Assembly: GCF_002159735.1 (NCBI RefSeq)
Contig: NZ_NFJF01000005.1
Coordinates: 62,001-126,000 of the forward strand
From: Olsenella sp. An270
GTDB taxonomy: Bacteria > Actinomycetota > Coriobacteriia > Coriobacteriales > Atopobiaceae
DNA: 64,000 nt
Direction: 5' to 3'
Shown here in pieces: positions 1 through 64,000 of this stretch (position 1 is the stretch's first letter; each line of letters begins with the position of its first letter). The notes under the pieces are model-generated. The model searched no databases. It was not told the origin of the DNA and saw only the letters and a program-made list of their open reading frames with translations. Made by a program: the position numbers and the translations under genes.

Positions 1-842
1 GTGCGGGCGGGGTCGGTCCACTCGTGGAACGTGGACTTATAGAACTCAGCGTACTCCTCCTCGGTGACCTCGGAGGCGCGCTTCTTCCAGATGGGGGTCA
101 TCGAGTTGATGGTCTCGAGCTCGGTGTAGTCCTCCCACTCCGGCTTGTAGTCGTCGCCGGCGTCCGCGGGCTTCTCCTTCTCGCGACTCTTGGTCACGAG
201 CATCTGCACGGGGTAACGCACGTAGTTGCTGTACTTCTTGATGAGCTCGCGGAGCTTCCACTCGCTGAGGAACTCGTCGTAGTCGGCCTCCTCGGCGTTC
301 TCCTTGAGGGTAAGGGTGATCGTGGTGCCGCAAGTCTCGCGATACGCCGGGTCGTCGGCGGCAACGGGCTCGATCGTGTAGCCCTCGACGCCGTCGGAGG
401 TCCAGCGGCTGCACTCGTCTGCGCCCCAGGCGCGCGTGACCACGCTGACCTCCTTGGCGACCATGAAGGCGGAGTAGAAGCCCACGCCAAAGCGGCCGAT
501 GATGTCCACGGCGTCGCCCTGGGCCTCGGCGTTGGCCGCCTTGAACTCCTCGGAGCCAGAGTGGGCGATGGTGCCGAGGTTCTTCTCGAGCTCCTCGGCC
601 GTCATGCCGATGCCGTTGTCGGAGACGGTGATGGTGCGGGCGTCCTTGTCGAAGGCAACGTTGATGGCGAGGTTGGCCTGGTCGACCTGCACGGAGCTGT
701 CCGTGAGGCTCTTGAGGTAGAGCTTGTCGATCGCGTCCGAGGCGTTGGAGATCAGCTCGCGGAGGAAGATCTCGCGGTTGGTGTAGATGGAGTTGATCAT
801 GAGGTCGAGGAGCTTCTTGCTCTCAGTCTTGAACTTGCGCAT
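1..842 (-). CDS. htpG: HtpG (Hsp90) chaperone, N-terminal part
   Basis: ATP-dependent cytosolic Hsp90-family chaperone. The first 280 or so residues are visible and the rest (family length about 620-640) runs off the left edge. The GHKL ATPase domain is clear: it opens with the RKFKTESKKLLDLMINS-type start and shows IFLRELISNASDA near residue 30, DNGIGM near 75-80, and GRFGVGFYSAFMV near 115-125. The ATG at 842 is preceded by an AAAGGGG ribosome-binding site. The gene stands alone on the minus strand, and the next gene upstream is also minus. Confidence 0.96.
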   Translation of the reverse strand, partial: MRKFKTESKKLLDLMINSIYTNREIFLRELISNASDAIDKLYLKSLTDSSVQVDQANLAINVAFDKDARTITVSDNGIGMTAEELEKNLGTIAHSGSEEFKAANAEAQGDAVDIIGRFGVGFYSAFMVAKEVSVVTRAWGADECSRWTSDGVEGYTIEPVAADDPAYRETCGTTITLTLKENAEEADYDEFLSEWKLRELIKKYSNYVRYPVQMLVTKSREKEKPADAGDDYKPEWEDYTELETINSMTPIWKKRASEVTEEEYAEFYKSTFHEWTDPAR

Positions 843-919
843 GCGGTGCGCCCCTTTCCGTGCGGGTTGTTGAACGTGGGGTAGTGTACCCGTTTTTAGA
901 TAATCTCAGTCGTGTGCGC

Positions 920-1783
920 TTAGATGTCAAACAGGGGCTCGCCGGGGAAGTCCGCGTCGTACGGTATGGCGTCGGGGAGCCCCACGGGGGCGTCGGACGC
1001 GACGAGGAGGTAGTTGTCCTCGACGGCGTGGGCGTCGTCGGTTGCGAGGGCGACCTCGACGTGCGAGAAGACGGAAAGGGCGGTCGAGACCTCCGAGCGC
1101 AGGAAGCTCACGTCCGTGCCGCCGTCGCGCGAGACGACGTTCGCGAGGAGGAGCCCGTCGGGCGCGAGGGCGCGCCGGGCCAGGCGCATCGCCTCGACCG
1201 TGGCGAGCGAGCGGACGGGGTCGGCACCGACGAACACGTCGAGGATCACGGCGTCATAGGGGCCGACGCGGCGCTCGAGGAAGCGGCGACCGTCGTCGCA
1301 GGTCACGCTCAGCTCGCCGCCGGACGTGCGGGCGAGGGAGACGGCCTCGTCAAGGAAGAACCAGCGACGTGCCGCCCGGATGACGGCGGGGTCTATCTCT
1401 ACGACGTCGGTTCGCACGCCCGGATGGCCCGCTGCCACGAGCTTGGGAAAAGCGAATCCCCCGCCGCCGATCGCGAGCACGCGTCGGGCGTCGGGGCGCA
1501 GGTCGAAGAGGCGCCCGAAGGCTCGGTAGTACTCGAAGACCGGCTCCATCCTCCCCTCGCCGAGATAGGTCGCGGACTGGAGGACGCCGCCCGTGCGCAG
1601 GACGCGCACGGGCTCGCCGGCGTCGTCGCGCATGACGTAGACGAGCGCGGGGCCGCTCATGGTGCGCACGACGTGCGGGCGCACGCGAGAGAGCCAGCGT
1701 GCCGCGACGGCGACGCCTGCCGCCAGCGCGGCGACCGCGACCTTGCTTCTTCCGGACAATGCACGCCTCCTCTCTGCCCACAT
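920..1783 (-). CDS. Spermidine-synthase-like SAM-dependent methyltransferase
   Basis: Class I SAM-binding fold related to spermidine synthases. Visible motifs are VLAIGGGGFAFPKLVAAG (motif I), DVVEIDPAVI (acidic ribose-binding loop) and YDAVILDVFVG (active-site strand). A hydrophobic segment (KVAVAALAAGVAVAARWL) near the N-terminus suggests a membrane anchor, as in the membrane-associated spermidine-synthase-like branch. The ATG at 1783 has no ribosome-binding site. A TTG at 1759 sits six bases after AGGAGG and is the likelier start. Substrate unknown; true polyamine synthesis is unlikely because no decarboxylase partner is nearby. Confidence 0.75.
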   Translation of the reverse strand: MWAERRRALSGRSKVAVAALAAGVAVAARWLSRVRPHVVRTMSGPALVYVMRDDAGEPVRVLRTGGVLQSATYLGEGRMEPVFEYYRAFGRLFDLRPDARRVLAIGGGGFAFPKLVAAGHPGVRTDVVEIDPAVIRAARRWFFLDEAVSLARTSGGELSVTCDDGRRFLERRVGPYDAVILDVFVGADPVRSLATVEAMRLARRALAPDGLLLANVVSRDGGTDVSFLRSEVSTALSVFSHVEVALATDDAHAVEDNYLLVASDAPVGLPDAIPYDADFPGEPLFDI

Positions 1784-1822
1784 GATAGACGGCTGCTACG
1801 ATTGGTGCCGGAAGGAGCGTCC

Positions 1823-2587
1823 ATGTCACTGAGGTTCATCGTCTCACCCGCCAAGAAGATGCGTGCGGTCGACGCGCCGCCCTGGCCCGTGCGCGAGCCG
1901 CGGTTCCTCAAACGGGCGGGGCGGCTCATGCGCGCGGTCCGGGCGCTCTCCCGCGACGAGGCCCAGGCCCTCTGGGCCTGCAGCGATCGGCTCGCCGACC
2001 TCAACTACGAGCGGTTCCAGGCCATGAACCTCGAGCGCGACACCACGGCGGCGGCCGTTGCCTACGAGGGAATCCAGTACACGCACCTCGCACCCGGGGT
2101 CATGTCCGAGCGCGAGCTCGCGTGGCTCGACGAGCACCTCCGTATCCTCTCGGGCCTCTACGGGGTGCTCCGGCCGCTCGACGGGGTGGTCCCGTACCGT
2201 CTGGAGATGCAGGCGCGCCTTGCTGTTGACGGTGAGCGCGACCTCTACGGGTTCTGGGGGAACTCCCTCTACGAGACGCTCGCCGAGGAGGGCTGCGACA
2301 CGATCGTCAACGTCGCCTCGGTCGAGTATGCCCGGGCCGTCACGCCCTGGGTTCGCCCCGACGGGCCCCAGGTCCTTACCTGCCTCTTTGGCATGGTGCG
2401 CGACGGGAGGCTCCGCCAGCCGGCGACCGAGGCCAAGGCGGCGCGCGGCACCTTCGTCCGCTGGTGCGCCGAGCGAGGCGTCGAGGAGCCGCGCGACGTG
2501 CGCGCCTTCGACGAGCGCGGCTATGCACTCGACGAGCGGCGCTCAGATGGCGACACCCTGGTCTTCGTTCGCACCGACAGTGCATAA
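1823..2587 (+). CDS. yaaA: YaaA (DUF328/UPF0246) peroxide-stress protein
   Basis: 254-residue YaaA-family protein. The family member in E. coli limits free iron and DNA damage during peroxide stress. The family signature MxFIxSPAKxM opens the protein (MSLRFIVSPAKKM), followed by YxGIQY and LSGLYGVLRPLDGVVPYRLEM near the middle, all typical. The ATG at 1823 follows GAAGGAG, which fixes this start over longer in-frame options. Divergent from the methyltransferase with about 40 bp between. Its TAA stop (2585-2587) lies inside the first arm of the palindromic element starting at 2582. Confidence 0.93.
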   Translation: MSLRFIVSPAKKMRAVDAPPWPVREPRFLKRAGRLMRAVRALSRDEAQALWACSDRLADLNYERFQAMNLERDTTAAAVAYEGIQYTHLAPGVMSERELAWLDEHLRILSGLYGVLRPLDGVVPYRLEMQARLAVDGERDLYGFWGNSLYETLAEEGCDTIVNVASVEYARAVTPWVRPDGPQVLTCLFGMVRDGRLRQPATEAKAARGTFVRWCAERGVEEPRDVRAFDERGYALDERRSDGDTLVFVRTDSA

Positions 2588-2813
2588 AACCCTTGCTCGT
2601 GCGACATTACGCCCCATCCGCTGCACGAAACGTCGATTCGTGTAGCGTCATCTTTGGCTTTTTTGATCGCAGTCCTCTCCGTCTGTGACGTTTTGCCTGA
2701 TAGCAAAATACATCATTGAATCAAAACGAGATTTCGGGGCGTTTTTGCGCTACACGAATCGATGTTTTGCGCCCAGAGTCGCCGTAATGCTACACGAGCG
2801 ACACTTTTACGCA
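2582..2813. repeat. Four-unit palindromic intergenic element, copy A
   Basis: Two half-units in forward orientation (2582-2611, 2623-2648), a variable AT-richer centre, then two in reverse orientation (2747-2772, 2783-2813). Each half-unit reads GCATAAAA-like, six variable bases, then CTCGTGYRGCRT. Inner arms share the copy-specific CGATTCG; outer arms end in the conserved CATTACG. The yaaA stop codon is within the first arm, and the next gene (same strand) starts 55 bp after the last arm. Sister copies are at 17083-17306 and 43838-44068. No ORF inside. Confidence 0.85.
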
Positions 2814-2867
2814 ATCACCGGCAGACGCGGCGGTCGAGTACCATGGAACGACACCCTTGGGAGGACC

Positions 2868-4391
2868 ATGCCGGACGTCGACGCGATCATAGAGCAGATC
2901 ATCGCCGCGACTCGCGCGAAGGGCGGCCGTGCCTTCGCGAGCGAGCGCACCTACGCCGACGAGCCGATCCTCCTGCGCGGCTCGCAGCTCGCCAGCTATC
3001 TTCCCGAGCCCATCCGCGAGATGCGGTCCCTCGCCCGTAGGCCCGAGGCCCGCTCTTGGTCGGACGCGCACCTGTTCGTGGAGCAGGCACGTCTCATGGC
3101 CGACTACGAGGACGACTTTCCCTACGAGGGGGAGTTCAAGAGCTACTTCCCGACCTACGAGTCGATGACCAACCCGCAGCTGCGTGGCTACTTCACCTGG
3201 CGCACGCACGTGCGCGGCGGCACCGTCGAGCGCACCTCCACGTCGTTCGCCTACGTCTACCTGTATGAGCTCATCAACGGCATCGGGGCGGATCCGGGGG
3301 AACCCGCGTTTCGCGCCATCGAGTCGTTCTGGCGGAGCTACCGCGCGTTCGAGCCCGCCATGGACCGCTACGTTCGCCCCTGGCTCGTAGACTATGCGAT
3401 CTACCATAGCCTTCCCGCCGAGCTCGCCCGGCCCTACCTCAACACCGCGCATGACCGCGCGGTCGCGGTCCTCGCCCGCGCGGAGGCGGACGCGCTCGCG
3501 TCCTCCCGACGGGGAGGGCGCCGCAGGGACCCCTATGTGAACAGGGCAGACCCCGAGCTCCTCGACGCGCTCGACGCGCTCTCCACGTACCGTCTCAAGG
3601 AGACTCGTCTCTACCAGGACGATCCCGACGCGCTCGCGAGCGTCGCCTGCGGAACCTTCTTCCAGCTCGCCCGCTACTACAGCGGAAGCCGTGCCCAGGG
3701 CATCACCGAGAGCCTCTTCGGCGTGCGCCACGCGATGCCTCACCTCATGTTCGCGTCGGCCGTGTTCTATCCCGGGGAGCGCCACGAGGACTGCGTCGTC
3801 GAGCTCGACGACACCTGCCGCTTCGTTTGCCGCAACGGAATCTGGACCCGCGACTCCCTTCATGACGGCGGTGCCCGGAGCGCCAAGCTGGGGCAGATCC
3901 TCCATGCCGTCGACCAGCGGCTCCGAGAGGCGCTCGACTACCCCCACCAGCTCAAGGGCCGCGGTGACCCCAAGTACCTCGCGCAGATCATCGACCGCGA
4001 AGCCCGTGACTTCCTGGAGTGGCGCCGCACCCACACACCCCGCCGCATAGAGATCGACCTCTCCAAGCTCGCGAGCATCCGGTCGACCGCCGCCGAGACC
4101 CGCGAGGCGCTGCTCGTGGACGAGGAGCGCGAGGACGAGATGACGGTCCTCGTTCCAAAACGGGCGGACGGGGCAGGCGAGGGGCTCGGGCTCTCCCCCG
4201 ACGAGCTCGCGTTCCTCCGGGGCCTCCTCGACGGACGCGCCGAGGCCGTCGCCAGCGTCGACCTTATCGTCGACTCCATTAACGAGAAGCTGTTCGACCT
4301 CGTGGGCGACACCGTCGTCGAGTTCGACGAGATGGGTTCCCCCGCCCTGGTCGAGGACTACATCGAGGACGTACGCGAGGCGCTCTCTTAG
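2868..4391 (+). CDS. TerB_N / TerB_C domain protein
   Basis: 507 residues. The N-terminal half carries TerB_N features: FKSYFPTYESMTNPQLRGYFTWRTHVRGG, then a long helical region with YVYLYELINGIG. The last 65 or so residues (LSPDELAFLRGLLDG to EDVREALS) fit TerB_C. TerB-type proteins are metal-binding helical modules that recur beside DNA-processing genes and phage-defence systems; the biochemical role is unknown. The ATG at 2868 is chosen because GGGAGG precedes it. It is followed 55 bp later by a DUF2791 ATPase on the same strand, and a helicase of the BrxHI type lies further down, suggesting a functional unit. Confidence 0.8.
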   Translation: MPDVDAIIEQIIAATRAKGGRAFASERTYADEPILLRGSQLASYLPEPIREMRSLARRPEARSWSDAHLFVEQARLMADYEDDFPYEGEFKSYFPTYESMTNPQLRGYFTWRTHVRGGTVERTSTSFAYVYLYELINGIGADPGEPAFRAIESFWRSYRAFEPAMDRYVRPWLVDYAIYHSLPAELARPYLNTAHDRAVAVLARAEADALASSRRGGRRRDPYVNRADPELLDALDALSTYRLKETRLYQDDPDALASVACGTFFQLARYYSGSRAQGITESLFGVRHAMPHLMFASAVFYPGERHEDCVVELDDTCRFVCRNGIWTRDSLHDGGARSAKLGQILHAVDQRLREALDYPHQLKGRGDPKYLAQIIDREARDFLEWRRTHTPRRIEIDLSKLASIRSTAAETREALLVDEEREDEMTVLVPKRADGAGEGLGLSPDELAFLRGLLDGRAEAVASVDLIVDSINEKLFDLVGDTVVEFDEMGSPALVEDYIEDVREALS

Positions 4392-4403
4392 TTAGAACAC
4401 GTG

Positions 4404-4412
4404 TGCTAGAAT
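4404..4412 (+). promoter_or_regulatory. Extended -10 promoter for the DUF2791 ATPase gene
   Basis: TGCTAGAAT is an extended -10 (TGn plus TAGAAT) located 35 bp before the ATPase start codon. No good -35 is seen at the expected spacing, consistent with an extended -10 promoter. It would let the ATPase be transcribed independently of the TerB gene. Confidence 0.4.
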
Positions 4413-4446
4413 TGCCTCCTCACAGGCAAAGAGGAGGGGTGACACA

Positions 4447-5739
4447 ATGGGTGACGTGCGGGTACCCAAGCGCATAGCGGCGGTCATCATCAACTCCCTC
4501 AAGGGCGGCGTCGTGCCGCGCATCGGGTTGCCCTACGTCACCGTGGGCCGGGAGCGTGAGATTCAGGCGCTCCTGCACGACCTCGAGCTCGTGGCAGACG
4601 GCGGCGCGAGCTTCCGCTTCCTCGTCGGCCGCTACGGCGCCGGCAAGAGCTTCCTGCTGCAGACCATCCGCACGCACGCCATGGGAAACGACTTCGTCGT
4701 GGCGGACGCCGACCTCTCCCCCGAGCGTCGCCTCCAGGGCGGGCAGGGCCAGGGCCTCGCCACCTATCGCGAGCTCGTCCGCAACCTGTCCACCAAGACG
4801 CGCCCCGAGGGCGGTGCGCTCCAGCTCGTGCTCGACCGCTGGGTCGCGGCGCTGCGCGAGCAGCCCGACGCCGAGGTTGCCCTCGCCGAGCAGCTCGCCC
4901 CCATCCGCGAGCTCGTCTGCGGCTTTGACTTCACGCAGGTCCTGCGGCTCTACTACCAGGCCAGCCTCGAGGGCGACGACGAGCGGCGCGCCGGTGTGGT
5001 CAAGTGGCTCCGCGGCGAGTTCCGCACCAAGACCGAGGCCCGCACCGAGCTCGGCGTCAACGCCTGCATCACCGACGACACCTGGTACGAGTACCTCAAG
5101 CTCTTCGCACAGTTCCTCGTGGGCGCCGGCTACAAGGGCCTCGTCGTGCTGATAGACGAGCTCGTGAACCTCTACAAGATCCCCAACGCCACCTCGCGCC
5201 AGTACAACTACGAGAAGATCCTCACCATGTACAACGACACGCTCCAGGGCAAGGCGCATCACCTGGGGATCATCATGGGCGGCACCCCGCAGTCCATCGA
5301 GGACCGCCGCCGTGGCGTCTTCTCCTACGAGGCCCTGCGCAGCCGTCTCACGCAGGGGCGCTTCGCGAGCGCCGGTCTCGCGGACATGCTCGCGCCCGTC
5401 ATTCACCTGGAGCCGCTCACCTACGAGGAGCTGCTCGTCCTCATCGAGAAGCTCGCCGACATCCACGCCGGCTACTTCGGCTACGAGCGCACCCTCACCG
5501 AGACGCAGCTCGTGAGCTTCCTCAGGACCGAGTTCGGTCGCGTCGGCGCCGACACCCACCTGACGCCGCGTGAGGTCATCCGCGACTTCATCGAGCTTTT
5601 GGACATACTGTGCCAGAACCCGGGCGCAAACGTGGACGCCCTGCTCAAGACCGACGCGTTCTCCGGAGCCGTCGCTGCCCCCGTCGTGGCGGCCGGCGCT
5701 CAGGACGTCGACGACGCCTACGCCGAGTTCACGATCTAG
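4447..5739 (+). CDS. DUF2791 P-loop ATPase (BrxD-like)
   Basis: 430 residues, cytoplasmic AAA-like ATPase of the DUF2791 family, which includes BrxD of type 2/6 BREX phage-defence systems. Walker A is GRYGAGKS (61-68) and Walker B is GLVVLIDEL (231-239). The segment LGIIMGGTPQSIEDRRRGVFSYEALRSRL is a family hallmark. AGAGGAGGGG precedes the ATG. It lies between a TerB_N protein and, 1.9 kb on, an Lhr-like helicase, the usual partner of BrxD. No BrxC, PglX, PglZ or BrxA/B is in the window, so this is not a canonical BREX locus. Its stop codon overlaps the convergent lipoprotein stop by two bases. Confidence 0.82.
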   Translation: MGDVRVPKRIAAVIINSLKGGVVPRIGLPYVTVGREREIQALLHDLELVADGGASFRFLVGRYGAGKSFLLQTIRTHAMGNDFVVADADLSPERRLQGGQGQGLATYRELVRNLSTKTRPEGGALQLVLDRWVAALREQPDAEVALAEQLAPIRELVCGFDFTQVLRLYYQASLEGDDERRAGVVKWLRGEFRTKTEARTELGVNACITDDTWYEYLKLFAQFLVGAGYKGLVVLIDELVNLYKIPNATSRQYNYEKILTMYNDTLQGKAHHLGIIMGGTPQSIEDRRRGVFSYEALRSRLTQGRFASAGLADMLAPVIHLEPLTYEELLVLIEKLADIHAGYFGYERTLTETQLVSFLRTEFGRVGADTHLTPREVIRDFIELLDILCQNPGANVDALLKTDAFSGAVAAPVVAAGAQDVDDAYAEFTI

Positions 5740-6653
5740 GCGTCGCCGCCCGCATCCCATACCTTCTCGACAACGTCGCGCTCGTCCACCACATACGCGG
5801 AGTAGATCGGCTCGTCCGGCGCCGTCGCGTTCACCTCGAGATAGCGGGGACCCTCCCCGTCGCCGGCGAGCTCGTAGTAGACACGCCCGTCGCCCGTCCA
5901 CGACACGCAGCAGGGCCGGCCAAAACGCTCCTCGAAGTCATCGACGTTCTTCTCGCCCCCGTCGAGAAACGCAGTGACGTCATCAACGTCTGGGATGGTG
6001 TCCCCGACCTCGTAGCGCAGGGGGTCGTCATTCACGAGGCGCGTCTCCCACTCCAGGGGATAGCTCAGCCGGAGGTGCAGTCCCGTCCCCTCGGGCCAGT
6101 CCGTCTCGCGCGCGTCGTAGAGCATCGCCGAGTACGCGTCCTCGGACCACACGATGACGGTGGAGACGCCCACCTCTGCCTCGTCAAAGTCGTTCTCGCT
6201 CACAAGCGTCATGTAGCACCAGTAGTTCTTTCCGCCGAGGGCAAACGAGAAGTCGGTCGAGAGTTCGACGCGGCGCTTGCCGTCATCGATCCTCTCGGAT
6301 TCCATGGGGCGCGTCACCGAGTGGGTGTCCAGGTAGCCAACGTGACCGGAACAACTCTCCGCCAGCTCCCTGGCCTGATCGTCAAGATCATCGGAGCCCG
6401 CGCGGACCTCGGGCGAAAAGAGCTCGACGATCGCATCCCCGTCGCCTGCCTCGAGGGCATCGAGAAGGCCCTCCGCCGCGTCGAGGCAGGCCTGTCCCCG
6501 CGGGCTCACGTACTCCTCGCCCGTCACCTGGCTTTTGACAAAGCGGACGAGGGAGTCAACGCGCTCGGAGCATCCCGCACACAAGGCGACTACGGCCAGC
6601 GCGAGGGCACACGTCGCGAGAGCCCTTACGCGGAACTCGTCTTTTGCGCTCAT
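5736..6653 (-). CDS. Secreted lipoprotein, unknown function
   Basis: 305 residues. A signal peptide with lipobox (ALAVVALCAGC) predicts a lipid-anchored extracytoplasmic protein. After the Cys, an N-terminal region reads SPRGQACLDAAEGLLDALEAGDGDAIVELFSPEV, the layout seen in DUF5104-type lipoproteins; assignment to that family is tentative. GGGGGAG lies before the ATG. The gene is transcribed against the surrounding TerB/ATPase/helicase genes, and its stop overlaps the ATPase stop, leaving no room for a separate terminator. Confidence 0.7.
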   Translation of the reverse strand: MSAKDEFRVRALATCALALAVVALCAGCSERVDSLVRFVKSQVTGEEYVSPRGQACLDAAEGLLDALEAGDGDAIVELFSPEVRAGSDDLDDQARELAESCSGHVGYLDTHSVTRPMESERIDDGKRRVELSTDFSFALGGKNYWCYMTLVSENDFDEAEVGVSTVIVWSEDAYSAMLYDARETDWPEGTGLHLRLSYPLEWETRLVNDDPLRYEVGDTIPDVDDVTAFLDGGEKNVDDFEERFGRPCCVSWTGDGRVYYELAGDGEGPRYLEVNATAPDEPIYSAYVVDERDVVEKVWDAGGDA

Positions 6654-6704
6654 GACTCCCCCTCACACGAGGTCGTATCAAGCCGCCGTGCGCGACCGAC
6701 ACCC

Positions 6705-7199
6705 CTATTCTTGCCGAATCTCCAGTAGTTTGCACATGTCCGTCGCGTTGAGCGCTGCTACGGGGCAGTGTCGCAGGAGCGCTTCGTCGTTGGTCACGAG
6801 ATAGTCGACCTTGCCTCGCATCGACGATGCGATGACGAGGTCGTCCTCGAAGTCCCCGTGCAGGGCACGCTGCTTGGTGGCCATCCACACGTCCGTGTGG
6901 TCGAGCGGTACGGCGCAGGCAATTGCCTGCATGTTGTTGATACAGCCCCATGCCGTGGCGGTCGCCGCCTGAGCGGCGGAATCGCTGAGCGAGCCAGCCG
7001 CCGCGCGCTCGGCGCGCTTGTGTTCAGCCGCCACCATGTAGTACACGTCCTTGACGGTTGAGACGGCATAGGCCAAGGTCCGATTATCCTCGAGGGCACG
7101 CTCTATGAGCTGCCTGGCCACCGCGTGACCACCTCTCCAAGGGAGATAGTAGTCAAGCCAGACATTGGTATCCAGGAGCATAGATAGCCGCGGGCTCAC
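6705..7199 (-). CDS. PIN-domain toxin of a type II toxin-antitoxin pair
   Basis: 164 residues, PIN ribonuclease fold. It shows MLLDTNVWLDYY with the first acidic residue at D10, the central DFEDDLVIASS, and the C-terminal YLVTNDEALL. VapC-like PIN toxins cleave RNA in a metal-dependent way. The GTG at 7199 follows AGGGGG and overlaps the antitoxin stop (GTGA), implying translational coupling; an internal ATG at 7181 has no ribosome-binding site. Paired with a RelB/DinJ-like antitoxin, a mixed pairing known in actinobacteria. Confidence 0.82.
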   Translation of the reverse strand: MSPRLSMLLDTNVWLDYYLPWRGGHAVARQLIERALEDNRTLAYAVSTVKDVYYMVAAEHKRAERAAAGSLSDSAAQAATATAWGCINNMQAIACAVPLDHTDVWMATKQRALHGDFEDDLVIASSMRGKVDYLVTNDEALLRHCPVAALNATDMCKLLEIRQE

Positions 7200-7570
7200 G
7201 AATCCAGCCCCCTCTCACGAAGACGCTCGAGCAGGACCTGCTCTCTGAGCTCGTCATAGGAGAGCTCCTCAAGGTCCTCGGGCACCGATATGCCCCGAGA
7301 GGCCAGCGAGCGCGCTACTATCTGACTTCCCTCTCGTGCCAGCGCGAGCTTGCGATCCCGCTCGACACGCGCCGCGGAAGACGACTCTGCCTGCTGGCCT
7401 GACACGAGCTCCCTGATCTTCTCGGGTTGGTCCGCCAGGCTGGAAAAACGCCCCCACATCGCACGAATGGCCTTCGTGGGCGTGAGCCCCGCCTCGGCAA
7501 GGGCCGCATCTCCCGAGACCTTGAGGTTCGCATCTATGCGTGCATTGATCTGCGCGAGCGTGGTGTCCAT
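7196..7570 (-). CDS. RelB/DinJ-family antitoxin
   Basis: 124 residues. The N-terminal segment TTLAQINARIDANLKVSGDAALAEAGLTPTKAIRAMWGR matches the ribbon-helix-helix DNA-binding domain of RelB/DinJ antitoxins. The rest is a charged helical tail that would bind the toxin. The ATG at 7570 is chosen because AAAGGAG precedes it; an ATG 15 bases upstream is poorly placed. First gene of the antitoxin-toxin operon. Two TGCTAGCA palindromes lie just upstream as likely autoregulatory operators. Confidence 0.82.
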   Translation of the reverse strand: MDTTLAQINARIDANLKVSGDAALAEAGLTPTKAIRAMWGRFSSLADQPEKIRELVSGQQAESSSAARVERDRKLALAREGSQIVARSLASRGISVPEDLEELSYDELREQVLLERLRERGLDS

Positions 7571-7596
7571 TGGTCTCCTTTCCAATGTAAAGCATA

Positions 7597-7617
7597 TGCT
7601 AGCATCTTCTGCTAGCA
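7597..7617. promoter_or_regulatory. Double palindromic operator of the toxin-antitoxin operon
   Basis: TGCTAGCA occurs at 7597-7604 and again at 7610-7617, 13 bp apart, together forming a larger inverted repeat. It begins 27 bp upstream of the antitoxin start and fits binding by ribbon-helix-helix dimers, the usual autorepression mode of RelB-type antitoxins. Function inferred from position and symmetry. Confidence 0.55.
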
Positions 7618-7634
7618 GTGGCTAGGTCTTCTCC

Positions 7635-7663
7635 TTGCAATCAGAAACACTTGTTCGTATACT
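7635..7663 (+). promoter_or_regulatory. Promoter of the helicase gene
   Basis: TTGCAA (7635-7640), a 17 bp spacer and TATACT (7658-7663), ending 25 bp before the helicase ATG. It is the best -35/-10 match seen in the window and sits back to back with the toxin-antitoxin operator. Confidence 0.6.
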
Positions 7664-7687
7664 GACTGTCACCGAGGGGAGGTCGTC

Positions 7688-10072
7688 ATGGGCGTCTTTG
7701 ACCGATACGCGCCGTTCGTGCAGGACTTCATCTACGCGCACGAGTGGGAGAACCTGCGCGGCGTCCAGGTGGCCGCCGGCGAGGCGATCTTTGACACAGA
7801 TGACCACGTGCTTCTCTGCGCCTCCACCGCCTCAGGCAAGACCGAGGCCGCCTTCTTCCCCATCCTGACCGAGTTCTGGGAGGACCCGCCCGCATCCGTG
7901 GGCGCCCTCTACATCGGCCCCACCAAGGCACTCATCAACGACCAGTTCTACCGCCTCACCGACCTCTGCGAGGAGGCCGGGATCGACGTCTGGCACTGGC
8001 ACGGGGACGTCTCCGCCTCGCACAAGGCACGACTCGTGAAGCGCCCCTCCGGCATCCTGCAAATCACGCCCGAATCTCTCGAGGCGCTGCTCATGCGCCG
8101 CCATGCTGTGGTCTCCAAGCTCTTCTACGACCTGCGCTACGTCGTTATCGACGAGGTCCACTCGCTGCTGCGACAGGACCGAGGTGGGCAGTGCCTCTGT
8201 CTCATCGAGCGTCTGGCGAGAATAGCGGGCGTGCAGCCGCGGCGCATCGGCCTCTCCGCCACGATCGGCGACCCCGAGACCGTGGGCGCGTTCCTCGCCG
8301 CCGGCACCGGGCGCAACACGGTCGTCCCCCGCATCGAGGAGCCCCCGCGCACCTGGCGCCTCTCGATGGAGCACTTCTACCAGAGCGGCCCGCAGGCCGA
8401 CGAGTCCGAGCTCCAGACGGCAGACGGAAGCACCGAGGTTGACGTCATCGCACTGGAGCCCGAGGATGCCTCGCCAGAGGGCCGGGGCTTATTGCCGCGC
8501 GCAGTTCCGCACGAGCCGGACGAGCCGGTGGCTCGTCCGTGCGAGCAGGACTGTTTGAGCACGGCGATAAGCCCCGGCCCTCCCGAAGCCCCCACGGACC
8601 TGGCGCCCGCGAACGCCGACCCTGACATCGGGTACATCTTCGAGCACACTCGTGGTAGAAAATGTTTGATTTTTAGCAACTCGCGCGAGGAGGCGGAGGA
8701 GGTCTGCACGACGCTGCGCGCCTACTGCGAGTTCAACGGGGAGCCGGACCGCTTCCTCATCCATCACGGCAACCTCTCGGCCGCCATCCGCGAGAGCGCC
8801 GAGGAGCAGATGCGCGACGACGCCTCGGACCTCTCGATCGTGGCCACCGCCACGCTCGAGCTGGGCATCGACGTGGGCCGTCTCGAGCGGGCGTTCCAAA
8901 TCGACGCGCCGTTCACCGTCTCCGGGTTCCTCCAGCGCATGGGCCGTACGGGACGCCGCGAGGCCCCGCCCGAGATGTGGTTCGTCATGCGCGAGGAGCA
9001 GCCGGAGGCCCGCACGCTCCTGCCGGAGACCATCCCCTGGAAGCTGCTCCAGGGTATCGCGCTCGTCCAGCTCTACCGCGAGGAGCGCTGGGTCGAGCCG
9101 CCCAACCTGAACCGCCTTCCCTACAGCCTGCTCTGCCACCAGACGCTCGCCACGCTCGCCGGCGAGGGGGAGCTCTCCCCCGCCCAGCTCGCGAGCCGCG
9201 TGCTCACGCTCACCTACTTCCATCGCGTGACGACTGACGACTTCCGCGAGCTCCTGCGCCACCTGATTCGCAACGACTTCGTCGAGCAGACCGAGGGCGG
9301 CGGCCTCATCGTCGGCCTCGCCGGCGAGCGCGTCACGAGCTCCTACAAGTTCTTCGCGGTCTTCCAGGAGAACGTGGAGTACACCGTGCGCTCGGGTTCC
9401 GAGGAGATCGGCACGCTCTGCGCACCGCCCCCGCCCGGCGAGAAGGTCGCCATAGCGGGGCACGTCTGGATCGTGGACGAGGTGGACCACGAGCGGCACC
9501 TGCTCTACGTCACGCAGGTCAAGGGCAGGGTCCCGGCGTATTTTGGCGACGTGGCGGGAGACATTAACACGCGCATCCTCGAGCGCATGCGTCGCGTACT
9601 GGAGGAGAGCACGCCCTACCCCTACCTGCGCGACCACGCCCGCGCCCGCCTGCGCGAGGCCCGTCGTGTGGCGCGCAACTCCCGACTCACGGCCGGCCCG
9701 CTCGTCTGCCTCGGCGAGAACGACAAGGAGCAGACCATGTGGTGCCTGCTGCCGTGGCTGGGGACCTACGCGTTTCTCGCCCTGGAGCGCCTGATCAAGA
9801 TCAAGTGCGCCGCGGAGCTGGGCATCAAGGGCGTCAACTCGTCGCGTCCGTACTTCATGACCTTTGTCATGGCAGCCGACGAGCAGACGTTCCTCTCGGT
9901 GGTCAAGGACGCGGCGGAGCGCCTCACGGACCCGATGGAGCTCCTCTACCCGGCAGAGGTCCCCTACTTCGAGAAGTACGACGAGCTCGTGCCCGAGAGC
10001 CTGGTCCGCAAGGGCTTCGCCTGCGGCGTGCTCGACGTCGAGGGCATGCGCGAGAGCGTCGCCGCCTGGTAG
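7688..10072 (+). CDS. Lhr-like DEAD/DEAH helicase (BrxHI-type)
   Basis: 794 residues, superfamily 2 helicase. Motif I is ASTASGKT (45-52), motif II is DEVH (155-158), motif III is GLSATIGD (about 188-195), and motif VI is QRMGRTGRR (about 416-424). A long C-terminal region follows, as in Lhr-like helicases. GGGGAGG precedes the ATG. In type 2/6 BREX a helicase of this class (BrxHI) accompanies the BrxD ATPase; here it lies downstream of a BrxD-like gene, separated by opposite-strand genes and with its own promoter. Residues 264-299 between the two RecA domains are low-complexity (Pro/Glu-rich) and are encoded by a large palindrome, an unusual insertion that keeps the frame. Confidence 0.85.
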   Translation: MGVFDRYAPFVQDFIYAHEWENLRGVQVAAGEAIFDTDDHVLLCASTASGKTEAAFFPILTEFWEDPPASVGALYIGPTKALINDQFYRLTDLCEEAGIDVWHWHGDVSASHKARLVKRPSGILQITPESLEALLMRRHAVVSKLFYDLRYVVIDEVHSLLRQDRGGQCLCLIERLARIAGVQPRRIGLSATIGDPETVGAFLAAGTGRNTVVPRIEEPPRTWRLSMEHFYQSGPQADESELQTADGSTEVDVIALEPEDASPEGRGLLPRAVPHEPDEPVARPCEQDCLSTAISPGPPEAPTDLAPANADPDIGYIFEHTRGRKCLIFSNSREEAEEVCTTLRAYCEFNGEPDRFLIHHGNLSAAIRESAEEQMRDDASDLSIVATATLELGIDVGRLERAFQIDAPFTVSGFLQRMGRTGRREAPPEMWFVMREEQPEARTLLPETIPWKLLQGIALVQLYREERWVEPPNLNRLPYSLLCHQTLATLAGEGELSPAQLASRVLTLTYFHRVTTDDFRELLRHLIRNDFVEQTEGGGLIVGLAGERVTSSYKFFAVFQENVEYTVRSGSEEIGTLCAPPPPGEKVAIAGHVWIVDEVDHERHLLYVTQVKGRVPAYFGDVAGDINTRILERMRRVLEESTPYPYLRDHARARLREARRVARNSRLTAGPLVCLGENDKEQTMWCLLPWLGTYAFLALERLIKIKCAAELGIKGVNSSRPYFMTFVMAADEQTFLSVVKDAAERLTDPMELLYPAEVPYFEKYDELVPESLVRKGFACGVLDVEGMRESVAAW
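8477..8582. repeat. Large palindrome inside the helicase reading frame
   Basis: GAGGGCCGGGGCTTAT (8477-8492) is the exact reverse complement of 8567-8582. Pairing continues about five bases inward with one wobble. A second hairpin, GGACGAGCC / GGCTCGTCC around a GGT loop (8518-8538), lies in the centre. It encodes a Pro/Glu/Ala-rich linker between helicase domains 1 and 2, resembling palindromic elements that insert in-frame in coding genes. Confidence 0.8.
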
Positions 10073-10075
10073 AAA

Positions 10076-10111
10076 GGGCCCGAGCCGTGGGGGGGGTGAC
10101 GGCTCGGGCCC
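10076..10111 (+). terminator. Strong hairpin after the helicase gene
   Basis: GGGCCCGAGCCGT (10076-10088) pairs with ACGGCTCGGGCCC (10099-10111), a perfect 13 bp stem with a ten-base G-rich loop. It starts three bases after the helicase stop, between convergent genes. No U-tract follows, so it may act together with the next palindrome. Confidence 0.6.
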
Positions 10112-10114
10112 AAA

Positions 10115-10147
10115 TGATTCAAACGGAGACTGTCCCCTTTTGAATCA
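10115..10147. repeat. REP-like palindrome containing the hydA stop codon
   Basis: TGATTCAAA (10115-10123) pairs with TTTGAATCA (10139-10147). The loop holds an imperfect inner palindrome, GGAGACTGTCCCC. The hydA stop (TGA on the minus strand, 10145-10147) is part of the right arm. AAAGGGGACAG-like palindromes of this type recur in many Gram-positive genomes. Confidence 0.6.
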
Positions 10148-11869
10148 GTGGATGCTCCAGGCGTGGTGATCGGTGTGGAGCAGCTCCTCGGCGCGCTCGG
10201 AGAGCGGCTCGCCCAGGTAGTCCTCGTAGATTGCCGTGATCGACGGGTTCTCGTAGGAGTTGCGCAGCTCGGCGTTGTGATCGAGGCCCCAGAGGACGTC
10301 GCCGCGCACACCGGCGAGCTCCTCGCCGTCGTGGATGGGCTGGCCGCCGCCGCCCGCGCAGCCGCCGGGGCAGGCCATGACCTCGACGAAGTCGTACTCG
10401 ACCTCGCCCGCCGCGATGGCGTCGAGCAGGTAGCCCGCGTTGGCCAGCCCGCTCACCACGGCAACGCGCACCGGGGTGCCCGCCAGGTCGTAGGTGGCCT
10501 CCTTCCAGGCGTCCAGGCCGCGAACGTCGGAGAAGGCGTCGGGCTCGGGCGTCTTGCCGGTGACCACGTGGTAGGCGGTGCGCAGCGCGGCCTCCATGAC
10601 GCCGCCGGTCGCACCAAAGATGACGGCCGCACCCGTGGAGGTGCCCAGCGGGTCGTCGAAGTCCTCCTCTGGCAGCATCGCGGCGTCGATGTGCTCGGCA
10701 CGGATCATGCGGTCGACCTCGCGCGTGGTGATGGAGACGTCGACGTCGGGGTCACCGCAGGCGTCGTTCATGACGGGAATGGCGACCTCGGCCTTCTTGG
10801 CGGTGCACGGCATGACCTCCACGCAGAAGATGTTGTGCGGGTCGATGCCCTTGAGCTCGGCGAAGTAGCTCTTGGTCACGGCGCCGAACATCTGGCCCGG
10901 CGACTTGGACGTGGAGAGCTGGTCGGTGAACTCGGGGCGCACGGCCTTGACGTAGCGCACCCAGCCCGGGCAGCAGGAGGTGAACATCGGGAACTTGTTC
11001 TCCTCCTTGTGGGCGAGCTTGTGAAGGAGCTCGGTGCCCTCCTCCATGATGGTGAGGTCGGCCGAGAAGTTCGTGTCAAAGACGTAGTCGACGCCCATCT
11101 GGCGCAGCGCGGCCACGAGGCGGCCGACGGTGGCATCCTCGCGCGCGAGGCCGAGGCTCTCGCCCCAGGCGGCACGCACGGCCGGCGCGATCTGGACCAC
11201 GACGACCTTCTCGGGGTCGGCCAGCGCGTCGAAGACCCTCTGGGTGTCGTCGCGCTCGCGCAGGGCGCCCGTCGGGCAGTGCGTGATGCACTGGCCGCAG
11301 AGCGTGCAGTCGGACTCCTGGATCGTCATGCCGCCGCGGACGTTGACGCTCGTGTGCGTCGCGCGGTTGGCGAGGTCCCAGACGCCGAGGCCCTGGATCT
11401 TCTCGCACACCTGGATGCAGCGCAGGCAGTTGATGCACTTGTCGTTGTTGCGGATGAGCGGGAAGGACTTGTCCCATCCGTCGTGCATGAGGCGCTTCTC
11501 GTACGGCAGGTCCGAGATGCCCAGGTCGTTGGCAAGCGTCTGCAGGGTGCAGTTGCCGGAGCGCACGCAGCTCGTGCACTCGGAGTCGTGGGTGGCGAGC
11601 AGAAGCTCCATGTTCATGCGGCGCGCCACGCGCACCTTGGGGCTGTTGGTGTGCACGACCATGCCCTCGAGCACCGTGTTGTTGCACGCGGCCACGAGCT
11701 GGTCGATGCCCTCGATCTCAACCACGCAGATGCGGCAGGCACCGATCTCGTTGAGGTCCTTGAGGTAGCACAGCGTGGGGATCTTGATGCCCACGGTTGC
11801 GGCGGCGTCGAGGATGGAGGTGCCCTCCTCCACGGTGACGGCGCGGCCGTCGATAGTGAGGTTTACCAC
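10145..11869 (-). CDS. hydA: [FeFe] hydrogenase catalytic subunit HydA
   Basis: 574 residues, cytosolic hydrogen-evolving or -consuming enzyme. Domains in order: 2Fe-2S ferredoxin (C34, C45, C48, C62); His-Cys3 cluster (H94, C98, C101, C107); two 4Fe-4S sites (C145-C155 and C188-C198); H-cluster domain with TSCCPGW (297-303), MPCTAKK (353-359) and EVMACPGGCAGGGGQP (C500, C504). All H-cluster ligands are present. The start is GTG at 11869, overlapping the upstream flavoprotein stop by seven bases, so translation is probably coupled. H-cluster maturases HydE/F/G are not in the window. Confidence 0.95.
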   Translation of the reverse strand: MVNLTIDGRAVTVEEGTSILDAAATVGIKIPTLCYLKDLNEIGACRICVVEIEGIDQLVAACNNTVLEGMVVHTNSPKVRVARRMNMELLLATHDSECTSCVRSGNCTLQTLANDLGISDLPYEKRLMHDGWDKSFPLIRNNDKCINCLRCIQVCEKIQGLGVWDLANRATHTSVNVRGGMTIQESDCTLCGQCITHCPTGALRERDDTQRVFDALADPEKVVVVQIAPAVRAAWGESLGLAREDATVGRLVAALRQMGVDYVFDTNFSADLTIMEEGTELLHKLAHKEENKFPMFTSCCPGWVRYVKAVRPEFTDQLSTSKSPGQMFGAVTKSYFAELKGIDPHNIFCVEVMPCTAKKAEVAIPVMNDACGDPDVDVSITTREVDRMIRAEHIDAAMLPEEDFDDPLGTSTGAAVIFGATGGVMEAALRTAYHVVTGKTPEPDAFSDVRGLDAWKEATYDLAGTPVRVAVVSGLANAGYLLDAIAAGEVEYDFVEVMACPGGCAGGGGQPIHDGEELAGVRGDVLWGLDHNAELRNSYENPSITAIYEDYLGEPLSERAEELLHTDHHAWSIH

Positions 11870-13689
11870 TGCTCGATCCTCCCTCCGCGGAACGCGCCGA
11901 AGCCGAAGTGGTCGCAGCGCAGGCAGCGCGAGGCCTCCTGGTGCGCCTCCTGGTCGGTGAGGCCGTTCTCGACGATGTCGAAGTCGTTGATGCGCTCGGA
12001 CGCCTCGCGCTCGCGCATCTCGCAGCGCGCGCAGGAGATCTTGCCCTTGAACTGCACGGGCGGCAGCTCCACGTCGAGCTCGATCTTGTGGTTGAAGCCG
12101 AGGTAGTTGTCGATGTTGCCGGCTGCGACCTTGCCCGCGTTGATCGCGCGGATGACGGTGGCCGGGCCGCTCTGGCAGTCGCCGCCGGAGAAGAGACCGT
12201 CCTGGCCGGGCACGGCGCCGTCCGGGTCGGTGACGATGCGACCCCACTTGCAGGGCACGCCCTGCTCCTCGAAGGTAGCGGAGTCGATGTCCTGGCCAAT
12301 TGCCACGATCACGCGGTCGCACGGCACCACGACGTCGCCGCCCTCGGCCGCGCGCGGCGCGGGACGGCCGCGCTTGAGGCCGCCGATGATCTGCGGCTCG
12401 ACCTTGAGGCCGGCCACGTGGCCGCTCTCGTCGACGACGACCTCCTTGGGCGCGTGCAGGTCCATGACCTCACAGCCCTCGGCCTCGGCACCGGCGATCT
12501 CCTCGTCCTGGGCCGTCATGTCGGCCACGCGGCGACGGTACGCGATGATGACCTTCTCGGCGCCCAGGCGCACGGAGGTGCGGGCCACGTCCATGGCCAC
12601 GTTGCCGCCGCCGACGACGGCGACCGTGAGGCCCTTGAAGTCGGGCGGGTTGTTGTCTCCCATGTCGCGCAGGAGCTGGACGGCGGACATGACGCCCTCG
12701 GCGTCCTCGCCCGGCAGGCCGAGCTTCTTGTCCGCGTGCGCGCCGATGGCCAGGTAGACCGCGTCGTACTCGGAGCGCAGGCGGGTCATCTCGTCGCCGT
12801 CGACGCTGTGGTTGAGCTCGACGTCGATGCCGCAGTCGAGGATCCACTGAATCTCGGAGTCGAGCTGCTCGCGCGGCAGGCGGTAGTTGGGGATGCCGTA
12901 GCGGAGCATGCCGCCGAGGTGGGCGCGCTGCTCGAAGATCTTGACCTTGTGGCCCATGAGCGTGAGGTAGTACGCACAGCTGATGCCAGCCGGGCCACCG
13001 CCGATCACGGCGACGCGCTTGCCCGTGGCGGGCTTGATGACGGGGCGGTAGTCTCCCGCGTGGTCCACGGCATAGCGCTTGAGGCCGCGGATGTTCATCG
13101 GGTCGTCCACCATGCCGCGGCGGCAGTGCATCTCGCAGGGGTGCTCGCAGACGAGGCCGCAGACCAGCGGCAGCGGGTTGTCCTTGCGGATGAGGCGCAC
13201 GGCCTCGGTGTAGCGACCGGCCTCGACGAGCGCGATGTAGCCGGGGATGTCCACGCCGGCCGGGCAGCCGGAGACGCACGGCACCGTCTGGTGCTGCGAG
13301 AAGCCGCAGGCGTGCTTGGTCACGTGGTGCTCGAAGTCGTCGCGGAAGCCGCGGATGGCCATGAGGGCCACCTCGCCGGCCTCGTAGCCGATCGCGCAGT
13401 CGCTCGACAGGTACACCGTGCGGGCGGTGGACTCGATGAGGTCGAGCGTCTCGAGCGTGGCGCGGTTGTTCAGGACGTCGTTGAACAGGTGGCGCAGCAT
13501 GCGTAGGCCGTTCCTGCACGGCGTGCACTTGCCGCAGCTCTGCGTCGCGCACATGGCCACGTACGAGGCCGTGAACTCGACGGGGCACGGAGCGAGCGAG
13601 CTGACCGAGAGGCGCTTCTCGAGCATCTCGTGCATGCTCGACATGATCGCCTGGGTCTCGCTCTGCTCCATGACGTGCATTCTTGCCAT
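11863..13689 (-). CDS. NuoF-fragment / GltD-like FAD-NAD(P) oxidoreductase, hydrogenase partner
   Basis: 608 residues. The N-terminus (about 1-125) is only the iron-sulfur end of a NuoF/HydB-type subunit (CATQSCGKCTPCRNG plus a downstream Cys) and lacks the FMN/NADH-binding Rossmann part. The remainder is a GltD-like flavoprotein: Cys-rich N-terminal segment (CGLVCEHPCEMHCRRG), FAD site VAVIGGGPAGISCAYYL, NAD(P) site VAVVGGGNVAMDVAR, and a second Cys pair motif near the C-terminus. It would pass electrons between NAD(P)H and HydA. The ATG at 13689 has AAGGAGAGG upstream. First gene of a two-gene operon with hydA. Confidence 0.85.
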   Translation of the reverse strand: MARMHVMEQSETQAIMSSMHEMLEKRLSVSSLAPCPVEFTASYVAMCATQSCGKCTPCRNGLRMLRHLFNDVLNNRATLETLDLIESTARTVYLSSDCAIGYEAGEVALMAIRGFRDDFEHHVTKHACGFSQHQTVPCVSGCPAGVDIPGYIALVEAGRYTEAVRLIRKDNPLPLVCGLVCEHPCEMHCRRGMVDDPMNIRGLKRYAVDHAGDYRPVIKPATGKRVAVIGGGPAGISCAYYLTLMGHKVKIFEQRAHLGGMLRYGIPNYRLPREQLDSEIQWILDCGIDVELNHSVDGDEMTRLRSEYDAVYLAIGAHADKKLGLPGEDAEGVMSAVQLLRDMGDNNPPDFKGLTVAVVGGGNVAMDVARTSVRLGAEKVIIAYRRRVADMTAQDEEIAGAEAEGCEVMDLHAPKEVVVDESGHVAGLKVEPQIIGGLKRGRPAPRAAEGGDVVVPCDRVIVAIGQDIDSATFEEQGVPCKWGRIVTDPDGAVPGQDGLFSGGDCQSGPATVIRAINAGKVAAGNIDNYLGFNHKIELDVELPPVQFKGKISCARCEMREREASERINDFDIVENGLTDQEAHQEASRCLRCDHFGFGAFRGGRIEQW

Positions 13690-13720
13690 AGGCCCTCTCC
13701 TTGCACTCATGGAGGTACGG

Positions 13721-13747
13721 ATGTCATGGCCCCCTCGGCCACGACAT
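13721..13747. promoter_or_regulatory. Inverted repeat in the hydrogenase operon leader
   Basis: ATGTCATGGCC (13721-13731) and GGCCACGACAT (13737-13747) pair with one mismatch around a five-base spacer, 32 bp upstream of the operon start codon. It could be an operator or leader hairpin; it does not resemble a Rex box. Confidence 0.35.
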
Positions 13748-13946
13748 AGTTGATTTACTTTACGTCGATGAGGCGACACCCGTCAGAGGCATTCGGCGAG
13801 AAGGACGACCGCTCGGCAAGCGGCACGAGCCTCAATCTCCGCTCACCACCGGCGCGAAAGATTGCTCCGACCGCCGAACGCTTGTCACGACCTGAAAGAA
13901 GTCTGAGAATCTAGTGGCACGGAACACCCAAGCAAAGGAGCAGTCC

Positions 13947-14522
13947 ATGAAGAAGCTCACCCTCAAGGCACTCGCCTGCACCCTGTGCGCCTCGCTCGCC
14001 CTCGTCGGCGGGCTCGTGCTCGCGGGATGCTCGGGCACAGACCCCGAGGAGGCCATTCGCACCGACATCACCACCAACTTCGACGCGCTCAAGAGCCAGG
14101 AGGGCGCCCTGGTCGACGAGCTCGCCGCCCAGATGGAGGGCATGGGCCTCGAGGACTACGGGATCGAGCCGAGCGAGGTCGTCACCTCGGTGCTCGACGG
14201 CTTTGACTACACGATCGACGGCGTCACCGTCGAGGACGACACCGCCACGGCAACCGTCACCGTCATGTCCAAGTCCATAAGCCCGATCGCCAACCCGGAC
14301 TCCGACGCCATGTACGACGCGATCATGGAGGCAATCAGCTCCGGCGAGCTCGACGTCAACGACGACGATGCGGTCAACGCCTGGGCCGGCGAGTACATCA
14401 TGGGCCTGCTCGACGCCATCGAGCCGAGCGAGAAGACCATCGAGCTCACCTACACCAACGGTGACGATGGCTGGGAGCTGGACGAGACCTCCGCGAGCGA
14501 GGTCGAGAGCATCTTCGTCTAA
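13947..14522 (+). CDS. Lipoprotein, DUF5105-like
   Basis: 191 residues. A signal peptide with lipobox (LVGGLVLAGCSG) puts the mature Cys at about residue 28. The mature part begins DPEEAIRTDITTNFDALKSQEGALVDELAAQMEG and continues as an acidic alpha/beta domain, a pattern seen in DUF5105 lipoproteins of Coriobacteriia and Clostridia; function unknown. The ATG at 13947 follows AAAGGAG. Divergent from the hydrogenase operon and convergent with metH, with a shared hairpin between. Confidence 0.7.
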   Translation: MKKLTLKALACTLCASLALVGGLVLAGCSGTDPEEAIRTDITTNFDALKSQEGALVDELAAQMEGMGLEDYGIEPSEVVTSVLDGFDYTIDGVTVEDDTATATVTVMSKSISPIANPDSDAMYDAIMEAISSGELDVNDDDAVNAWAGEYIMGLLDAIEPSEKTIELTYTNGDDGWELDETSASEVESIFV

Positions 14523-14549
14523 CGCCTCAAGCTGCGGGGACGGGAAGTT

Positions 14550-14581
14550 GGGGCGTCGGCTGCGGCCGGCGCCCCTTCTCT
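14550..14581. terminator. Terminator between the lipoprotein gene and metH
   Basis: GGGGCGTCGGC (14550-14560) pairs with GCCGGCGCCCC (14565-14575) with one mismatch and a TGCG loop, followed by TTCTCT. It serves the plus-strand lipoprotein gene; the T-rich tail overlaps the metH stop. Confidence 0.65.
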
Positions 14582-17012
14582 ATGCGAAGACCTCGCCGGC
14601 GATGCGGGCGGTCTCGGTGGCGTCCTTGGCGTAGAAGTCAGCACCCACCATCTGGGCGTACTCGGGCGTGAGCACGGCACCGCCCACGACGACCCTGCAC
14701 CAGGGGGCGCGCTCGCGCAGAAGCTCGATCGTCTCGGCCATGGCCGGTACCGTCGAGGTCATGAGCGCCGAGAGGCCCACCAGGCGCACGTGGCGCTCCA
14801 CCACGACGTCGGCCACGGTCTCCGGCGCCACGTCGCGCCCGAGGTCGATCACCTCGAAGCCGTAGTTCTCGAGCAGCATGCGCACGATGTTCTTGCCGAT
14901 GTCGTGGATGTCGCCGCGCACGGTGCACACGACCACGGGACCCTTGCCCGCCGACGCGCCCGCCTGGCCCGCAGCGGCCTCGCGCACCGTTTCGAAGCCG
15001 GCCTTTGCCGCCTCAGCCGAGGCCATGAGCTGCGGCAGGAAGAACGTTCCCGCCTCGAAGCGCAGCCCCACCTCGTCGAGGGCGGGCACCAGCACCTCGT
15101 TGATCGCGAACATCGCGTCGTGGTCGCGAAGGACCTCGCGCATGGCGTCGGCCATGGGGGCGCCGCGCCCGTCGAGGACGAGCCGGCGGGCGCGCTCGAC
15201 GGGGTCGGTCGGAAGCGCCGTGTCCTTCTCTGACGGCGCAGCCTTCTCGCCCGGGGCTGCGGCCGGCACCGCGTCGGAGCGGCCCGCGTAGTGCTCCACG
15301 TAGAAGCGCGCCGCCTCGTCCTCCCCGGAGAGCACGCGCCAGGAGTCCACCACGTCCATCATGCGCCGCACGCCGGGGTTGATAATCGCGAGGTCGAGGC
15401 CGGCGCCGAAGGCCGCCGCGAGAAACGTTGCGTTGACGAGCGGGCGGAAGGGCAGGCCAAAGCTGATGTTGGAGACGCCGAGAACCGTGCGAACGCCGGG
15501 AAGCTCCGACTTGACCAGGCGAATCGCGTCCAGGATGGTGCGCGGGGCGGTCTGGTCGGTCGAGGCCGCCATGGCGAGGCAGTCGATGACGACGTCGGCG
15601 CGCGGGATGCCGGCGGCGTCCGTGGCGGCCACGATCTTGCGCGCCACGGCCAGGCGTCCGGCGGCGGTGGCGGGGATGCCGTCCTCGTCGAGCGTGAGGC
15701 CCACGAGCGCGCAGCCGTAGCGCGCGGCGAGCGGCACCACGGCGGCGAGCGAGTCGGCCTTGCCGTTCACGGAGTTGACGAGCGCCTTGCCGGGATAGCG
15801 ACGCACCGCGGCCTCGATGACCGCGGGGTCGGAGGCGTCGATCTGCAGCGGCAGCGTGGTCACGCCCAGGAGCTCGTCGACGAGGCGGCACATGACCGCA
15901 CGCTCGTCAATCTCGGGCAGGCCGGCGTTGACGTCCAGGATCTGGGCGCCCGCGCGCTCCTGGGCGATGGCCTCGGCGATCACGTGGTCGTGGTTGCCGC
16001 TGCGCAGCGCCTCCTTCATCTTCTTCTTGCCCGTGGGGTTGATGCGCTCGCCGATGACGCCCACCTCGCCCGGAACGAGCGAGGCCACGCGCTGGGGGCC
16101 GCAGACGGCGAAGCGGTCGGGCAGGGTGCGACGGACGGGGGCGCGGCCGGAGAGCAGCGCGCGCTCGGCGGCAATGTGCTCCGGGGTCGTGCCGCAGCAG
16201 CCGCCGAGGATGGAGACGCCCGACTCCAGCATGGGGACGACTGCGGTCGCAAACTCATCGGGGCCTATGTCATAGACCGTGACGCCGTCCTCGACATGCG
16301 GCAGCCCGGCGTTTGCCTGCACCATGAGCGGGCAGCGGGCCCAGTCGGCCATGCGCGCCACGAGCGGGGCCACCTCCGCGGGGCCGAGCGAGCAGTTGAT
16401 GCCCACCGCCGCGGCGCCGAGCGAGGACAGCGTGAGGGCGGCGACCTCCGGCGTGGTGCCCAGGAAGGTGCGTCCGTCCTCCTCGAAGGTCATCGTGACG
16501 AGGGCGGGGAGGCTCGAGTTCTCACGCGCGGCGAGCAGGGCCGCCTTGGCCTCCGCGAGGTCCGACATGGTCTCTATGACAAAGAGGTCCGCCCCGGCCG
16601 CCTCTGCGGCACGCACCTGCCGGGCGAAGAGCTCGTAGGCGTCGTCGAAGGCGAGCGGGCCCATGGGCGCAAGGAGCTGACCCGTCGGCCCCAGGTCAGC
16701 CGCCACGTAGCGGGCGCCAGAGGCGCGGGCGCAGGACACGGCCGCCGCAAAGACCTCCTCCACCGTGGCGGCGTCACCGAGCTTGGCCGCGTTGGCGCCG
16801 AAGGTGTTGGTGGTCACCACGTCGGCACCGGCCGCGACGTAGGCGGCGTGCACGTCCGTCACCACCTCCGGGTGCGTGAGGCACAGGAGCTCGGGCAGCT
16901 CCCCGGCGGCGAGCCCGCGCGCCTGGAGCTGCGTGCCCATGGCGCCGTCGAAGAGCAGAAACGCGTCGCCGTCGAGGGCGGCGGCAAGCAGGTCCTTCTG
17001 GGCGGCTGGCAT
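14580..17012 (-). CDS. metH: Cobalamin-dependent methionine synthase, without activation domain
   Basis: 810 residues. Methylates homocysteine using methyl-tetrahydrofolate through B12. Domains: homocysteine-binding barrel (1-300) with GINCS and GGCCGT zinc Cys motifs; pterin-binding barrel (about 320-600, GERINPTGKKKMKEAL); B12 module (about 630-810) with the cobalamin DIHDIGKN motif. The C-terminal AdoMet reactivation domain of full-length MetH is absent and is supplied by the separate gene at 17300-18019. The ATG at 17012 follows AAAGGAG. No cobalamin or SAM riboswitch was recognised in the leader, which instead holds palindromic element B. Confidence 0.94.
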   Translation of the reverse strand: MPAAQKDLLAAALDGDAFLLFDGAMGTQLQARGLAAGELPELLCLTHPEVVTDVHAAYVAAGADVVTTNTFGANAAKLGDAATVEEVFAAAVSCARASGARYVAADLGPTGQLLAPMGPLAFDDAYELFARQVRAAEAAGADLFVIETMSDLAEAKAALLAARENSSLPALVTMTFEEDGRTFLGTTPEVAALTLSSLGAAAVGINCSLGPAEVAPLVARMADWARCPLMVQANAGLPHVEDGVTVYDIGPDEFATAVVPMLESGVSILGGCCGTTPEHIAAERALLSGRAPVRRTLPDRFAVCGPQRVASLVPGEVGVIGERINPTGKKKMKEALRSGNHDHVIAEAIAQERAGAQILDVNAGLPEIDERAVMCRLVDELLGVTTLPLQIDASDPAVIEAAVRRYPGKALVNSVNGKADSLAAVVPLAARYGCALVGLTLDEDGIPATAAGRLAVARKIVAATDAAGIPRADVVIDCLAMAASTDQTAPRTILDAIRLVKSELPGVRTVLGVSNISFGLPFRPLVNATFLAAAFGAGLDLAIINPGVRRMMDVVDSWRVLSGEDEAARFYVEHYAGRSDAVPAAAPGEKAAPSEKDTALPTDPVERARRLVLDGRGAPMADAMREVLRDHDAMFAINEVLVPALDEVGLRFEAGTFFLPQLMASAEAAKAGFETVREAAAGQAGASAGKGPVVVCTVRGDIHDIGKNIVRMLLENYGFEVIDLGRDVAPETVADVVVERHVRLVGLSALMTSTVPAMAETIELLRERAPWCRVVVGGAVLTPEYAQMVGADFYAKDATETARIAGEVFA

Positions 17013-17082
17013 GCGGGCTCCTTTCACGTCGCTGCGCTCCATGCTAGCAGCCCTCTCGGGGCGCCGCACAGGAGAACGCTTT

Positions 17083-17306
17083 GCATAAAAAGGCCGCGCG
17101 TGCGGCACAACGGCCCTGTCGGAGCATAAAACGTCGACTCGTGTAGCGTGATTTGAGGGGTGGCTCACGTAGCGTAAGAGAGTTTGCCCAGTTGAGTACA
17201 TAATACTAGAAACTAGATTGAGATTTTTCCCGGAATCTGTGCTACACGAGTCGCCGTTTTATGTCCCGGAAGCGTCGTTATGCCGCACGAGGAAGACTTT
17301 TATGCA
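17083..17306. repeat. Four-unit palindromic intergenic element, copy B
   Basis: Half-units at 17083-17112, 17124-17149 (forward) and 17239-17264, 17276-17306 (reverse). Inner arms share CGACTCG, outer arms share GTGCGGCA followed by AACG, both different from copies A and C. The TAA stop of the MetH activation gene (17300-17302, minus strand) lies inside the terminal GCATAAAA. A partial extra core (CTCACGTAGCGTAAG) lies in the centre near 17164. Confidence 0.85.
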
Positions 17307-18019
17307 CGCGGAGCGCCGCACGTCCTCCCGGACGCGCGCAGCACGCAGAAGTCGCAGCAGGGACAGGCGGCGCAGCTGGCACGGATGCCCTCGCGCGGCG
17401 CGGTGAGAAGGCCCACCACGGCGGTCACGCTCTTGGTGGGTGACATCAGGTAGTCCGCCGAGAGCGTGATCCCCAGCGCCCGCTGCGCGTCGAGCGTGGC
17501 GAGCAGGGGAGCCTGCGTCGCCAGCGGAAGGTCGCCGTAGCCGGGTGAGAAGCGCGAGGAGCAGAAGAGGCCCCGGTCCGCAGCGGCCGCCACGACGCTC
17601 GCCTCCGCGGCGTCTGCCGCGCGCTCGACGAGGGCAGAGCCGGCGGCGTCAAGGACCAGCTGGCCCACGGGGTCGGTGAGCGAGAGCCGGCGGAGCTCGG
17701 CCTCCACGCCCATGCCCGCCGTCACCGCGAGCACGGCGGCCGCCACGGCGCCGTCGAGATGCGCGGCGATGGAGCTTCCCCACAACTCGAGAGCGCAACC
17801 CGCAAGGCTGATGACGGGCTCGCCGTCCCGCTCGCCCCTTTCCGCCACGTCGAAGATGCGAACGCAGGCACGCGGGCGGGCCACCTCCAGGCAGCGTGCC
17901 ATGCCCGCGTCTATGCGGGCGTCGAGCTCCTCGGTGAGGGTCTGACCGGCATAGCCCAGGTAGCGCAGGACCTCGCCACGGTCCAGAGAGCGAACGTCAT
18001 AGGTCTGGACGGCCTCCAC
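17300..18019 (-). CDS. Methionine synthase activation-domain protein
   Basis: 239 residues, stand-alone equivalent of the AdoMet-binding reactivation domain of MetH, which reductively remethylates oxidised cobalamin. The family motif FSPGYGDLPLATQAPLL is present, and the C-terminus is Cys-rich (CAACPCCDFC). It lies between metF (3 bp upstream) and metH (287 bp downstream), all on the minus strand, forming a methionine-synthesis cluster. The ATG at 18019 is close behind the metF stop. The stop codon falls within palindromic element B. Confidence 0.85.
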   Translation of the reverse strand: MEAVQTYDVRSLDRGEVLRYLGYAGQTLTEELDARIDAGMARCLEVARPRACVRIFDVAERGERDGEPVISLAGCALELWGSSIAAHLDGAVAAAVLAVTAGMGVEAELRRLSLTDPVGQLVLDAAGSALVERAADAAEASVVAAAADRGLFCSSRFSPGYGDLPLATQAPLLATLDAQRALGITLSADYLMSPTKSVTAVVGLLTAPREGIRASCAACPCCDFCVLRASGRTCGAPRA

Positions 18020-18022
18020 GCG

Positions 18023-18892
18023 CTAGGCCCCCAGATAGCCGCAGGCAACGAGCGCCTCCCGGGCGGCATGGGCGACGGAGGGCTTGTTCATGCTGTAGAC
18101 GTGGCAGCCGTCCACGCCGTTGGCGGCGAGGTCGCAGAGCTGCTCGCAGGCGTACTCGACGCCAGCGCGTGCCTGGTCGGCAGGGTCGTCCCCGGCGAGC
18201 ACGAGACGCTTCACGACCTTGGCGGGGATGGAGGCGCCGCAGGTGAACGCCATGCGCTGGATCTGCTTCACGCTCGTGAACGGCATGATGCCGGCGACGA
18301 TGGGAAGGCGCACGCGGTGGCGCAGGCACTTCTCGCGGAAGCGATAGAAGTCCTCGTTGTCAAAGAAGAGCTGCGAGACCAGATAGTCGGCACCGGCCTC
18401 CTGCTTCTTGTAGAGGCTCTCGAAGCTCTCCTCCTCCGTGGGGGACTCGACGTGTCCCTCGGGGTAGCAGGCCGCGCCGATGCAGAGGTCGGCGCCCGAC
18501 GCGCGCAGATGCTCGATGAGGTCGGAGGCGTGCGCGAAGTCGATCGGCTCGCGCCCCGGAGCACGGTCCCCGCGCAGGGCCAGCACGTTCTCGATGCCCG
18601 CCTGGGCGAGCTGCGCCACGTAGGCGTCGACGTCCGCGCGCGCCGATCCCAGGCACGTGAGGTGCGCGAGGGCGGTGACGCCGAGGTCGCGCTCGATGGA
18701 GGCGGCGATGGGCACGGTGTTTGCCGAGTTGCCGGACCCTCCCGCGGAGTAGGTGACCGAGATCCAGTCCGGGCGGTCGGCGGCCATCTCGCTCGCGATG
18801 GCGTATGCCTCCTCGAGGGGCAGGTTCCCCTTCGGGGGGAAGATCTCGAACGAGAAGGTCTGGCGCTCGGCGAGCTTGTCGGCGATCCTCAT
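18023..18892 (-). CDS. metF: 5,10-methylenetetrahydrofolate reductase
   Basis: 289 residues, the usual MetF length. Reduces methylene-THF to methyl-THF, the donor for MetH. TIM-barrel motifs: SFEIFPPKG at the N-terminus, SVTYSAGGS, HLTCLGSARADVD and VLALRGDRAP in the middle. The segment QLFFDNEDFYRFREKC and the IVAGIMPFTSV strand are typical. AAAGGGG lies before the ATG. First gene of the metF-activation protein-metH cluster. Confidence 0.94.
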   Translation of the reverse strand: MRIADKLAERQTFSFEIFPPKGNLPLEEAYAIASEMAADRPDWISVTYSAGGSGNSANTVPIAASIERDLGVTALAHLTCLGSARADVDAYVAQLAQAGIENVLALRGDRAPGREPIDFAHASDLIEHLRASGADLCIGAACYPEGHVESPTEEESFESLYKKQEAGADYLVSQLFFDNEDFYRFREKCLRHRVRLPIVAGIMPFTSVKQIQRMAFTCGASIPAKVVKRLVLAGDDPADQARAGVEYACEQLCDLAANGVDGCHVYSMNKPSVAHAAREALVACGYLGA

Positions 18893-18919
18893 GCTGGCCC
18901 CTTTCCCCGGCCGCGGATG

Positions 18920-19774
18920 TCAGTCGAATCCGTCCCCATTGTCACACATGAACGAGGGCATGCGACCGCTGGACGTCGCCTCGGCGATGTCGAGGAGGGC
19001 CCGCGCCACCGACTCCTCGTCGGCGGGCCCGATGTGGTAACGGGCGCACTCGCGCACGACGGGCACGGCGTTGGCCACGGCGACGGAGTTCTCGTAGTGG
19101 CGCAGCACGGCGAGGTCGTTCTCGGCGTCCCCGAAGCAGCAGACCTCGTCGGGCGTGAGCCCCAGGCGCTCCATGAGGAAGTCCCCGCCGTGGTCCTTCC
19201 CAAAGCCGTGCGGCGTGATGTCGATGTGGGGCGTCCCGGGCATGGGGCAGACGAAGTCGAGCGCCGCGAGGCGGGAGCCCAGGAGGGCGGCGACCTCCTG
19301 GCAGCGCCCGAAGCTGCCCACGACGCGGACGTTCGCCTTGTAGCAGGGGTCGTCGGGGACGACGGGGACTGCTGTCTCCACGCGCCAGAAGTTGTCGGGG
19401 TGCGCCAGGACGTAGGCGAGGTCCGCGCCCACGGCGACCTTTTCGCCGCCGTACTCGACGACGAGGTAGGCGTCGTCTACCCCGGCGAGCTCGGCCGCCA
19501 CGCGCACGAGCTCGTCATGGTCGAGCTCGACCTTCTCGACGAGCTCGCCGTCGAGGTAGACGAGCTGGCCGTTGCTCGTGACGGCAGTCGAGCACGCCGT
19601 CTCGTCGCCCGCGAACATCTGCGGCAGGTCCCGGTAGATGCGTCCCGTACAGGGGGCAAAGTGGACGCCCGCCTCCCGCAGCGTGCGGATGGCGTCCAGG
19701 GCGAAGGGGGTTATCACGTGGTCGTCGCGCCAGATGAGCGTGGCGTCGAGGTCGCTGAGCACAAGGCGGATCAC
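18920..19774 (-). CDS. HAD-family (Cof-type) phosphatase
   Basis: 284 residues. The N-terminal HAD motif is SDLDATLIW (DxDxT nucleophile), the middle of the protein is a Cof-type cap, and motif IV is CFGDAENDLAVLRHYENSVAVANA. The HGFGKDHGGDFLMERLG segment contains the motif III Lys. Likely a sugar-phosphate or nucleotide phosphatase; substrate not predictable. GTG at 19774 preceded by GAGGAG. Single gene between metF and the prepilin peptidase. Confidence 0.85.
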   Translation of the reverse strand: MIRLVLSDLDATLIWRDDHVITPFALDAIRTLREAGVHFAPCTGRIYRDLPQMFAGDETACSTAVTSNGQLVYLDGELVEKVELDHDELVRVAAELAGVDDAYLVVEYGGEKVAVGADLAYVLAHPDNFWRVETAVPVVPDDPCYKANVRVVGSFGRCQEVAALLGSRLAALDFVCPMPGTPHIDITPHGFGKDHGGDFLMERLGLTPDEVCCFGDAENDLAVLRHYENSVAVANAVPVVRECARYHIGPADEESVARALLDIAEATSSGRMPSFMCDNGDGFD

Positions 19775-19856
19775 GGGGACTCCTCTGTGACGGCTGCGGC
19801 GGGAATGCGGGTTCGAGCACCCGGCGATCCCCGCGCGCAGCCGTCGGGAAGGCCCA

Positions 19857-19883
19857 GGCGCGACGGTCGGGGGCCGTCGCGCC
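19857..19883 (-). terminator. Hairpin downstream of the prepilin peptidase gene
   Basis: GGCGCGACGG (19857-19866) and CCGTCGCGCC (19874-19883) form a perfect 10 bp stem with a seven-base loop, about 105 bp past the peptidase stop on the minus strand. No U-tract, so termination is only a guess. Confidence 0.35.
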
Positions 19884-19989
19884 CGAAAACGCCGCGTGTC
19901 GGCGCTGGGCTCGACGCACGGCCACTCTAGGTATAACCCGCTCGGCCGAGAGCGTAGCACAGAAACTCGCAGACGGTACCGGCGGCACC

Positions 19990-20481
19990 TCAGAGGGTCG
20001 AGGCGACGGGAGGGGTCGCGAGCACGACGGCAAGGGACGCCGCCGCTATGGCAGGGCCCAGCGGGATCGCCGGCGGACGACCGCGCGCCCGCGGCGCGAC
20101 GACCAGCCATCCGATGACCCCCACCAGACACGACAGCCCCACCGCGAGCAGACCGCCGACCGGCCCGGCCCAGACGCCGACCGCGGAGAGGAGCTTGACG
20201 TCTCCCCCTCCCACGCCCGGGCCTCGCCCGAGCCTAGACGACAGGGCCGACGCGGCCAGCATGACGGCGAGGACGACGGTGCCTCCCGCCAGCACCCGCG
20301 CGAGGGGAAGCACGCCTCCTCCGCAGAGCGCAACGACGACGGCGCGCACCAGCCCCGAGAGCGCGGCGGCGGCCGAGCACCCGTTTGGAATGATCCTGCA
20401 CCTCAGGTCGGTCGCCGCGGCAACGCCGAGCGACGCTGCGAGCACGCCGACGCACGCGACCGTCACCACGACCCCCACCAT
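19990..20481 (-). CDS. Type IV prepilin peptidase (A24 family), short form
   Basis: 163 residues, polytopic membrane protein with about five or six hydrophobic segments. The two catalytic aspartates are visible: ATDLRCRIIPN (D25) and GGGDVKLL (D94). It lacks the N-terminal methyltransferase domain of PilD, as do TadV/CpaA-type peptidases, so it probably processes Flp/Tad or pseudopilin-type precursors. No pilin genes are nearby. The ATG at 20481 follows GAGGGGG. Confidence 0.8.
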   Translation of the reverse strand: MVGVVVTVACVGVLAASLGVAAATDLRCRIIPNGCSAAAALSGLVRAVVVALCGGGVLPLARVLAGGTVVLAVMLAASALSSRLGRGPGVGGGDVKLLSAVGVWAGPVGGLLAVGLSCLVGVIGWLVVAPRARGRPPAIPLGPAIAAASLAVVLATPPVASTL

Positions 20482-20645
20482 GCCGCCCCCTCTCGTCTGC
20501 CGGGATTCTAGACGGACCGCGCCGAGGGCGCTTCTAGGTTCTCGGGGGTTTGTACGAGACGGCGAGACGGCGCCCCTCGCTCGCGCGAGCGCCGCGGCGG
20601 GCGGCGTATACTGTGGCGCGGACCAATGACGGAGGGAGAGGGCGC

Positions 20646-21824
20646 ATGACCAGCTGGCTCGTGAGAACGTTCGTGCCAAACGCGGACGACACCGCCGACC
20701 CGGCGGTGCGCACGCGCTACGGCCTTCTCGCCAGCGTCACGTGCATCGTCTGCAACGTCGCTCTGTGCCTGGGCAAAGGGGCGGTGGGTCTTCTCGCCGG
20801 CTCGGTCTCCATCGTGGCCGACGCCGTCAACAACCTCTCCGACGCCTCGAGCAACGTGGTAAGCCTGCTCGGCTTCAAGCTCGCGAGCCGCCCTGCCGAC
20901 GAGGAGCACCCCTACGGGCACGGTCGCTTTGAGTATCTGGCCGGGCTCGTGGTGGCCGTGCTGGTATGCGCCATCGGCATCAACCTGCTGGGCTCCTCCG
21001 TCGACAAGATCGCGCATCCCGAGCCCACCGAGTTCGGCCCTGCCGTGGTCGTCGTGCTCGTGGGGTCCATGCTGGTGAAGCTGTGGATGGCGTCGTTCAA
21101 CCGCCGCCTGGGGAGGACAATCTCGTCCGACACGCTCGAGGCCACCGCCGTGGACTCGAGAAACGACGTGATCTCCACCGCCGCTGTCCTCGCCTCCGCC
21201 GTGGTCTCCCAGCTCACGGGCTTCGACCTCGACGGCTGGGCGGGACTTGCCGTGGGCGGCTTCATCTGCTGGAGCGGCGTCGAGCTCGTGCGCGAGGCCG
21301 TGAGCCCGCTTTTGGGTCGCGTGCCCGACCCCGCCTACGTCGAGCACATCCGCGAGAAGATCATGAGCTACCCCGGCGTCCTGGGCACCCACGACCTCAT
21401 GGTCCACGACTACGGCCCCGGGAGGCAGTTCGCGAGCGCCCACGTGGAGATGGCCGCCGAGGGCGACCCCCTCGAGCAGCACGACCTCCTCGACAACATC
21501 GAGCAGGACTTCAAGGACGACGAGGGCCTGGTCATGACGCTGCACTACGACCCCATCGTCACCAACGACCCCGAAGTCCGCGACATGCGCCACTGGATCG
21601 ACCTCGCGGTGAAGGGGATCGACGGTCGCCTCTCGATCCACGACCTCCGCTGCGTGCCCGGGCCCACGCACACCAACGTGATCTTTGACTGCGTGCGCCC
21701 CGCCGGCTGCGAGCTCTCCACCGGCGAGCTGCGCGAGCGCGTCTCCTCCCTCGTACGCGAGCGCTACCCGCGCGCGATCTGCAAGATAACGATCGACGAC
21801 TCCTACATCTCCTCCCGTCAGTGA
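20646..21824 (+). CDS. Cation diffusion facilitator metal exporter
   Basis: 392 residues, CDF family (Zn/Mn/Fe efflux in exchange for protons). Six membrane segments in the first 215 or so residues. The metal site residues appear as ADAVNNLSDASSN in TM2 and AVDSRNDVIST in TM5, with HPYGHGRFEY between TM2 and TM3. The cytoplasmic C-terminal domain is longer than usual, about 170 residues, apparently two ferredoxin-like repeats. GGAGGGAG precedes the ATG at 20646, and TATACT at 20607 is a possible -10. Confidence 0.9.
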   Translation: MTSWLVRTFVPNADDTADPAVRTRYGLLASVTCIVCNVALCLGKGAVGLLAGSVSIVADAVNNLSDASSNVVSLLGFKLASRPADEEHPYGHGRFEYLAGLVVAVLVCAIGINLLGSSVDKIAHPEPTEFGPAVVVVLVGSMLVKLWMASFNRRLGRTISSDTLEATAVDSRNDVISTAAVLASAVVSQLTGFDLDGWAGLAVGGFICWSGVELVREAVSPLLGRVPDPAYVEHIREKIMSYPGVLGTHDLMVHDYGPGRQFASAHVEMAAEGDPLEQHDLLDNIEQDFKDDEGLVMTLHYDPIVTNDPEVRDMRHWIDLAVKGIDGRLSIHDLRCVPGPTHTNVIFDCVRPAGCELSTGELRERVSSLVRERYPRAICKITIDDSYISSRQ

Positions 21825-21835
21825 TCGGAGCCCCC

Positions 21836-22270
21836 ATGCCCTCCAGCAGCTACCTCGCCAAGCAGATGATCGTCATGAGGCGCGACCTCCGGATGCGCAA
21901 GGGCAAGATCGCCGCGCAGGCCGGGCACGCCTGCGTCGAGGCGGTCCTCATGGCGCTCGTGCGCGAGGGGCGCGGGGCGGACCTGCGCGCCACCGACGGC
22001 TGGGCGTGGGTCGAGCACGCGGAGGACGACGTCACCCCGCTCACCGACTGGTTCGACGCGGGCGTCGCCAAGGTCTGCGTGTACGTGGACTCCGAGGAGG
22101 AGCTGCTCGACCTCGCCGCTCGTGGCCGCGAGCTGGGCTTTGCCGTGGCGCTGGTGCGTGACGCGGGTCACACCGAGTTCCACGGCGAGCCCACCTACAC
22201 CTGCCTCGCCTTCGAGCCGCTCCCGGCCGAGAAGATCGACCCGCTGACGGGCGAGCTGCCCCTCTACTAG
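21836..22270 (+). CDS. Peptidyl-tRNA hydrolase, Pth2 family
   Basis: 144 residues. Pth2 enzymes release peptidyl-tRNA; the archaeal/eukaryotic type is uncommon but present in actinobacteria. Motifs: KQMIVMRRDLRMRKGKIAAQAGHAC at the N-terminus (catalytic Lys/Gln region), VCVYVDSEEELLDLAARGRELG, VALVRDAGHTEF and the PLTGELPLY end. The ATG at 21836 follows CGGAG and lies 11 bp after the CDF stop, so the two genes are probably cotranscribed. Confidence 0.85.
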   Translation: MPSSSYLAKQMIVMRRDLRMRKGKIAAQAGHACVEAVLMALVREGRGADLRATDGWAWVEHAEDDVTPLTDWFDAGVAKVCVYVDSEEELLDLAARGRELGFAVALVRDAGHTEFHGEPTYTCLAFEPLPAEKIDPLTGELPLY

Positions 22271-22342
22271 CCGCTGGTCCTTCTCGCCCGCGAACCCAAA
22301 CCTCCGAGGGATGGGCGCCTGGGATGTTACCGATACGTAATT

Positions 22343-22354
22343 CCTACTTGTAGG
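22343..22354. promoter_or_regulatory. CCTAC-TT-GTAGG palindrome upstream of cysK
   Basis: CCTAC (22343-22347), TT, GTAGG (22350-22354) lies about 45 bp before the cysK start. Its short CCTAC half-site resembles operators of Rrf2-family regulators (CymR/IscR type) that control cysteine genes. Assignment inferred from motif and target. Confidence 0.45.
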
Positions 22355-22400
22355 GTGGGTTTATGAGTGGCACGCTGGAGCCCCGGGAGAAGGAGGCACC

Positions 22401-23312
22401 ATGCGCGTCGCACACACCGTCGAGGACCTGATCGGGTCCACCCCCCTCGTCGACCTCTCGTCGCTCGCCGGGGGCTCGGCCCGCGTTCTCGGAAAGCTCG
22501 AGGCGGCCAACCCCGGCGGCTCCGCCAAGGACCGCGTGGCCCGCGCGATGGTCGACGACGCCGAGCGCACCGGGCGCCTCTCCCCCGGCGGCACCATCAT
22601 CGAGCCCACGAGCGGCAACACCGGAGTGGGCCTCGCCATGGTCGCCGCCGCGCGCGGCTATCGGCTCGTCCTCACGATGCCCGACACCATGAGCGTGGAG
22701 CGGCGCGCCCTCGCGGCCGCCTACGGCGCCACGATCGAGCTCACGCCGGGTACCGAGGGCATGGCCGGGGCGGTCGCGCGCGCGGAGGAGCTGGCCGCCG
22801 CGACGCCCAACTCCATCATCGCCGGGCAGTTTGACAACCCCGCCAACCCGCGCGCCCACTACGAGACCACCGGCCCGGAGATCTGGGCAGACACCGACGG
22901 CACTGTCGACGTGCTCGTTGCCGGCGTGGGAACCGGCGGCACGCTCTGCGGGTCAGCGCGCTACCTCAAGGAGAAGAACCCCGCCGTGCGTGCCGTCGCC
23001 GTGGAGCCCGCCGAGTCGCGGGTGCTCGCCGGCGGCGCGGCCGGCCCGCACGCGATCCAAGGCATCGGCGCCAACTTCGTGCCCGGCAACTTCGACCGCT
23101 CGCTCGTGGACGAGATCATGCCCGTGAGCTCGGCGGACGCCCTCGCCACCTGGCGTCGCCTCGAGCGCGAGCTGGGGCTTCTCGTGGGCATCTCCTCCGG
23201 CGCCGCCGTCTGCGCCGCGCTCTCGCTCGCCGCGCGCCCGGAGTGCGCCGGGAAGACGATCGTGGCCGTGCTCCCCGACACCGGCGAGCGCTACCTCTCC
23301 GTGGAGGCATGA
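22401..23312 (+). CDS. cysK: Cysteine synthase (O-acetylserine sulfhydrylase)
   Basis: 303 residues, PLP enzyme that makes cysteine from O-acetylserine and sulfide. The PLP lysine is in NPGGSAKDRVA, TSGNTG forms the substrate loop, the glycine-rich phosphate loop is VGTGGT, and the late motif is GISSGAAV. AAGGAGG precedes the ATG. Its TGA overlaps the cysE ATG (ATGA), giving a coupled cysK-cysE operon; the two proteins form the cysteine synthase complex in many bacteria. Confidence 0.95.
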   Translation: MRVAHTVEDLIGSTPLVDLSSLAGGSARVLGKLEAANPGGSAKDRVARAMVDDAERTGRLSPGGTIIEPTSGNTGVGLAMVAAARGYRLVLTMPDTMSVERRALAAAYGATIELTPGTEGMAGAVARAEELAAATPNSIIAGQFDNPANPRAHYETTGPEIWADTDGTVDVLVAGVGTGGTLCGSARYLKEKNPAVRAVAVEPAESRVLAGGAAGPHAIQGIGANFVPGNFDRSLVDEIMPVSSADALATWRRLERELGLLVGISSGAAVCAALSLAARPECAGKTIVAVLPDTGERYLSVEA

Positions 23313-23926
23313 TGTCTGACGAGAAGATCAGCTGGTCCGAGCTCCGCGCCCTCATCCGCGAGGACGCGGAGGCCGCCTTCGCGCGCGACCCCTCCGCCGG
23401 GTCGGTCTCCGACGTCACGCGCTTCTCGGTGGGCTTTCGCATCGTGCGGGCCTACCGCCGCCAGCACTGGCTCTACGCGCGCGGTCACCGCACGCTCGCC
23501 CTGTGGCTCGCCAAGCGCTCCCGCATCAGGTACGGGGCCGACATCCACCCCGCCGCGAAGATCGGCCGGCGCTTCACCGTCGACCACGGGATCGGCGTGG
23601 TCGTGGGCGGGACCGCGATCATCGGCGACGACTGCCTCATGTACCAGAACGCCACCCTCGGCATGACCGGCAAGCACGGCGGCAAGCGCCACCCCACGCT
23701 CGGCAACGGCGTGCTCGTGGGCGCCGGCTCCATCCTGCTCGGCGCCATCACCGTCGGCGACGGGGCCTACATCGGCGCCGGCTCGGTCGTCGTCGACGAC
23801 GTGCCCGCCGACACCACCGTCGTGGGCAACCCGGCCCGCGTGGTGCGCACGCACGTCTGCCCGCTCGTGAGCGACATGGTCCGCGTCACCGACGACTTTG
23901 GCAAGAGCTGGGTCATGGAGGCGTAG
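23309..23926 (+). CDS. cysE: Serine O-acetyltransferase
   Basis: 205 residues, short-form SAT that acetylates serine to feed CysK. The left-handed beta-helix is visible as hexapeptide repeats from about residue 75 (IHPAAKIGRRFTVDHGIGVVVGGTAIIGDD), with DHG catalytic residues and the loop GMTGKHGGKRHP. It lacks the long N-terminal helical domain of E. coli CysE. Two adjacent ATGs (23309, 23312) are possible starts; the first overlaps the cysK stop. Confidence 0.93.
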   Translation: MMSDEKISWSELRALIREDAEAAFARDPSAGSVSDVTRFSVGFRIVRAYRRQHWLYARGHRTLALWLAKRSRIRYGADIHPAAKIGRRFTVDHGIGVVVGGTAIIGDDCLMYQNATLGMTGKHGGKRHPTLGNGVLVGAGSILLGAITVGDGAYIGAGSVVVDDVPADTTVVGNPARVVRTHVCPLVSDMVRVTDDFGKSWVMEA

Positions 23927-23950
23927 GCCCCGCGCGCCGGGCCTGGCGTG

Positions 23951-24421
23951 CTACAGCACCTGCTCGAGGCAGGTCTTGAGCGGGGTCATGCCCATGGCGT
24001 CGTAGAACGCGCGGGCGCCGGGGTTGCACTCCCAGACGTTGAGCGTCACGTTGTGGCAGCCCAGCTCGCGCGCGAAGGCGATGACGTGCCGGTAGAGGGC
24101 GGTGGCGACGCCGCGGCCGCGATGGGCCTCGTCGACGCAGATGTCGTCGATGTAGAGGCTGACGATGGGCTGCCAGCTGTTCGACTCCCGGTAGTCCTGG
24201 ACCTGGCAGAAGGCGTGGCCGAGCACGGCCCCGTCGTCGTCGACGGCCACGAACACGGGGTGCGCATCATCCTGGAACAGGGCGAGGAGTTCCTCGTCGG
24301 TGTACTTGCGCGTCCCGGAGCGGAAGATGTCCGGCCTGCCCGCCGCGTGCACCTCGAGCACCTGGCTCAGCAGGTTGTGCACGCCCTCGAGGTCCTTCTC
24401 AGCCGCCCTTCTAACCCGCAT
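23951..24421 (-). CDS. GNAT-family N-acetyltransferase
   Basis: 156 residues, single GNAT domain. The acetyl-CoA loop is DEAHRGRGVATALYRHVIAFA, followed by NVWECNPGARAFYDAMGM, typical motif B. The ATG at 24421 overlaps the end of the upstream ATP-grasp gene by 11 bases, so the two are coupled. Substrate unknown. Its place after an ATP-grasp ligase hints that it may modify the same small molecule or peptide, but that is inference. Confidence 0.82.
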   Translation of the reverse strand: MRVRRAAEKDLEGVHNLLSQVLEVHAAGRPDIFRSGTRKYTDEELLALFQDDAHPVFVAVDDDGAVLGHAFCQVQDYRESNSWQPIVSLYIDDICVDEAHRGRGVATALYRHVIAFARELGCHNVTLNVWECNPGARAFYDAMGMTPLKTCLEQVL

Positions 24422-25622
24422 CCGTCTCACGCTCCCTCTCATGGACGTACGTCACGAACTCGTCCGCCTCTGCGCGCGTCTCAAAGCGCGCCGTGTATTG
24501 GTAGTTGCCCATGTCGTCGGAGAGCGCGTCGGGCACGCGCCCGTGCGCGACGACCGCTTCGCCAAAGCGCCCGAGCACGTCCTCGTGGGCGTGCGCGTAG
24601 CGATGCGCGTCACGGCGGCTCGCGTAGACGCAGAAGGCGTCCGTGCCCCGGCTCTTCACGCGGCGCTCGTCGAAGCAGACCATGTCCGCCCAGACCTGGT
24701 AGACGTCCACGGCATGCGCGTAGTCCATCATCTCGGGCGTGGTCCCGCCGGGCGGGCGCACGTTGACCTCCAGGCCCACGTAGTCGCCGGCAGCGCCGAG
24801 GCCCGGGTGGTCGCGGTCCAGGCGGAAGAACTCCAGGTGGACAAAGCGGCTCGCGAGCCCAAAGGCGCGCACCGTGGCCCTGCCCAGGCGAGAGAGCTCC
24901 GGGTCCACGTCCGGACATGAGAGATAGGCGAGGTCGAGGCCCCCATAGACGACGTCGGCCATCGAGGGCGGGAACTCCTCCTGGTTCTCGAAGAGGGGCT
25001 CCCCGCGGCTGTCCAGGACGGCGTCCCATGAGCAGATGTCCCCGTGGACGAGCTGCTCGATCACGTAAGGGGTGTCGCCGTGGTCGGCGAGAAGGGCGCG
25101 CAGGTCGTCGTCCGAGCTCAGGACGCGCGTCCCTCCCGCGCCAACGCCCACCTCGGGCTTGGCGAATACGGGATAGTGGCCCATCTCGCCGATGAACCAG
25201 CGCGTCTCGTCGAAGGTCGTGAGGCGGGTCTGGCGCGCGGTGGGCACGCCCGCCGCGGCGTAGAGCGGCTTCTGGGCGGCCTTGCTCTGCCAGCGGGCAA
25301 CGTCGCCGGAGCGCGGGCCGTGCGCGACGTTGAAGTCCTCGCGCAGGCGGGCATCGAGCGCGAGCCAGTGCTCGTTGTTTGACTCGATCCAGTTGGGCTT
25401 GCCGTAGCGGTACGAGAAGTACGCGACGGCTCGGTAGGTCTCCTCGTAGTTCTCGAGGTCATGGACCCAGTAGTACTCGTCGAGCGAGTCGCGCACCTCG
25501 GGCGCGAGGGCGTCGAACGGCGTGTCGCCGACGCCGAGCACCCGTGCGCCGTCTCGCCGCAGCGCCGCACAGAACTGCCAGTAGACGTGCGGGAACTGCG
25601 GCGAGACGAAGACGAAGTTCAT
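24411..25622 (-). CDS. ATP-grasp domain ligase
   Basis: 403 residues. Resembles carbamoyl-phosphate-synthase-like ATP-grasp ligases that join a carboxylate to an amine using ATP. N-terminal Rossmann-like segment (MNFVFVSPQFPHVYWQFCAALRR), ATP-grasp core with YPVFAKPEVGVGAGGTRVL, YVIEQLVHGDICSWDAV, and the metal-binding strand YVGLEVNVRPPGGTTPEMMDYA. The ATG follows the upstream gene's TAA without any gap. Middle gene of a hydrolase / ATP-grasp / GNAT operon. Substrate unknown. Confidence 0.8.
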   Translation of the reverse strand: MNFVFVSPQFPHVYWQFCAALRRDGARVLGVGDTPFDALAPEVRDSLDEYYWVHDLENYEETYRAVAYFSYRYGKPNWIESNNEHWLALDARLREDFNVAHGPRSGDVARWQSKAAQKPLYAAAGVPTARQTRLTTFDETRWFIGEMGHYPVFAKPEVGVGAGGTRVLSSDDDLRALLADHGDTPYVIEQLVHGDICSWDAVLDSRGEPLFENQEEFPPSMADVVYGGLDLAYLSCPDVDPELSRLGRATVRAFGLASRFVHLEFFRLDRDHPGLGAAGDYVGLEVNVRPPGGTTPEMMDYAHAVDVYQVWADMVCFDERRVKSRGTDAFCVYASRRDAHRYAHAHEDVLGRFGEAVVAHGRVPDALSDDMGNYQYTARFETRAEADEFVTYVHERERETDAG

Positions 25623-26993
25623 TTACTTGGCGCTCTTGGCCTTGGTCGCGGCGCTCTTGGCGGCCGTCTTGGTCGCGGCGGGCTTCTTCTCGGCGGCAGC
25701 CTTCGGCGCGGCGGCCTTCTTGGCGGCCGGCGCCTTGGCGGGAGCCGCGGCCTTGGTGGCCTTCGCCGGGGTCGCGGCCTTCACGGCCTTCGCCGGGGCG
25801 GCGGGCTTCTCGGCCTTGGCCGGGGCGGCCGGCTTCACGGCCTTCGCCGGGGCGGCAGCCTTGGTGGCCTTGGCCGGCACAGCGGCCTTGGTGGCCTTGG
25901 CGGGAGTCGCGGGCTTCTCGGCCTTGGCGGGAGCGGCGGCCTTCTTGGTGACAGCCGGCTTCTCGGCGACCTCCTTCTTGGCGGTCGCGGCCTTCGTAGT
26001 CGCAGCCTTCTTGGCGGCGGTGGTCTTGGCAGCGGCAGGCTTCGCGGCGGCGGCCTTCGTCGTGGTGGCCTTGGCGGCGGCCGGCTTCTTGGCCGTGGCC
26101 TTGGCGGGCTCCTCGACCTTCTCGGCGGCAGCCTTGGCCGGAGCAGCCTTCTTGGCAGCCGGCTTCTTGGCGGCGGTGGTCGTCGCGGCCTTCTTGCGCG
26201 TGGTCGCGCGCTTCTTGGCGGGCGCGGGCTTCTCGGCAGCCGTGGTCTTCTCGACGTCGTCGAGGACGATCGGCAGGAAGTAACGCAGCTGCTTCTTCCA
26301 CCAGAACCAGGTGTGCGTCACGTCGGCGCCCCAGTAGTCGCACCAGACGTCGACGCCGAGGCGGGCAAACTGCTCACCCATCTCGTGCGTGGAGCGCAGG
26401 GAGTCGGCCTCGGAGGCCTCCTGGCCCGTGCAGAACAGCAGCTGGCGCTGGTTGTAGACGGCCACGTAGGGGTGGTCGACGGGCATCTGGGACAGGAACG
26501 CGCAGGGCGTGTTGTCGTAGAGCGTGGCGTCCATCCAGTCGCCAAAGTAGCGGCGGGCGTCATAGCAGCCGGAGAGGCAGACGCAGCCCTGGAAGAGGTC
26601 CGGGCGGCGCAGCGCGACAACGGAGGCCTGGGTGGCGCCGGCATCGAAGCCGAGGGCCAGCGGGCGGGCGCCCGACTTGTTCATCTTGGCCACGAGCGGC
26701 ACGAGCTCGTCGACCACGTAGTGGTAGTAGGTCTCCTGGCGCTGGGCGCGCTCGGCGGGGTCGCCGGTGCCACCCCAGGACTCGTCGTCGACGGTCTCGG
26801 TGCAGAAGAGCTGGATGGTGCCGGAGTCGAGGTAGTCGGCCAGCTCGTCGATGACGCCGACCTCCTCCAGGCTCTCGGGCGCCTGGCCCTGCGTCGGAAA
26901 GACCACGACGGGCAGACCCTTCTTGCCGTAGGCGACGACGTGCATGTCCTCGCCCAGGATGCTGCTCGTGCACACGATGTTCTTCTTGTCCAT
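25623..26993 (-). CDS. Esterase-like alpha/beta hydrolase with histone-H1-like Lys/Ala/Pro tail
   Basis: 456 residues. Residues 1-235 look like the esterase-D/antigen-85-type alpha/beta hydrolase fold: VVVFPTQGQ near the N-terminus, LGFDAGATQASVVALRRPDLFQGCVCLSGCYDA, and HTWFWWKKQLRYFLP carrying the terminal His. The canonical GxSxG is replaced by GFDAG, so catalysis is doubtful. Residues 236-456 are almost entirely Lys, Ala, Pro and Thr in PAKATKAA-like repeats, like histone-H1-like bacterial tails (AlgP, HctB). The ATG at 26993 follows GGGGGA. First gene of an operon with the ATP-grasp and GNAT genes. Confidence 0.75.
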   Translation of the reverse strand: MDKKNIVCTSSILGEDMHVVAYGKKGLPVVVFPTQGQAPESLEEVGVIDELADYLDSGTIQLFCTETVDDESWGGTGDPAERAQRQETYYHYVVDELVPLVAKMNKSGARPLALGFDAGATQASVVALRRPDLFQGCVCLSGCYDARRYFGDWMDATLYDNTPCAFLSQMPVDHPYVAVYNQRQLLFCTGQEASEADSLRSTHEMGEQFARLGVDVWCDYWGADVTHTWFWWKKQLRYFLPIVLDDVEKTTAAEKPAPAKKRATTRKKAATTTAAKKPAAKKAAPAKAAAEKVEEPAKATAKKPAAAKATTTKAAAAKPAAAKTTAAKKAATTKAATAKKEVAEKPAVTKKAAAPAKAEKPATPAKATKAAVPAKATKAAAPAKAVKPAAPAKAEKPAAPAKAVKAATPAKATKAAAPAKAPAAKKAAAPKAAAEKKPAATKTAAKSAATKAKSAK

Positions 26994-27030
26994 GTTTCCC
27001 CCAAAAGGTTGGATCATGTCCCCCGATTGT

Positions 27031-27046
27031 GTATCAGTCATGATAC
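27031..27046. promoter_or_regulatory. 16-bp palindrome between divergent hydrolase and DUF1846 genes
   Basis: GTATCA, GTCA, TGATAC is a perfect 6+6 inverted repeat, 38 bp upstream of the hydrolase start on the minus strand. Likely an operator for a dimeric regulator; identity unknown. The rest of the 209-bp gap shows no gene. Confidence 0.4.
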
Positions 27047-27202
27047 CGCTCGCATGCGGGGGCCACGTTTTGCCTGTGTAAGGGTGACACAAATCGGAAA
27101 CTTCTGCCCACGGCGGGCAAAATGACTGCTCAGTTTGTTGAGAGAGACCCCCTGGGCTCGTGCTACCCTTTCCTATCGTGAGAAGAAGACGAAAGGGGCC
27201 CC

Positions 27203-28684
27203 ATGCGCATCGGCTTTGACAACGACAAGTACATCTCCCTCCAGGCGGAGAAGATCCGTGAGCGCATCGGGCAGTTTGGCGGCAAGCTCTACCTCGAGTT
27301 TGGCGGCAAGCTCTTCGACGACTACCACGCGAGCCGCGTGCTGCCCGGCTTTGAGCCCGACTCCAAGATCCGCATGCTCGAGAGCCTGGCCGACGACGTC
27401 GAGGCCATCATCGTCATCAACGCCGACAACATCGAGAACGCCAAGCGCCGCTCCGACATCGGCATCACCTACGAGGAGGACGCGCTGCGCCTCATGGACT
27501 CGTTCCGCGCGCGCGGCCTCATGGTGGGCGGCATCTGCATCACCCACTTCACCGGTCAGCCGCACGCCGAGGCGTTCCAGCGCCGCCTCGAGGCGATGGG
27601 CGTCTCGGTCTGGCGCCACTACCTGATCGACGGCTATCCCTCCGATGTCAACCACATCGTCTCCGACGAGGGCTTCGGCAAGAACGACTACATCGAGACG
27701 ACCCGCCCGCTCGTGGTGGTCACGGCCCCCGGCCCCGGCTCGGGCAAGCTGGCGACCTGCCTCTCCCAGCTCTATCACGAGAACAAGCGCGGCGTGCAGG
27801 CCGGCTACGCCAAGTACGAGACCTTCCCGGTGTGGAACCTGCCGCTCAAGCACCCCGTGAACATCGCCTACGAGGCCGCTACGGCCGACCTCGACGACCG
27901 CAACATCATCGACCCGTGGCACCTCGAGGCCTACGGCGACGTCACGGTCAACTACAACCGCGACGTCGAGACCTTCCCCGTGCTCAAGGCCATGATGGAG
28001 AAGATCGCCGGTGAGAGCCCCTACCAGTCCCCCACTGACATGGGCGTCAACATGGTCGGGCTCTGCATCTCCGACGACGAGGTCTGCCAGGAGGCCGCCA
28101 AGAACGAGATTGTGCGCCGCTGGTTCGCCGCGGCCGAGGAGCTGCGCCGCAGCGGCGAGGGCAAGGAGGCGCTCGACAAGATCGAGCTGCTCATGAGCCA
28201 GGCCGACGTGACCTGCGACTATTCGCCCGCCCACCAGGCGGCGCTCGCCAAAGAGGAGGCCACCGGCGGTCCCGCCGCCGCGATGGTGCTGCCCGACGGC
28301 GAGCTCGTGACCGGCAAGACGTCCGACCTCATGGGCGCCGCCGCGTCGCTTCTGCTCAACGCGGCCAAGCACATGGCCGGCATTCCCAAGCAGACCTACG
28401 TGGTGAGCGAGGAGGCGCTCGTGCCGATCTGCCACCTCAAGACCGAGCACCTGCGCAGCCGCAACCCGCGCCTGCACTCCGACGAGATGCTCATCGCGCT
28501 CTCGCTCTCCTCGGCGACCGACACCCAGGCCGACGCGGCGGTGGACGCGCTCGCGCAGCTCGCCGGCTGCGACGCGTACTTCTCGGTCATCCTCTCCGAG
28601 GCCGACAAGAGCACCTACCGCAACCTGGGGATCAACGTCTGCTGCGAGCCCAAGTACGAGCGCCGCGGCTACTACCACCGCTAG
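27203..28684 (+). CDS. DUF1846 family protein
   Basis: 493 residues, full-length DUF1846 (UPF0371), a widespread but functionally unassigned cytosolic family of Firmicutes and Coriobacteriia. Recognised by the start MRIGFDNDKYISLQAEKIRERIGQFGGKLYLEFGGKLFDDYHA and by VTAPGPGSGKLATCLSQLYHE, a P-loop-like GPGSGKL segment. C-terminal region includes TEHLRSRNPRLHSDEMLIALS. GAAAGGGG precedes the ATG. Single gene ending at a long hairpin. Confidence 0.92.
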   Translation: MRIGFDNDKYISLQAEKIRERIGQFGGKLYLEFGGKLFDDYHASRVLPGFEPDSKIRMLESLADDVEAIIVINADNIENAKRRSDIGITYEEDALRLMDSFRARGLMVGGICITHFTGQPHAEAFQRRLEAMGVSVWRHYLIDGYPSDVNHIVSDEGFGKNDYIETTRPLVVVTAPGPGSGKLATCLSQLYHENKRGVQAGYAKYETFPVWNLPLKHPVNIAYEAATADLDDRNIIDPWHLEAYGDVTVNYNRDVETFPVLKAMMEKIAGESPYQSPTDMGVNMVGLCISDDEVCQEAAKNEIVRRWFAAAEELRRSGEGKEALDKIELLMSQADVTCDYSPAHQAALAKEEATGGPAAAMVLPDGELVTGKTSDLMGAAASLLLNAAKHMAGIPKQTYVVSEEALVPICHLKTEHLRSRNPRLHSDEMLIALSLSSATDTQADAAVDALAQLAGCDAYFSVILSEADKSTYRNLGINVCCEPKYERRGYYHR

Positions 28685-28695
28685 GCTATCCGCTT

Positions 28696-28760
28696 CGACC
28701 ATACACACCTCCCTGTTTTGGACCCTAAAAGGGGTGAAAACGGGTAGGTGTGTATGGTCG
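28696..28760. terminator. Long hairpin between DUF1846 and the DUF559-like gene
   Basis: CGACCATACACACCT (28696-28710) is the exact reverse complement of 28746-28760. Pairing extends inward through CCTGTTTT/AAAACGGG to about 23 bp with one mismatch. It lies between convergent genes and could terminate both; the internal U/A tracts fit either strand. A related copy lies at 29834-29894. Confidence 0.65.
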
Positions 28761-28764
28761 TGCT

Positions 28765-29694
28765 CTATAGGATCTGCCCGAGGAGCCAGTCCCGGCGCTC
28801 CGGCGGGGGCATCCTCACCTCTATTCCGAGGTCCCTTCCCAGCTGACGCGCGAGCACGTCGAGAGCGTCGCCCGAGAGCTGTCCCTCCGTCACCGACGAG
28901 ACCTTCCAGCCCAGGGCCTTGAGCGAGTTCCGCTTCATCGCATCGTGATTGAGCTGCTGCGGGGAGACGTGGTTCGCGTAGCTGTCGCACTCGACGACGG
29001 TCCGCCTCTCCACCCAGGAGATGTCCACCTCGTAGAACGCAAACTGACTGAGGGGCAGCTCCTCGGCAGAGGGCCAGATGCGACAGTTCAGGGTCGGCAG
29101 GGGAAGCCCGTATCCTCCCAGGCGTCGCGGCAGGACCAGGATGATGGTCGTCTTTGTCTCCAGCGGGGAGCGCGAGCGCTCGCACGCCCACTCGAGCGCG
29201 TCGAGCGCCTTCCTCGACCCGGGGCAACCCTGCGCGTCGAGAAGGTAGCCCCTCAGCTCATCGGTGCTCATGAGCTGGCTCCGGTCCAGGAATCCTCGGG
29301 GGATGGGGACGCGCCCGTACAGGCCCAGGCATTCCATCTCGAGCGCGACGACGCGGGGGACGCTCTGGCGCGCGGCCGCCAGAAGGCAGCAGAACGCGGG
29401 AGAGGTGACGAGCACTCCGGGCGCAAGCTGGTAGAGCGACCCCGCCGGAAGGCGTCCCGACCACACGTGGCACACCACCCGGTCAGACTGGATCCGATGC
29501 TCGGGCGCGTCGACGAGCACATGGATAGGGTTCTCCTTCGTGGCGAGCTCCCCGAGCTGACCAAGGTCCGTCTCCCAGAGCTCACGGGCGGACGAGACGG
29601 TCCAGTCGGCACACGTGACGGGCTGCCCAAGCTTCCTGAGCAGGCCGTCGTGCGCCCAGAGACGCATCGCGGTTATGTCGGTAAGCGTCACCAT
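28765..29694 (-). CDS. DUF559/AbiEi-like protein, possible orphan antitoxin-nuclease
   Basis: 309 residues, not confidently identified. The C-terminal third (YEVDISWVERRTVVECDSYANHVSPQQLNHDAMKRNSLKALGWKVSSVTEGQL) has the spacing of the Vsr/DUF559 endonuclease-like fold: an acidic E-C-D pair, a His, and an RN-x-L-x-x-x-GW motif. The middle (LAPGVLVTSPAFCCLLAAARQSVPRVVALEMECLGLYGR) resembles the AbiEi C-terminal region found fused to DUF559 in actinobacteria. Start ATG at 29694. No AbiEii toxin is adjacent. The gene is bracketed by two related palindromes, suggesting a cassette. Confidence 0.55.
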   Translation of the reverse strand: MVTLTDITAMRLWAHDGLLRKLGQPVTCADWTVSSARELWETDLGQLGELATKENPIHVLVDAPEHRIQSDRVVCHVWSGRLPAGSLYQLAPGVLVTSPAFCCLLAAARQSVPRVVALEMECLGLYGRVPIPRGFLDRSQLMSTDELRGYLLDAQGCPGSRKALDALEWACERSRSPLETKTTIILVLPRRLGGYGLPLPTLNCRIWPSAEELPLSQFAFYEVDISWVERRTVVECDSYANHVSPQQLNHDAMKRNSLKALGWKVSSVTEGQLSGDALDVLARQLGRDLGIEVRMPPPERRDWLLGQIL

Positions 29695-29833
29695 GCACCC
29701 AGCCTACGGAGGGCCGCTGACACGAAACATCCGTTGGCGTACACGAAACTTCACGATTTTGGTCTTACCCGAGGTAGGGGTACTCGCGGGCGGCAAACCG
29801 GGCCAAAACGAGAAAGAACGTCTTCACGAACCA

Positions 29834-29894
29834 ACCATACATACCTACCAAAAAACACCCGTATCGCGGCTTAAAACAGGGGGGTGTGTATGGT
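29834..29894. repeat. Palindrome related to the 28696-28760 hairpin
   Basis: ACCATACATACCT (29834-29846) pairs with GGGTGTGTATGGT (29882-29894) with two mismatches. The right arm, AAAACAGG followed by GGTGTGTATGGT, is a near direct repeat of the right arm of the 28696-28760 hairpin. It sits in the 239-bp gap upstream of the HAD gene, 40 bp before its start codon. Confidence 0.6.
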
Positions 29895-29933
29895 CTACTA
29901 TCCAATGCAAGCACCCTCGAACCCGGAGCGCCC

Positions 29934-30761
29934 ATGACCTACGAGCTCATAGCCTTTGACATGGACGGCACGCTGCTGACCAGCGACAAGCGCGTCCTGC
30001 CGTCCTCGACCGCAGCGATGGAGCGCGCCGCGGACGCCGGCAAGGTCGTCGCCATCAGCTCGGGCCGCTGCCCGCGCATGGTCGAGCTCAACCAGGCCGA
30101 CCTCGGTCCCGTGCGCTACGCCATCTGCTGCAACGGCACCGTCCTCTACGACCTCCGCGACCACCGTGTCACGTCGTCCGCGGACATGCCGCACGAAATC
30201 ATCGCGCAGGCGTTTGACCTCCTCGGCTCGGAGGACGTCATGGTCGACGCGTTCCAGGGCCGGGGCTTCTACTGCCAGACCTCCCACATCGAGGCCATGC
30301 CGCGCTTTGGCATGGGCATCTACCAGGACATGTATCGCGCGACCGCCTGGCAGGTGGACGACATCCGCCCCGTGATGCTCGACGAGGGCACGCCCATACA
30401 GAAGTTCATCTTCCACTTCGCGAGCCCGGAGGCGCGCGAGCGCTTCGCCGCCCGCGTCGCGGGCATCGACGCCGAGCTGGCACGCTCCGAGATGGCGAGC
30501 CTCGAGTTCTCCCCCGCGGGCGTGACCAAGGGCACGGGCCTGCTCGCCCTGGCTGACCAGCTGGGCATCGACGCCGCCGCCACGATCGCCGTCGGCGACG
30601 CCGACAATGACATCGACATGCTGCGCGCCGCCGGCCTCGGCGTGGCGATGGGCAACGCCAACGAGGGCGCCCGCGCCGCGGCGGACGTCGTCGTGGCAGA
30701 CAACGACCACGACGGCTGCGCCGAGGCGATCGACCGCTTCCTGCTGGGAGGTGGGCGATGA
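29934..30761 (+). CDS. Cof-type HAD hydrolase
   Basis: 275 residues. FDMDGTLL at residues 8-15 contains the catalytic DxDGT, the GTP-type cap domain spans about 85-190, and VGDADNDIDMLRAAGLGVAMGNA is HAD motif IV. Cof-type phosphatases hydrolyse sugar phosphates, FMN or PLP. The ATG at 29934 follows CGGAG. Its TGA overlaps the asparaginase ATG (ATGA), so the two genes form an operon. Confidence 0.9.
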   Translation: MTYELIAFDMDGTLLTSDKRVLPSSTAAMERAADAGKVVAISSGRCPRMVELNQADLGPVRYAICCNGTVLYDLRDHRVTSSADMPHEIIAQAFDLLGSEDVMVDAFQGRGFYCQTSHIEAMPRFGMGIYQDMYRATAWQVDDIRPVMLDEGTPIQKFIFHFASPEARERFAARVAGIDAELARSEMASLEFSPAGVTKGTGLLALADQLGIDAAATIAVGDADNDIDMLRAAGLGVAMGNANEGARAAADVVVADNDHDGCAEAIDRFLLGGGR

Positions 30762-31759
30762 GCCGCATCCTGCTGATCGCCACCGGCGGCACCATCGCGT
30801 CCACCCCGCAGACCGACGGGCTCGCCCCCACGCTCACCGGCCGCGAGCTCGCCGACCGCGTCCCGCTCCTGGACACGATCTGCGACCTGGACTTCGTCCA
30901 GCCCATGAACATCGACAGCACCAACATGCGCCCGCGCGACTGGCTGCGCATCGCCGCGACGATCCGCGAGGCCTACGACCGCTACGACGGCTTTGTGGTC
31001 CTGCACGGCACCGACACGATGGCCTACACCGCCGCCGCCCTCTCCTACCTGGTCCGGGACAGCGAGAAGCCCATCGTGCTCACCGGCTCGCAGCAGCCCA
31101 TGGCCGCCCCCTTCACCGACGCCAAGCTCAACCTCTACCACAGCGCCCTCTACGCCTGCGACCCCGCGTCGCGCGACGTGAGCGTGGTCTTTGGCGGCGA
31201 GGTCATCTGCGGCACGCGTGCCCGCAAGCAGCGCACCATGAGCTTCAATGCGTTCACCAGCATGAACTTCCCACCGCTCGCCTACGTCCGCGGCGAGCGC
31301 GTGGTCCGCGCGACCGGCGTGGCGCAGGCCGAGAAGGACGGTCGTCCGCCGCGCTTCTCGGACGCGCTCGACGACCGCGTGATCGTCCTCAAGCTCACGC
31401 CCGAGCTGCGCCCGTCCATCTTCGATCTGCTCGCGCCCGACTACGACGCCGTGATCCTGGAGACCTTTGGCATCGGCGGCATCCCTGCCTACGGCGGCGC
31501 CTACCAGCGGGCGATCTTTGACTGGGTGGAGTCCGGGCGCACGCTCGTCGTGACCACCCAGGTGCCCGAGGAGGGTCTGGACCTGGGCGTCTACGAGGTC
31601 GGGCGCGCCTACGCCGATCGATGCGGCATCCTGCGCGGCGGCGACATGACCACCGAGGCGCTCGTCGCCAAGACCATGTGGGCGCTCGGCCGGACCCACG
31701 ACCCCGCAGAGGTCGAGCGCCTCTTCTACGAGCCGATCAACCACGACCGCTCGGCGTAG
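30758..31759 (+). CDS. Asparaginase
   Basis: 333 residues, type I/cytosolic-like L-asparaginase without a signal peptide. Both catalytic threonine motifs are present: LLIATGGTIAST (residues 4-15) and VVLHGTDTMAYTAAAL (about 82-97). The C-terminal half has the ETFGIGGIPAYGG and TTQVPEEGLDLGVYEVG segments. Translationally coupled to the HAD gene. Converges with the membrane-protein gene 14 bp on. Confidence 0.9.
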   Translation: MSRILLIATGGTIASTPQTDGLAPTLTGRELADRVPLLDTICDLDFVQPMNIDSTNMRPRDWLRIAATIREAYDRYDGFVVLHGTDTMAYTAAALSYLVRDSEKPIVLTGSQQPMAAPFTDAKLNLYHSALYACDPASRDVSVVFGGEVICGTRARKQRTMSFNAFTSMNFPPLAYVRGERVVRATGVAQAEKDGRPPRFSDALDDRVIVLKLTPELRPSIFDLLAPDYDAVILETFGIGGIPAYGGAYQRAIFDWVESGRTLVVTTQVPEEGLDLGVYEVGRAYADRCGILRGGDMTTEALVAKTMWALGRTHDPAEVERLFYEPINHDRSA

Positions 31760-31773
31760 CGGCCCGTGCGGAG

Positions 31774-33510
31774 CTACAGGAGCTGCGTCACGGTGACGGC
31801 CGACGTGTCCTCGTCCTTCTCGGGGCACATGAACGCGACCTCGTCGCCCGGCTGGTAGGTCACGATCTCGAGCAGGCCCGGCAGGGCAAAGTCGTAGATC
31901 GTCTCGTCCCCCTCGAGCGTGACGTAGAAGTGCGAGTTGCCGTCCACCACGGCCTGCGCGATCGTGGCGATCGTGCCGGAGACCTCCACCGTCGTCGACG
32001 CGTCCGCCGCCTCCTGCTCGCTGAGCAGCCCGTCGGCGGCCAGCAGCGAGAGGTAGGCCTCCTGGCACTCCTCCACCGTGGAGCCCGTGGCCACGCTCTG
32101 GTACTGCTCGATGTTGATCATCGCGAACATCTTGACCAGGCCCGCGTCATCCTTGAGGCTCACGAAGTAGGTGGGCTGGCCCGCCACGTTGAGCAGGATC
32201 GGGTAAGTGGCCTGGTAGCGGAGGTTCTGCAGCTGGCCCTCGGCGCTCGCCATGGCCGAGGCCTCCGTCGCGCCCGCCACCGGGTAGAAGTGCGACTCGC
32301 CGGTGCGCTGGTTCACCAGGATGAAGCCCACGCTCGAGTCGTCGGCCGTCACGGAGGTCACACCGGTGTAGAGGTAGATGTCCTCGCCCTGCGCGATGTA
32401 GTTGTAGCCCAGCTGGCCGTTGGTGCCCGGCGTGGTGCGCACCACTCCCTCCTGGCCGAGCCACGAGTTGAGCCAGCCCCTCTCGTACATGCCGCTCCAG
32501 TTGTACTGCTCGATCAGCAGGTCAGAGGGATAGGCGCGGTCAACCCACGTGGGGACCTCCTCCACGGCGTAGAAGTCCGTCTCGCCCGTGCAGGCGTCCA
32601 CGAGCACCACGGCGTAGATGTCCGTGCCGCCAAAGGTGCCGATCGTGCGGCGCTGGACCGGGTAGACCCACCAGGGGTGGCCGTCCTCGTCCAGCTCGAA
32701 GGACTTCTGGTCGAACATGAGGCTGGGATAGGAGAGCTGCACGTGGCGGTCCACGTTGCGCGCGAGCGGCTCGGAGTCGGAGTAGAGGATCGGCTCGTCC
32801 AGCCGCACGACCTCGGACTCCTGCGTCACCATGTCCACGAGCACGTACGCCGGGATGCCCGTGTCGCGGTTGGAGAACCACTTGAAGAGGTCCGCGTAGA
32901 CGAGCGGGCTCACGCGCACGGGGCGGCCCTGGTAGTTGATCTGGCTGTAGGTGTCCGCGATCTCGAACTGGCTCACGTACTCCGGGATGGAGCCCATCGC
33001 GCGGTTGCCCAGGAGAATGGCGGAGTCGCGGTCGATGACGGGGACCTCGGAGTAGTCGACCTCCTCGATGTCCTCGGCGAAGACGCCGTCGGTGGTGTCG
33101 AGCACGCTCGCGTAGCGCTCGGCGTTGCCGGGGAAGAAGGGCTGGGAGAGCAGCAGGCCCACCACGAAGCCCACGATCGGCGCGGCCGGGATGACCATGA
33201 GGCGTCGGAACAGCCTGGCGTTCTTCTCGCTGCGCGCGGCCAGCACGGGCAGGACCAGCAGCGCCACGAGGCAGATGCCCACGATCCAGGTCCAGATCTG
33301 CATGCTCTGAAGGCTGAGCGAGGGGTGGAACCACCAGTAGCACGCGACGAGCGCCACCACGAGCACGACCGCGGCAATGATGAGCGCGCGCTTGCCCCAG
33401 GCGGCGGCGCGGTCAAAAAACGAGCTGCCCGGGCGCGGCATGTTGCCGGGGGCGCCCTGCTGGCTGAGACGGTCGAACAGGTCCTTCAGGCTCGGGCCCT
33501 GGCTGGACAT
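31774..33510 (-). CDS. Membrane protein with large extracytoplasmic domain
   Basis: 578 residues, not recognised as a named family. About 35 cytosolic residues (Gln/Pro/Gly-rich) are followed by three hydrophobic segments: RALIIAAVVLVVALVACYWWF, IWTWIVGICLVALLVLPVLAA and LMVIPAAPIVGFVVGLLL. The remaining 440 or so residues look extracytoplasmic, with two similar modules each holding a TGETDFYAV or TGESHFYPV motif, suggesting internal duplication. The last 90 residues form a beta-rich OB-like region (DEVAFMCPEKDEDTSAVTVTQLL). GAGGAGGG precedes the ATG. Confidence 0.7.
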   Translation of the reverse strand: MSSQGPSLKDLFDRLSQQGAPGNMPRPGSSFFDRAAAWGKRALIIAAVVLVVALVACYWWFHPSLSLQSMQIWTWIVGICLVALLVLPVLAARSEKNARLFRRLMVIPAAPIVGFVVGLLLSQPFFPGNAERYASVLDTTDGVFAEDIEEVDYSEVPVIDRDSAILLGNRAMGSIPEYVSQFEIADTYSQINYQGRPVRVSPLVYADLFKWFSNRDTGIPAYVLVDMVTQESEVVRLDEPILYSDSEPLARNVDRHVQLSYPSLMFDQKSFELDEDGHPWWVYPVQRRTIGTFGGTDIYAVVLVDACTGETDFYAVEEVPTWVDRAYPSDLLIEQYNWSGMYERGWLNSWLGQEGVVRTTPGTNGQLGYNYIAQGEDIYLYTGVTSVTADDSSVGFILVNQRTGESHFYPVAGATEASAMASAEGQLQNLRYQATYPILLNVAGQPTYFVSLKDDAGLVKMFAMINIEQYQSVATGSTVEECQEAYLSLLAADGLLSEQEAADASTTVEVSGTIATIAQAVVDGNSHFYVTLEGDETIYDFALPGLLEIVTYQPGDEVAFMCPEKDEDTSAVTVTQLL

Positions 33511-33609
33511 CGGGGTTCCCTCCTCGATAGGCGACGCGGAGATTGTACCCAAAGCCGGCTGAACGCACGTGGCGGCGGGCACGCCGGCCGGAGGGCCGCA
33601 GGCGACGCG

Positions 33610-35400
33610 TCAGCGCTCGCGACGGGAGAGGCTCCTCGCGCAGGGTCCGAGCACCCACCACACGAGCGCCGCGCACTCCGCGACGAAGACCGCCAGCGCG
33701 AGGCCGAGCGCGACCGGCACCGCCAGGACCTCCCAGAGCGCGCCGGCGAGCAGCGCGAGCGCGGGCAGCGCCATCACGGCCGCACCCACGAGAAGCCCCG
33801 CGAAGACCATCAGCGTGGCGCCGCCGCCCTTGACGAGCTGCGCCTCGTTGTCCCACGTGAGCCGCGGGAAGAGCGCGCCGAGGCCGAGCGAGAGCAGACC
33901 GAGGGCGACCGTGGCGCCCAGGTAGATGCCCACGAGATAGAGTCCGGCCGCCGCGGGGACGCCCAGCACCACCAGCGCCGCCACGATGAGCACGAGCATC
34001 GGGACCGTGGAGAGCGCGAACGGCACCACGAACTTGGACGCCAGGTACGCGCCCCAGTCCATGGGCAGGCCGCGCATGAAGAAGAAGTCCTCACCGTCAC
34101 GGCTCACGCCCATCGTGAACGAGTAGGCCGAGAAGCCCAGGAAGAGGCCAAAGACGAGCACGCCCACGGCACACCACGCGAGCGCGGGGCTGTCAAAGGT
34201 GAGCAGCGCCGTGAGGGAGCGGGCCATCTCGAGCAGGTCCATCGGCTCGATGCCCGCCTCGGACGCCTGGGAAAACCCCACGAAGCCGCTCGCCACCATG
34301 ATGACGACGAAGTAGAGCGGCATGAGCAGCGAGCTCAGGACAAACTGGTTGAAGAACACCGGCACGCGCACCAGCGTCTTCCAGTCGCGGCTGAGGTTGG
34401 CCGCGAACGCGCCGCGCGTGCGCGTTGCCTGGGCGAGCTCGGTGCCCTCGACGCGACGGCCGCGCTTCCCGCCGGCCCCCTGGAGCGCCTGCACGCCCTC
34501 GAAGTACCACCGTCGCGCGACCGCGGAGAGCACGACGGCATAGACGGCCACGCAGGCGAGCATGCCCAGAAGGCCGCCCACCACGACCAGCACGTCGCCC
34601 TCCACGACAGTGCGCGCGAGCAGCGACGGCGGGCACAGGACGCCCATCACGACCGCGGGGACGCCGCCGGAGAGCAGCTGCTCGGAGCCGGACGCCAGCG
34701 ACGCCAGGCCGTCGCCCTGGAGCGCAAACTGACTGCCCACACCGACCGCGAGGGCAAACACCACGATCAGGGCGCCAAAGACGCGCGAGAAGCGGTCCTT
34801 GTCGTGCGCCAGACGCGAGAAGCGCATGAGGGGAACGCAGATGATCACGAGCGCCAGGTTGACTGCCACGGCGCTCAGCAGGAAGGCCAGCGTCATGGCG
34901 ACCCACGTCCCGGGCGCGGCGCCGACGGCAAGGAGGCACCCCAGCCCCACCGGCAGGATGATGAGGTCGCCCAGGAGCGACATCCCCAGGAAGTGGACGA
35001 GCTTTGCCCACATGACCGTCGTGGCCGAGACGGGCAGCGTGAGGTAGTAGCCGAGGTCGCGCACAAAGTAGAGGATGTTCACGGCCTGGTAGAGGCCCGT
35101 GAGGACGGTGAGGCCAACGAGGCACACCACGCAGAGGCTGAACGCCACGTACGGCGTGACGCCGACCTCCCCCATCAGGTAGCCCATCATGAAGAACACG
35201 GCCGCGAGCAGCAGGAAGAGGAAGCCCATCGCCACCTTGCGCACGCCCGAGCCGAGCCCGCCCCAGAAGCCCTTGCGCGGCGCGTCGTCGTCGCCGAGGC
35301 CCATGCCGGTGCTGTCCAGGTGCTGCTCGCCGCGCATGATCACGCGCAGCATCACGCGGAGCTGCCGCCAGGAGAAGCCCTGGGCCGCCGAGCGCGCCAT
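33610..35400 (-). CDS. ABC exporter permease
   Basis: 596 residues with roughly twelve hydrophobic segments, the layout of large clostridial/coriobacterial ABC-2-like permeases. A charged N-terminus (residues 1-50) precedes TM1; a soluble loop (GVQALQGAGGKRGRRVEGTELAQATRTRGAFAANLSRDWKTLVR) lies mid-protein. The ATG at 35400 overlaps the TGA of the ATPase gene by one base, so the pair is coupled. Substrate unknown; it may be a lipid, peptide or antimicrobial. Confidence 0.85.
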   Translation of the reverse strand: MARSAAQGFSWRQLRVMLRVIMRGEQHLDSTGMGLGDDDAPRKGFWGGLGSGVRKVAMGFLFLLLAAVFFMMGYLMGEVGVTPYVAFSLCVVCLVGLTVLTGLYQAVNILYFVRDLGYYLTLPVSATTVMWAKLVHFLGMSLLGDLIILPVGLGCLLAVGAAPGTWVAMTLAFLLSAVAVNLALVIICVPLMRFSRLAHDKDRFSRVFGALIVVFALAVGVGSQFALQGDGLASLASGSEQLLSGGVPAVVMGVLCPPSLLARTVVEGDVLVVVGGLLGMLACVAVYAVVLSAVARRWYFEGVQALQGAGGKRGRRVEGTELAQATRTRGAFAANLSRDWKTLVRVPVFFNQFVLSSLLMPLYFVVIMVASGFVGFSQASEAGIEPMDLLEMARSLTALLTFDSPALAWCAVGVLVFGLFLGFSAYSFTMGVSRDGEDFFFMRGLPMDWGAYLASKFVVPFALSTVPMLVLIVAALVVLGVPAAAGLYLVGIYLGATVALGLLSLGLGALFPRLTWDNEAQLVKGGGATLMVFAGLLVGAAVMALPALALLAGALWEVLAVPVALGLALAVFVAECAALVWWVLGPCARSLSRRER

Positions 35401-36152
35401 CACTTGGCCTCCTCGGCAAACGGCGAGTTCTCGGACGTGAGCTCGAGGAACATCTCCTCGAGCGAGCCGTTGCTCTTGAAGTGCTCGCGCATCTCGTCGA
35501 CGGTGCCCACGAAGAGCAGCTCGCCGTGGGCGATCACGCCCACGCGGTCCACGACCTTCTCGGCAACGTCGAGCACGTGCGTCGAGAAGAGCACGGTCTT
35601 GCCCGCGTCCGCGTGACGGCGCATGGACTGCTTGAGCAGCCACGAGGCCTTGGGGTCCAGGCCCGTCATCGGCTCGTCCAGAATCCAGATGGCCGGGTCG
35701 GGCAGGAGCGCGCCCATGATCATCATCTTCTGGCGCATGCCGTGGGAGTAGGACTGGATCTGGTTGTCCAGCTCTCCCTCCATGCCGTACTCGCGCGCGA
35801 GCTCCGCGATGCGCGGGCCGCGCGCGGCGTCCGGCACCTCATAGACGTCGGCGATGAAGCGCAGGAACTCGTGGCCCTTGAGGCGCAGCAGGTGGTCGGG
35901 CGAGTCGCTCACGTAGCAGAGGTTGCGCTTGGCGGCGAGCGGGTCCGCGGCGATGTCGACGCCGTCGAGCTCGATTTCGCCCGAGGTGGGCGCGAGCACG
36001 CCGGCGAGCATGTTGAGCAGCGTGGACTTGCCCGCGCCGTTGGGGCCGAGAAGACCAAAGATCTCCCCGGACTTGATCTCGAGCGTGAGGTCGCGCACCG
36101 CGCAGGTGGCGCCGCCGTCGTAGGACTTGGACACGTGGTCGATGCGGATCAT
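35400..36152 (-). CDS. ABC exporter ATP-binding subunit
   Basis: 250 residues. Walker A is GLLGPNGAGKST, the signature is SYSHGMRQK, Walker B is IWILDEPMTGLD, and the H-loop is FSTHVLDVAEK. Drives the membrane permease encoded immediately downstream. CAGGAGAGAC precedes the ATG at 36152. It is the first gene of the pair; a run of eleven C residues (36207-36217) lies upstream. Confidence 0.93.
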   Translation of the reverse strand: MIRIDHVSKSYDGGATCAVRDLTLEIKSGEIFGLLGPNGAGKSTLLNMLAGVLAPTSGEIELDGVDIAADPLAAKRNLCYVSDSPDHLLRLKGHEFLRFIADVYEVPDAARGPRIAELAREYGMEGELDNQIQSYSHGMRQKMMIMGALLPDPAIWILDEPMTGLDPKASWLLKQSMRRHADAGKTVLFSTHVLDVAEKVVDRVGVIAHGELLFVGTVDEMREHFKSNGSLEEMFLELTSENSPFAEEAK

Positions 36153-36243
36153 GTCTCTCCTGTCGTCGTCGCCTCTTGGGGACCGCGCAATTCTATCCCA
36201 GGAGGACCCCCCCCCCCGGCAAACTAGTCGTTACGGTTCCGTC

Positions 36244-36310
36244 ACATGACAAAGGTGCCAGGGTCATTTGTCAGGAAACCTGACAAAGTGCCCTGGCACC
36301 TTTGTCATGT
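36244..36310. repeat. Nested palindrome after the LDH-family gene
   Basis: ACATGACAAAGGTGCCAGGG (36244-36263) is the exact reverse complement of 36291-36310. Inside is a second perfect palindrome, TTTGTCAGG/CCTGACAAA (36267-36287). The unit TGACAAAGGTGCC is shared with the palindrome at 41618-41652. Ends two bases from the dehydrogenase stop, and likely acts as its terminator. Confidence 0.75.
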
Positions 36311-36312
36311 CC

Positions 36313-37281
36313 TTACTCCTCGGCGGGCAGCGCCTTCTCGCAGTAGTCGCGGATGATCGAGCAGGACTTGCGCATCGCACGGCGCTCGTCGTAGGAGAGG
36401 TCGATCTCGAGCACGGAGTCGACGCCGGTGCTGCCGATCACGCACGGCACGCCGGCGGAGATGCCGGACTCGCCGTACTCGCCGTCGAGGTGAGCGGACA
36501 GCGGCACCACGCGCTTCTCGTTGTGCAGGATCGAGGTCACAAGCGTGGACACCACCGACGCGATGCCAAACTCGGTGCAGCCCTTGCCGGCGATGATCGC
36601 GGCACCGGACTCGCGCACGCGGCGCATGACGTCGTCGAAGTCGATGGAGTCGACGACGTCGTTACGCAGCGACAGGTACTCGCGCAGGCCGATGCCCTCG
36701 ACGGAGATGCGGGAGGTGGGGATGAACATGGAGTCGCCGTGCTCGCCCATGCAGAAGGCCTGGATCTGGCGGCTGCCCACGTCGATCGTCTCGGAGAGCA
36801 CGCGGCGCAGGCGCGCGGAGTCGAGCGAGGTGCCGGTGCCAAAGACCTGGTTGCGGGGCAGGCCCATCTTGCGATAGAGGTACTCGACCACGATGTCGGC
36901 CGGGTTGGAGACGCTGATCAGGATGCCGTGGAAGCCGGAGTCGCGCAGCGGGCCCACGATGCCGTCGAGCACCTTGATGGTGCCGTCGAGCATCTGCAGG
37001 CGCGTCTCGCCGGGACGGCGGCTGCGGCCCGCGGTGAGGATCACGAAGTGGGCGTCCTTGCAGTCGGCGTAGTCGCCCACGCGGATGGTGAAGGAGTCAC
37101 CGAGGCCGGAGGCGAGGTCGTCGAGGTCGAGCGCCTGGGCGCGCGCGGCCTCCTTGTTGACGTCGAGGAAGACGATCTCATTCACGAGGTGCTGGAACAT
37201 GAGGCACAGGGCCACGTGGCTGCCCACGCGTCCGGCGCCGATGATGACCGCCTTGCGAGTGCGGATGTCTTCTCCGTGCAT
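36313..37281 (-). CDS. Lactate/malate dehydrogenase family enzyme
   Basis: 322 residues, NAD-dependent 2-hydroxyacid dehydrogenase. NAD site is IIGAGRVGSHVA, the LDH-type motif is GTSLDSARLRR (148-158), and the catalytic His is in GEHGDS (H181). The substrate-specificity position, Gln in typical LDH (NQKPGETR), is Arg here (RSRRPGETR, R88), the residue that favours oxaloacetate in MDH. The backbone is LDH-like but specificity is therefore uncertain; I call the family only. The upstream gene ettA is separated by a strong terminator. Confidence 0.85.
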   Translation of the reverse strand: MHGEDIRTRKAVIIGAGRVGSHVALCLMFQHLVNEIVFLDVNKEAARAQALDLDDLASGLGDSFTIRVGDYADCKDAHFVILTAGRSRRPGETRLQMLDGTIKVLDGIVGPLRDSGFHGILISVSNPADIVVEYLYRKMGLPRNQVFGTGTSLDSARLRRVLSETIDVGSRQIQAFCMGEHGDSMFIPTSRISVEGIGLREYLSLRNDVVDSIDFDDVMRRVRESGAAIIAGKGCTEFGIASVVSTLVTSILHNEKRVVPLSAHLDGEYGESGISAGVPCVIGSTGVDSVLEIDLSYDERRAMRKSCSIIRDYCEKALPAEE

Positions 37282-37321
37282 GCGAGCTCCTATCGTCGTG
37301 GCGCGGCGCGCCGTCTCTCAC

Positions 37322-37354
37322 AAAAAAAAGGGGCACCCGTGGGGGCGCCCCTTC
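37322..37354 (-). terminator. Intrinsic terminator of ettA
   Basis: On the minus strand, AAGGGGCGCCC and GGGTGCCCCTT form a GC-rich stem with a short loop, followed by eight T residues. It is the most canonical Rho-independent terminator in the window and isolates ettA from the dehydrogenase gene. Confidence 0.9.
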
Positions 37355-37435
37355 ATTCTAGACGGATGTGGACATTCTGTGACGGTAACGTTTCAGAAAA
37401 GCGTCGCCGTTCGCCGAGAAGTGCCTTCGACGCCG

Positions 37436-39115
<1,680 letters not shown>

Positions 39116-39307
39116 GTGTCTCTCGCCTTCTCGCGGGATTCGGGGGTTGTCGCCCCCATCATACGGGAGCGCGCGGCGGCCGCGCCGTCCTTCTCGCCCG
39201 GCGTTCACACCGCCTGCACGAATGTTGCCGTTCGGGAAGACCGCCCTGAAAACGTCCGGCCAGCGTGGCACAATCAGGGTTGACGACACCACTCATGAGG
39301 AGCGCTC

Positions 39308-40975
39308 ATGCCCGAGGGAATCCGCAAGATCAACGTCATAGGCCACCTACACCCGGACACGGACAGCATCTGCTCGGCCATCGCCTATGCCCACCTCAAG
39401 AACGAGGTGGAGCACACCAACATCTACGAGCCGCGCCGCGCCGGCGCCATCAACCGCGAGACGGCGTTCGTGCTGCGCCACTTTGGCTTTGAGGAGCCGC
39501 AGCTCATCACCTCCGTCACCCCGCAGATCAAGGACACGGAGATCCAGCGCCAGGGCGGCATCGACGGCGAGATGAGCCTCTTCTCGGCATGGAACCTCAT
39601 GCGCGAGGCCAAGACCGACACCCTCTGCATCACCGACGAGGAGAACAACCTCGAGGGCCTCATCGCCGTCAAGGACATCGCCAACGCCAACATGGACGTC
39701 TTTGACACGAGCGTGATCGGCGAGTCGCACACCTGCTACGCCAACATCATCGACACGCTCAAGGGCGAGATGATCCTGGGCGACCCCACGGCGCGCGTGG
39801 ACGGCGGCAACGTCCGCGTGGGCACCACGCCCGAGCTCATGGAGGACACCGTCGAGCCCGGCGACATCGTGCTCACCACCAACCGCTACGAGACGCAGCA
39901 GTTTGCCGTCGAGTGCGACGCCCGCTGCCTGATCGTGTGCTGCAGCGCCCACATCTCGCACCGCGTGATCGCCTCCGCCGAGCGCCACGGCTGCGCGATC
40001 ATCACCACGCCCTACGACACCTACGCCGCCGCGCGCCTCGTCTCTATGTCGATCCCGGTGCGCGCCAAGATGCTCTCCGAGGGCATCCTCAAGGTGAGCG
40101 TCAACACCGCGATCGACGACGCGCGCAAGATGATGGCCCACACGCGCCACCGCTTCTTCCCCGTCATCGACGAGAACAGCAAGTACGTGGGCCTGGTCAG
40201 CTCCCCCAACCTGCTCTCGGCCAAGAGGAAGCACGTCATCCTCGTGGACCACAACGAGCGCTCGCAGTCAGTCGAGGGGCTCGAGCAGGCCGAGATCATG
40301 GAGATCATCGACCACCACCGCATCGGCTCCATCGAGACGAGCGGCCCGGCGTACTTCCGCAACATGCCCGTGGGCTGCACCTGCACGATCGTCCACATGA
40401 TGTACCGCGAGAACGGCGTGAGGATTCCCAAGGACATCGCCGGCCTCATGCTCTCCGCGATCCTGTCCGACACGCTGGCGTTCCGCTCCCCCACCTGCAC
40501 GCAGGTGGACCGCGACGCGGCCGCCGCCCTCGCGGAGATCGCCGGCGTGGACATCGAGAGCTACGCCGACGCCATGTTCGAGGCGGGCGCCGACCTCACC
40601 GGCCGCACCGCCGAGGAGGTCTTTGGCGCCGACTTCAAGGTCTTCTCCCGCGGCAACGTCAAGTTTGGCGTGGGCCAGGGCAGCTACATGACCGAGAAGA
40701 GCCGCAAGGCGGCCGAGGCGCTCGTGGGGCCCTACCTCGCCGAGGCCGCGCGCGAGGAGGAGCTCCCCCTCGTCTTCTACCTGTTCACCGACGTCAAGAG
40801 CTCCTCGAGCGAGATCCTGTGGTACGGCGAGGGCGCCGAGAGCATCGTGGCGCGCGCCTTCGACGTGGACCCGCACGACGGCATGGCGCTGCTGCCCGGC
40901 GTGGTCAGCCGCAAGAAGCAGGTCATCCCCTCGCTCATGGCGACGCTCCAGAGCATTCAGGAGGATCAGGACTAG
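39308..40975 (+). CDS. Manganese-dependent inorganic pyrophosphatase with CBS/DRTGG regulatory domains
   Basis: 555 residues. Family II (DHH) pyrophosphatase: VIGHLHPDTDSICSAIAYA at the N-terminus, IDHHRIG mid-protein, and a C-terminal DHHA2 domain from about 430. Between catalytic halves lie two CBS motifs (about 90-125 and 250-300) and a DRTGG domain (about 140-240), an architecture that is adenine-nucleotide regulated in related enzymes. AGGAG precedes the ATG. The next gene starts on the last base of its stop. Confidence 0.92.
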   Translation: MPEGIRKINVIGHLHPDTDSICSAIAYAHLKNEVEHTNIYEPRRAGAINRETAFVLRHFGFEEPQLITSVTPQIKDTEIQRQGGIDGEMSLFSAWNLMREAKTDTLCITDEENNLEGLIAVKDIANANMDVFDTSVIGESHTCYANIIDTLKGEMILGDPTARVDGGNVRVGTTPELMEDTVEPGDIVLTTNRYETQQFAVECDARCLIVCCSAHISHRVIASAERHGCAIITTPYDTYAAARLVSMSIPVRAKMLSEGILKVSVNTAIDDARKMMAHTRHRFFPVIDENSKYVGLVSSPNLLSAKRKHVILVDHNERSQSVEGLEQAEIMEIIDHHRIGSIETSGPAYFRNMPVGCTCTIVHMMYRENGVRIPKDIAGLMLSAILSDTLAFRSPTCTQVDRDAAAALAEIAGVDIESYADAMFEAGADLTGRTAEEVFGADFKVFSRGNVKFGVGQGSYMTEKSRKAAEALVGPYLAEAAREEELPLVFYLFTDVKSSSSEILWYGEGAESIVARAFDVDPHDGMALLPGVVSRKKQVIPSLMATLQSIQEDQD

Positions 40976-41619
40976 TGGCCGAGAAGAACCTTGCATCGGG
41001 GGCGGGGGCGGGCGCGCCGGCCGGGTCCCACTTCCTCGCGATCCTCTCGCGCATGAAGTACATCGAGCGCTGGTCGCTCATGCGCAGCTCGCGCGCCGAG
41101 AACCTCTCCGAGCACTCGCTCGAGGTGGCGCTCATCGCGCACGTGCTCTGCGTCATCGGCAACGTGCGGCACGGCCGCTCGCTCGACGCGGAGCGCGCCG
41201 CCCTCGTGGCGCTCTACCACGACGCGTCTGAGATCATCACGGGCGACCTGCCCACCCCGGTGAAGTATCACGACGGCACCATCCGCGACGCCTACAAGGC
41301 CGTCGAGCGCAGCGCCGAGGAGCGCCTGCTCGACACCCTTCCCGCCGACCTGCGCCCGGCGATCGAGGACGTGCTCTGGGTGGCGGACAACGCCAGCGAC
41401 GACGAGCTCTACCTGCGCCGCCTGGTCAAGGCGGCCGACAAGGTCTCCGCGCTCATCAAGTGCGTCGAGGAGGCGCGCTCGGGCAACGCCGAGTTTGGCA
41501 GCGCCGAGGCGAGCACCCGCGCCGCCGTCGACGAGATGGCCGCCGAGCTGCCCGAGGTCGCCGACTTCCTGCAGGAGTTCCTCCCCTCCTACGGCGCCAC
41601 CCTCGACGAGCTTCTGTAA
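40975..41619 (+). CDS. YfbR-like HD-domain 5'-deoxynucleotidase
   Basis: 214 residues. HD phosphohydrolase signature: EHSLEVALIAHVL, LYHDASEIITGDLPTPVKY, then the distal Asp in VKAADKVSALIKC. It removes phosphate from dNMPs. GTG start at 40975 shares its G with the upstream TAG and follows AGGAGG, so it is coupled to the pyrophosphatase. An unusual Ala/Gly-rich N-terminal extension of about 18 residues is present. The TAA stop overlaps the palindrome at 41618. Confidence 0.88.
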   Translation: MAEKNLASGAGAGAPAGSHFLAILSRMKYIERWSLMRSSRAENLSEHSLEVALIAHVLCVIGNVRHGRSLDAERAALVALYHDASEIITGDLPTPVKYHDGTIRDAYKAVERSAEERLLDTLPADLRPAIEDVLWVADNASDDELYLRRLVKAADKVSALIKCVEEARSGNAEFGSAEASTRAAVDEMAAELPEVADFLQEFLPSYGATLDELL

Positions 41620-41652
41620 CCTGACAAAGGTGCCTGGCACCTTTGTCAGGTT
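41618..41652. repeat. 35-bp perfect palindrome at the YfbR stop codon
   Basis: AACCTGACAAAGGTGCC (41618-41634), a single T, then its exact reverse complement (41636-41652). It shares the TGACAAAGGTGCC core with 36244-36310. It contains the last two bases of the preceding TAA stop and ends 25 bp before the next gene. Confidence 0.8.
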
Positions 41653-41677
41653 CCAACACGAAACGGAGCCCCGCCCC

Positions 41678-42523
41678 ATGCCCCACGCCCTTCATGCCCG
41701 GCTGCCCAAGAACTTCGTGCTCGAGGAGCGCCTCGAGCGCTACGGCAGCGTCATCGAGCTTCGCCCCGAGAGCTGGCGCGGGCGGTGGGCGCTCGGCTGC
41801 GCGCCTCTCGGGTCCGCGCCCTTCCGCGAGGTCAGGCTCGACCTGGGCTGCGGGAAGGGCGGCTTCGTCGTCGAGGCCGCGCGGCGCGAGGGCGACGTGC
41901 TCTTCGTTGCGATGGACTCCGAGCCCATCTGCGTTGCGTACGCAGCGCAGCGCGTCTTCGAGAGCGGGCTTCCCAACGTGGTCGTGGTCCCCGGGACGGG
42001 CATGCGCCTGCGGGAGTTCTTCTCACCCGGCGAGCTCTCCGTGATCCACCTCAACTTCCCCACGCCGTTCCCGCGCAAGCGCGACGCGGGCAAGCGCATG
42101 GCCTGCATGGAGCGTCTCATAGACTTCCGCGAGGTGCTGACCCCCGGTGGCGAGGTCCGCATGCGCACCGACAGCCAGCCGCTCTTTGACTTCATGCTCA
42201 CGCAGGTCCCGCTCGCCGGCTACGAGCTGCTCTGGGAGAGCCGCGACGCCCGGTCCGAGCGCCCCGACGACCCGGCCAGCGAGTACGAGCGCCGGCTCGG
42301 CGCCCAGGGGGCGCGGGTGCTCGCGATCACGGCGACGCCGGGGCCCGTCCCGGAGCGCGTCGAGCAGACCGCCGAGCTCTCGCTCGCGGCCTATCTGCCC
42401 CACGACCTCGACGAGCTGGAGAGCCTCGCGTATGCGCCGCATGGCATGGAGGCGACAGTCGTGAACCTCCGCAACCGGGCGATCCGGGAGCGGTCGCAGA
42501 GCGCCTCCACAATTGGGGAGTAA
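41678..42523 (+). CDS. TrmB-like tRNA (guanine-N7) methyltransferase
   Basis: 281 residues. SAM-binding fold with LDLGCGKGGFVVEAARR, an acidic MDSEPICVAYA loop, and the TrmB-specific strand LSVIHLNFPTPFPRKRDAGKRMACMERLIDF. The usual FPDPWPKKRHHKRR is degenerate (NFPTPFPRKRD), and the C-terminus is about 50 residues longer than usual, so this is a divergent TrmB or a paralogue. ATG at 41678 preceded by ACGGAG. Confidence 0.75.
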   Translation: MPHALHARLPKNFVLEERLERYGSVIELRPESWRGRWALGCAPLGSAPFREVRLDLGCGKGGFVVEAARREGDVLFVAMDSEPICVAYAAQRVFESGLPNVVVVPGTGMRLREFFSPGELSVIHLNFPTPFPRKRDAGKRMACMERLIDFREVLTPGGEVRMRTDSQPLFDFMLTQVPLAGYELLWESRDARSERPDDPASEYERRLGAQGARVLAITATPGPVPERVEQTAELSLAAYLPHDLDELESLAYAPHGMEATVVNLRNRAIRERSQSASTIGE

Positions 42524-42573
42524 GGTAGAGTCCCCCGCGCCCACGGGCGTCCACCACCCCGAAAGAGGTCGTC

Positions 42574-43815
42574 ATGGCTCAGATCAACCCGGGCAATCGC
42601 CTGTACCTGTATCAGCTGCTCTCGCGCGAGGTTGGCGTGGGCAGGCAGACGCTGCTGCCGCGCGTCGAGGAGGCGCTCGAGGCGGACGGGCTCTGCGTCG
42701 GCGACCTGGGGTGCTCGAGCATGCGAGAGCTCTGTGAGCAGCTCGGCGAGTTCGTCAAGCTGACCGTCTTCAAGAAGGGCTACGTCTACGCCACGGTGCT
42801 CGCGAACGAGGAGTACGACCGGGCGCTGGAGCAGCAGGAGCGAGCTGGCGAGAAGGCGTCGGGCGGCAAGCCGTGGAAGCGGAGGCGCGGCGCCAAGGCG
42901 CTGAAGCCCGTCAAGCCCCGGCACGTCGAGCCGGAACCGGAGCCGGAGCCCGCGCCGGAGCCCGAGCCGGAGCCGGAACCCGAGCCCACGCCGGAGCTGG
43001 AACCTGAGCTGGAACCTGAGCCGGAGCCGGAGCCCGAGCCCGAGCCGGAACCTGAGCCGGAGCCCGCGCCGGAGCCCGAGCCCGAACCATCGATCTCGCT
43101 CACCATCACCTACGTCCCGAAGCAGGCCCAGGAGCAGCCTACACAGAAGGTCCCCTCGAGGACGGCCGCCGCCCAAAGCGACCTTCCGCAGGACTTCCAT
43201 CGCGACGTCCGCTGTCCCGACGACCAGCTCAGCAAGCTCTACCAGGTTCTCCCGCCCGACGTCGACCCCATGGCGACGCTCGAGGAGGACTTCCGCGTCG
43301 CCCGCTCCACCGGAACCATCGAGGGAACGCGCAGCAACGTGACCTTCCCGCTTCGCTTCCTGCGCGCCGACGGTACCGGCCCCGTGAGGGTCTCTCTGCG
43401 TCGCTCGGCAAAGGCGGTCTCGGGGAAGCGCTGGACGCTCGCCGACGTCGACGCCGGCGAGCCGGCGGAGGTCGGCCTCGAGGGCCTAAACGAGGAGGCC
43501 GGTCCGCTCGCGAAGGCGGAGCGGCTGCTCGCCACTACCGTCCAGCTCGGATCCTGGGACGAGGCGCTGCGCAGTCTCGCCGAAAGCCTCGCCCCCGACT
43601 CCTGGGGACCCGACCGCTGCGTCCTGCGCGGCTACCTTGCGCTCACGTTCGCACGCGTGCAGGCCGAGGGTCTTCTTGGCGTATCGGAGGACGGGAGTCG
43701 CGCCTGGTTCGAGACTGGAATCCTGGCCGCAGAGGGCAAACCGCTCTACGCCAGGCTGAGCGCCTGCGAGGGCGACATTCCCTGGCGCCTGGACGGCTTC
43801 TCGACCGAGCTCTAG
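42574..43815 (+). CDS. Unknown protein with PEPEP linker, possibly DUF3825-like C-terminus
   Basis: 413 residues. The N-terminal domain (1-90) is helical and ends in [27 protein letters not shown] basic segment (about 95-120) and a Glu-Pro repeat (about 122-170, encoded by a hexanucleotide-like GAGCCG array at 42930-43090) follow. The C-terminal domain (about 205-413) includes [19 protein letters not shown] and [22 protein letters not shown], which recalls DUF3825 (NTGL-type motif); weak match. Cytosolic, no signal peptide. GAAAGAGG precedes the ATG. Codon use like its neighbours. Confidence 0.6.
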
Positions 43816-43837
43816 AGCACTTCGGACGTCCCACTTT

Positions 43838-44068
43838 GATCAAAATGCTCGCTCGTGCAGCATTACGGGCACTTCGGGACATAAAACCGTCGTTCGTGTA
43901 GCGTGTTTTTCGCCCCAAGGGCGAATTCAGCCGTCGCTTTTCGGAAAATCCCAGTTGCAAAAATCGATTTTCAAATCGATTCCGCCGTAAGGGAGAATTT
44001 TACGCTACACGAGCGGGCATTTTGATTTTGAAACGCGCGTAATGCTGCACGAGAGACGGTTTTATGCG
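43838..44068. repeat. Four-unit palindromic intergenic element, copy C
   Basis: Half-units at 43838-43867, 43878-43904 (forward) and 44002-44028, 44038-44068 (reverse). Outer arms share CTCGTGCAGCATTACG exactly, different from the other copies. The centre holds a separate small palindrome, AATCGATTT/AAATCGATT. It fills most of the 355-bp gap between the PEPEP gene (stop at 43815) and icd; unlike copies A and B its first arm begins 22 bp after the stop. Confidence 0.85.
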
Positions 44069-44128
44069 CGCTCCCATGTGTCAGGCGCGTCTCAACTCCC
44101 CCTGCGCCGCCAGATTCTCCCAAAGCCG

Positions 44129-44137
44129 TGTTACATT
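44129..44137 (+). promoter_or_regulatory. Extended -10 promoter of icd
   Basis: TGTTACATT (TGn plus TACATT) lies 33 bp before the icd ATG, just after element C. No clear -35. Confidence 0.4.
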
Positions 44138-44170
44138 CATCCCCGTAACAGGCGACCCCCGGGAGGACCC

Positions 44171-45385
44171 ATGGCCAAGATCGAGATGAAGACCCCACTC
44201 GTCGAGATGGACGGCGACGAGATGACCCGCATTATCTGGCAGATCATCAAGGACGAGCTCATCTGCCCGTACGTTGACCTCAAGACCGAGTACTACGACC
44301 TCGGCCTCGAGCACCGCGACGAGACCGATGACCAGGTCACCGTCGACTCCGCCGAGGCCACCAAGCGCCTGGGCGTGGCCGTCAAGTGCGCCACGATCAC
44401 CCCCAACGCCGCTCGCGTGGAGGAGTACGGCCTCAAGCAGATGTGGAAGAGCCCCAACGGCACGATCCGTGCGCTGCTCGACGGCACGGTCTTCCGCGCC
44501 CCCATCGTGGTCAAGGGCATCGACCCCGTGGTGAGCTGCTGGAAGAAGCCCATCACCATCGCACGTCACGCCTATGGCGACGTCTACAAAAACTCCGAGA
44601 TGCGCATCGACGGCCCCGGCAAGGTGGAGCTCGTCTACACCGCCGCCGACGGCACCGAGCGCCGCGAGCTCGTCCACGTCTTCGACGGCCCCGGCGTAGT
44701 CCAGGGCCAGCACAACCTCGACGCCTCCATCGAGAGCTTTGCCCGCAGCTGCTTCGAGTACGCCCTCTCCACGGGTCAGGACCTGTGGTTTGCCACCAAG
44801 GACACGATCTCCAAGACTTACGACCACCGCTTCAAGGACGTCTTCGCCGACATCTACGAGGCCGAGTACCGCGAGCGCTTCGAGGCGGCCGGCATCGAGT
44901 ACTTCTACACGCTGATTGACGACGCCGTGGCCCGCGTGGTTAAGTCCGAGGGCGGCTTCATCTGGGCGTGCAAGAACTACGACGGCGACGTCATGAGCGA
45001 CATGCTGTCCTCCGCCTTCGGCAGCCTGGCAATGATGACCTCCGTGCTCGTGAGCCCGCACGGCTACTTCGAGTACGAGGCCGCGCACGGCACCGTCCAG
45101 CGCCACTACTACAAGCACCTCAAGGGCGAGCCCACGTCCACCAACTCGGTGGCCACAATCTTTGCCTGGACCGGCGCCCTGCGCAAGCGCGGCGAGCTCG
45201 ACGAGCTGCCCGAGCTCGTGAACTTTGCCAACCGCCTGGAGGCGGCCACGGTCCACACGATCGAGTCCGGCCGCATGACCGGCGACCTCGCGCGCATCAC
45301 GTCGCTGGAGAACCCGGAGACGCTCGGCACGCGCGAGTTCATCCTCGCCATCCGCGAGACCCTCGACGCCGAGGCCGCTGCCTAG
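44171..45385 (+). CDS. icd: NADP-dependent isocitrate dehydrogenase, eukaryotic-type
   Basis: 404 residues. It converts isocitrate to 2-oxoglutarate, supplying glutamate. The sequence belongs to the homodimeric eukaryote-like class: [21 protein letters not shown] start, [87 protein letters not shown] precedes the ATG. The gene stands alone; no other TCA-cycle gene is nearby, as expected in an anaerobe with an incomplete cycle. Confidence 0.96.
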
Positions 45386-45394
45386 CAAATGGGC

Positions 45395-45415
45395 CGAAGG
45401 GGGCCGTCCCCTTCG
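45395..45415. terminator. Hairpin between convergent icd and YdcF-like genes
   Basis: CGAAGGGG (45395-45402) pairs with CCCCTTCG (45408-45415), with the YdcF-gene stop (45417-45419) immediately beside it. The loop GCCGT and the sequence GGGGACGG recall REP-like motifs. Position suits a bidirectional terminator. Confidence 0.55.
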
Positions 45416-45416
45416 A

Positions 45417-46124
45417 CTAGATGTTCCCGACGAGGAAGTCCTTCGCGATTGCGGCGCACTCGCGCAGCGTCGCATGGGGGAGATAGAGCGGGTTGGTTGG
45501 GGCTGCCAGGCCAGACGCGCCTGGCAGCCCGTTCTTATGGGCGATTCGCAGCGCGCGATAGAGGTGGAAGTCGTTGGTAACAACGGCGACCGTCGACCCC
45601 TCGCCCACGAGCTCGGAGGAGTAACGCACGTTCTCGGCCGTGGTGGTGGATCGCTCCTCCTTGGTGATGCGTCGCGCGTCGAGCCCGTGCGCCACCAGGT
45701 ACTCCGCCATCGCGTCCGCCTCGGTCCGGGACTCGCCAAAGCCCTGGGCTCCCGAGACGATGCAGGTGGTGTCGGGGTTCTCCGCGAGATACGCCAGGGC
45801 GGCGTCGAGGCGGTAGCGCAGCGTCTCGGAGGGCGTGCCGTCGGGGCGCAGGCCGGCGCCCAGCACGACCAGGCAGTCGAGCCCCACCGGGGGACGAGCC
45901 GCCGCCGTGGTCATGATTAGCGCGCAGAGGCCGCCTGCGGCAATCGCCAGGACCAGAAGGACCGCGCAGACCACCAGCCGAACCCGTTCGACGAGCCCGG
46001 CCGCTGCGAGCGCCGCCCCCAGCGCCAGCCACACGAGGAAGAACCCTCCCGCGGGATAGAGCACGGCCATGAGCACGCCATAGGCGAGCGAGACCACCCC
46101 GATCCCAACGAGGGCGTAGGCCAT
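45417..46124 (-). CDS. YdcF/DUF218 membrane protein
   Basis: 235 residues. Four hydrophobic segments in the first 75 or so residues are followed by a DUF218 domain: LVVLGAGLRPDGTPSETLRYRLDAALAYL, SGAQGFGESRTEADAMAEYLVAHGLDARRITKEERSTTTAENVRYS and VVTNDFHLYRALRIA, all diagnostic. DUF218 proteins act in envelope metabolism or vancomycin tolerance (SanA, ElyC); exact role unknown. It ends directly at a hairpin shared with icd. It starts 9 bp after the PurF-like gene stop. Confidence 0.88.
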   Translation of the reverse strand: MAYALVGIGVVSLAYGVLMAVLYPAGGFFLVWLALGAALAAAGLVERVRLVVCAVLLVLAIAAGGLCALIMTTAAARPPVGLDCLVVLGAGLRPDGTPSETLRYRLDAALAYLAENPDTTCIVSGAQGFGESRTEADAMAEYLVAHGLDARRITKEERSTTTAENVRYSSELVGEGSTVAVVTNDFHLYRALRIAHKNGLPGASGLAAPTNPLYLPHATLRECAAIAKDFLVGNI

Positions 46125-46133
46125 GACGGACCC

Positions 46134-47555
46134 CTAGTCGCGGCCGGTCCAGCAGTAGGTGCAGATCTTCTTGCGGTCAATGCCGATGGCCTCGAGCATG
46201 CCGTCCAGGCTCTGGTACTCCAGCGAGTCGAAGCCCATCTCCTCGCAGATGGAGCGCAGCAGGCAGCGGCCGCGCTCGCTGCGCCCGTCGGCGTACTCGT
46301 CGAGGTGCTTCTCGCCCTCGTCGCCCTCGAGCTCGCGGACCTTGCGGCGCGCGATGAGCTCGTACTCGGAGCGGCTGCGGGAGAACGAGAGGAACTTGCA
46401 GCCGTACATGATCGGCGGGCACGCCGAGCGCATGTGGACCTCGGCGACGCCGGTACCGCGCAGGAAGTCGATCGTCTCGCGCATCTGCGTGCCGCGCACG
46501 ATCGAGTCGTCCACGAGCAGCAGGCGCTTGTCACGGATGAGCTCGGGGACCGGAATCTGCTTCATCTTGGCGACGCGGTTGCGGACCTCCTGGTTGGCAG
46601 GCATGAAGGAGCGCGGCCACGTGGGCGTGTACTTCACGAACGGACGCGCGAGCGGCACCCCGGACTCGTTGGCGTAGCCGATGCCGTGCGGCAGGCCCGA
46701 GTCGGGCATGCCGGCGACGTAGTCGACCTCGGGGAGCAGCCCCGCGGCACGCTCATCGCGAGCCATGATGGCGCCGTTGCGGTAGCGCATGCACTCAACG
46801 TTGACGCCCTCGTAGTTGGAGTTGGGGTAGCCGTAGTAGACCCACAGGAACGCACAGATGCGCATCTCGTCGCGCGCGGCGGAGAGCGTCTCGTAGCCAT
46901 CGGCGGTGACCTTCACGATCTCCGCAGAGCCCAGCTCGTACTCGTCGGCGTAGCCGAGCTTTCCGTAGGCGAAGGACTCGAAGGACACGCAGTAGCCGTC
47001 ATCGTCCTTGCCAATGAGCACCGGCAGGCGGCCCATCTTGTCGCGCGCGGCGATGAGCTCGCCGGACTCGGTCATGATCAGCAGCGTGAGCGAGCCCTCG
47101 ATCTGGTCCTGCGCGTAGCGGATGCCCTCGACGATGCTCGCCTGGGTGTTGACCAGCGCCGCCACGAGCTCGTTGACGTTCACCTCGCCGGAGCTCTGCG
47201 CCATGAACTGGTGGCCGTCCTTCTCGAAGCGCGCCACCAGCTCGTCGATGTTGGCGATCGCGCCCACCGTGGAGATGGCATAGACGCCCAGGTGGGAGCG
47301 AACGAGCAGCGGCTGCGGGTCGTTGTCGGAGATGCAGCCAACGCCGCACGTGCCCGAAAGGGCGGGCAGGTCGTGCTCGAACTTGGTGCGGAACGGCGTG
47401 TTCTCGATGGAGTGGATCTGGCGGTTGAAGCCGCCGCCCTCGCGGCAGGTGACCATCCCCGCGCGGCGAGTTCCGAGGTGAGAGTGGTAGTCGACGCCAA
47501 AGAACACGTCCAGTGCCACGTCGCGACAAGAAACCGCGCCGAAAAATGCTCCCAT
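46134..47555 (-). CDS. PurF-type amidophosphoribosyltransferase paralogue lacking the N-terminal Cys
   Basis: 473 residues. The C-terminal phosphoribosyltransferase domain has a complete PRPP loop (LLLVDDSIVRGTQMRETIDFLR), and the N-terminal half follows the class II glutaminase fold (FFGVDYHSHLGTRRAGMVT). PurF enzymes need Cys at position 1 of the mature chain; here the start is MGAFFGAVSCRD, so the nucleophile is replaced by Gly. The strong GGGGAGG before the ATG at 47555 rules out a longer form. Probably a known uncharacterised paralogue group rather than the purine enzyme. No pur genes nearby. Confidence 0.82.
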   Translation of the reverse strand: MGAFFGAVSCRDVALDVFFGVDYHSHLGTRRAGMVTCREGGGFNRQIHSIENTPFRTKFEHDLPALSGTCGVGCISDNDPQPLLVRSHLGVYAISTVGAIANIDELVARFEKDGHQFMAQSSGEVNVNELVAALVNTQASIVEGIRYAQDQIEGSLTLLIMTESGELIAARDKMGRLPVLIGKDDDGYCVSFESFAYGKLGYADEYELGSAEIVKVTADGYETLSAARDEMRICAFLWVYYGYPNSNYEGVNVECMRYRNGAIMARDERAAGLLPEVDYVAGMPDSGLPHGIGYANESGVPLARPFVKYTPTWPRSFMPANQEVRNRVAKMKQIPVPELIRDKRLLLVDDSIVRGTQMRETIDFLRGTGVAEVHMRSACPPIMYGCKFLSFSRSRSEYELIARRKVRELEGDEGEKHLDEYADGRSERGRCLLRSICEEMGFDSLEYQSLDGMLEAIGIDRKKICTYCWTGRD

Positions 47556-47572
47556 ACAACCTCCCCGTCTTC

Positions 47573-47594
47573 CGCGGCCGCACGAGCGGCCGCG
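47573..47594. promoter_or_regulatory. Hairpin in the leader of the PurF-like gene
   Basis: CGCGGCCGC (47573-47581) and GCGGCCGCG (47586-47594) form a perfect 9-bp stem with loop ACGA, 18 bp before the start codon on the minus strand. It may be an attenuator or simply a structured leader. The rest of the 234-bp divergent gap shows no gene. Confidence 0.35.
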
Positions 47595-47789
47595 TGTCAG
47601 TCTACGGGAGAAGTATACGTCGAGACCCGGCCCGTCCGTAGCCCCAAAGGAATCCGTGCCGCTCTCTGTTTCGAATTCGTGTTGATGGCCTCCCACACAC
47701 GGTGCCGTTCGCGCGTCGGAACTAGTATTTCGGTAGATGTGGAGCCGACTGCCAAGATGCCGACGCCACCTGGGAGAAAGAGGTCTTTC

Positions 47790-48890
47790 ATGAAGCGTTT
47801 GCGTGCAATGCGAGAGCCCCTGAAGTATGTCCAGGGCAAGGGCGCCCTGCTCAAGTTCACCGAGGAAATGGGCTACATGGGCCATCGCTGGCTCTTCGTC
47901 TGCTCCAAGAGCGGCTACAAGGCGTGTCACGAGAAGATTGAGCAGAGCTTCGAAGACACCGGGTCTGATGACTACCGCCGCTACGAGATCTTCGGGGGCA
48001 TCTCCAGCAAGGGCGAGATCGCCAAGATGCAGGCCATCGTCGAGCAGGACGAGATCGACACCGTAGTCGCCGTCGGGGGCGGCTCGGCCGTCGACACCGC
48101 CAAGGCGACCGCCTACTACACGGGCAAGCACGTCGTGATCATCCCGACCGTCGCCGCGACCGACGCCCCCTGCACCGGCCTCTCCGTCATCTACAACGAC
48201 GACGGCACCTTCGACAAGTACCTCTTCTACCCCACCAACCCCGACGCCGTGATGGTCGACAGCGAGGTGATTGCCAACGCACCCGTGAGCTTCCTGGTGG
48301 CTGGGATGGGCGACGCGCTGGGCACCTACTTCGAGGGCCGCGCCTCCATCCGCACCGAGTCCCCCAGCCTCGAGGGCACCGGCATCACCCGCGCCGGCAT
48401 GGCCCTGGCGCGCCTGTGCTACGAGACCCTGCGCGATTACGGCTCCCAGGCCATCGCCGCATGCGAGAAGAACGTGGTCACCCCGGCTCTCGACGCAATC
48501 ATCGAGGCCAACGTATACCTGTCCGGCGTGGGCGCCGACAACGTCAACTGCGCGGCCGCGCACTCCTTCTACAACGGCCTCACCGCGCTCGGCGGCCACA
48601 GCGCGCCGCACGGCTGCTGCGTGGCCTTCGGCACGCTGGTCCAGCTGGTCCTCGAGGGTGTCTCGCAGGACGAGTTCGACGAGGTCCAGGACTTCTGCCT
48701 TGAGGTCGGCCTGCCCGTGACCCTTGAGGAGCTGGGCGTCACCACCGACGAGCAGATCCACACGATCGCCGAGAACGCCTGCGCCCCCGGAGAGACGATT
48801 CACAACCTGGCGGGCGACGTCACGCCCGACGAGCTGCACGCGGCCATCGTCGCCGCCGACGCCCTGGGCCGCAAGGTACTCGGCAAGTAG
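47790..48890 (+). CDS. gldA: Glycerol dehydrogenase
   Basis: 366 residues, the usual GldA length. Zn-dependent, NAD-linked oxidation of glycerol to dihydroxyacetone. VAVGGGSAVDTAKATAYYTG is the NAD site; TVAATDAPCTGLSVIYNDDG, GMGDALGTYFEG (metal Asp) and HSFYNGLTALGGHSAPHG (metal His pair) are all conserved. The ATG at 47790 follows AGAAAGAGG; in-frame upstream starts have no ribosome-binding site. Divergent from the PurF-like gene. Ends at a strong hairpin. Confidence 0.93.
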   Translation: MKRLRAMREPLKYVQGKGALLKFTEEMGYMGHRWLFVCSKSGYKACHEKIEQSFEDTGSDDYRRYEIFGGISSKGEIAKMQAIVEQDEIDTVVAVGGGSAVDTAKATAYYTGKHVVIIPTVAATDAPCTGLSVIYNDDGTFDKYLFYPTNPDAVMVDSEVIANAPVSFLVAGMGDALGTYFEGRASIRTESPSLEGTGITRAGMALARLCYETLRDYGSQAIAACEKNVVTPALDAIIEANVYLSGVGADNVNCAAAHSFYNGLTALGGHSAPHGCCVAFGTLVQLVLEGVSQDEFDEVQDFCLEVGLPVTLEELGVTTDEQIHTIAENACAPGETIHNLAGDVTPDELHAAIVAADALGRKVLGK

Positions 48891-48911
48891 CAGCAGGCAA
48901 CACAAAGAACC

Positions 48912-48955
48912 GCGAGAGGGCGCCCGGCACCGATGCGTGCGGGGTGCCCTCTCGC
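48912..48955 (+). terminator. Hairpin after glycerol dehydrogenase
   Basis: GCGAGAGGGCGCCC (48912-48925) pairs with GGGTGCCCTCTCGC (48942-48955), 14 bp with one wobble. No U-tract. Located 21 bp after the gldA stop. Confidence 0.6.
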
Positions 48956-49014
48956 AAGACGGTGGCGCACTTGCGGTATGCTGGGGTCACAGCAGTCGCG
49001 GCCAAGGAGGCGCC

Positions 49015-50208
49015 ATGGCAGACGAGAAGTGCGTGCTGGTCGGACAGTCGGGCGGTCCCACCGCCGCCATCAACGCGAGCCTGGCGGGCGTCATCTCCGC
49101 AGGCATGGACGCTGGCGCCCGCGTCGTGGGTATGCGCTACGGCATCCAGGGGTTTCTCGGCGGGCGCTCCGTCGAGCTGAGCCGTTCCTTCGGCGACCCC
49201 CGCGACCTGGAGCTGCTGCGCAACACCCCGTCGAGCTGGCTCGGGAGCTGCCGCTACAAGCTCCCCGACCCCGCCGACGACGAGGCGACCTACCAGCGTC
49301 TCTTTGACCGCTTCCGCGAGCTCGGCGCCGACGCCGTCCTCTACATCGGCGGCAACGACTCCATGGACACGATCGCCAAGCTCGGCGCCTACGGCCGCGA
49401 GTACGGCAGCGACATCCGCTTCATCGGCGTGCCCAAGACCATCGACAACGACCTCGTGCAGACCGACCACACTCCCGGCTATGGCAGCGCCGCGCGCTTT
49501 GTTGCCACCGCCATGCGCGAGATCGCCTGCGACGCGAACGTCTACGACCTCAAGAGCGTCACGTTCGTTGAGATCATGGGCCGCGACGCCGGTTGGCTGG
49601 CCGCGGCCTCCGCGCTCGCCAACCCCGACATCGTGCTCCTGCCCGAGGCCCCGCTCGACGAGGCCGCGCTGCTGGCGCGCATCTCCGAGCTGCTGGCGCA
49701 GAAGAACACCGTGATGGTGGGCGTGAGCGAGGGCGTGCGCACGCCGGACGGACGGCTGGTCTGCGAGGCCGCCGCCATCGCGGAGGGCGTGGGCGTCGAC
49801 GAGTTTGGTCACCTCGCCACCCTCTCCGGGGCTGCGCGCTACCTCGCCGCGCTCGCGAAGGAGCGGCTCCACTGCAAGACGCGCGCCGTCGAGCTCTCCA
49901 CCCTGCAGCGCTGCGCGAGCTACGTGGCCAGCGAGGTCGACCTCGACGAGGCCTTCGAGCTGGGCCGCGCCGGCGTGCGCGCGGCGCTTGCCGGCGAGAC
50001 CACCAAGATGTGCGCCCTCGAGCGCGTGAGCGACGACCCCTACGAGGTGCGCACCAGGCTCGTGGACGTGCTCTCCGTGGCCAACCAGGTCAAGCACGTC
50101 CCGCGCACGTGGATCACCGAGGACGGCATGGGCGTCACCGACGAGCTGCTCGCCTACATGCGCCCGCTCGTAGACTGGATTCCCATCGAGCTCGCGTCCC
50201 TCGACTGA
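49015..50208 (+). CDS. Phosphofructokinase, probably PPi-dependent
   Basis: 397 residues, PFK-A superfamily. VGQSGGPTAAINASLAG starts the phosphate loop. The residues that set donor choice are GGNDS (112-116) and PKTIDND (140-146). ATP-type PFK has Gly at both key sites (GGDGS, PGTIDND), whereas Asp-115 and Lys-141 here match the pyrophosphate-dependent type. AAGGAGG precedes the ATG at 49015. A PPi-using glycolysis would link with the family II pyrophosphatase at 39308, but that is inference. Confidence 0.88.
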   Translation: MADEKCVLVGQSGGPTAAINASLAGVISAGMDAGARVVGMRYGIQGFLGGRSVELSRSFGDPRDLELLRNTPSSWLGSCRYKLPDPADDEATYQRLFDRFRELGADAVLYIGGNDSMDTIAKLGAYGREYGSDIRFIGVPKTIDNDLVQTDHTPGYGSAARFVATAMREIACDANVYDLKSVTFVEIMGRDAGWLAAASALANPDIVLLPEAPLDEAALLARISELLAQKNTVMVGVSEGVRTPDGRLVCEAAAIAEGVGVDEFGHLATLSGAARYLAALAKERLHCKTRAVELSTLQRCASYVASEVDLDEAFELGRAGVRAALAGETTKMCALERVSDDPYEVRTRLVDVLSVANQVKHVPRTWITEDGMGVTDELLAYMRPLVDWIPIELASLD

Positions 50209-50215
50209 GGCGCGC

Positions 50216-50632
50216 CTACCTCTGCAGGTGCATGCAGGTCTGCGTGGCGCGGGCGACGGGCGTGCCCAGCTCGTCGGTCACGTAGCAGGTGTAGAACGCC
50301 AGCGTGCGGCCGTTCTTGTCGACGTCCGCCGTGGCGATGAGCTTCTCGCCCTTGGCCGCGCTCATGAACTCGATGTTGCTGCTCACGGACACGGTCACGG
50401 ACTCGCCAACGTTGGACGCCACGGCAAACGCTAGGTCGGCCACCGTGAAGATGGCGCCGCCCATCACACCGCCCTTCTCGTTGCGATGCCCCGGCGTGAT
50501 GTCAAACTCGGTGACCGCATGCCCGCGGGCGGCCTCCACCACGCGACAGCCGCAGGCGTCGGTGGCAAAGTGGTCGTTCTTGAAGACGGCCTGGACCTCC
50601 TCGAGGGAGGCGTTCTCGTCTATCAGCGCCAT
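50216..50632 (-). CDS. Hotdog-fold thioesterase (PaaI-like)
   Basis: 138 residues, single hotdog domain. HRNEKGGVMGGAIFTVADLAFAVASN is the typical PaaI active-site helix region; VSVSSNIEFMSAAKGEKLIATADV follows. Likely hydrolyses an acyl-CoA; substrate unknown. Its start overlaps the end of the pentapeptide-like gene by 10 bases, forming a three-gene minus-strand operon with that and the ArsC-like gene. Confidence 0.85.
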   Translation of the reverse strand: MALIDENASLEEVQAVFKNDHFATDACGCRVVEAARGHAVTEFDITPGHRNEKGGVMGGAIFTVADLAFAVASNVGESVTVSVSSNIEFMSAAKGEKLIATADVDKNGRTLAFYTCYVTDELGTPVARATQTCMHLQR

Positions 50633-51303
50633 TCGTCCTCCTTGATCTTGATGCCGAGAAGCCCCATGAGCTCCGCGGCCTGGTCGGGGTCTATAACGGC
50701 ACCGCGCAGCTCGCGCAGGTCGCTCGAGACGCGCAGCCCGGCGATGTCGCAGGTGGAGAGGTCCACGCCGGAGAGGCTCGTGCGGAAGAACGTGGCACGC
50801 GAGAGGTCGCAGCGGTCCAGCGCGAGGTGGCGCAGGCGCGTGACGTGGAAGCTCGCCTCCGAGAGCTTGGTCTCACTCGCCGCGAGCTGGTCGACGGAGG
50901 CCTCCGAGAGGTCGGCATAGGCGAGCTGGCTGTCCACGAGGGAGACGCCGGAGAGGCGACCCTTGAGGAAGGAGAGCCCCGGCGCCGAACACGAGCGGAA
51001 GTCCACGCGGTTGAGCCAGCTGCGCCCCAGGTCGCAGCGCACGAAGCGGCAGCCCGAGAAGAGCACGTCGGTGAACGTGCAGTTGGAGAGGTTCACCCGC
51101 TCAAACGTGCAACTGCGGAAGGCAACGTTCTCAAAGACGGTGCCGTCCGCCGCGACGTCCGCGAGCTCGAGGCCCGTGAACGCCGTGTTGGCCACGTGCG
51201 CGTCCGGTGTCGTCAGCGCGGCGAGAAGCCCGTCCTTGCTCAGGTTGCATCCCAGGTCGTCGCGCACCTGCGCAAAGCGCCTGACCTGCCGCAGGCGCGC
51301 CAT
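50623..51303 (-). CDS. Pentapeptide-repeat-like protein
   Basis: 226 residues. From about residue 40 to 190 it follows the A(D/N)LXX-type pentapeptide periodicity (FENVAFRSCTFERVNLSNCTFTDVLFSGCRFVRCDLGRSWLNRVDF), predicting a right-handed quadrilateral beta-helix. Such proteins can mimic DNA and protect gyrase, but most have no assigned role. The N-terminal 35 residues are helical and basic. ATG overlaps the ArsC-like stop by one base (TAATG). Confidence 0.82.
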   Translation of the reverse strand: MARLRQVRRFAQVRDDLGCNLSKDGLLAALTTPDAHVANTAFTGLELADVAADGTVFENVAFRSCTFERVNLSNCTFTDVLFSGCRFVRCDLGRSWLNRVDFRSCSAPGLSFLKGRLSGVSLVDSQLAYADLSEASVDQLAASETKLSEASFHVTRLRHLALDRCDLSRATFFRTSLSGVDLSTCDIAGLRVSSDLRELRGAVIDPDQAAELMGLLGIKIKEDEWR

Positions 51304-51665
51304 TACAGCAGCGCCTTCTCCCACTCAGCCTCGCGGAAGCCCACGAGCACGAAGTCCTCGCCCACGACGATCGGCCGCTTGACCAGCATCCCGTTCTCGG
51401 CGAGAAGGGCGAACGCCTTCGCGTCCGACATGCCGGCGTCGAGCTGCGCCTTGATGTTGCGCTCACGGTAGAGCACGCCGCTCGTGTTGAAGAAGCGGCG
51501 CACGGGGAGGCCGGAGCGCTCCTGCCAGGCGGCGAGCTCCTCGGCCGTCGGGTTGTCCTCGACGATGTGGCGGTCGATGTACGCGACGCCATGCGCGTCC
51601 AGCCACGCCTTAGCGCGCTTGCAGGTACTGCACTTCGGATACTCAACAAACAGCACGTCAGACAT
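51303..51665 (-). CDS. ArsC/Spx-family thioredoxin-fold protein
   Basis: 120 residues, YffB/Spx/ArsC branch. CSTC redox motif near residue 12 (VEYPKCSTCKRAKAWLDAHG), then NTSGVLYRERNIKAQL, LLAENGMLVKRPIVVGEDFVLVGFREAEW, as in ArsC-like reductases. It could be an arsenate reductase-like or Spx-like regulator; the CxxC favours redox activity. GAAAGGAC precedes the ATG. First gene of a minus-strand operon with the pentapeptide and thioesterase genes. Confidence 0.88.
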   Translation of the reverse strand: MSDVLFVEYPKCSTCKRAKAWLDAHGVAYIDRHIVEDNPTAEELAAWQERSGLPVRRFFNTSGVLYRERNIKAQLDAGMSDAKAFALLAENGMLVKRPIVVGEDFVLVGFREAEWEKALL

Positions 51666-51756
51666 GGCGGGTCCTTTCTCGCGGTCAGTGGCTCCAAGTG
51701 TAGCAAGCTCTGCGAGCGCACAAGGCGCCGTTTCTGGTGAGCGTTTCGGACTCAAT

Positions 51757-51909
51757 CTGCCCTGAAAGCCGACTTGTGAACAGATTTGGCCCTCGAGTAC
51801 TCTCAATATCATTTATACAATTAAGATTACCTGCGGTTTTCCTACCGGTCGTAGACTGAACGGCCGCCCTCCGCTCGCCAATCTATTCACAAGTCGGCTT
51901 TCAAGGCAG
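51757..51909. repeat. 153-bp element with 32-33 bp terminal inverted repeats
   Basis: Arms 51757-51789 and 51878-51909 match at about 29 of 32 positions and share GAAAGCCGACTTGTGAA. The 88-bp centre is AT-rich at first (CTCAATATCATTTATACAAT) and codes for nothing. It lies between the divergent ArsC-like and HNH genes. It has the shape of a MITE or a large cruciform; no second copy is in the window. Confidence 0.75.
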
Positions 51910-51913
51910 GTCC

Positions 51914-51944
51914 TTGCCGAGCGACCGCGGTCTAAACGTATAAT
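51914..51944 (+). promoter_or_regulatory. Promoter of the HNH nuclease gene
   Basis: TTGCCG (51914-51919) and a perfect TATAAT (51939-51944), 19-bp spacer, ending 18 bp before the ATG; AAGGAGGAGG lies between them. Confidence 0.5.
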
Positions 51945-51962
51945 CGCTCCAAGGAGGAGGCC

Positions 51963-52979
51963 ATGCCAGCACAGCTCACATACGAATCCCCGGTGTTTCT
52001 CCCCACGTTGGAGCGCGCCAAGAAGCTGGTCCCGCAGGCGTTTCTGCCCTGCTATGACTGGTTCATGAGCAACGCTGGCGAGAAGGTCCCCCGACTTCCC
52101 CACAACATGCACCCTAAACCGACGACACCCATCCCGCTCAGCAGGGACTCCGGCATCTACATTCCAGGTGCTGCCCAAGTCGAATATGACGGAGGGCGAA
52201 GGTATGCCCTCTCGGTTCACTCGACGGGGCATAGGAGGTACAACGACAGGGCACCCATCCGTCTCGCCGATGGAACGTGGGTCCTCAGCTATGCCGCTCA
52301 TGAGGGCTCCGACTTGAGCCAGGGATACAACGCCGCCCTGATGAACTGTCTCAACGACGGTATTCCCGTCGGCGTCTTCGTCAAGGAGGCCCCCGGATAC
52401 CGAGTCCTCGGGCTTGCCTATGTCGAACAGTACAACAGCGTCACCCGCATGTTCACGCTGCATGGCCCGGTCTCGGCGGCAACCGAGACGGCCGGCTCGT
52501 TTGTCCCCCATGGCTTTGAGGAGCTGCCCGAGGACGAGCAGAAGATCCTAATGGAGCTGGACGGGCAGGACGAGCGGCGCGTGGTGACCGCCCAGCAGGT
52601 TCGACGCGAGCAGCAAGGCAAGTTTCGCGAGGCGCTTCTTCGAGCCTATTCGGAGACGTGTGCCATAACCGGCGTGAATGTCCCCGAGGTGCTGCAGGCA
52701 GCGCACATCAATCCGTACCGCGGGAGAAAGTCCCAGGTTGTCAATAACGGCATCCTCCTGCGCGCGGACCTGCACCTCCTCTATGACGCCCATCTCATCT
52801 CGGTGGAACCCGACTCACTTTCGGTGAGTCTCAGCGAGCGTCTGGGGAGCACGGCGTATCTCCGTTACAACCATCAGAGGCTCCGCGAGCCCGTCTCGGC
52901 AGACCTTGCGCCCAACACCGATCTTCTCGCTGTTCATTACGAGCAGTTCAGGCGCGAAAACCCAGCGCTGGTTGCCTAG
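51963..52979 (+). CDS. HNH endonuclease with PUA/SRA-like N-terminus, candidate modification-dependent nuclease
   Basis: 338 residues. The C-terminal third is an HNH_2-type nuclease: FREALLRAYSETCAITGVNVPEVLQAAHINPYRGRKSQVVNNGILLRADLHLLYDAHLI, with AAH, N and H residues in register. The region about 55-170 (SRDSGIYIPGAAQVEYDGG to GLAYVEQYNS) resembles the SRA/PUA-like readers fused to HNH in type IV restriction enzymes, though I cannot confirm that. Such enzymes cut DNA with modified cytosines. AAGGAGGAGG precedes the ATG. It is single, next to an inverted-repeat element, and slightly less GC-rich than its neighbours. Confidence 0.7.
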   Translation: MPAQLTYESPVFLPTLERAKKLVPQAFLPCYDWFMSNAGEKVPRLPHNMHPKPTTPIPLSRDSGIYIPGAAQVEYDGGRRYALSVHSTGHRRYNDRAPIRLADGTWVLSYAAHEGSDLSQGYNAALMNCLNDGIPVGVFVKEAPGYRVLGLAYVEQYNSVTRMFTLHGPVSAATETAGSFVPHGFEELPEDEQKILMELDGQDERRVVTAQQVRREQQGKFREALLRAYSETCAITGVNVPEVLQAAHINPYRGRKSQVVNNGILLRADLHLLYDAHLISVEPDSLSVSLSERLGSTAYLRYNHQRLREPVSADLAPNTDLLAVHYEQFRRENPALVA

Positions 52980-53071
52980 TCATCGCAATATAGGGAGTCC
53001 GTTGGCCCCTTGTTTGGAAACGCGACGTCCGGCGCGCTCTATACTTGTCCCACCCCATGTTAGGAGCGCCC

Positions 53072-54163
53072 ATGTTCAGCGACGACGAGAAGCGCGCGAT
53101 TCGCCGGCTCTACCTCTGGCCCAAGCTCGGGACGTACTTTCTCTTCTCGATCTTTCCGGCGCTCGCCGTGTGGATCGCCTGCATCGCGGTGGACGACGCC
53201 ATTCTCAAGTCCCAAGGCGTCTACCTCCCGGGGCTCTACTCGCTGCTGCCTGTGGTGATCGTCTACGTGGCGCTCTGCCTCGTGTTCTCCATAGGCACAC
53301 GCGTGATGGCCAACCGCCCCGCCTGGCGCTCCGTGGAGCGGAAGATCTTCGGCGAGGCCGCGGACACTCCCCTGCCCGGGGAGCTCTACGCGGGCATCGG
53401 CATGAGCGCCGCCGGTCGCCTCATGAACTCGCGCGACGGCGGGACGCCGGGTGGCGAGGCACTGGAGGTCGTGGGCAGTGCCTTGAGCTTCTTCGGGTTC
53501 TGGCGCCTCATGCGCGCGTTCCACGAGGCCGCGCGGATCGCCGCCGAGAAGGGCGGCGTGCGCCTGCCGAGCCTCGGCGCCTGGCGCGCGGCGGTCGTGC
53601 TGGTGCCAATCCTCGTGTTTGTCGCGGTATTCACGCCGCGACTCGTCTCGTCCGCACAGGCAAGTTCGGAGGCGCGCGCTGAGGCGGCGGAGCGCGTGTC
53701 GGCCATCGAGGAGGCGTTCGAGGACGGCGGGTGCGCCTACGTCTCGGCGGACGACCCGACCCGACGTCAGACGTCGTACGGCTACTCCGTCTACGGCTAC
53801 TTGGACGCCCTCGACGAGCCCCTGGTCTCGTACGCGTGCGTCGACACGGACGCCTCGGGCGCCCTCAAGGAAATCAGCTATCACGCGGACATAGACCTGA
53901 CGCTCTCGCCGGAGGAGAACCTCGCCGCCGTGCAGGCGGACTTCGACAGACTCGCGGACATGCTCTCCGGCCTTGGCATGCCCTCGCCGACGCTGCCCGC
54001 CGAGTTCACCGAGGAGTTCCTGGCGGGAACCTACTACGACGACGTCTCCGTGTACGAGGGAACCGAAGACGGGCTCACGGTCTACGCGCACTTCTCGACG
54101 GATCCCAAGGAGGAGTTCAACGAGAACAGCGACACGTACGTCTTCCTCAGCATCGAGGTATAG
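53072..54163 (+). CDS. Membrane protein, unknown function
   Basis: 363 residues, no recognised family. Two N-terminal membrane segments (YFLFSIFPALAVWIACIAV and GLYSLLPVVIVYVALCLVFSIGT) and a third at AAVVLVPILVFVAVFTPRL (about 174-192); the last 165 or so residues look extracytoplasmic, alpha/beta and acidic. AGGAGC precedes the ATG at 53072, and TATACT at 53040 is a likely -10. The HAD gene follows 75 bp on. Confidence 0.65.
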   Translation: MFSDDEKRAIRRLYLWPKLGTYFLFSIFPALAVWIACIAVDDAILKSQGVYLPGLYSLLPVVIVYVALCLVFSIGTRVMANRPAWRSVERKIFGEAADTPLPGELYAGIGMSAAGRLMNSRDGGTPGGEALEVVGSALSFFGFWRLMRAFHEAARIAAEKGGVRLPSLGAWRAAVVLVPILVFVAVFTPRLVSSAQASSEARAEAAERVSAIEEAFEDGGCAYVSADDPTRRQTSYGYSVYGYLDALDEPLVSYACVDTDASGALKEISYHADIDLTLSPEENLAAVQADFDRLADMLSGLGMPSPTLPAEFTEEFLAGTYYDDVSVYEGTEDGLTVYAHFSTDPKEEFNENSDTYVFLSIEV

Positions 54164-54237
54164 CCGGGTCGGCCGATTCGAGGGCGCGACCCCGCCGCGT
54201 CGCCGCTATACTCGCCTCAGGCGACGAAGGGAGCCCC

Positions 54238-54846
54238 ATGGACCGCAAGCTGCGCGCCATCGTGTTTGACATGGGCAACGTGCTCATGACGTTCGACGGC
54301 CCCACCCTGGCTGCCCACTTCACCAGCACGCCGGAGGACACCGTCCTGCTCAACGATGCGGTCTTTGGGTCGACCTCCTGGGCACTGCTCGACTCGGGCA
54401 CCATCTCGTACGAGACCATGGCCCGCGTCGCGGCCGCCCACCTGCCCGAGCGTCTGCACCCCAACCTCACCGAGTGCCTCGAGCACTGGCCGGAGTTCTC
54501 GGAGCCCATCGAGGCGGTGAACGACCTCGGCATCCGCCTCAAGGGCGAGGGATACAAGGTCTACGTGCTCTCCAACGCCAACACCAACATCATGCGGCAG
54601 CTCGGCCACGCTCCCGTGACGCCCCTGCTTGACGGCTACCTCGTCTCCGCGCGCGAGCGCATCATGAAGCCGGACCCCGCGATCTTCAGCCTGTTCTGCG
54701 AGCGCTTCAACCTGGCCCCCGAGAGTTGCCTCTTTGTGGACGACAACGCGGACAACTGCGAGGGCGCGCGCGTCGCCGGCATGCACGCGTACCACTTCAC
54801 CGGAGACGTCGCCGAGCTGGAGGCAACGGTCCGGGCGCTGGGCTAG
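54238..54846 (+). CDS. HAD-family hydrolase (HAD-IA)
   Basis: 202 residues. Motif I is VFDMGNVLMTF (a DxG variant common in HAD-IA), the second motif Ser/Asn is VLSNAN, motif III Lys is RERIMKPDP, and motif IV is CLFVDDNADNCEGARVAGM. Probably a small-metabolite phosphatase. GAAGGGAG precedes the ATG, with TATACT at 54207. It overlaps the convergent kinase gene stop by four bases. Confidence 0.85.
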   Translation: MDRKLRAIVFDMGNVLMTFDGPTLAAHFTSTPEDTVLLNDAVFGSTSWALLDSGTISYETMARVAAAHLPERLHPNLTECLEHWPEFSEPIEAVNDLGIRLKGEGYKVYVLSNANTNIMRQLGHAPVTPLLDGYLVSARERIMKPDPAIFSLFCERFNLAPESCLFVDDNADNCEGARVAGMHAYHFTGDVAELEATVRALG

Positions 54847-56045
54847 GCCAGCGCGAGCAGCGACGCGACGACCCAGGCGGCAAACAGGCCGAGAATGACG
54901 AGCAGCCCCACGCGCAGCTCCCGGCGCACGGTGAGACGCCCGAGTGCGGGGACCACGCGGCGCAGCGGCCGTCGGTCGAGCATCAGGTAGCAGACGACGA
55001 TGACGAGCGGCGCCATGAAGGCCAGGTAGGAGTAAACGAGATACCACGTGGGCCACGCGGCGTTCTCGGGGGTCGGGTCAGCGATCGCCATCACGCAGCC
55101 CATCAGCATGATCGCGCAGGCCCCCAGCACGCAGAGGTCCCACGCGACGCCCAGCCAGCGCGGGACGCGGGCGAGAAGGGCGGACGCGCCGCGGCGCGGC
55201 ACCTCGAACGTAGGCGGCTCGAGCTGCTGGTCCTTCTCGCCCGATGCTGCGGGCAGGGCGGCGAGCAGGGCATCCTTGAACTTGCGGACGGTCTGGTGGC
55301 GCCGGGCGGGGTCGAGCTCGGTCGCCTGAGCGACGACGGCGCGCAGAGGCTCGGGCACGCCGACCCCCGCAAAGCCGCGCTCGCGGTCCGCCGCCATGGG
55401 GTCGCGGCCCATGAGGCAGAAGAAGAGCAGCATGCCCAGGGCGTAGACGTCGCTCGTGACATCGGTCTGGCCAAAGCCAAACTGCTCGGGCGGGGCGTAG
55501 GCGCGCGTGCCAAAGTGGGTGGTATCCTGCTCGCCGCCCTCGCGCCAGGTCCGCGCGATACCCAGGTCGATGAGGGTGACGCCGCCCGCCGAGACCATGA
55601 CGTTGCCCGGCTTGAGATCGCGGTGGATGATGGGCGGGTCAAAGAGCTCGTGAAGCTCGCTCACCGCGTCGCAGAGGTCGGGGAAGACGCGGCGCACGAG
55701 GTCGAGACGGTCGGTCGCGGACGCCACGGCCTCCGCGAGCGTCTCTCCGGCAACGTGCTCCATGACCACGACGAGACGCTCGTCCTGGCGGTGGCACTCG
55801 ACGATGCGGGGCAGGTGGGAGAGCCGCGCCCCATCGCGCTGGGCAGCATGGATCCGCTCGTACGCGCCGCCCAGCCCGGGAGCCAGGTACTTGCGCACAA
55901 AGGGACCCAGCTCGGCGCCGTTCTTCTCGCCCACGAAGTAGACGCGCTCGGTGGTCTCCAGCGGCCCCTGCTTGAGCACCGCGTCCACGCGGTAGCAGCT
56001 ATCGCGGTCGAGCGCGGAGAGGTAGTTTGAGAGCTCATCTTCCAT
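54843..56045 (-). CDS. Membrane-anchored Ser/Thr protein kinase
   Basis: 400 residues. Hanks-type kinase: K52 in VRKYL, catalytic loop HRDLKPGN (141-148), DLG (160-162) in place of DFG, APPEQ (184-188). The glycine loop is weak. The kinase part ends near 270; a basic linker and three hydrophobic segments (about 293-320, 330-355, 375-398) anchor it, with no PASTA or other sensor. It lies just downstream of an XRE regulator gene; the pair recurs in Coriobacteriia. A palindrome separates the two. ATG at 56045. Confidence 0.88.
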   Translation of the reverse strand: MEDELSNYLSALDRDSCYRVDAVLKQGPLETTERVYFVGEKNGAELGPFVRKYLAPGLGGAYERIHAAQRDGARLSHLPRIVECHRQDERLVVVMEHVAGETLAEAVASATDRLDLVRRVFPDLCDAVSELHELFDPPIIHRDLKPGNVMVSAGGVTLIDLGIARTWREGGEQDTTHFGTRAYAPPEQFGFGQTDVTSDVYALGMLLFFCLMGRDPMAADRERGFAGVGVPEPLRAVVAQATELDPARRHQTVRKFKDALLAALPAASGEKDQQLEPPTFEVPRRGASALLARVPRWLGVAWDLCVLGACAIMLMGCVMAIADPTPENAAWPTWYLVYSYLAFMAPLVIVVCYLMLDRRPLRRVVPALGRLTVRRELRVGLLVILGLFAAWVVASLLALA

Positions 56046-56084
56046 GCGCCCATCCTATCAGAGGGCTACTTCGCAACCCCGCGA

Positions 56085-56162
56085 AAAAGTACCCAGACAA
56101 CGGCGATTCGGGGGACGTCAACTGGGACGACGTCGCCACAGGCATGTTGTCTGGGTACTTTT
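56085..56162. repeat. 17-bp inverted repeat between the XRE and kinase genes
   Basis: AAAAGTACCCAGACAAC (56085-56101) is the exact reverse complement of 56146-56162; 44 bp lie between and include GGCGA/TCGCC pairing that could extend the stem. It begins 13 bp after the XRE stop (minus strand) and ends 40 bp before the kinase start. Confidence 0.75.
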
Positions 56163-56174
56163 GGGCGACCCTCG

Positions 56175-56594
56175 CTAGCAGATGGTCTCCTCGCCAAAGC
56201 GGTAGAGCTCCTCGTTAACCTTCTGGAGCGAGCAGCCGCGGTCGATGCAGAAGATGATGATTGCGTCGCGACGGTCCTTGCAGTAGAGCTCGCTCACGCC
56301 GGCCGCGGTGAGCGCGCGGTTGGTCTCGCGCAGCGTGAGCGCCATGGCGAAGGCGATCTGCAGCACCTTGTCGCGGCTGGGATGCCGCGTGCCCTGGAAG
56401 ATCTGGTAGCCAAAGGTGTCGTTGAGGTTGGCCATGCGCACCACGCGGGAGCGCTCGAGGCCCTTCTCGTCCAGCAGCTGCTGCAGGTACTCAGAGAGCG
56501 AGAGGGCGCGCGGCTCGTGCTCCTCGAGGTAGGCGTCCAGACTCGACGTGGAGAGGAGCTCATCGAGCAGCTCCTCGGTCAGCGGTTCGCTCAT
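56175..56594 (-). CDS. XRE-like HTH protein
   Basis: 139 residues. Residues 30-105 form a Cro/C1-type HTH: SLSEYLQQLLDEKGLERSRVVRMANLNDTFGYQIFQGTRHPSRDKVLQIAFAMALTLRETNRALTAAG. The C-terminal tail (RRDAIIIFCIDRGCSLQKVNEELYRFGEETIC) is typical of the XRE proteins that neighbour kinases in Coriobacteriia. Likely DNA-binding regulator and possible kinase substrate. ATG at 56594; the lipoprotein gene lies upstream. Confidence 0.82.
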   Translation of the reverse strand: MSEPLTEELLDELLSTSSLDAYLEEHEPRALSLSEYLQQLLDEKGLERSRVVRMANLNDTFGYQIFQGTRHPSRDKVLQIAFAMALTLRETNRALTAAGVSELYCKDRRDAIIIFCIDRGCSLQKVNEELYRFGEETIC

Positions 56595-56615
56595 GCGGCC
56601 TCCTCCCCTCTTCCG

Positions 56616-57029
56616 CTAGAAGCTCGTGACGTCCACCAGCTCGTAGGAGGCAACCTCGTCGGGCGAGGCGGTCCCGATTGCCTCGAACTTCCAGGAACCG
56701 CCGGCCTTGAGGTTGTTGGTGTTGGCGAGCGCCGTTCCCACCTGCGCCCCGTCGGCGTCGTAGAGGTTGTACTCCACCTGAATGTAGCCCACTTCGTCCT
56801 CGGTGTTGTTGGTCAGCGTGCCCGTGACGTAGACGGCAAACTGGTTCGAGGTGTCGAGCTGCTCCTCGGAGACCGTGTACGGCTCCTGCTCGGGCTCGGC
56901 GGCCTGCTCGGCCGTGGCATCGTCGCCGCCCGCGGACGACCCACCGCCGCAGCCGACCAGCGCGACCGGCGTCGCAATCACCAGGACCGCCGCCAGGGCG
57001 AGACGGGCAAGCATAGACTTCTTGCTCAT
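56616..57029 (-). CDS. FxLYD-domain lipoprotein
   Basis: 137 residues. Signal peptide and lipobox (VIATPVALVGCGGG), a Gly/Ala/Glu-rich spacer, then an FxLYD-type beta-sandwich: YVTGTLTNNTEDEVGYIQVEYNLYDADGAQVGTALANTNNLKAGGSWKFEA. Surface-exposed; function unknown. AGGTGG precedes the ATG at 57029. Likely cotranscribed with the XRE gene 21 bp on. Confidence 0.8.
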   Translation of the reverse strand: MSKKSMLARLALAAVLVIATPVALVGCGGGSSAGGDDATAEQAAEPEQEPYTVSEEQLDTSNQFAVYVTGTLTNNTEDEVGYIQVEYNLYDADGAQVGTALANTNNLKAGGSWKFEAIGTASPDEVASYELVDVTSF

Positions 57030-57100
57030 TGCAACCACCTGAACCTTCTTCGTGTGTGCCAGCAGGTGATCGCAGCGTACCAACACGCCGCGCCGCATTC

Positions 57101-57117
57101 ATTAGCTCGCAGCTAAT
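57101..57117. promoter_or_regulatory. Palindrome upstream of the lipoprotein gene
   Basis: ATTAGCT, CGC, AGCTAAT: a perfect 7+7 inverted repeat 72 bp before the lipoprotein start and 75 bp from the integrase stop. It may be an operator or part of the attachment junction of the integrative element; no tRNA gene is present. Confidence 0.35.
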
Positions 57118-57191
57118 GACGTAGGAGGGCGGTTGGTCCGAAAGAGCGAATAAATGCGCAGGTAGAAGGTATCGTTTCTTTTGACCTCCTT

Positions 57192-58592
57192 TCAGCGGAT
57201 TGCCGCCTGGTACGAATCCGGTACGAATCGTTCTTGGGGTTGCTCTGAGGTACTTTCAGGGGCGTTTTCCACGAGCTCACGAGGTGAGCTTACGAGGGTG
57301 AGTCGGCGCCCGCCGTTGATGACGCGGGGCTCGACTTGGACGATCGGAGTGACGGCGGGGGCGGCCTCGACGGGTTCGGAGAAGAGGTCGCTCACGACGT
57401 CTGCCGCCGCACGCTTGGCCTCCATGTTCACGTGGGTGTAGATCTCCATCGTGATCTCGCTCGAGGCGTGGCCGGCCAGCTCCTGCATCACCTTGGGATG
57501 CACGCCCCTCAGAGCGAGCGTGGAGAGGTAGGAGTGGCGTAGCTCGTGGAACGCCCAGCCATTGAGGCCGAGCGTCTCGCGGTCGCGCAGCCACCATGCC
57601 TCGAGCACGTTTGGGCTGAGCCTGCCCATGGTCGTGCTGAGAACGACCGGGGTGCTCTCGCTCTGCTCCAGGCGTTTTCCGGGCTTCTCGCCGTTCTTCT
57701 TCGCCAGCCTCTCCTGCTCCGCCGCGTACTCGTCAATGCGGGCCTTCTGCGCCTCCTTGTGCATGACGAGGGCGTCTCGGACGGAGTCGGGCATGGGGAG
57801 GCGCCGCACGCCGGCCTTCGTCTTGGGGTCCTTGAGGTTCCCGAAGCAGTCGTAGGACTTGCGGATCGATATGACCTGGCTCTCGAGGTCGACGTCGCGC
57901 CACGAGAGACCGCAGACCTCCCCGCGACGCATCCCGGTGCTGACCGCGAGGAAGTACGCGATGTCGGCCTCCCGGGTGAAGTCGAGCTGCGCTATGAACT
58001 CCCGGATGGCCTCCGGCTTGAGGGCGCGGCGGGGCTGGGTGTCCCTGCGCGGCGTGTCCATCTCGGTGCAGGGGTTCTTGGCGACGACACCGTCCTTCAC
58101 GAGGTCGTCGAACAGCAGCTTGAGCGTCTTGTGGATCTGGTTGAGATAGGTGCCGCTGGCGGGCTTGCCGGAGAGGGTGTCGCCGGAGCGCATGGCGGCG
58201 TACATCTTCTCGAGCGTCTCTCGCGTGACCTTCGAGGCGTCGGCGTAGCCGATGTGACGGTTGATTGCCTTGAAGAATCGCTCGTAGGTCACGTTGGTGT
58301 TCTCGGTGAACTCGCCGGACGCACGGCGCCTCGTCATGAAGTCCTCCGCGCACTCCTTGATGGTCGTGCCCGACCTCTTGTGCACCTCGTCGTTCTCGAT
58401 CTCCTTGATGAACTCGCGCAGGGCCTTCTTCGCCTCGGTGTAGGTGCCGTTGAAGCGCCTCGTGCGGGTCTTGTACTTGCCCGTGCGGGGGTCGAGCCCC
58501 ACGGGGACTCGCAGCTGCCACTTGCGGCACTTGCTCTTGGGCTTGTCCTTCTCGAGCTGGACTATGGTGCCCTCGCCCGTGACCTTTGCCAT
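57192..58592 (-). CDS. int: Tyrosine-family integrase
   Basis: 466 residues. N-terminal AP2-like arm-binding region (about 20-60), SAM-like core-binding domain (75-170) and catalytic domain with R222 (TGMRRGEV), H349-x-x-R352 (HELRHSYL), H375 (LAGHAS) and Y385 (EIYTHV), all present. Integrates and excises the element by recombination at att sites. It has an extended C-terminal tail of about 70 residues. Start ATG two bases after the upstream small gene's stop, so the genes are coupled. Lies at the element edge, pointing outward. Confidence 0.95.
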   Translation of the reverse strand: MAKVTGEGTIVQLEKDKPKSKCRKWQLRVPVGLDPRTGKYKTRTRRFNGTYTEAKKALREFIKEIENDEVHKRSGTTIKECAEDFMTRRRASGEFTENTNVTYERFFKAINRHIGYADASKVTRETLEKMYAAMRSGDTLSGKPASGTYLNQIHKTLKLLFDDLVKDGVVAKNPCTEMDTPRRDTQPRRALKPEAIREFIAQLDFTREADIAYFLAVSTGMRRGEVCGLSWRDVDLESQVISIRKSYDCFGNLKDPKTKAGVRRLPMPDSVRDALVMHKEAQKARIDEYAAEQERLAKKNGEKPGKRLEQSESTPVVLSTTMGRLSPNVLEAWWLRDRETLGLNGWAFHELRHSYLSTLALRGVHPKVMQELAGHASSEITMEIYTHVNMEAKRAAADVVSDLFSEPVEAAPAVTPIVQVEPRVINGGRRLTLVSSPRELVENAPESTSEQPQERFVPDSYQAAIR

Positions 58593-58594
58593 GG

Positions 58595-58792
58595 CTACTC
58601 ACCGTCCCCGACGACGACGTAGGGCGGGCGGTAGCGCCACTCGAGGTCGCGGGCGAGCTCGCGCTGCCAGGGCTCGTCGAGGCGCAGGGCCTCGCCGGGG
58701 GCGGCGACGAGGGCGACGGCGGGAACCTCGTTACCGGAGCCGTCCGTGAGGGAGAAGGACATGATGCTGAGGTTCTTCTCTGCCTTGGCCAT
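58595..58792 (-). CDS. Small protein upstream of integrase
   Basis: 65 residues, no recognised domain: MAKAEKNLSIMSFSL, then an Ala/Leu/Glu-rich part ending WRYRPPYVVVGDGE. AGGAGG precedes the ATG at 58792. It lies between the XRE gene (5 bp upstream) and int (2 bp downstream), so it is surely in that operon. A recombination accessory role is possible but not shown. Confidence 0.6.
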   Translation of the reverse strand: MAKAEKNLSIMSFSLTDGSGNEVPAVALVAAPGEALRLDEPWQRELARDLEWRYRPPYVVVGDGE

Positions 58793-58797
58793 GGCGC

Positions 58798-59184
58798 TCA
58801 CCTCCTGCCCTGGGAGCGGGCGGCGCGCTCGCCGAGCTCCACGTAGGAGAGGTAGCTGTCCACGAGGGCGCGGCCCTCGGGGCTGAGGGCTTCGTAGCGG
58901 GGCTGGATGCCCTCGGGCTCGGGCGCGTCGATGTCCTCGCGGCCGATGACGAGGTCGATGGAGCAGCCCAGCTTGTCCGCGATCTGCCACGCCGCCGGCA
59001 GCGGGATGCCGCAGTCGGCGCCGTCGCCGGCGCGCTCGTAGCGCGCGTAGGTTGAGCCGGGGATGCCGAGCGCCTCGGCGAACTCCTTCGCGGAGCGGTA
59101 GCCCGCCTCGCGGCGCAGGCGCTGGAGTGTTCTTTTGCCGCTGATGGCCTTGTAGGGGGTTTGGGAGGTTGCAGCCAGTGACAT
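58798..59184 (-). CDS. XRE-family repressor 1
   Basis: 128 residues. HTH at about residues 15-75: ISGKRTLQRLRREAGYRSAKEFAEALGIPGSTYARYERAGDGADCGIPLPAAWQIADKLGCSIDLVIGRE. The tail has PRYEALSPEGRALVDSYLSYVELGER. Similar in design to the second XRE gene upstream (both contain STYARYE), so likely a paralogue. The ATG at 59184 lies within an 18-bp palindrome; no clear ribosome-binding site. Confidence 0.78.
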   Translation of the reverse strand: MSLAATSQTPYKAISGKRTLQRLRREAGYRSAKEFAEALGIPGSTYARYERAGDGADCGIPLPAAWQIADKLGCSIDLVIGREDIDAPEPEGIQPRYEALSPEGRALVDSYLSYVELGERAARSQGRR

Positions 59185-59195
59185 ATACTTGTCAC
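59178..59195. promoter_or_regulatory. Palindrome covering the repressor 1 start codon
   Basis: GTGACA, TATACT, TGTCAC. The ATG of the XRE gene (59182-59184) is inside, so a bound dimer could block initiation, or the hairpin could block the ribosome. Candidate self-operator. Confidence 0.45.
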
Positions 59196-59229
59196 CGTCC
59201 CTTCTGGATTTGCCTCTGGACCGGACGCC

Positions 59230-59261
59230 GGGCCCGTGGGAGTGCCAGCTCCCGCGGGCCC
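59230..59261. terminator. Hairpin between the two XRE genes
   Basis: GGGCCCGTGGGAG (59230-59242) pairs with CTCCCGCGGGCCC (59249-59261), 13 bp with one wobble, loop of six. No U-tract on the minus strand. It may attenuate transcription from XRE 2 into XRE 1 and int. Confidence 0.5.
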
Positions 59262-59275
59262 ACCTGTTTCTCCTT

Positions 59276-59962
59276 CTACGCCTTCGCATCACCGCCCCTC
59301 GCGCTCGCCTCGGAGTCGTACTCGACCGCGACGCCGTGGTCGACGGAGCCCCACAGCACGCGCGTGCCCTCGAGCTCGAACTCGCCGTGGGTGCGGTCGT
59401 AGGCCGCCATGATCTTCTCGATGGTCCTGTTGTCGATGAGCTCCTGCGCCTTGAGCGGGTGCTTGCCGCGCTTCTTCGCTGCCTGCTCCCGGAGGAAGGA
59501 CTCGAAGGCGGCGCGGGCGGCCTCGGCGCTGTCGAACGCGACGAGCTCGCCGAAGGCGGCGCCGTCACGCATCTGGGAGAGCATCTGCTGCTCGTACTGG
59601 TAGCAGAGCGCCTCGTAGGGGCGCTCCTCCTCGCGGCGCTTGCGCGCGCGGATCTTCTCGTCCTTCTGCAGCACGAACTCGCGGAGCTCGTCGGCGAGCT
59701 GCCGCGCCTCGGGCGTGAGCCCGTCGTACTCGAGCTGCACCTCGCCGCGCATGCACGCGGGGTCGGGCACCTCGCGGTCGACAATGGCGTCGATGGTGGT
59801 GCCGAAGATGTCCGCGAGCTGCCAGGCGCGGTCCATGGGGATCTTGTCGGGGTTGGACTCGTAGCGCGCGTAGGTGGAGGTCGGGATCTCGTACTCCACC
59901 GCGAACTCGTTGGAGTTCTTGTAGCCCGCCGCCTTACGGAGCTTCAGAAGGTTGCTCGCCAT
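59276..59962 (-). CDS. XRE-family regulator 2
   Basis: 228 residues. N-terminal HTH (about 1-65): LLKLRKAAGYKNSNEFAVEYEIPTSTYARYESNPDKIPMDRAWQLADIFGTTIDAIVDRE. Residues 85-170 are helical and charged (KDEKIRARKRREEERPYEALCYQYEQQML), and the end holds a small beta domain (GEFELEGTRVLWGSVDHGVAVEYD). Likely the element's master regulator, divergent from the excisionase-like gene across a 273-bp AT-rich control region. Confidence 0.8.
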   Translation of the reverse strand: MASNLLKLRKAAGYKNSNEFAVEYEIPTSTYARYESNPDKIPMDRAWQLADIFGTTIDAIVDREVPDPACMRGEVQLEYDGLTPEARQLADELREFVLQKDEKIRARKRREEERPYEALCYQYEQQMLSQMRDGAAFGELVAFDSAEAARAAFESFLREQAAKKRGKHPLKAQELIDNRTIEKIMAAYDRTHGEFELEGTRVLWGSVDHGVAVEYDSEASARGGDAKA

Positions 59963-60025
59963 GCACTCCGCCTCTCTCGGATGTGTTCGTCCTGTGGAGG
60001 GGTGCCCTCGGCGCCCTCCGTTTCG

Positions 60026-60126
60026 TTGTTACGCTTCGCAACAAATTCTATCACTAGTTGACAAGCTGTTCAATCGTATAGGGTCATTCTACCTCAAAAC
60101 TTGCAAAGAATCTCACTTGTTGACAA
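60026..60126. promoter_or_regulatory. Control region between XRE 2 and the excisionase-like gene
   Basis: Contents: near-palindrome TTGTTACG-CTT-CGCAACAA at 60026-60044; minus-strand promoter TTGAAC (60068-60073), 17 bp, TAGAAT (60045-60050); direct repeat CACTAGTTGACAA (60052-60064) and CACTTGTTGACAA (60114-60126), 12 of 13 identical, 62 bp apart. These suit cooperative repressor binding between divergent promoters. No plus-strand promoter with ideal spacing was found. Confidence 0.55.
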
Positions 60127-60235
60127 TTCCTGTGATATTCTACCGCTGCACGGCGACGAAACGTGCCACTTCGTGACAGACGGTTCGGAGCCGTGCGTGC
60201 GGTCCAGAGGCAAATCGGAGGAGAGGGAGCGAGAG

Positions 60236-60439
60236 ATGAGTTTCGAGGAGCTGCCGTACTTCATGACCCCCAAGCAGCTCGCCGACGTGACCGGCGAGCA
60301 CGAGGGATCCATCACCCGCGGCATACGCGAGGGGCGGATCCCCGCCGACAAGGTGAACGGTCGCTGGCGGATCTGCCGCGACGTGATCTTCAAGAACGCG
60401 AAGAAGGGGGCCTCGAATGACGGAGAGGGCCGCGAGTAG
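60236..60439 (+). CDS. Excisionase-like HTH protein
   Basis: 67 residues. MTPKQLADVTGEHEGSITRGIREGRIPADKVNGRWRICRDVIFKNAKKG has the winged-helix layout of small excisionase/MerR-like proteins. GGAGGAGAGGG precedes the ATG at 60236. The end of the gene overlaps the primase-helicase start by 23 bases. Could be an Xis directionality factor or regulator of the replication operon. Confidence 0.72.
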   Translation: MSFEELPYFMTPKQLADVTGEHEGSITRGIREGRIPADKVNGRWRICRDVIFKNAKKGASNDGEGRE

Positions 60440-63197
60440 CCCACGCGGAGCGGGCTCCCTCGCCGACGCGCTGGCACGCGTCCCTGCGGAGCTCAAGGCC
60501 GAGCCGCGCTGGGTGTGCTGGCGGCGCGAGGAGCGCAACGGCAGGGCGACGAAGCTGCCCGTGGACGCGCACACGGGGCGCATGGCCAAGAGCACCGACC
60601 CCGCGACCTGGGCGACCTTCGAGGAGGCCGTGGCGGCCGTCGGCCGCTGGCGCTGCGACGGCGTGGGATTCGTGTTCGGACCCGACCGGGCGTTCACGGG
60701 GCTCGACCTCGACCATGTGCTTGTCGACGGCGTGCTTGACGCGGAATACCGCTGGGTGATGGACGAGGCCGGCACCTACACGGAGGTGTCGCCCTCCGGC
60801 GACGGGCTGCACCTGATCTTCCGGGGCGGAAAGCCCGACTGGGCGACCCGCTCGCGAAAGGGGCAGCCCGGCGGGCGCGTGGTGGAGATGTACGACCACG
60901 ACCGCTACTTCACGGTGACGGGGGACGTGTTCGAGGGTCGCGGGACGCTGGGCTCCAACCCCGAGGTCGTCGAGAAGGCATACCGGACGTGGATCGAGCC
61001 GGAGCGGGCCGCCGCGCAGCCGACGCTCTCGGAGGTGCCAACGGCCGGCGCGGACATGGACGACGGGGCGCTGCTCGAGCGCATGTACGCCTCCCGCAGC
61101 GGCGACGCGATCCGCGCCCTCATGGCCGGCGACTGCTCGGCGCAGGGCGACGACCGATCGGCGGCCGACATGGCGCTGTGCTCGCACCTCGCCTTCTGGT
61201 GCGCCGGTGATGCCGCCCGCATGGACCGGATCTTCCGCGCAAGCGGCCTCATGCGCGACAAGTGGGACAGCCGCCGGGGCGGCACCACGTACGGCGCGCA
61301 GACGATAGAGCGGGCCGTGGAGGGCTGCACGGAGTTCTACCGGCCGAGGGAGCGGCGGGCCGACCGTCCTTCTCGCCCCGTGCGTCCTTCTCGCGTCAAT
61401 GACAAGAACATGTGTTCGACCGCTGCGCCCGACACGGACGGAGGGGGCTCCCCCGACGAGGAGGCGCCGGACTTCGAGACGGCGCCGTCTGTGGAGGGGT
61501 GGTTCGTCGACGCTCGCGGGCGGCTGTGGGTGCGCGGACGCGACGGGGAGCTTTCGCGCTCGGTGACCTCGACGGCGCCCTGGGTGGCGGCCGACCTCGT
61601 GGACGTGGACACCGGCGACGTGCGCGCCCTCGTGCGCGTGACGGTGCCCGGCGGCGTACGCGAGCGGGCGCTCGACCGCGAGGTGCTGCTCAACCAGAGC
61701 AAGGTGATCGGCGCGCTCGCGCCCCTCGGGGCCAACGTCTCGTCGGCCAACGCCAAGGACGTCGTGCGCTACCTGACCGACGTGGAGCGCCGCTACGGAT
61801 GGGCGCGGCCGCGCGCGAGGAGCGTCGTGCACCTGGGGTGGGCGGACGGCCCGCTCTCCGCCTTCATGCCCTACGACCTGGGCGCGGGCGGCGTGCGCTT
61901 CGACCCCAGCCCGGACGAGGCGGTGAAGGCGCGCCCCTTCATGGAGCCGGCGGGCACGCTCGCGGCGTGGGTGGAGGGCGTGGCGCCGGCGCGGGCCGCC
62001 TCCATGGCGTTCCGCTGCGTGCTGGCGGCGAGCTTCGCGTCGCCCCTGGTGTCTCTCCTGGGCGTGCAGACCTTCATCGTCTACCTCTGGGGGCGCTCGC
62101 GCTCCGGCAAGACGCCGACCCTCAAGGCCGCCGGCAGCGTGTGGGGCGACCCCACCGAGGGCGCGGACAGCTACTTCCGCACCTTCGCGGACACGCCCAA
62201 GAGCATCGTGCGCGCGGCGGCGCTCCTGCACGACATACCCGTGATCATCGACGAGCTGCAGAGCAAGGGCGCCGTGGGCGGCCAGGCGGGCAAGCGGCAG
62301 GTCGTGGAGGACCTGCTCTACTCGCTCTCCATCGGCCACGAGCGCGGGGCGCTGAACAGCGACCGGACGATGATGAGGGCGGGCTCGTGGCGCTGCCTGA
62401 CGATAGCCACGGGCGAGATCCCCATCGTGGGCTCCTCCACGCAGCAGGGCGCGGCGAACCGCACCCTCGAGCTCTGCGCCGAGCCCTTCGAGGACGTGCG
62501 CGCCGCCCAGGCCATGCACCACCTCGTCTCCGCGCAGCACGGAACCGCGGGGCGGGCATACGTGGCGGCGCTGAGGCGAAACGACGCGGCCTTCTACGCG
62601 GGGCAGTTCTCCTCCGTGCGCGACGCTGTGTGCGCCGCCGCCGGCGGGCACCCGCAGGCAGACAACGTGGCGCTGCTCGCCCTCGCGGACGCCCTCGCGC
62701 AGTTCTACGTGTTCGCGCCGGGCAGCGACTGGGCGGCGTGCCTGGAGGGCGCGATGCTGATGGCGCGCTGGGCGCTCGTGAACGCCACGGGCGCGGACGG
62801 AGGCGACACCGACGTGAAGGCGATCCAGTTCGTGGCCGAGTGGCTGGTGCGCAACCGCCTGCACTTCGAGAGCTCGGCGGAGATGGACCGGCTCGAGCGA
62901 TGGGGCTCCGTGGAGCAGTATCGCGACCGCCCGGGCTTCTGCTGGTGGGTCTTCTCGTCCGTGCTCGACCAGGCGCTCGCGGGCGCCAACTTCGACAGGC
63001 AGAAGACGCTCCGGCGCATGGCCGACGAGGGCGTGCTGCTGCCCGGCTCCGGGCGCGGGTTCACGCGGCAGAAGCGCTTCGGCGACTCGCGGGTGTACTG
63101 CGTGTGCGTCGACAACGCGGCGCTCGAGGCTATGCTCGAGCGCTCTGCGGGCGCGCCGCCCTCGGTGGCTCCGTCTCAAGGGGGCGGGCCATGCTGA
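60417..63197 (+). CDS. Phage/plasmid primase-helicase with DUF927 domain
   Basis: 926 residues. The N-terminus (1-300) is a primase-like region: RWVCWRREERNGRATKLPVD, GVGFVFGPDRAFTGLDLDHV, YTEVSPSGDGLHLIFRG, typical of NrS-1/D5-type plasmid primases, plus a PriCT-like helical part. From about 350 a DUF927 module holds Walker A GRSRSGKT (about 559-566) and Walker B IIDEL (about 609). Replicates or amplifies the excised element. ATG follows AAGGGGG inside the previous gene. The end of the gene already contains a repeat of the iteron-like array. Confidence 0.85.
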   Translation: MTERAASSPRGAGSLADALARVPAELKAEPRWVCWRREERNGRATKLPVDAHTGRMAKSTDPATWATFEEAVAAVGRWRCDGVGFVFGPDRAFTGLDLDHVLVDGVLDAEYRWVMDEAGTYTEVSPSGDGLHLIFRGGKPDWATRSRKGQPGGRVVEMYDHDRYFTVTGDVFEGRGTLGSNPEVVEKAYRTWIEPERAAAQPTLSEVPTAGADMDDGALLERMYASRSGDAIRALMAGDCSAQGDDRSAADMALCSHLAFWCAGDAARMDRIFRASGLMRDKWDSRRGGTTYGAQTIERAVEGCTEFYRPRERRADRPSRPVRPSRVNDKNMCSTAAPDTDGGGSPDEEAPDFETAPSVEGWFVDARGRLWVRGRDGELSRSVTSTAPWVAADLVDVDTGDVRALVRVTVPGGVRERALDREVLLNQSKVIGALAPLGANVSSANAKDVVRYLTDVERRYGWARPRARSVVHLGWADGPLSAFMPYDLGAGGVRFDPSPDEAVKARPFMEPAGTLAAWVEGVAPARAASMAFRCVLAASFASPLVSLLGVQTFIVYLWGRSRSGKTPTLKAAGSVWGDPTEGADSYFRTFADTPKSIVRAAALLHDIPVIIDELQSKGAVGGQAGKRQVVEDLLYSLSIGHERGALNSDRTMMRAGSWRCLTIATGEIPIVGSSTQQGAANRTLELCAEPFEDVRAAQAMHHLVSAQHGTAGRAYVAALRRNDAAFYAGQFSSVRDAVCAAAGGHPQADNVALLALADALAQFYVFAPGSDWAACLEGAMLMARWALVNATGADGGDTDVKAIQFVAEWLVRNRLHFESSAEMDRLERWGSVEQYRDRPGFCWWVFSSVLDQALAGANFDRQKTLRRMADEGVLLPGSGRGFTRQKRFGDSRVYCVCVDNAALEAMLERSAGAPPSVAPSQGGGPC

Positions 63198-63452
63198 GAC
63201 ACGGGTCGAGACGCCCCTGGCGGCTGGTGAGGGTGCGCGTCCTATCCTCTTGTCTCAACGTCTTGACGGGGACGAGACATGGGGGGACGTCGCGCGCGGG
63301 CGGGCGCGGGCGCGCGCACGCGCGGGCGGGGGCCCTGGGCTCGCCTCCGGTCGAGACGTTGAGACGGGCGGCGTCCTCGCTGGTAGGCGGGCTGTTCGCC
63401 GTCTCAATCGGGCGGCACGGGCGCGATGGCACGCAGGCTTCGAGCATGAGAC
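63173..63452. repeat. Iteron-like array of GTCTCAA/TTGAGAC motifs, candidate replication origin
   Basis: GAGAC or its complement, mostly as TGAGAC/CGAGAC, at 63173, 63195, 63207, 63252, 63273, 63352, 63359, 63401 and 63447, plus a degenerate copy (GTCTTGA) at 63260, in both orientations over 280 bp. The middle (63284-63332) is an alternating GC run. The stretch 63198-63471 shows no convincing gene. Position right after the primase-helicase fits an origin. Confidence 0.65.
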
Positions 63453-63471
63453 GCGGAGGGAGGTGCGCGCG

Positions 63472-63882
63472 GTGAGCTGGTGGACCGAGGAGCAGGACGA
63501 CGTCCTGCGCGAGGTGAGCTACCGGGGCGCCGAGTTCGCCGCCGCCGAGATCGAGCGGAGGTGCGGCGTGGCCCACTCCGTGCGGGCCGTGGAGATGCGC
63601 GCGTCGCGGATCCACTGCTCGCTAGCAGTGCAGACGGTGTGCCCCGAGTGCGGGGCCGTGGGCGTGAAAATCAACCGGCAGACCGGCATGTGCCCGCTCT
63701 GCACCGAGCGCTACCATCTGGAGCAGGAGCGCGCCTTCAACGAGCAGCTCGAGCGTGAGAGGGCGCACGCGGAGGAGTCCGCAGAACTGGAGGCGGTTCG
63801 GCGCGAGCGGGACATGATGCGGCAGCGGAACAGCCGCCTGTGCAGGAAGTACGGGCTCAAGGGGCGTCGGAAGCGGAATTAA
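63472..63882 (+). CDS. Zinc-ribbon protein with Myb/SANT-like N-terminus
   Basis: 136 residues. SWWTEEQDDVLREVSYRGAEFAAAEIERRCGVAHSVRAVEMRASR looks like a SANT/Myb-type helix bundle. A zinc ribbon CPECGAVGVKINRQTGMCPLC follows (about 62-82), then a coiled coil (ERYHLEQERAFNEQLERERAHAEESAELEAVRRERDMMRQ) and a basic tail (KYGLKGRRKRN). Probably DNA-binding. The GTG at 63472 follows GGAGGGAGG; a longer frame starting at 63250 runs through the iteron array and is less likely. Confidence 0.7.
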   Translation: MSWWTEEQDDVLREVSYRGAEFAAAEIERRCGVAHSVRAVEMRASRIHCSLAVQTVCPECGAVGVKINRQTGMCPLCTERYHLEQERAFNEQLERERAHAEESAELEAVRRERDMMRQRNSRLCRKYGLKGRRKRN

Positions 63883-64000
63883 TCTAGCGGCTTCTCTAAT
63901 CCATAGAACCCGTGTGGGGCGATGCCAAAACATCAGAGTTCCTGCCTCGATATAAACTGAACCAAATAAAGTTTCTTGGAGGTTTAAGGGGGGTTGGATG
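63883..64000. other. AT-richer right edge, no complete gene
   Basis: After the zinc-ribbon gene the sequence becomes markedly AT-rich (ATAAACTGAACCAAATAAAG). The window ends in an ATG at 63998 preceded by AAGGGGGG, perhaps the start of the next gene. Nothing else can be supported here. Confidence 0.4.

Follow-up and report, generated by a model that had tools for sequence, protein, structure and literature searches.

An interrupted Shango locus in Thermophilibacter and the apparently near-core distribution of its genes in Atopobiaceae

The first report of Shango in E. coli is said to be that of Millman et al. 2022. The system consists of SngA, SngB and SngC (PADLOC PDLC03958-03960), and the copy carried by Pseudomonas aeruginosa PA14 blocks phages, as shown in PAO1. 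Its genes follow one another on one strand, the TerB protein first, then the ATPase and last the helicase, and the system is mobile in P. aeruginosa, where it occupies a hotspot (PMC10250203, available text). A metagenome survey, in the part available, reports that restriction-modification genes prefer proximity to Shango genes outside defence islands (PMC10924106). Type 2 BREX has an accessory pair, BrxD-BrxHI, made up of a related AAA+ ATPase and Lhr-like helicase, for which a loader/helicase pairing has been proposed (PMC12839542, available text). The presence of defence genes is expected to vary from strain to strain and from species to species; in the accessible portion of a preprint on Eggerthella lenta, most defence systems are strain-variable and only AbiE is core (PMC13060105). 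Here, we describe a chromosomal Shango locus from a lineage in which the system appears to break this pattern. As a defence module Shango is already known. No report of near-core Shango in these bacteria, nor of anti-phage activity of Shango in Coriobacteriia, was found in the literature searched, the former search being confined to text outside subscription papers and supplements, and the available part of PMC12458937 mentions neither Shango nor TerB.

The window, a 64,000-nucleotide stretch from a genome of Thermophilibacter (Atopobiaceae), holds the features given in Table 1. An ORF check of the window agreed with the first-pass annotation on the coordinates of the three genes and on their common strand over 7 kb. 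That annotation had omitted an interruption: sngB and sngC are separated by three opposite-strand genes (5736-7585), and the locus lacks the compact PA14-type form, in which no gene lies between the three. The DUF5104 lipoprotein-like gene does not seem to belong to Shango. A consensus scan found two promoter-like sites where shuffles of the 7.9-kb region gave 0.5 expected, and sngC may have its own promoter at the candidate site listed.

Table 1. Features of the Shango locus and its flank, in window coordinates
Feature	Position	Strand	Description
sngA flank	920..2587		Spermidine-synthase-fold protein (SpdS) 920-1783 (-); peroxide stress protein YaaA about 1793-2587 (+) (Pfam)
sngA	2868..4391	+	507 aa, TerB_N/TerB_C protein
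sngB	4447..5739	+	430 aa, AAA+ ATPase, BrxC/BrxD (DUF2791) family
Inserted lipoprotein-like gene, DUF5104	5736..6653	-	Pfam DUF5104 5.8e-7
Inserted PIN-domain (VapC-type) toxin gene	6705..7199	-	Pfam PIN_3 6.8e-10
Inserted RelB-type antitoxin gene	7196..7585	-	Pfam RelB 4.6e-5
Promoter-like site TTGCAA-17-TATACT	7635..7663	+	24 bp before sngC, consensus scan
sngC	7688..10072	+	794 aa, Lhr/BrxHI-like SF2 helicase

By sequence, the trio is Shango, comprising the TerB-like SngA, the ATPase SngB and the helicase SngC. All three proteins match their PADLOC families along most, or almost the whole, of the model: SngA at 7.2e-74 (profile 46-525 of 528), SngB at 1.4e-176 (4-438 of 439) and SngC at 7.3e-264 with an end-to-end fit (5-717 of 720). 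The assignment follows from the far better fit of these models than of their BREX counterparts, with SngB scoring 1e-176 against 6e-47 for BrxD and SngC 7e-264 against 5e-127 for BrxHI. The description of the ATPase as BrxD-like and the helicase as BrxHI-like therefore holds as a statement of kinship, and these scores make BrxD and BrxHI relatives rather than the same parts. In suspecting a stand-alone defence module the first-pass annotation was right in kind, the module being one already in print as an anti-phage system. Its further suggestion that a TerB protein replaces BREX core parts is favoured by the same kinship, and in the available part of a published tree SngC, BrxHI, DruE and DpdJ fall in one potentially distinct clade (PMC12278908); the family scores, however, contradict it. 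The remark that BREX core genes are missing was borne out genome-wide for the two families searched, PglZ and BrxC/BrxD: the window genome (G000, 98.6% complete) has no match to PglZ (PF08665), and its single match to BrxC_BrxD (PF10923) is the SngB of the window itself. Across the family, 22 of 140 genomes have PglZ, as against 110 with Shango, which means that the two systems are not linked. Unlike type 2 BREX, then, the locus has a TerB protein instead of a BREX core, in a genome lacking PglZ and with far weaker scores to the BREX models. The family scores and the missing PglZ led us to reject a BREX variant, to which we give next to no chance.

Pfam matches in SngA were TerB_N (1.3e-24) and TerB_C (8.2e-14), both above the cut-off; the matches listed at E 0.1 did not include the central TerB domain (PF05099). 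Its AlphaFold model is mostly helical (mean pLDDT 86.9). Foldseek gave no solved-structure match at E 0.001, and a second structure comparison gave weak rows (Z at most 5.5) that included winged-helix proteins for the C-terminal end; that end (residues about 435-507) looks winged-helix-like in the model, as a weak match with Z about 5. On this model SngA is without a clear solved fold, and a new fold is not claimed. SngB belongs to BrxC_BrxD/DUF2791 (7.6e-156) and has the Walker A motif GRYGAGKS. The best solved match to its model (mean pLDDT 72.5) is archaeal Cdc6/Orc1 (Z 15.6, rmsd 3.6, 256 aligned); further members of AAA+ come to Z 12-13 as well, and the single Foldseek match under 0.001 is a ClpX chain. 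The ranking in the structure comparison thus points to an ORC/Cdc6-like fold for the modelled SngB. SngC contains DEAD (1.3e-27) and Helicase_C (3.6e-17) domains, and DExH and motif VI are intact in all 61 SngC proteins. The closest solved sequences are 5v9x (5.8e-27), 7lhl (4.3e-26) and YprA 6znp (7.5e-24); the first two, entered in the database as ATP-dependent DNA helicases, we take to be Lhr-type. SngC differs from the Lhr and YprA/MrfA repair helicases that it thereby resembles in that its 794 aa match the full SngC model. A different helicase, encoded in four genomes of the family by open frames 1,613-1,749 aa long, scores far lower against the SngC model (9e-62 to 1.5e-75).

At least one Shango gene occurs in 110 of the 140 Atopobiaceae genomes, SngB in 106 and all three in 104, mostly in single copy. 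The first-pass annotation had proposed co-occurrence as a check on the trio, and it is nearly all-or-none: the six genomes with a partial set (G068, G081, G083, G105, G110, G124) are fragmented drafts of 170-590 contigs. Among the 31 genomes of Thermophilibacter, Shango is present in 30, type I restriction in 11, Cas1 in 5 and PglZ in 4. When the 19 genera with at least two genomes were sorted into those with a system in all genomes, in none or in some, Shango gave 12, 5 and 2, and HsdR, Cas1 and PglZ gave 3/4/12, 3/2/14 and 0/10/9, respectively. The pattern is near-core in Atopobiaceae, as it also seems to be in the Collinsella group. In family f4, Shango was found in only 13 genomes; f3 and f4 are inferred from named loci to be Coriobacteriaceae and Eggerthellaceae. 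Elsewhere the system is mobile, since SngB relatives occur on 680 plasmids, of which 539 are classed as conjugative, and on the one such plasmid inspected (Klebsiella) the trio is compact, with a Lit-family gene and IS110 nearby. No match to SngB was found in phages at 1e-20. In contrast to the mobile copies, Atopobiaceae Shango is chromosomal, near-core and genus-wise vertical, often interrupted and sometimes split.

The order sngA-sngB-sngC on one strand was kept in 58/58 family genomes with all three genes on one stretch (58 of 60 stretches, those of G088 and G084 being without sngA). Named loci (L032-L111) are the best 80 of at least 577 confirmed and are biased to near relatives; among them, one locus has sngC on the other strand (L105). 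In Thermophilibacter the chromosomal flank of sngA is constant and made up of YaaA and SpdS: of 21 loci of the Thermophilibacter type (L032-L051, L075; among the best 80 of at least 577), 19 have both next to sngA, the sequence stretch ending too soon in the remaining two (L033, L050), and the same flank is found in G088 and G084. Spacing within the trio is far from constant. In the 58 genomes the sngA-sngB gap measures 8 bp to 9.8 kb and the sngB-sngC gap 7 bp to 9.2 kb; in G040 the latter gap is 17 kb. The one-contig genome G088 has sngA at the YaaA-SpdS site and sngB-sngC 1.17 Mb away, and in G084 sngB-sngC lie on another contig than sngA. Detection tools that require adjacent genes may miss such split copies. 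Many relatives have a compact trio, for example L040 and L046. Among the same best 80 of at least 577 loci, DUF5104 lipoprotein relatives were found in 11 (10 called between sngB and sngC), PIN/VapC-type toxin relatives between sngB and sngC in 7, and RelB-type antitoxin relatives there in 7 by tblastn, 6 being called as a gene. Gene calls in the gaps came from a rough codon model and contain mistakes; in L051, for instance, one call and the lipoprotein gene overlap on opposite strands.

These recurrent and variable gaps make it attractive to see Shango as a frame for other defence genes, with the VapC/RelB pair as one of them. Insert content was compared with PADLOC and Pfam using 29 representatives of 31 clusters. 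One representative matches the candidate defence family PDC-S01 (1.4e-37); the remaining PADLOC matches at 1e-10 were to mad3 and mad8, in one protein each, and are read as generic ABC ATPase matches. Among the Pfam matches listed (25 of 31 families), the inserts contain hydrogenase, ZnuA, MFS, MupG, nucleotidase and similar proteins. Apart from the one PDC-S01 match the cargo is mostly ordinary, and we consider a nested defence island highly unlikely.

Inheritance is vertical at the level of the genus. In the SngB+SngC tree each of the 12 multi-genome genera forms one group, with 16 changes, the minimum; in the HsdR control tree none of 7 genera is whole, and the 22 changes compare with a minimum of 10. 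Distances follow those of RpoB in 58 genomes (Mantel 0.42 for SngA, 0.54 for SngB and 0.46 for SngC; 0/499 shuffles as high). Within the genus the correlation with RpoB distance is 0.53 for SngA, 0.35 for SngC and a weak 0.18 for SngB, and the deep order of the SngB+SngC tree departs from RpoB, for example for g34 and g25. Because of these two discords, transfer between lineages may have taken place. The SngB of G098 is divergent (76%). Median dN/dS is 0.128 for SngB, 0.155 for SngC, 0.149 for RpoB and 0.310-0.315 for SngA, the last being higher than in the neighbours YaaA (0.254) and SpdS (0.215); SngB and SngC are under purifying selection with rpoB-like constraint. Median dS is 0.43 for SngB, 0.58 for SngC and 0.78 for SngA, and recombination between species could be a cause of the lower values of SngB and SngC.

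We consider it probable that the locus is a Shango system in which three unrelated genes have pushed sngB and sngC apart, near-core, mostly single-copy and vertical at least within genera, that acts through an immune helicase mechanism. As judged from sequence, immunity is the most likely role of near-core Shango. SngB, as an ORC/Cdc6-like AAA+ ATPase, would load or activate SngC on aberrant or foreign DNA, a step modelled by analogy on BrxD/BrxHI. SngA, a fast-evolving TerB protein, would be the adaptor or sensor that chooses the substrate, and SngC would unwind or strip that DNA and so block phage replication. Since no nuclease domain was seen in SngA, SngB or SngC, degradation, if any, would be left to host enzymes.

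Defence systems are not usually inherited in this near-core way, which suggests a lasting role. The first-pass annotation had also offered a DNA-repair unit, and the distribution makes a repair role a live option; a housekeeping function explains it at least as well as immunity. SngABC would then be a genome-maintenance machine of Coriobacteriia, for instance in stalled-fork rescue or crosslink repair, and plasmid Shango elsewhere its mobilised relative, harmful to phages as well. Such a machine would fit a trio that is near-universal in a genus, mostly single-copy and vertical within genera with rpoB-like dN/dS, that is retained even where scattered (G088, G084) and whose opened gaps hold mostly ordinary genes. 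It would also fit the nearest solved helicases, Lhr-type and YprA, Lhr and MrfA being described in abstracts as repair helicases. However, 5 of 19 multi-genome genera are without the trio, which argues against a universal role and makes it dispensable, and the 13 genomes of f4 are few. The evolutionary rate of SngA exceeds that of its neighbours (0.315, compared with 0.254 and 0.215), which would suit an immune adaptor, and the tested homologue, PA14 Shango, is anti-phage (PMC10250203, available text). We regard a housekeeping machine as rather unlikely. Somewhat more broadly, we tentatively suggest that Shango in Atopobiaceae and Collinsella-type Coriobacteriia may have become, or always have been, close to a core function, with an ORC-like loader, an Lhr-like helicase and a TerB adaptor in permanent genome surveillance or repair, and plasmid-borne anti-phage Shango as its mobilised relative. 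A trio retained by almost all of a genus and the greater part of a family, with rpoB-like constraint on two genes and kept even after the operon was broken, provides a test case for whether some 'immune' systems do everyday DNA work.

The surroundings of the locus were scanned with PADLOC using 48 of the 55 predicted genes of the window (of the seven set aside, five belong to the locus and two are short). At 1e-10, 39 PADLOC families match window genes, with PD-T4-6, mad3, mad6 and MkoA among the 25 listed, and these are read as look-alikes. Ten proteins were followed up, and the mad3, mad8, AriA and Toprim-ATPase matches were traced to one ABC-type protein (37439-39115). A defence island around the locus was accordingly rejected, and the PD-T4-6, mad6 and MkoA matches may conceal another defence gene in the window.

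The TerB protein, ATPase and helicase frames reported in the first-pass annotation are real and intact, and the system correctly spotted there is the already known Shango. All three products are matched by the PADLOC Shango models (SngA, 7.2e-74; SngB, 1.4e-176; SngC, 7.3e-264), with each match spanning most or nearly all of its model. BREX models fell far behind (BrxD, 6.1e-47; BrxHI, 5.4e-127), and the proposed likeness to a replacement of BREX parts was therefore mistaken. According to PMC10250203, the PA14 Shango reduces plating in PAO1 by 10-100-fold for many, not all, of the tested phages. Since the trio is Shango and an anti-phage copy is in print, the finding is of a kind already known. 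The new point is the near-core behavior of Shango in this bacterial group, which is compatible with fixed immunity and, less probably, with a housekeeping job.

Coordinates of the trio and associated features (window positions unless another sequence is named)
Feature	Position	Strand	Remark
Spermidine-synthase-fold gene	920-1783	-	upstream of sngA
sngA	2868-4391	+	TerB protein
sngB	4447-5739	+	ATPase
DUF5104 lipoprotein-like gene and VapC/RelB-type pair	5736-7585	-	in sngB-sngC gap
sngC	7688-10072	+	helicase
SngC extra stretch	about 8360-8630		residues about 225-315
Phage-integrase-family protein	57195-58592		
DUF927/NrS-1-polymerase-like protein	60417-63194		
Spermidine-synthase-fold gene, Collinsella	L073 13872-14645		downstream of sngC
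Extra partial SngB match	G084:C1:321385-321888		in-frame TAG
Extra partial SngB match	G105:C204:5791-6297		in-frame TAG

In the window's family (f1, 140 genomes), SngA was found in 108 genomes and SngB in 106, while the SngC model at 1e-40 matched 113, or 109 once four with another helicase were subtracted. G018, G022, G028 and G029, genomes without Shango, give a weak SngC-model match to a longer helicase in an open frame of 1,613-1,749 aa. At least one Shango gene occurs in 110 genomes and all three in 104; the six with an incomplete trio are drafts of 170-590 contigs. Most f1 genomes carry a single copy, and a few rows represent remnants or copies divided between contigs. G067, whose assembly shows 8% contamination, carries two SngA along with two full SngB; the extra partial SngB matches of G084 and G105 are possibly remnants of a second copy.

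Among the 101 best f1 assemblies, SngB is present in 80, rpoB in 101, HsdR_N in 48, Cas1 in 47 and PglZ in 15. For the 31 genomes of the window's genus the counts are 29 for SngA, 29 for SngB, 30 for SngC, 11 for HsdR, 5 for Cas1, 4 for PglZ and 31 for rpoB, and G094, the sole genome without any Shango gene, has a completeness of 81%. Of the 19 genera with at least two genomes, 17 are all-or-none for Shango (12 all, 5 none, with the remaining 2 mixed), compared with 7 for HsdR, 5 for Cas1 and 10 for PglZ, all 10 of the latter being "none". Order-wide, SngB occurs in 192/395 genomes: the 106 of f1, 62 of the 65 genomes G143-G207 (f3, taken for Coriobacteriaceae), 13 of f4 (taken for Eggerthellaceae; spanning at least G208-G342) and 11 of four smaller families. 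A phylum-wide draw of 396 genomes yielded 18 with SngB, 17 of them within the order. SngB relatives, all less than 60% identical, lie on 680 plasmids (Klebsiella, 448; Salmonella, 144), of which 539 are classed as conjugative, and the one plasmid locus inspected holds a compact TerB-ATPase-helicase trio. No SngB match was found at 1e-20 among 50,697 phage records.

A SngB+SngC tree of 60 genomes having SngB, SngC and RpoB kept 12/12 multi-genome genera whole, with 16 changes, the minimum. The HsdR control tree, built from 40 type I restriction proteins hand-picked from matches and including paralogues and long branches, kept 0/7 whole, with 22 changes versus a minimum of 10. The SngB+SngC and RpoB trees agree in placing genus g28 next to the window's genus (g1) and in leaving G088 outside the remaining 22 rows of g1, although RpoB support for the union of G088 with g1 is only 57. 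The two trees disagree on the deeper branching of the genera, so old transfers of Shango are possible. Distances correlate with those of RpoB over 58 genomes (Mantel; SngA, 0.42; SngB, 0.54; SngC, 0.46; 0/499 shuffles as high), and within the genus the values are 0.53, 0.18 and 0.35, respectively. In G098 / L075, SngB is 76-79% identical to that of the window and SngC 93%, and sngB alone has probably been replaced by another allele, judging from these sequences; the divergent sngB adjoins a 5.3-kb insert whose genes include ZnuA.

Median within-genus dN/dS was 0.128 for SngB, 0.155 for SngC, 0.149 for RpoB and 0.310 for SngA, values to be read with the fact that dS itself differs between the genes (medians 0.43, 0.58, 0.24 and 0.78, respectively). 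In 17 loci, SngA (0.315) exceeded both of its neighbors, YaaA (0.254) and SpdS (0.215). Mean column identity was 72% over 26 SngB and 40% over 36 SngA. Extracted copies had no internal stops (59 SngA, 61 SngB, 61 SngC); in the wider family search, G098, G110 and G139 showed a stop within the SngA match, and G082, G084 and G105 one within partial SngB matches. DExH and motif VI are present in 61/61 SngC, and the SngB Walker A reads GRYGxGKS in 56/61 and GKYGSGKS in the four examined of the other five. At 794 aa against a 720-position model, SngC has an extra stretch between its two helicase halves that by eye appears low-complexity and acidic.

The operon itself is often broken. All three genes lay on 58/60 fetched stretches, in the same order on a single strand in 58/58, with gaps ranging from 8 bp to 9.8 kb (sngA-sngB) and from 7 bp to 9.2 kb (sngB-sngC). 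We take the compact form as ancestral because arrangements with both gaps below about 135 bp are seen across many other genera, as well as at three named loci of the Thermophilibacter type (L040, L046, L047). In G088 (one contig, 2.16 Mb), sngA has the neighbors seen in the window (yaaA and the spermidine-synthase gene), with sngB-sngC 1.17 Mb away; the same split falls on two contigs in G084. Among the best 80 of at least 577 loci, sngC is reversed in L105, and rough gene calls place 100 predicted genes of at least 70 aa in the gaps, forming 31 clusters. Named from scans of their representatives, the largest of these are LytTR-domain (16), ABC-transporter (10) and DUF5104 (10), followed by Fe-hydrogenase (8), VapC (7) and RelB (6).

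The closest structure to the predicted SngB model (mean pLDDT only 72.5) is archaeal Cdc6/Orc1 (Z 15.6, rmsd 3.6, 256 aligned), and the closest solved sequences to SngC are Lhr-type helicases and YprA. A 2026 survey (PMC12839542) proposes BrxD, an ORC-Cdc6 AAA+ ATPase, as a possible loader or activator of BrxHI on DNA, and its main text contains neither TerB nor Shango. Whereas that pairing is proposed in print, we infer the SngB-SngC pairing by analogy: SngB would load SngC, and SngA would pick the target. Pfam matched no nuclease domain in any of the three proteins.

In the window, whose 2.0-Mb, 14-contig genome has Thermophilibacter gallinarum as its best named SngB match (96%, among the matches listed), the sngB-sngC gap is ~1.9 kb and sngC is preceded, at a distance of 24 bp, by a promoter-like site. 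The DUF5104 gene and VapC/RelB pair recur in this gap in Thermophilibacter, singly or jointly, among the best 80 of at least 577 loci, reflecting either a repeatedly used site or one old insertion partly lost. The spermidine-synthase-fold gene stands beside yaaA in Thermophilibacter and, in the same best 80 loci, also adjoins Shango, downstream of sngC, in many Collinsella loci; the proteins of the two genera are about 45-53% identical, and the protein weakly matches PADLOC mad2. The integrase and polymerase-like genes near the window's end are perhaps part of a mobile element.
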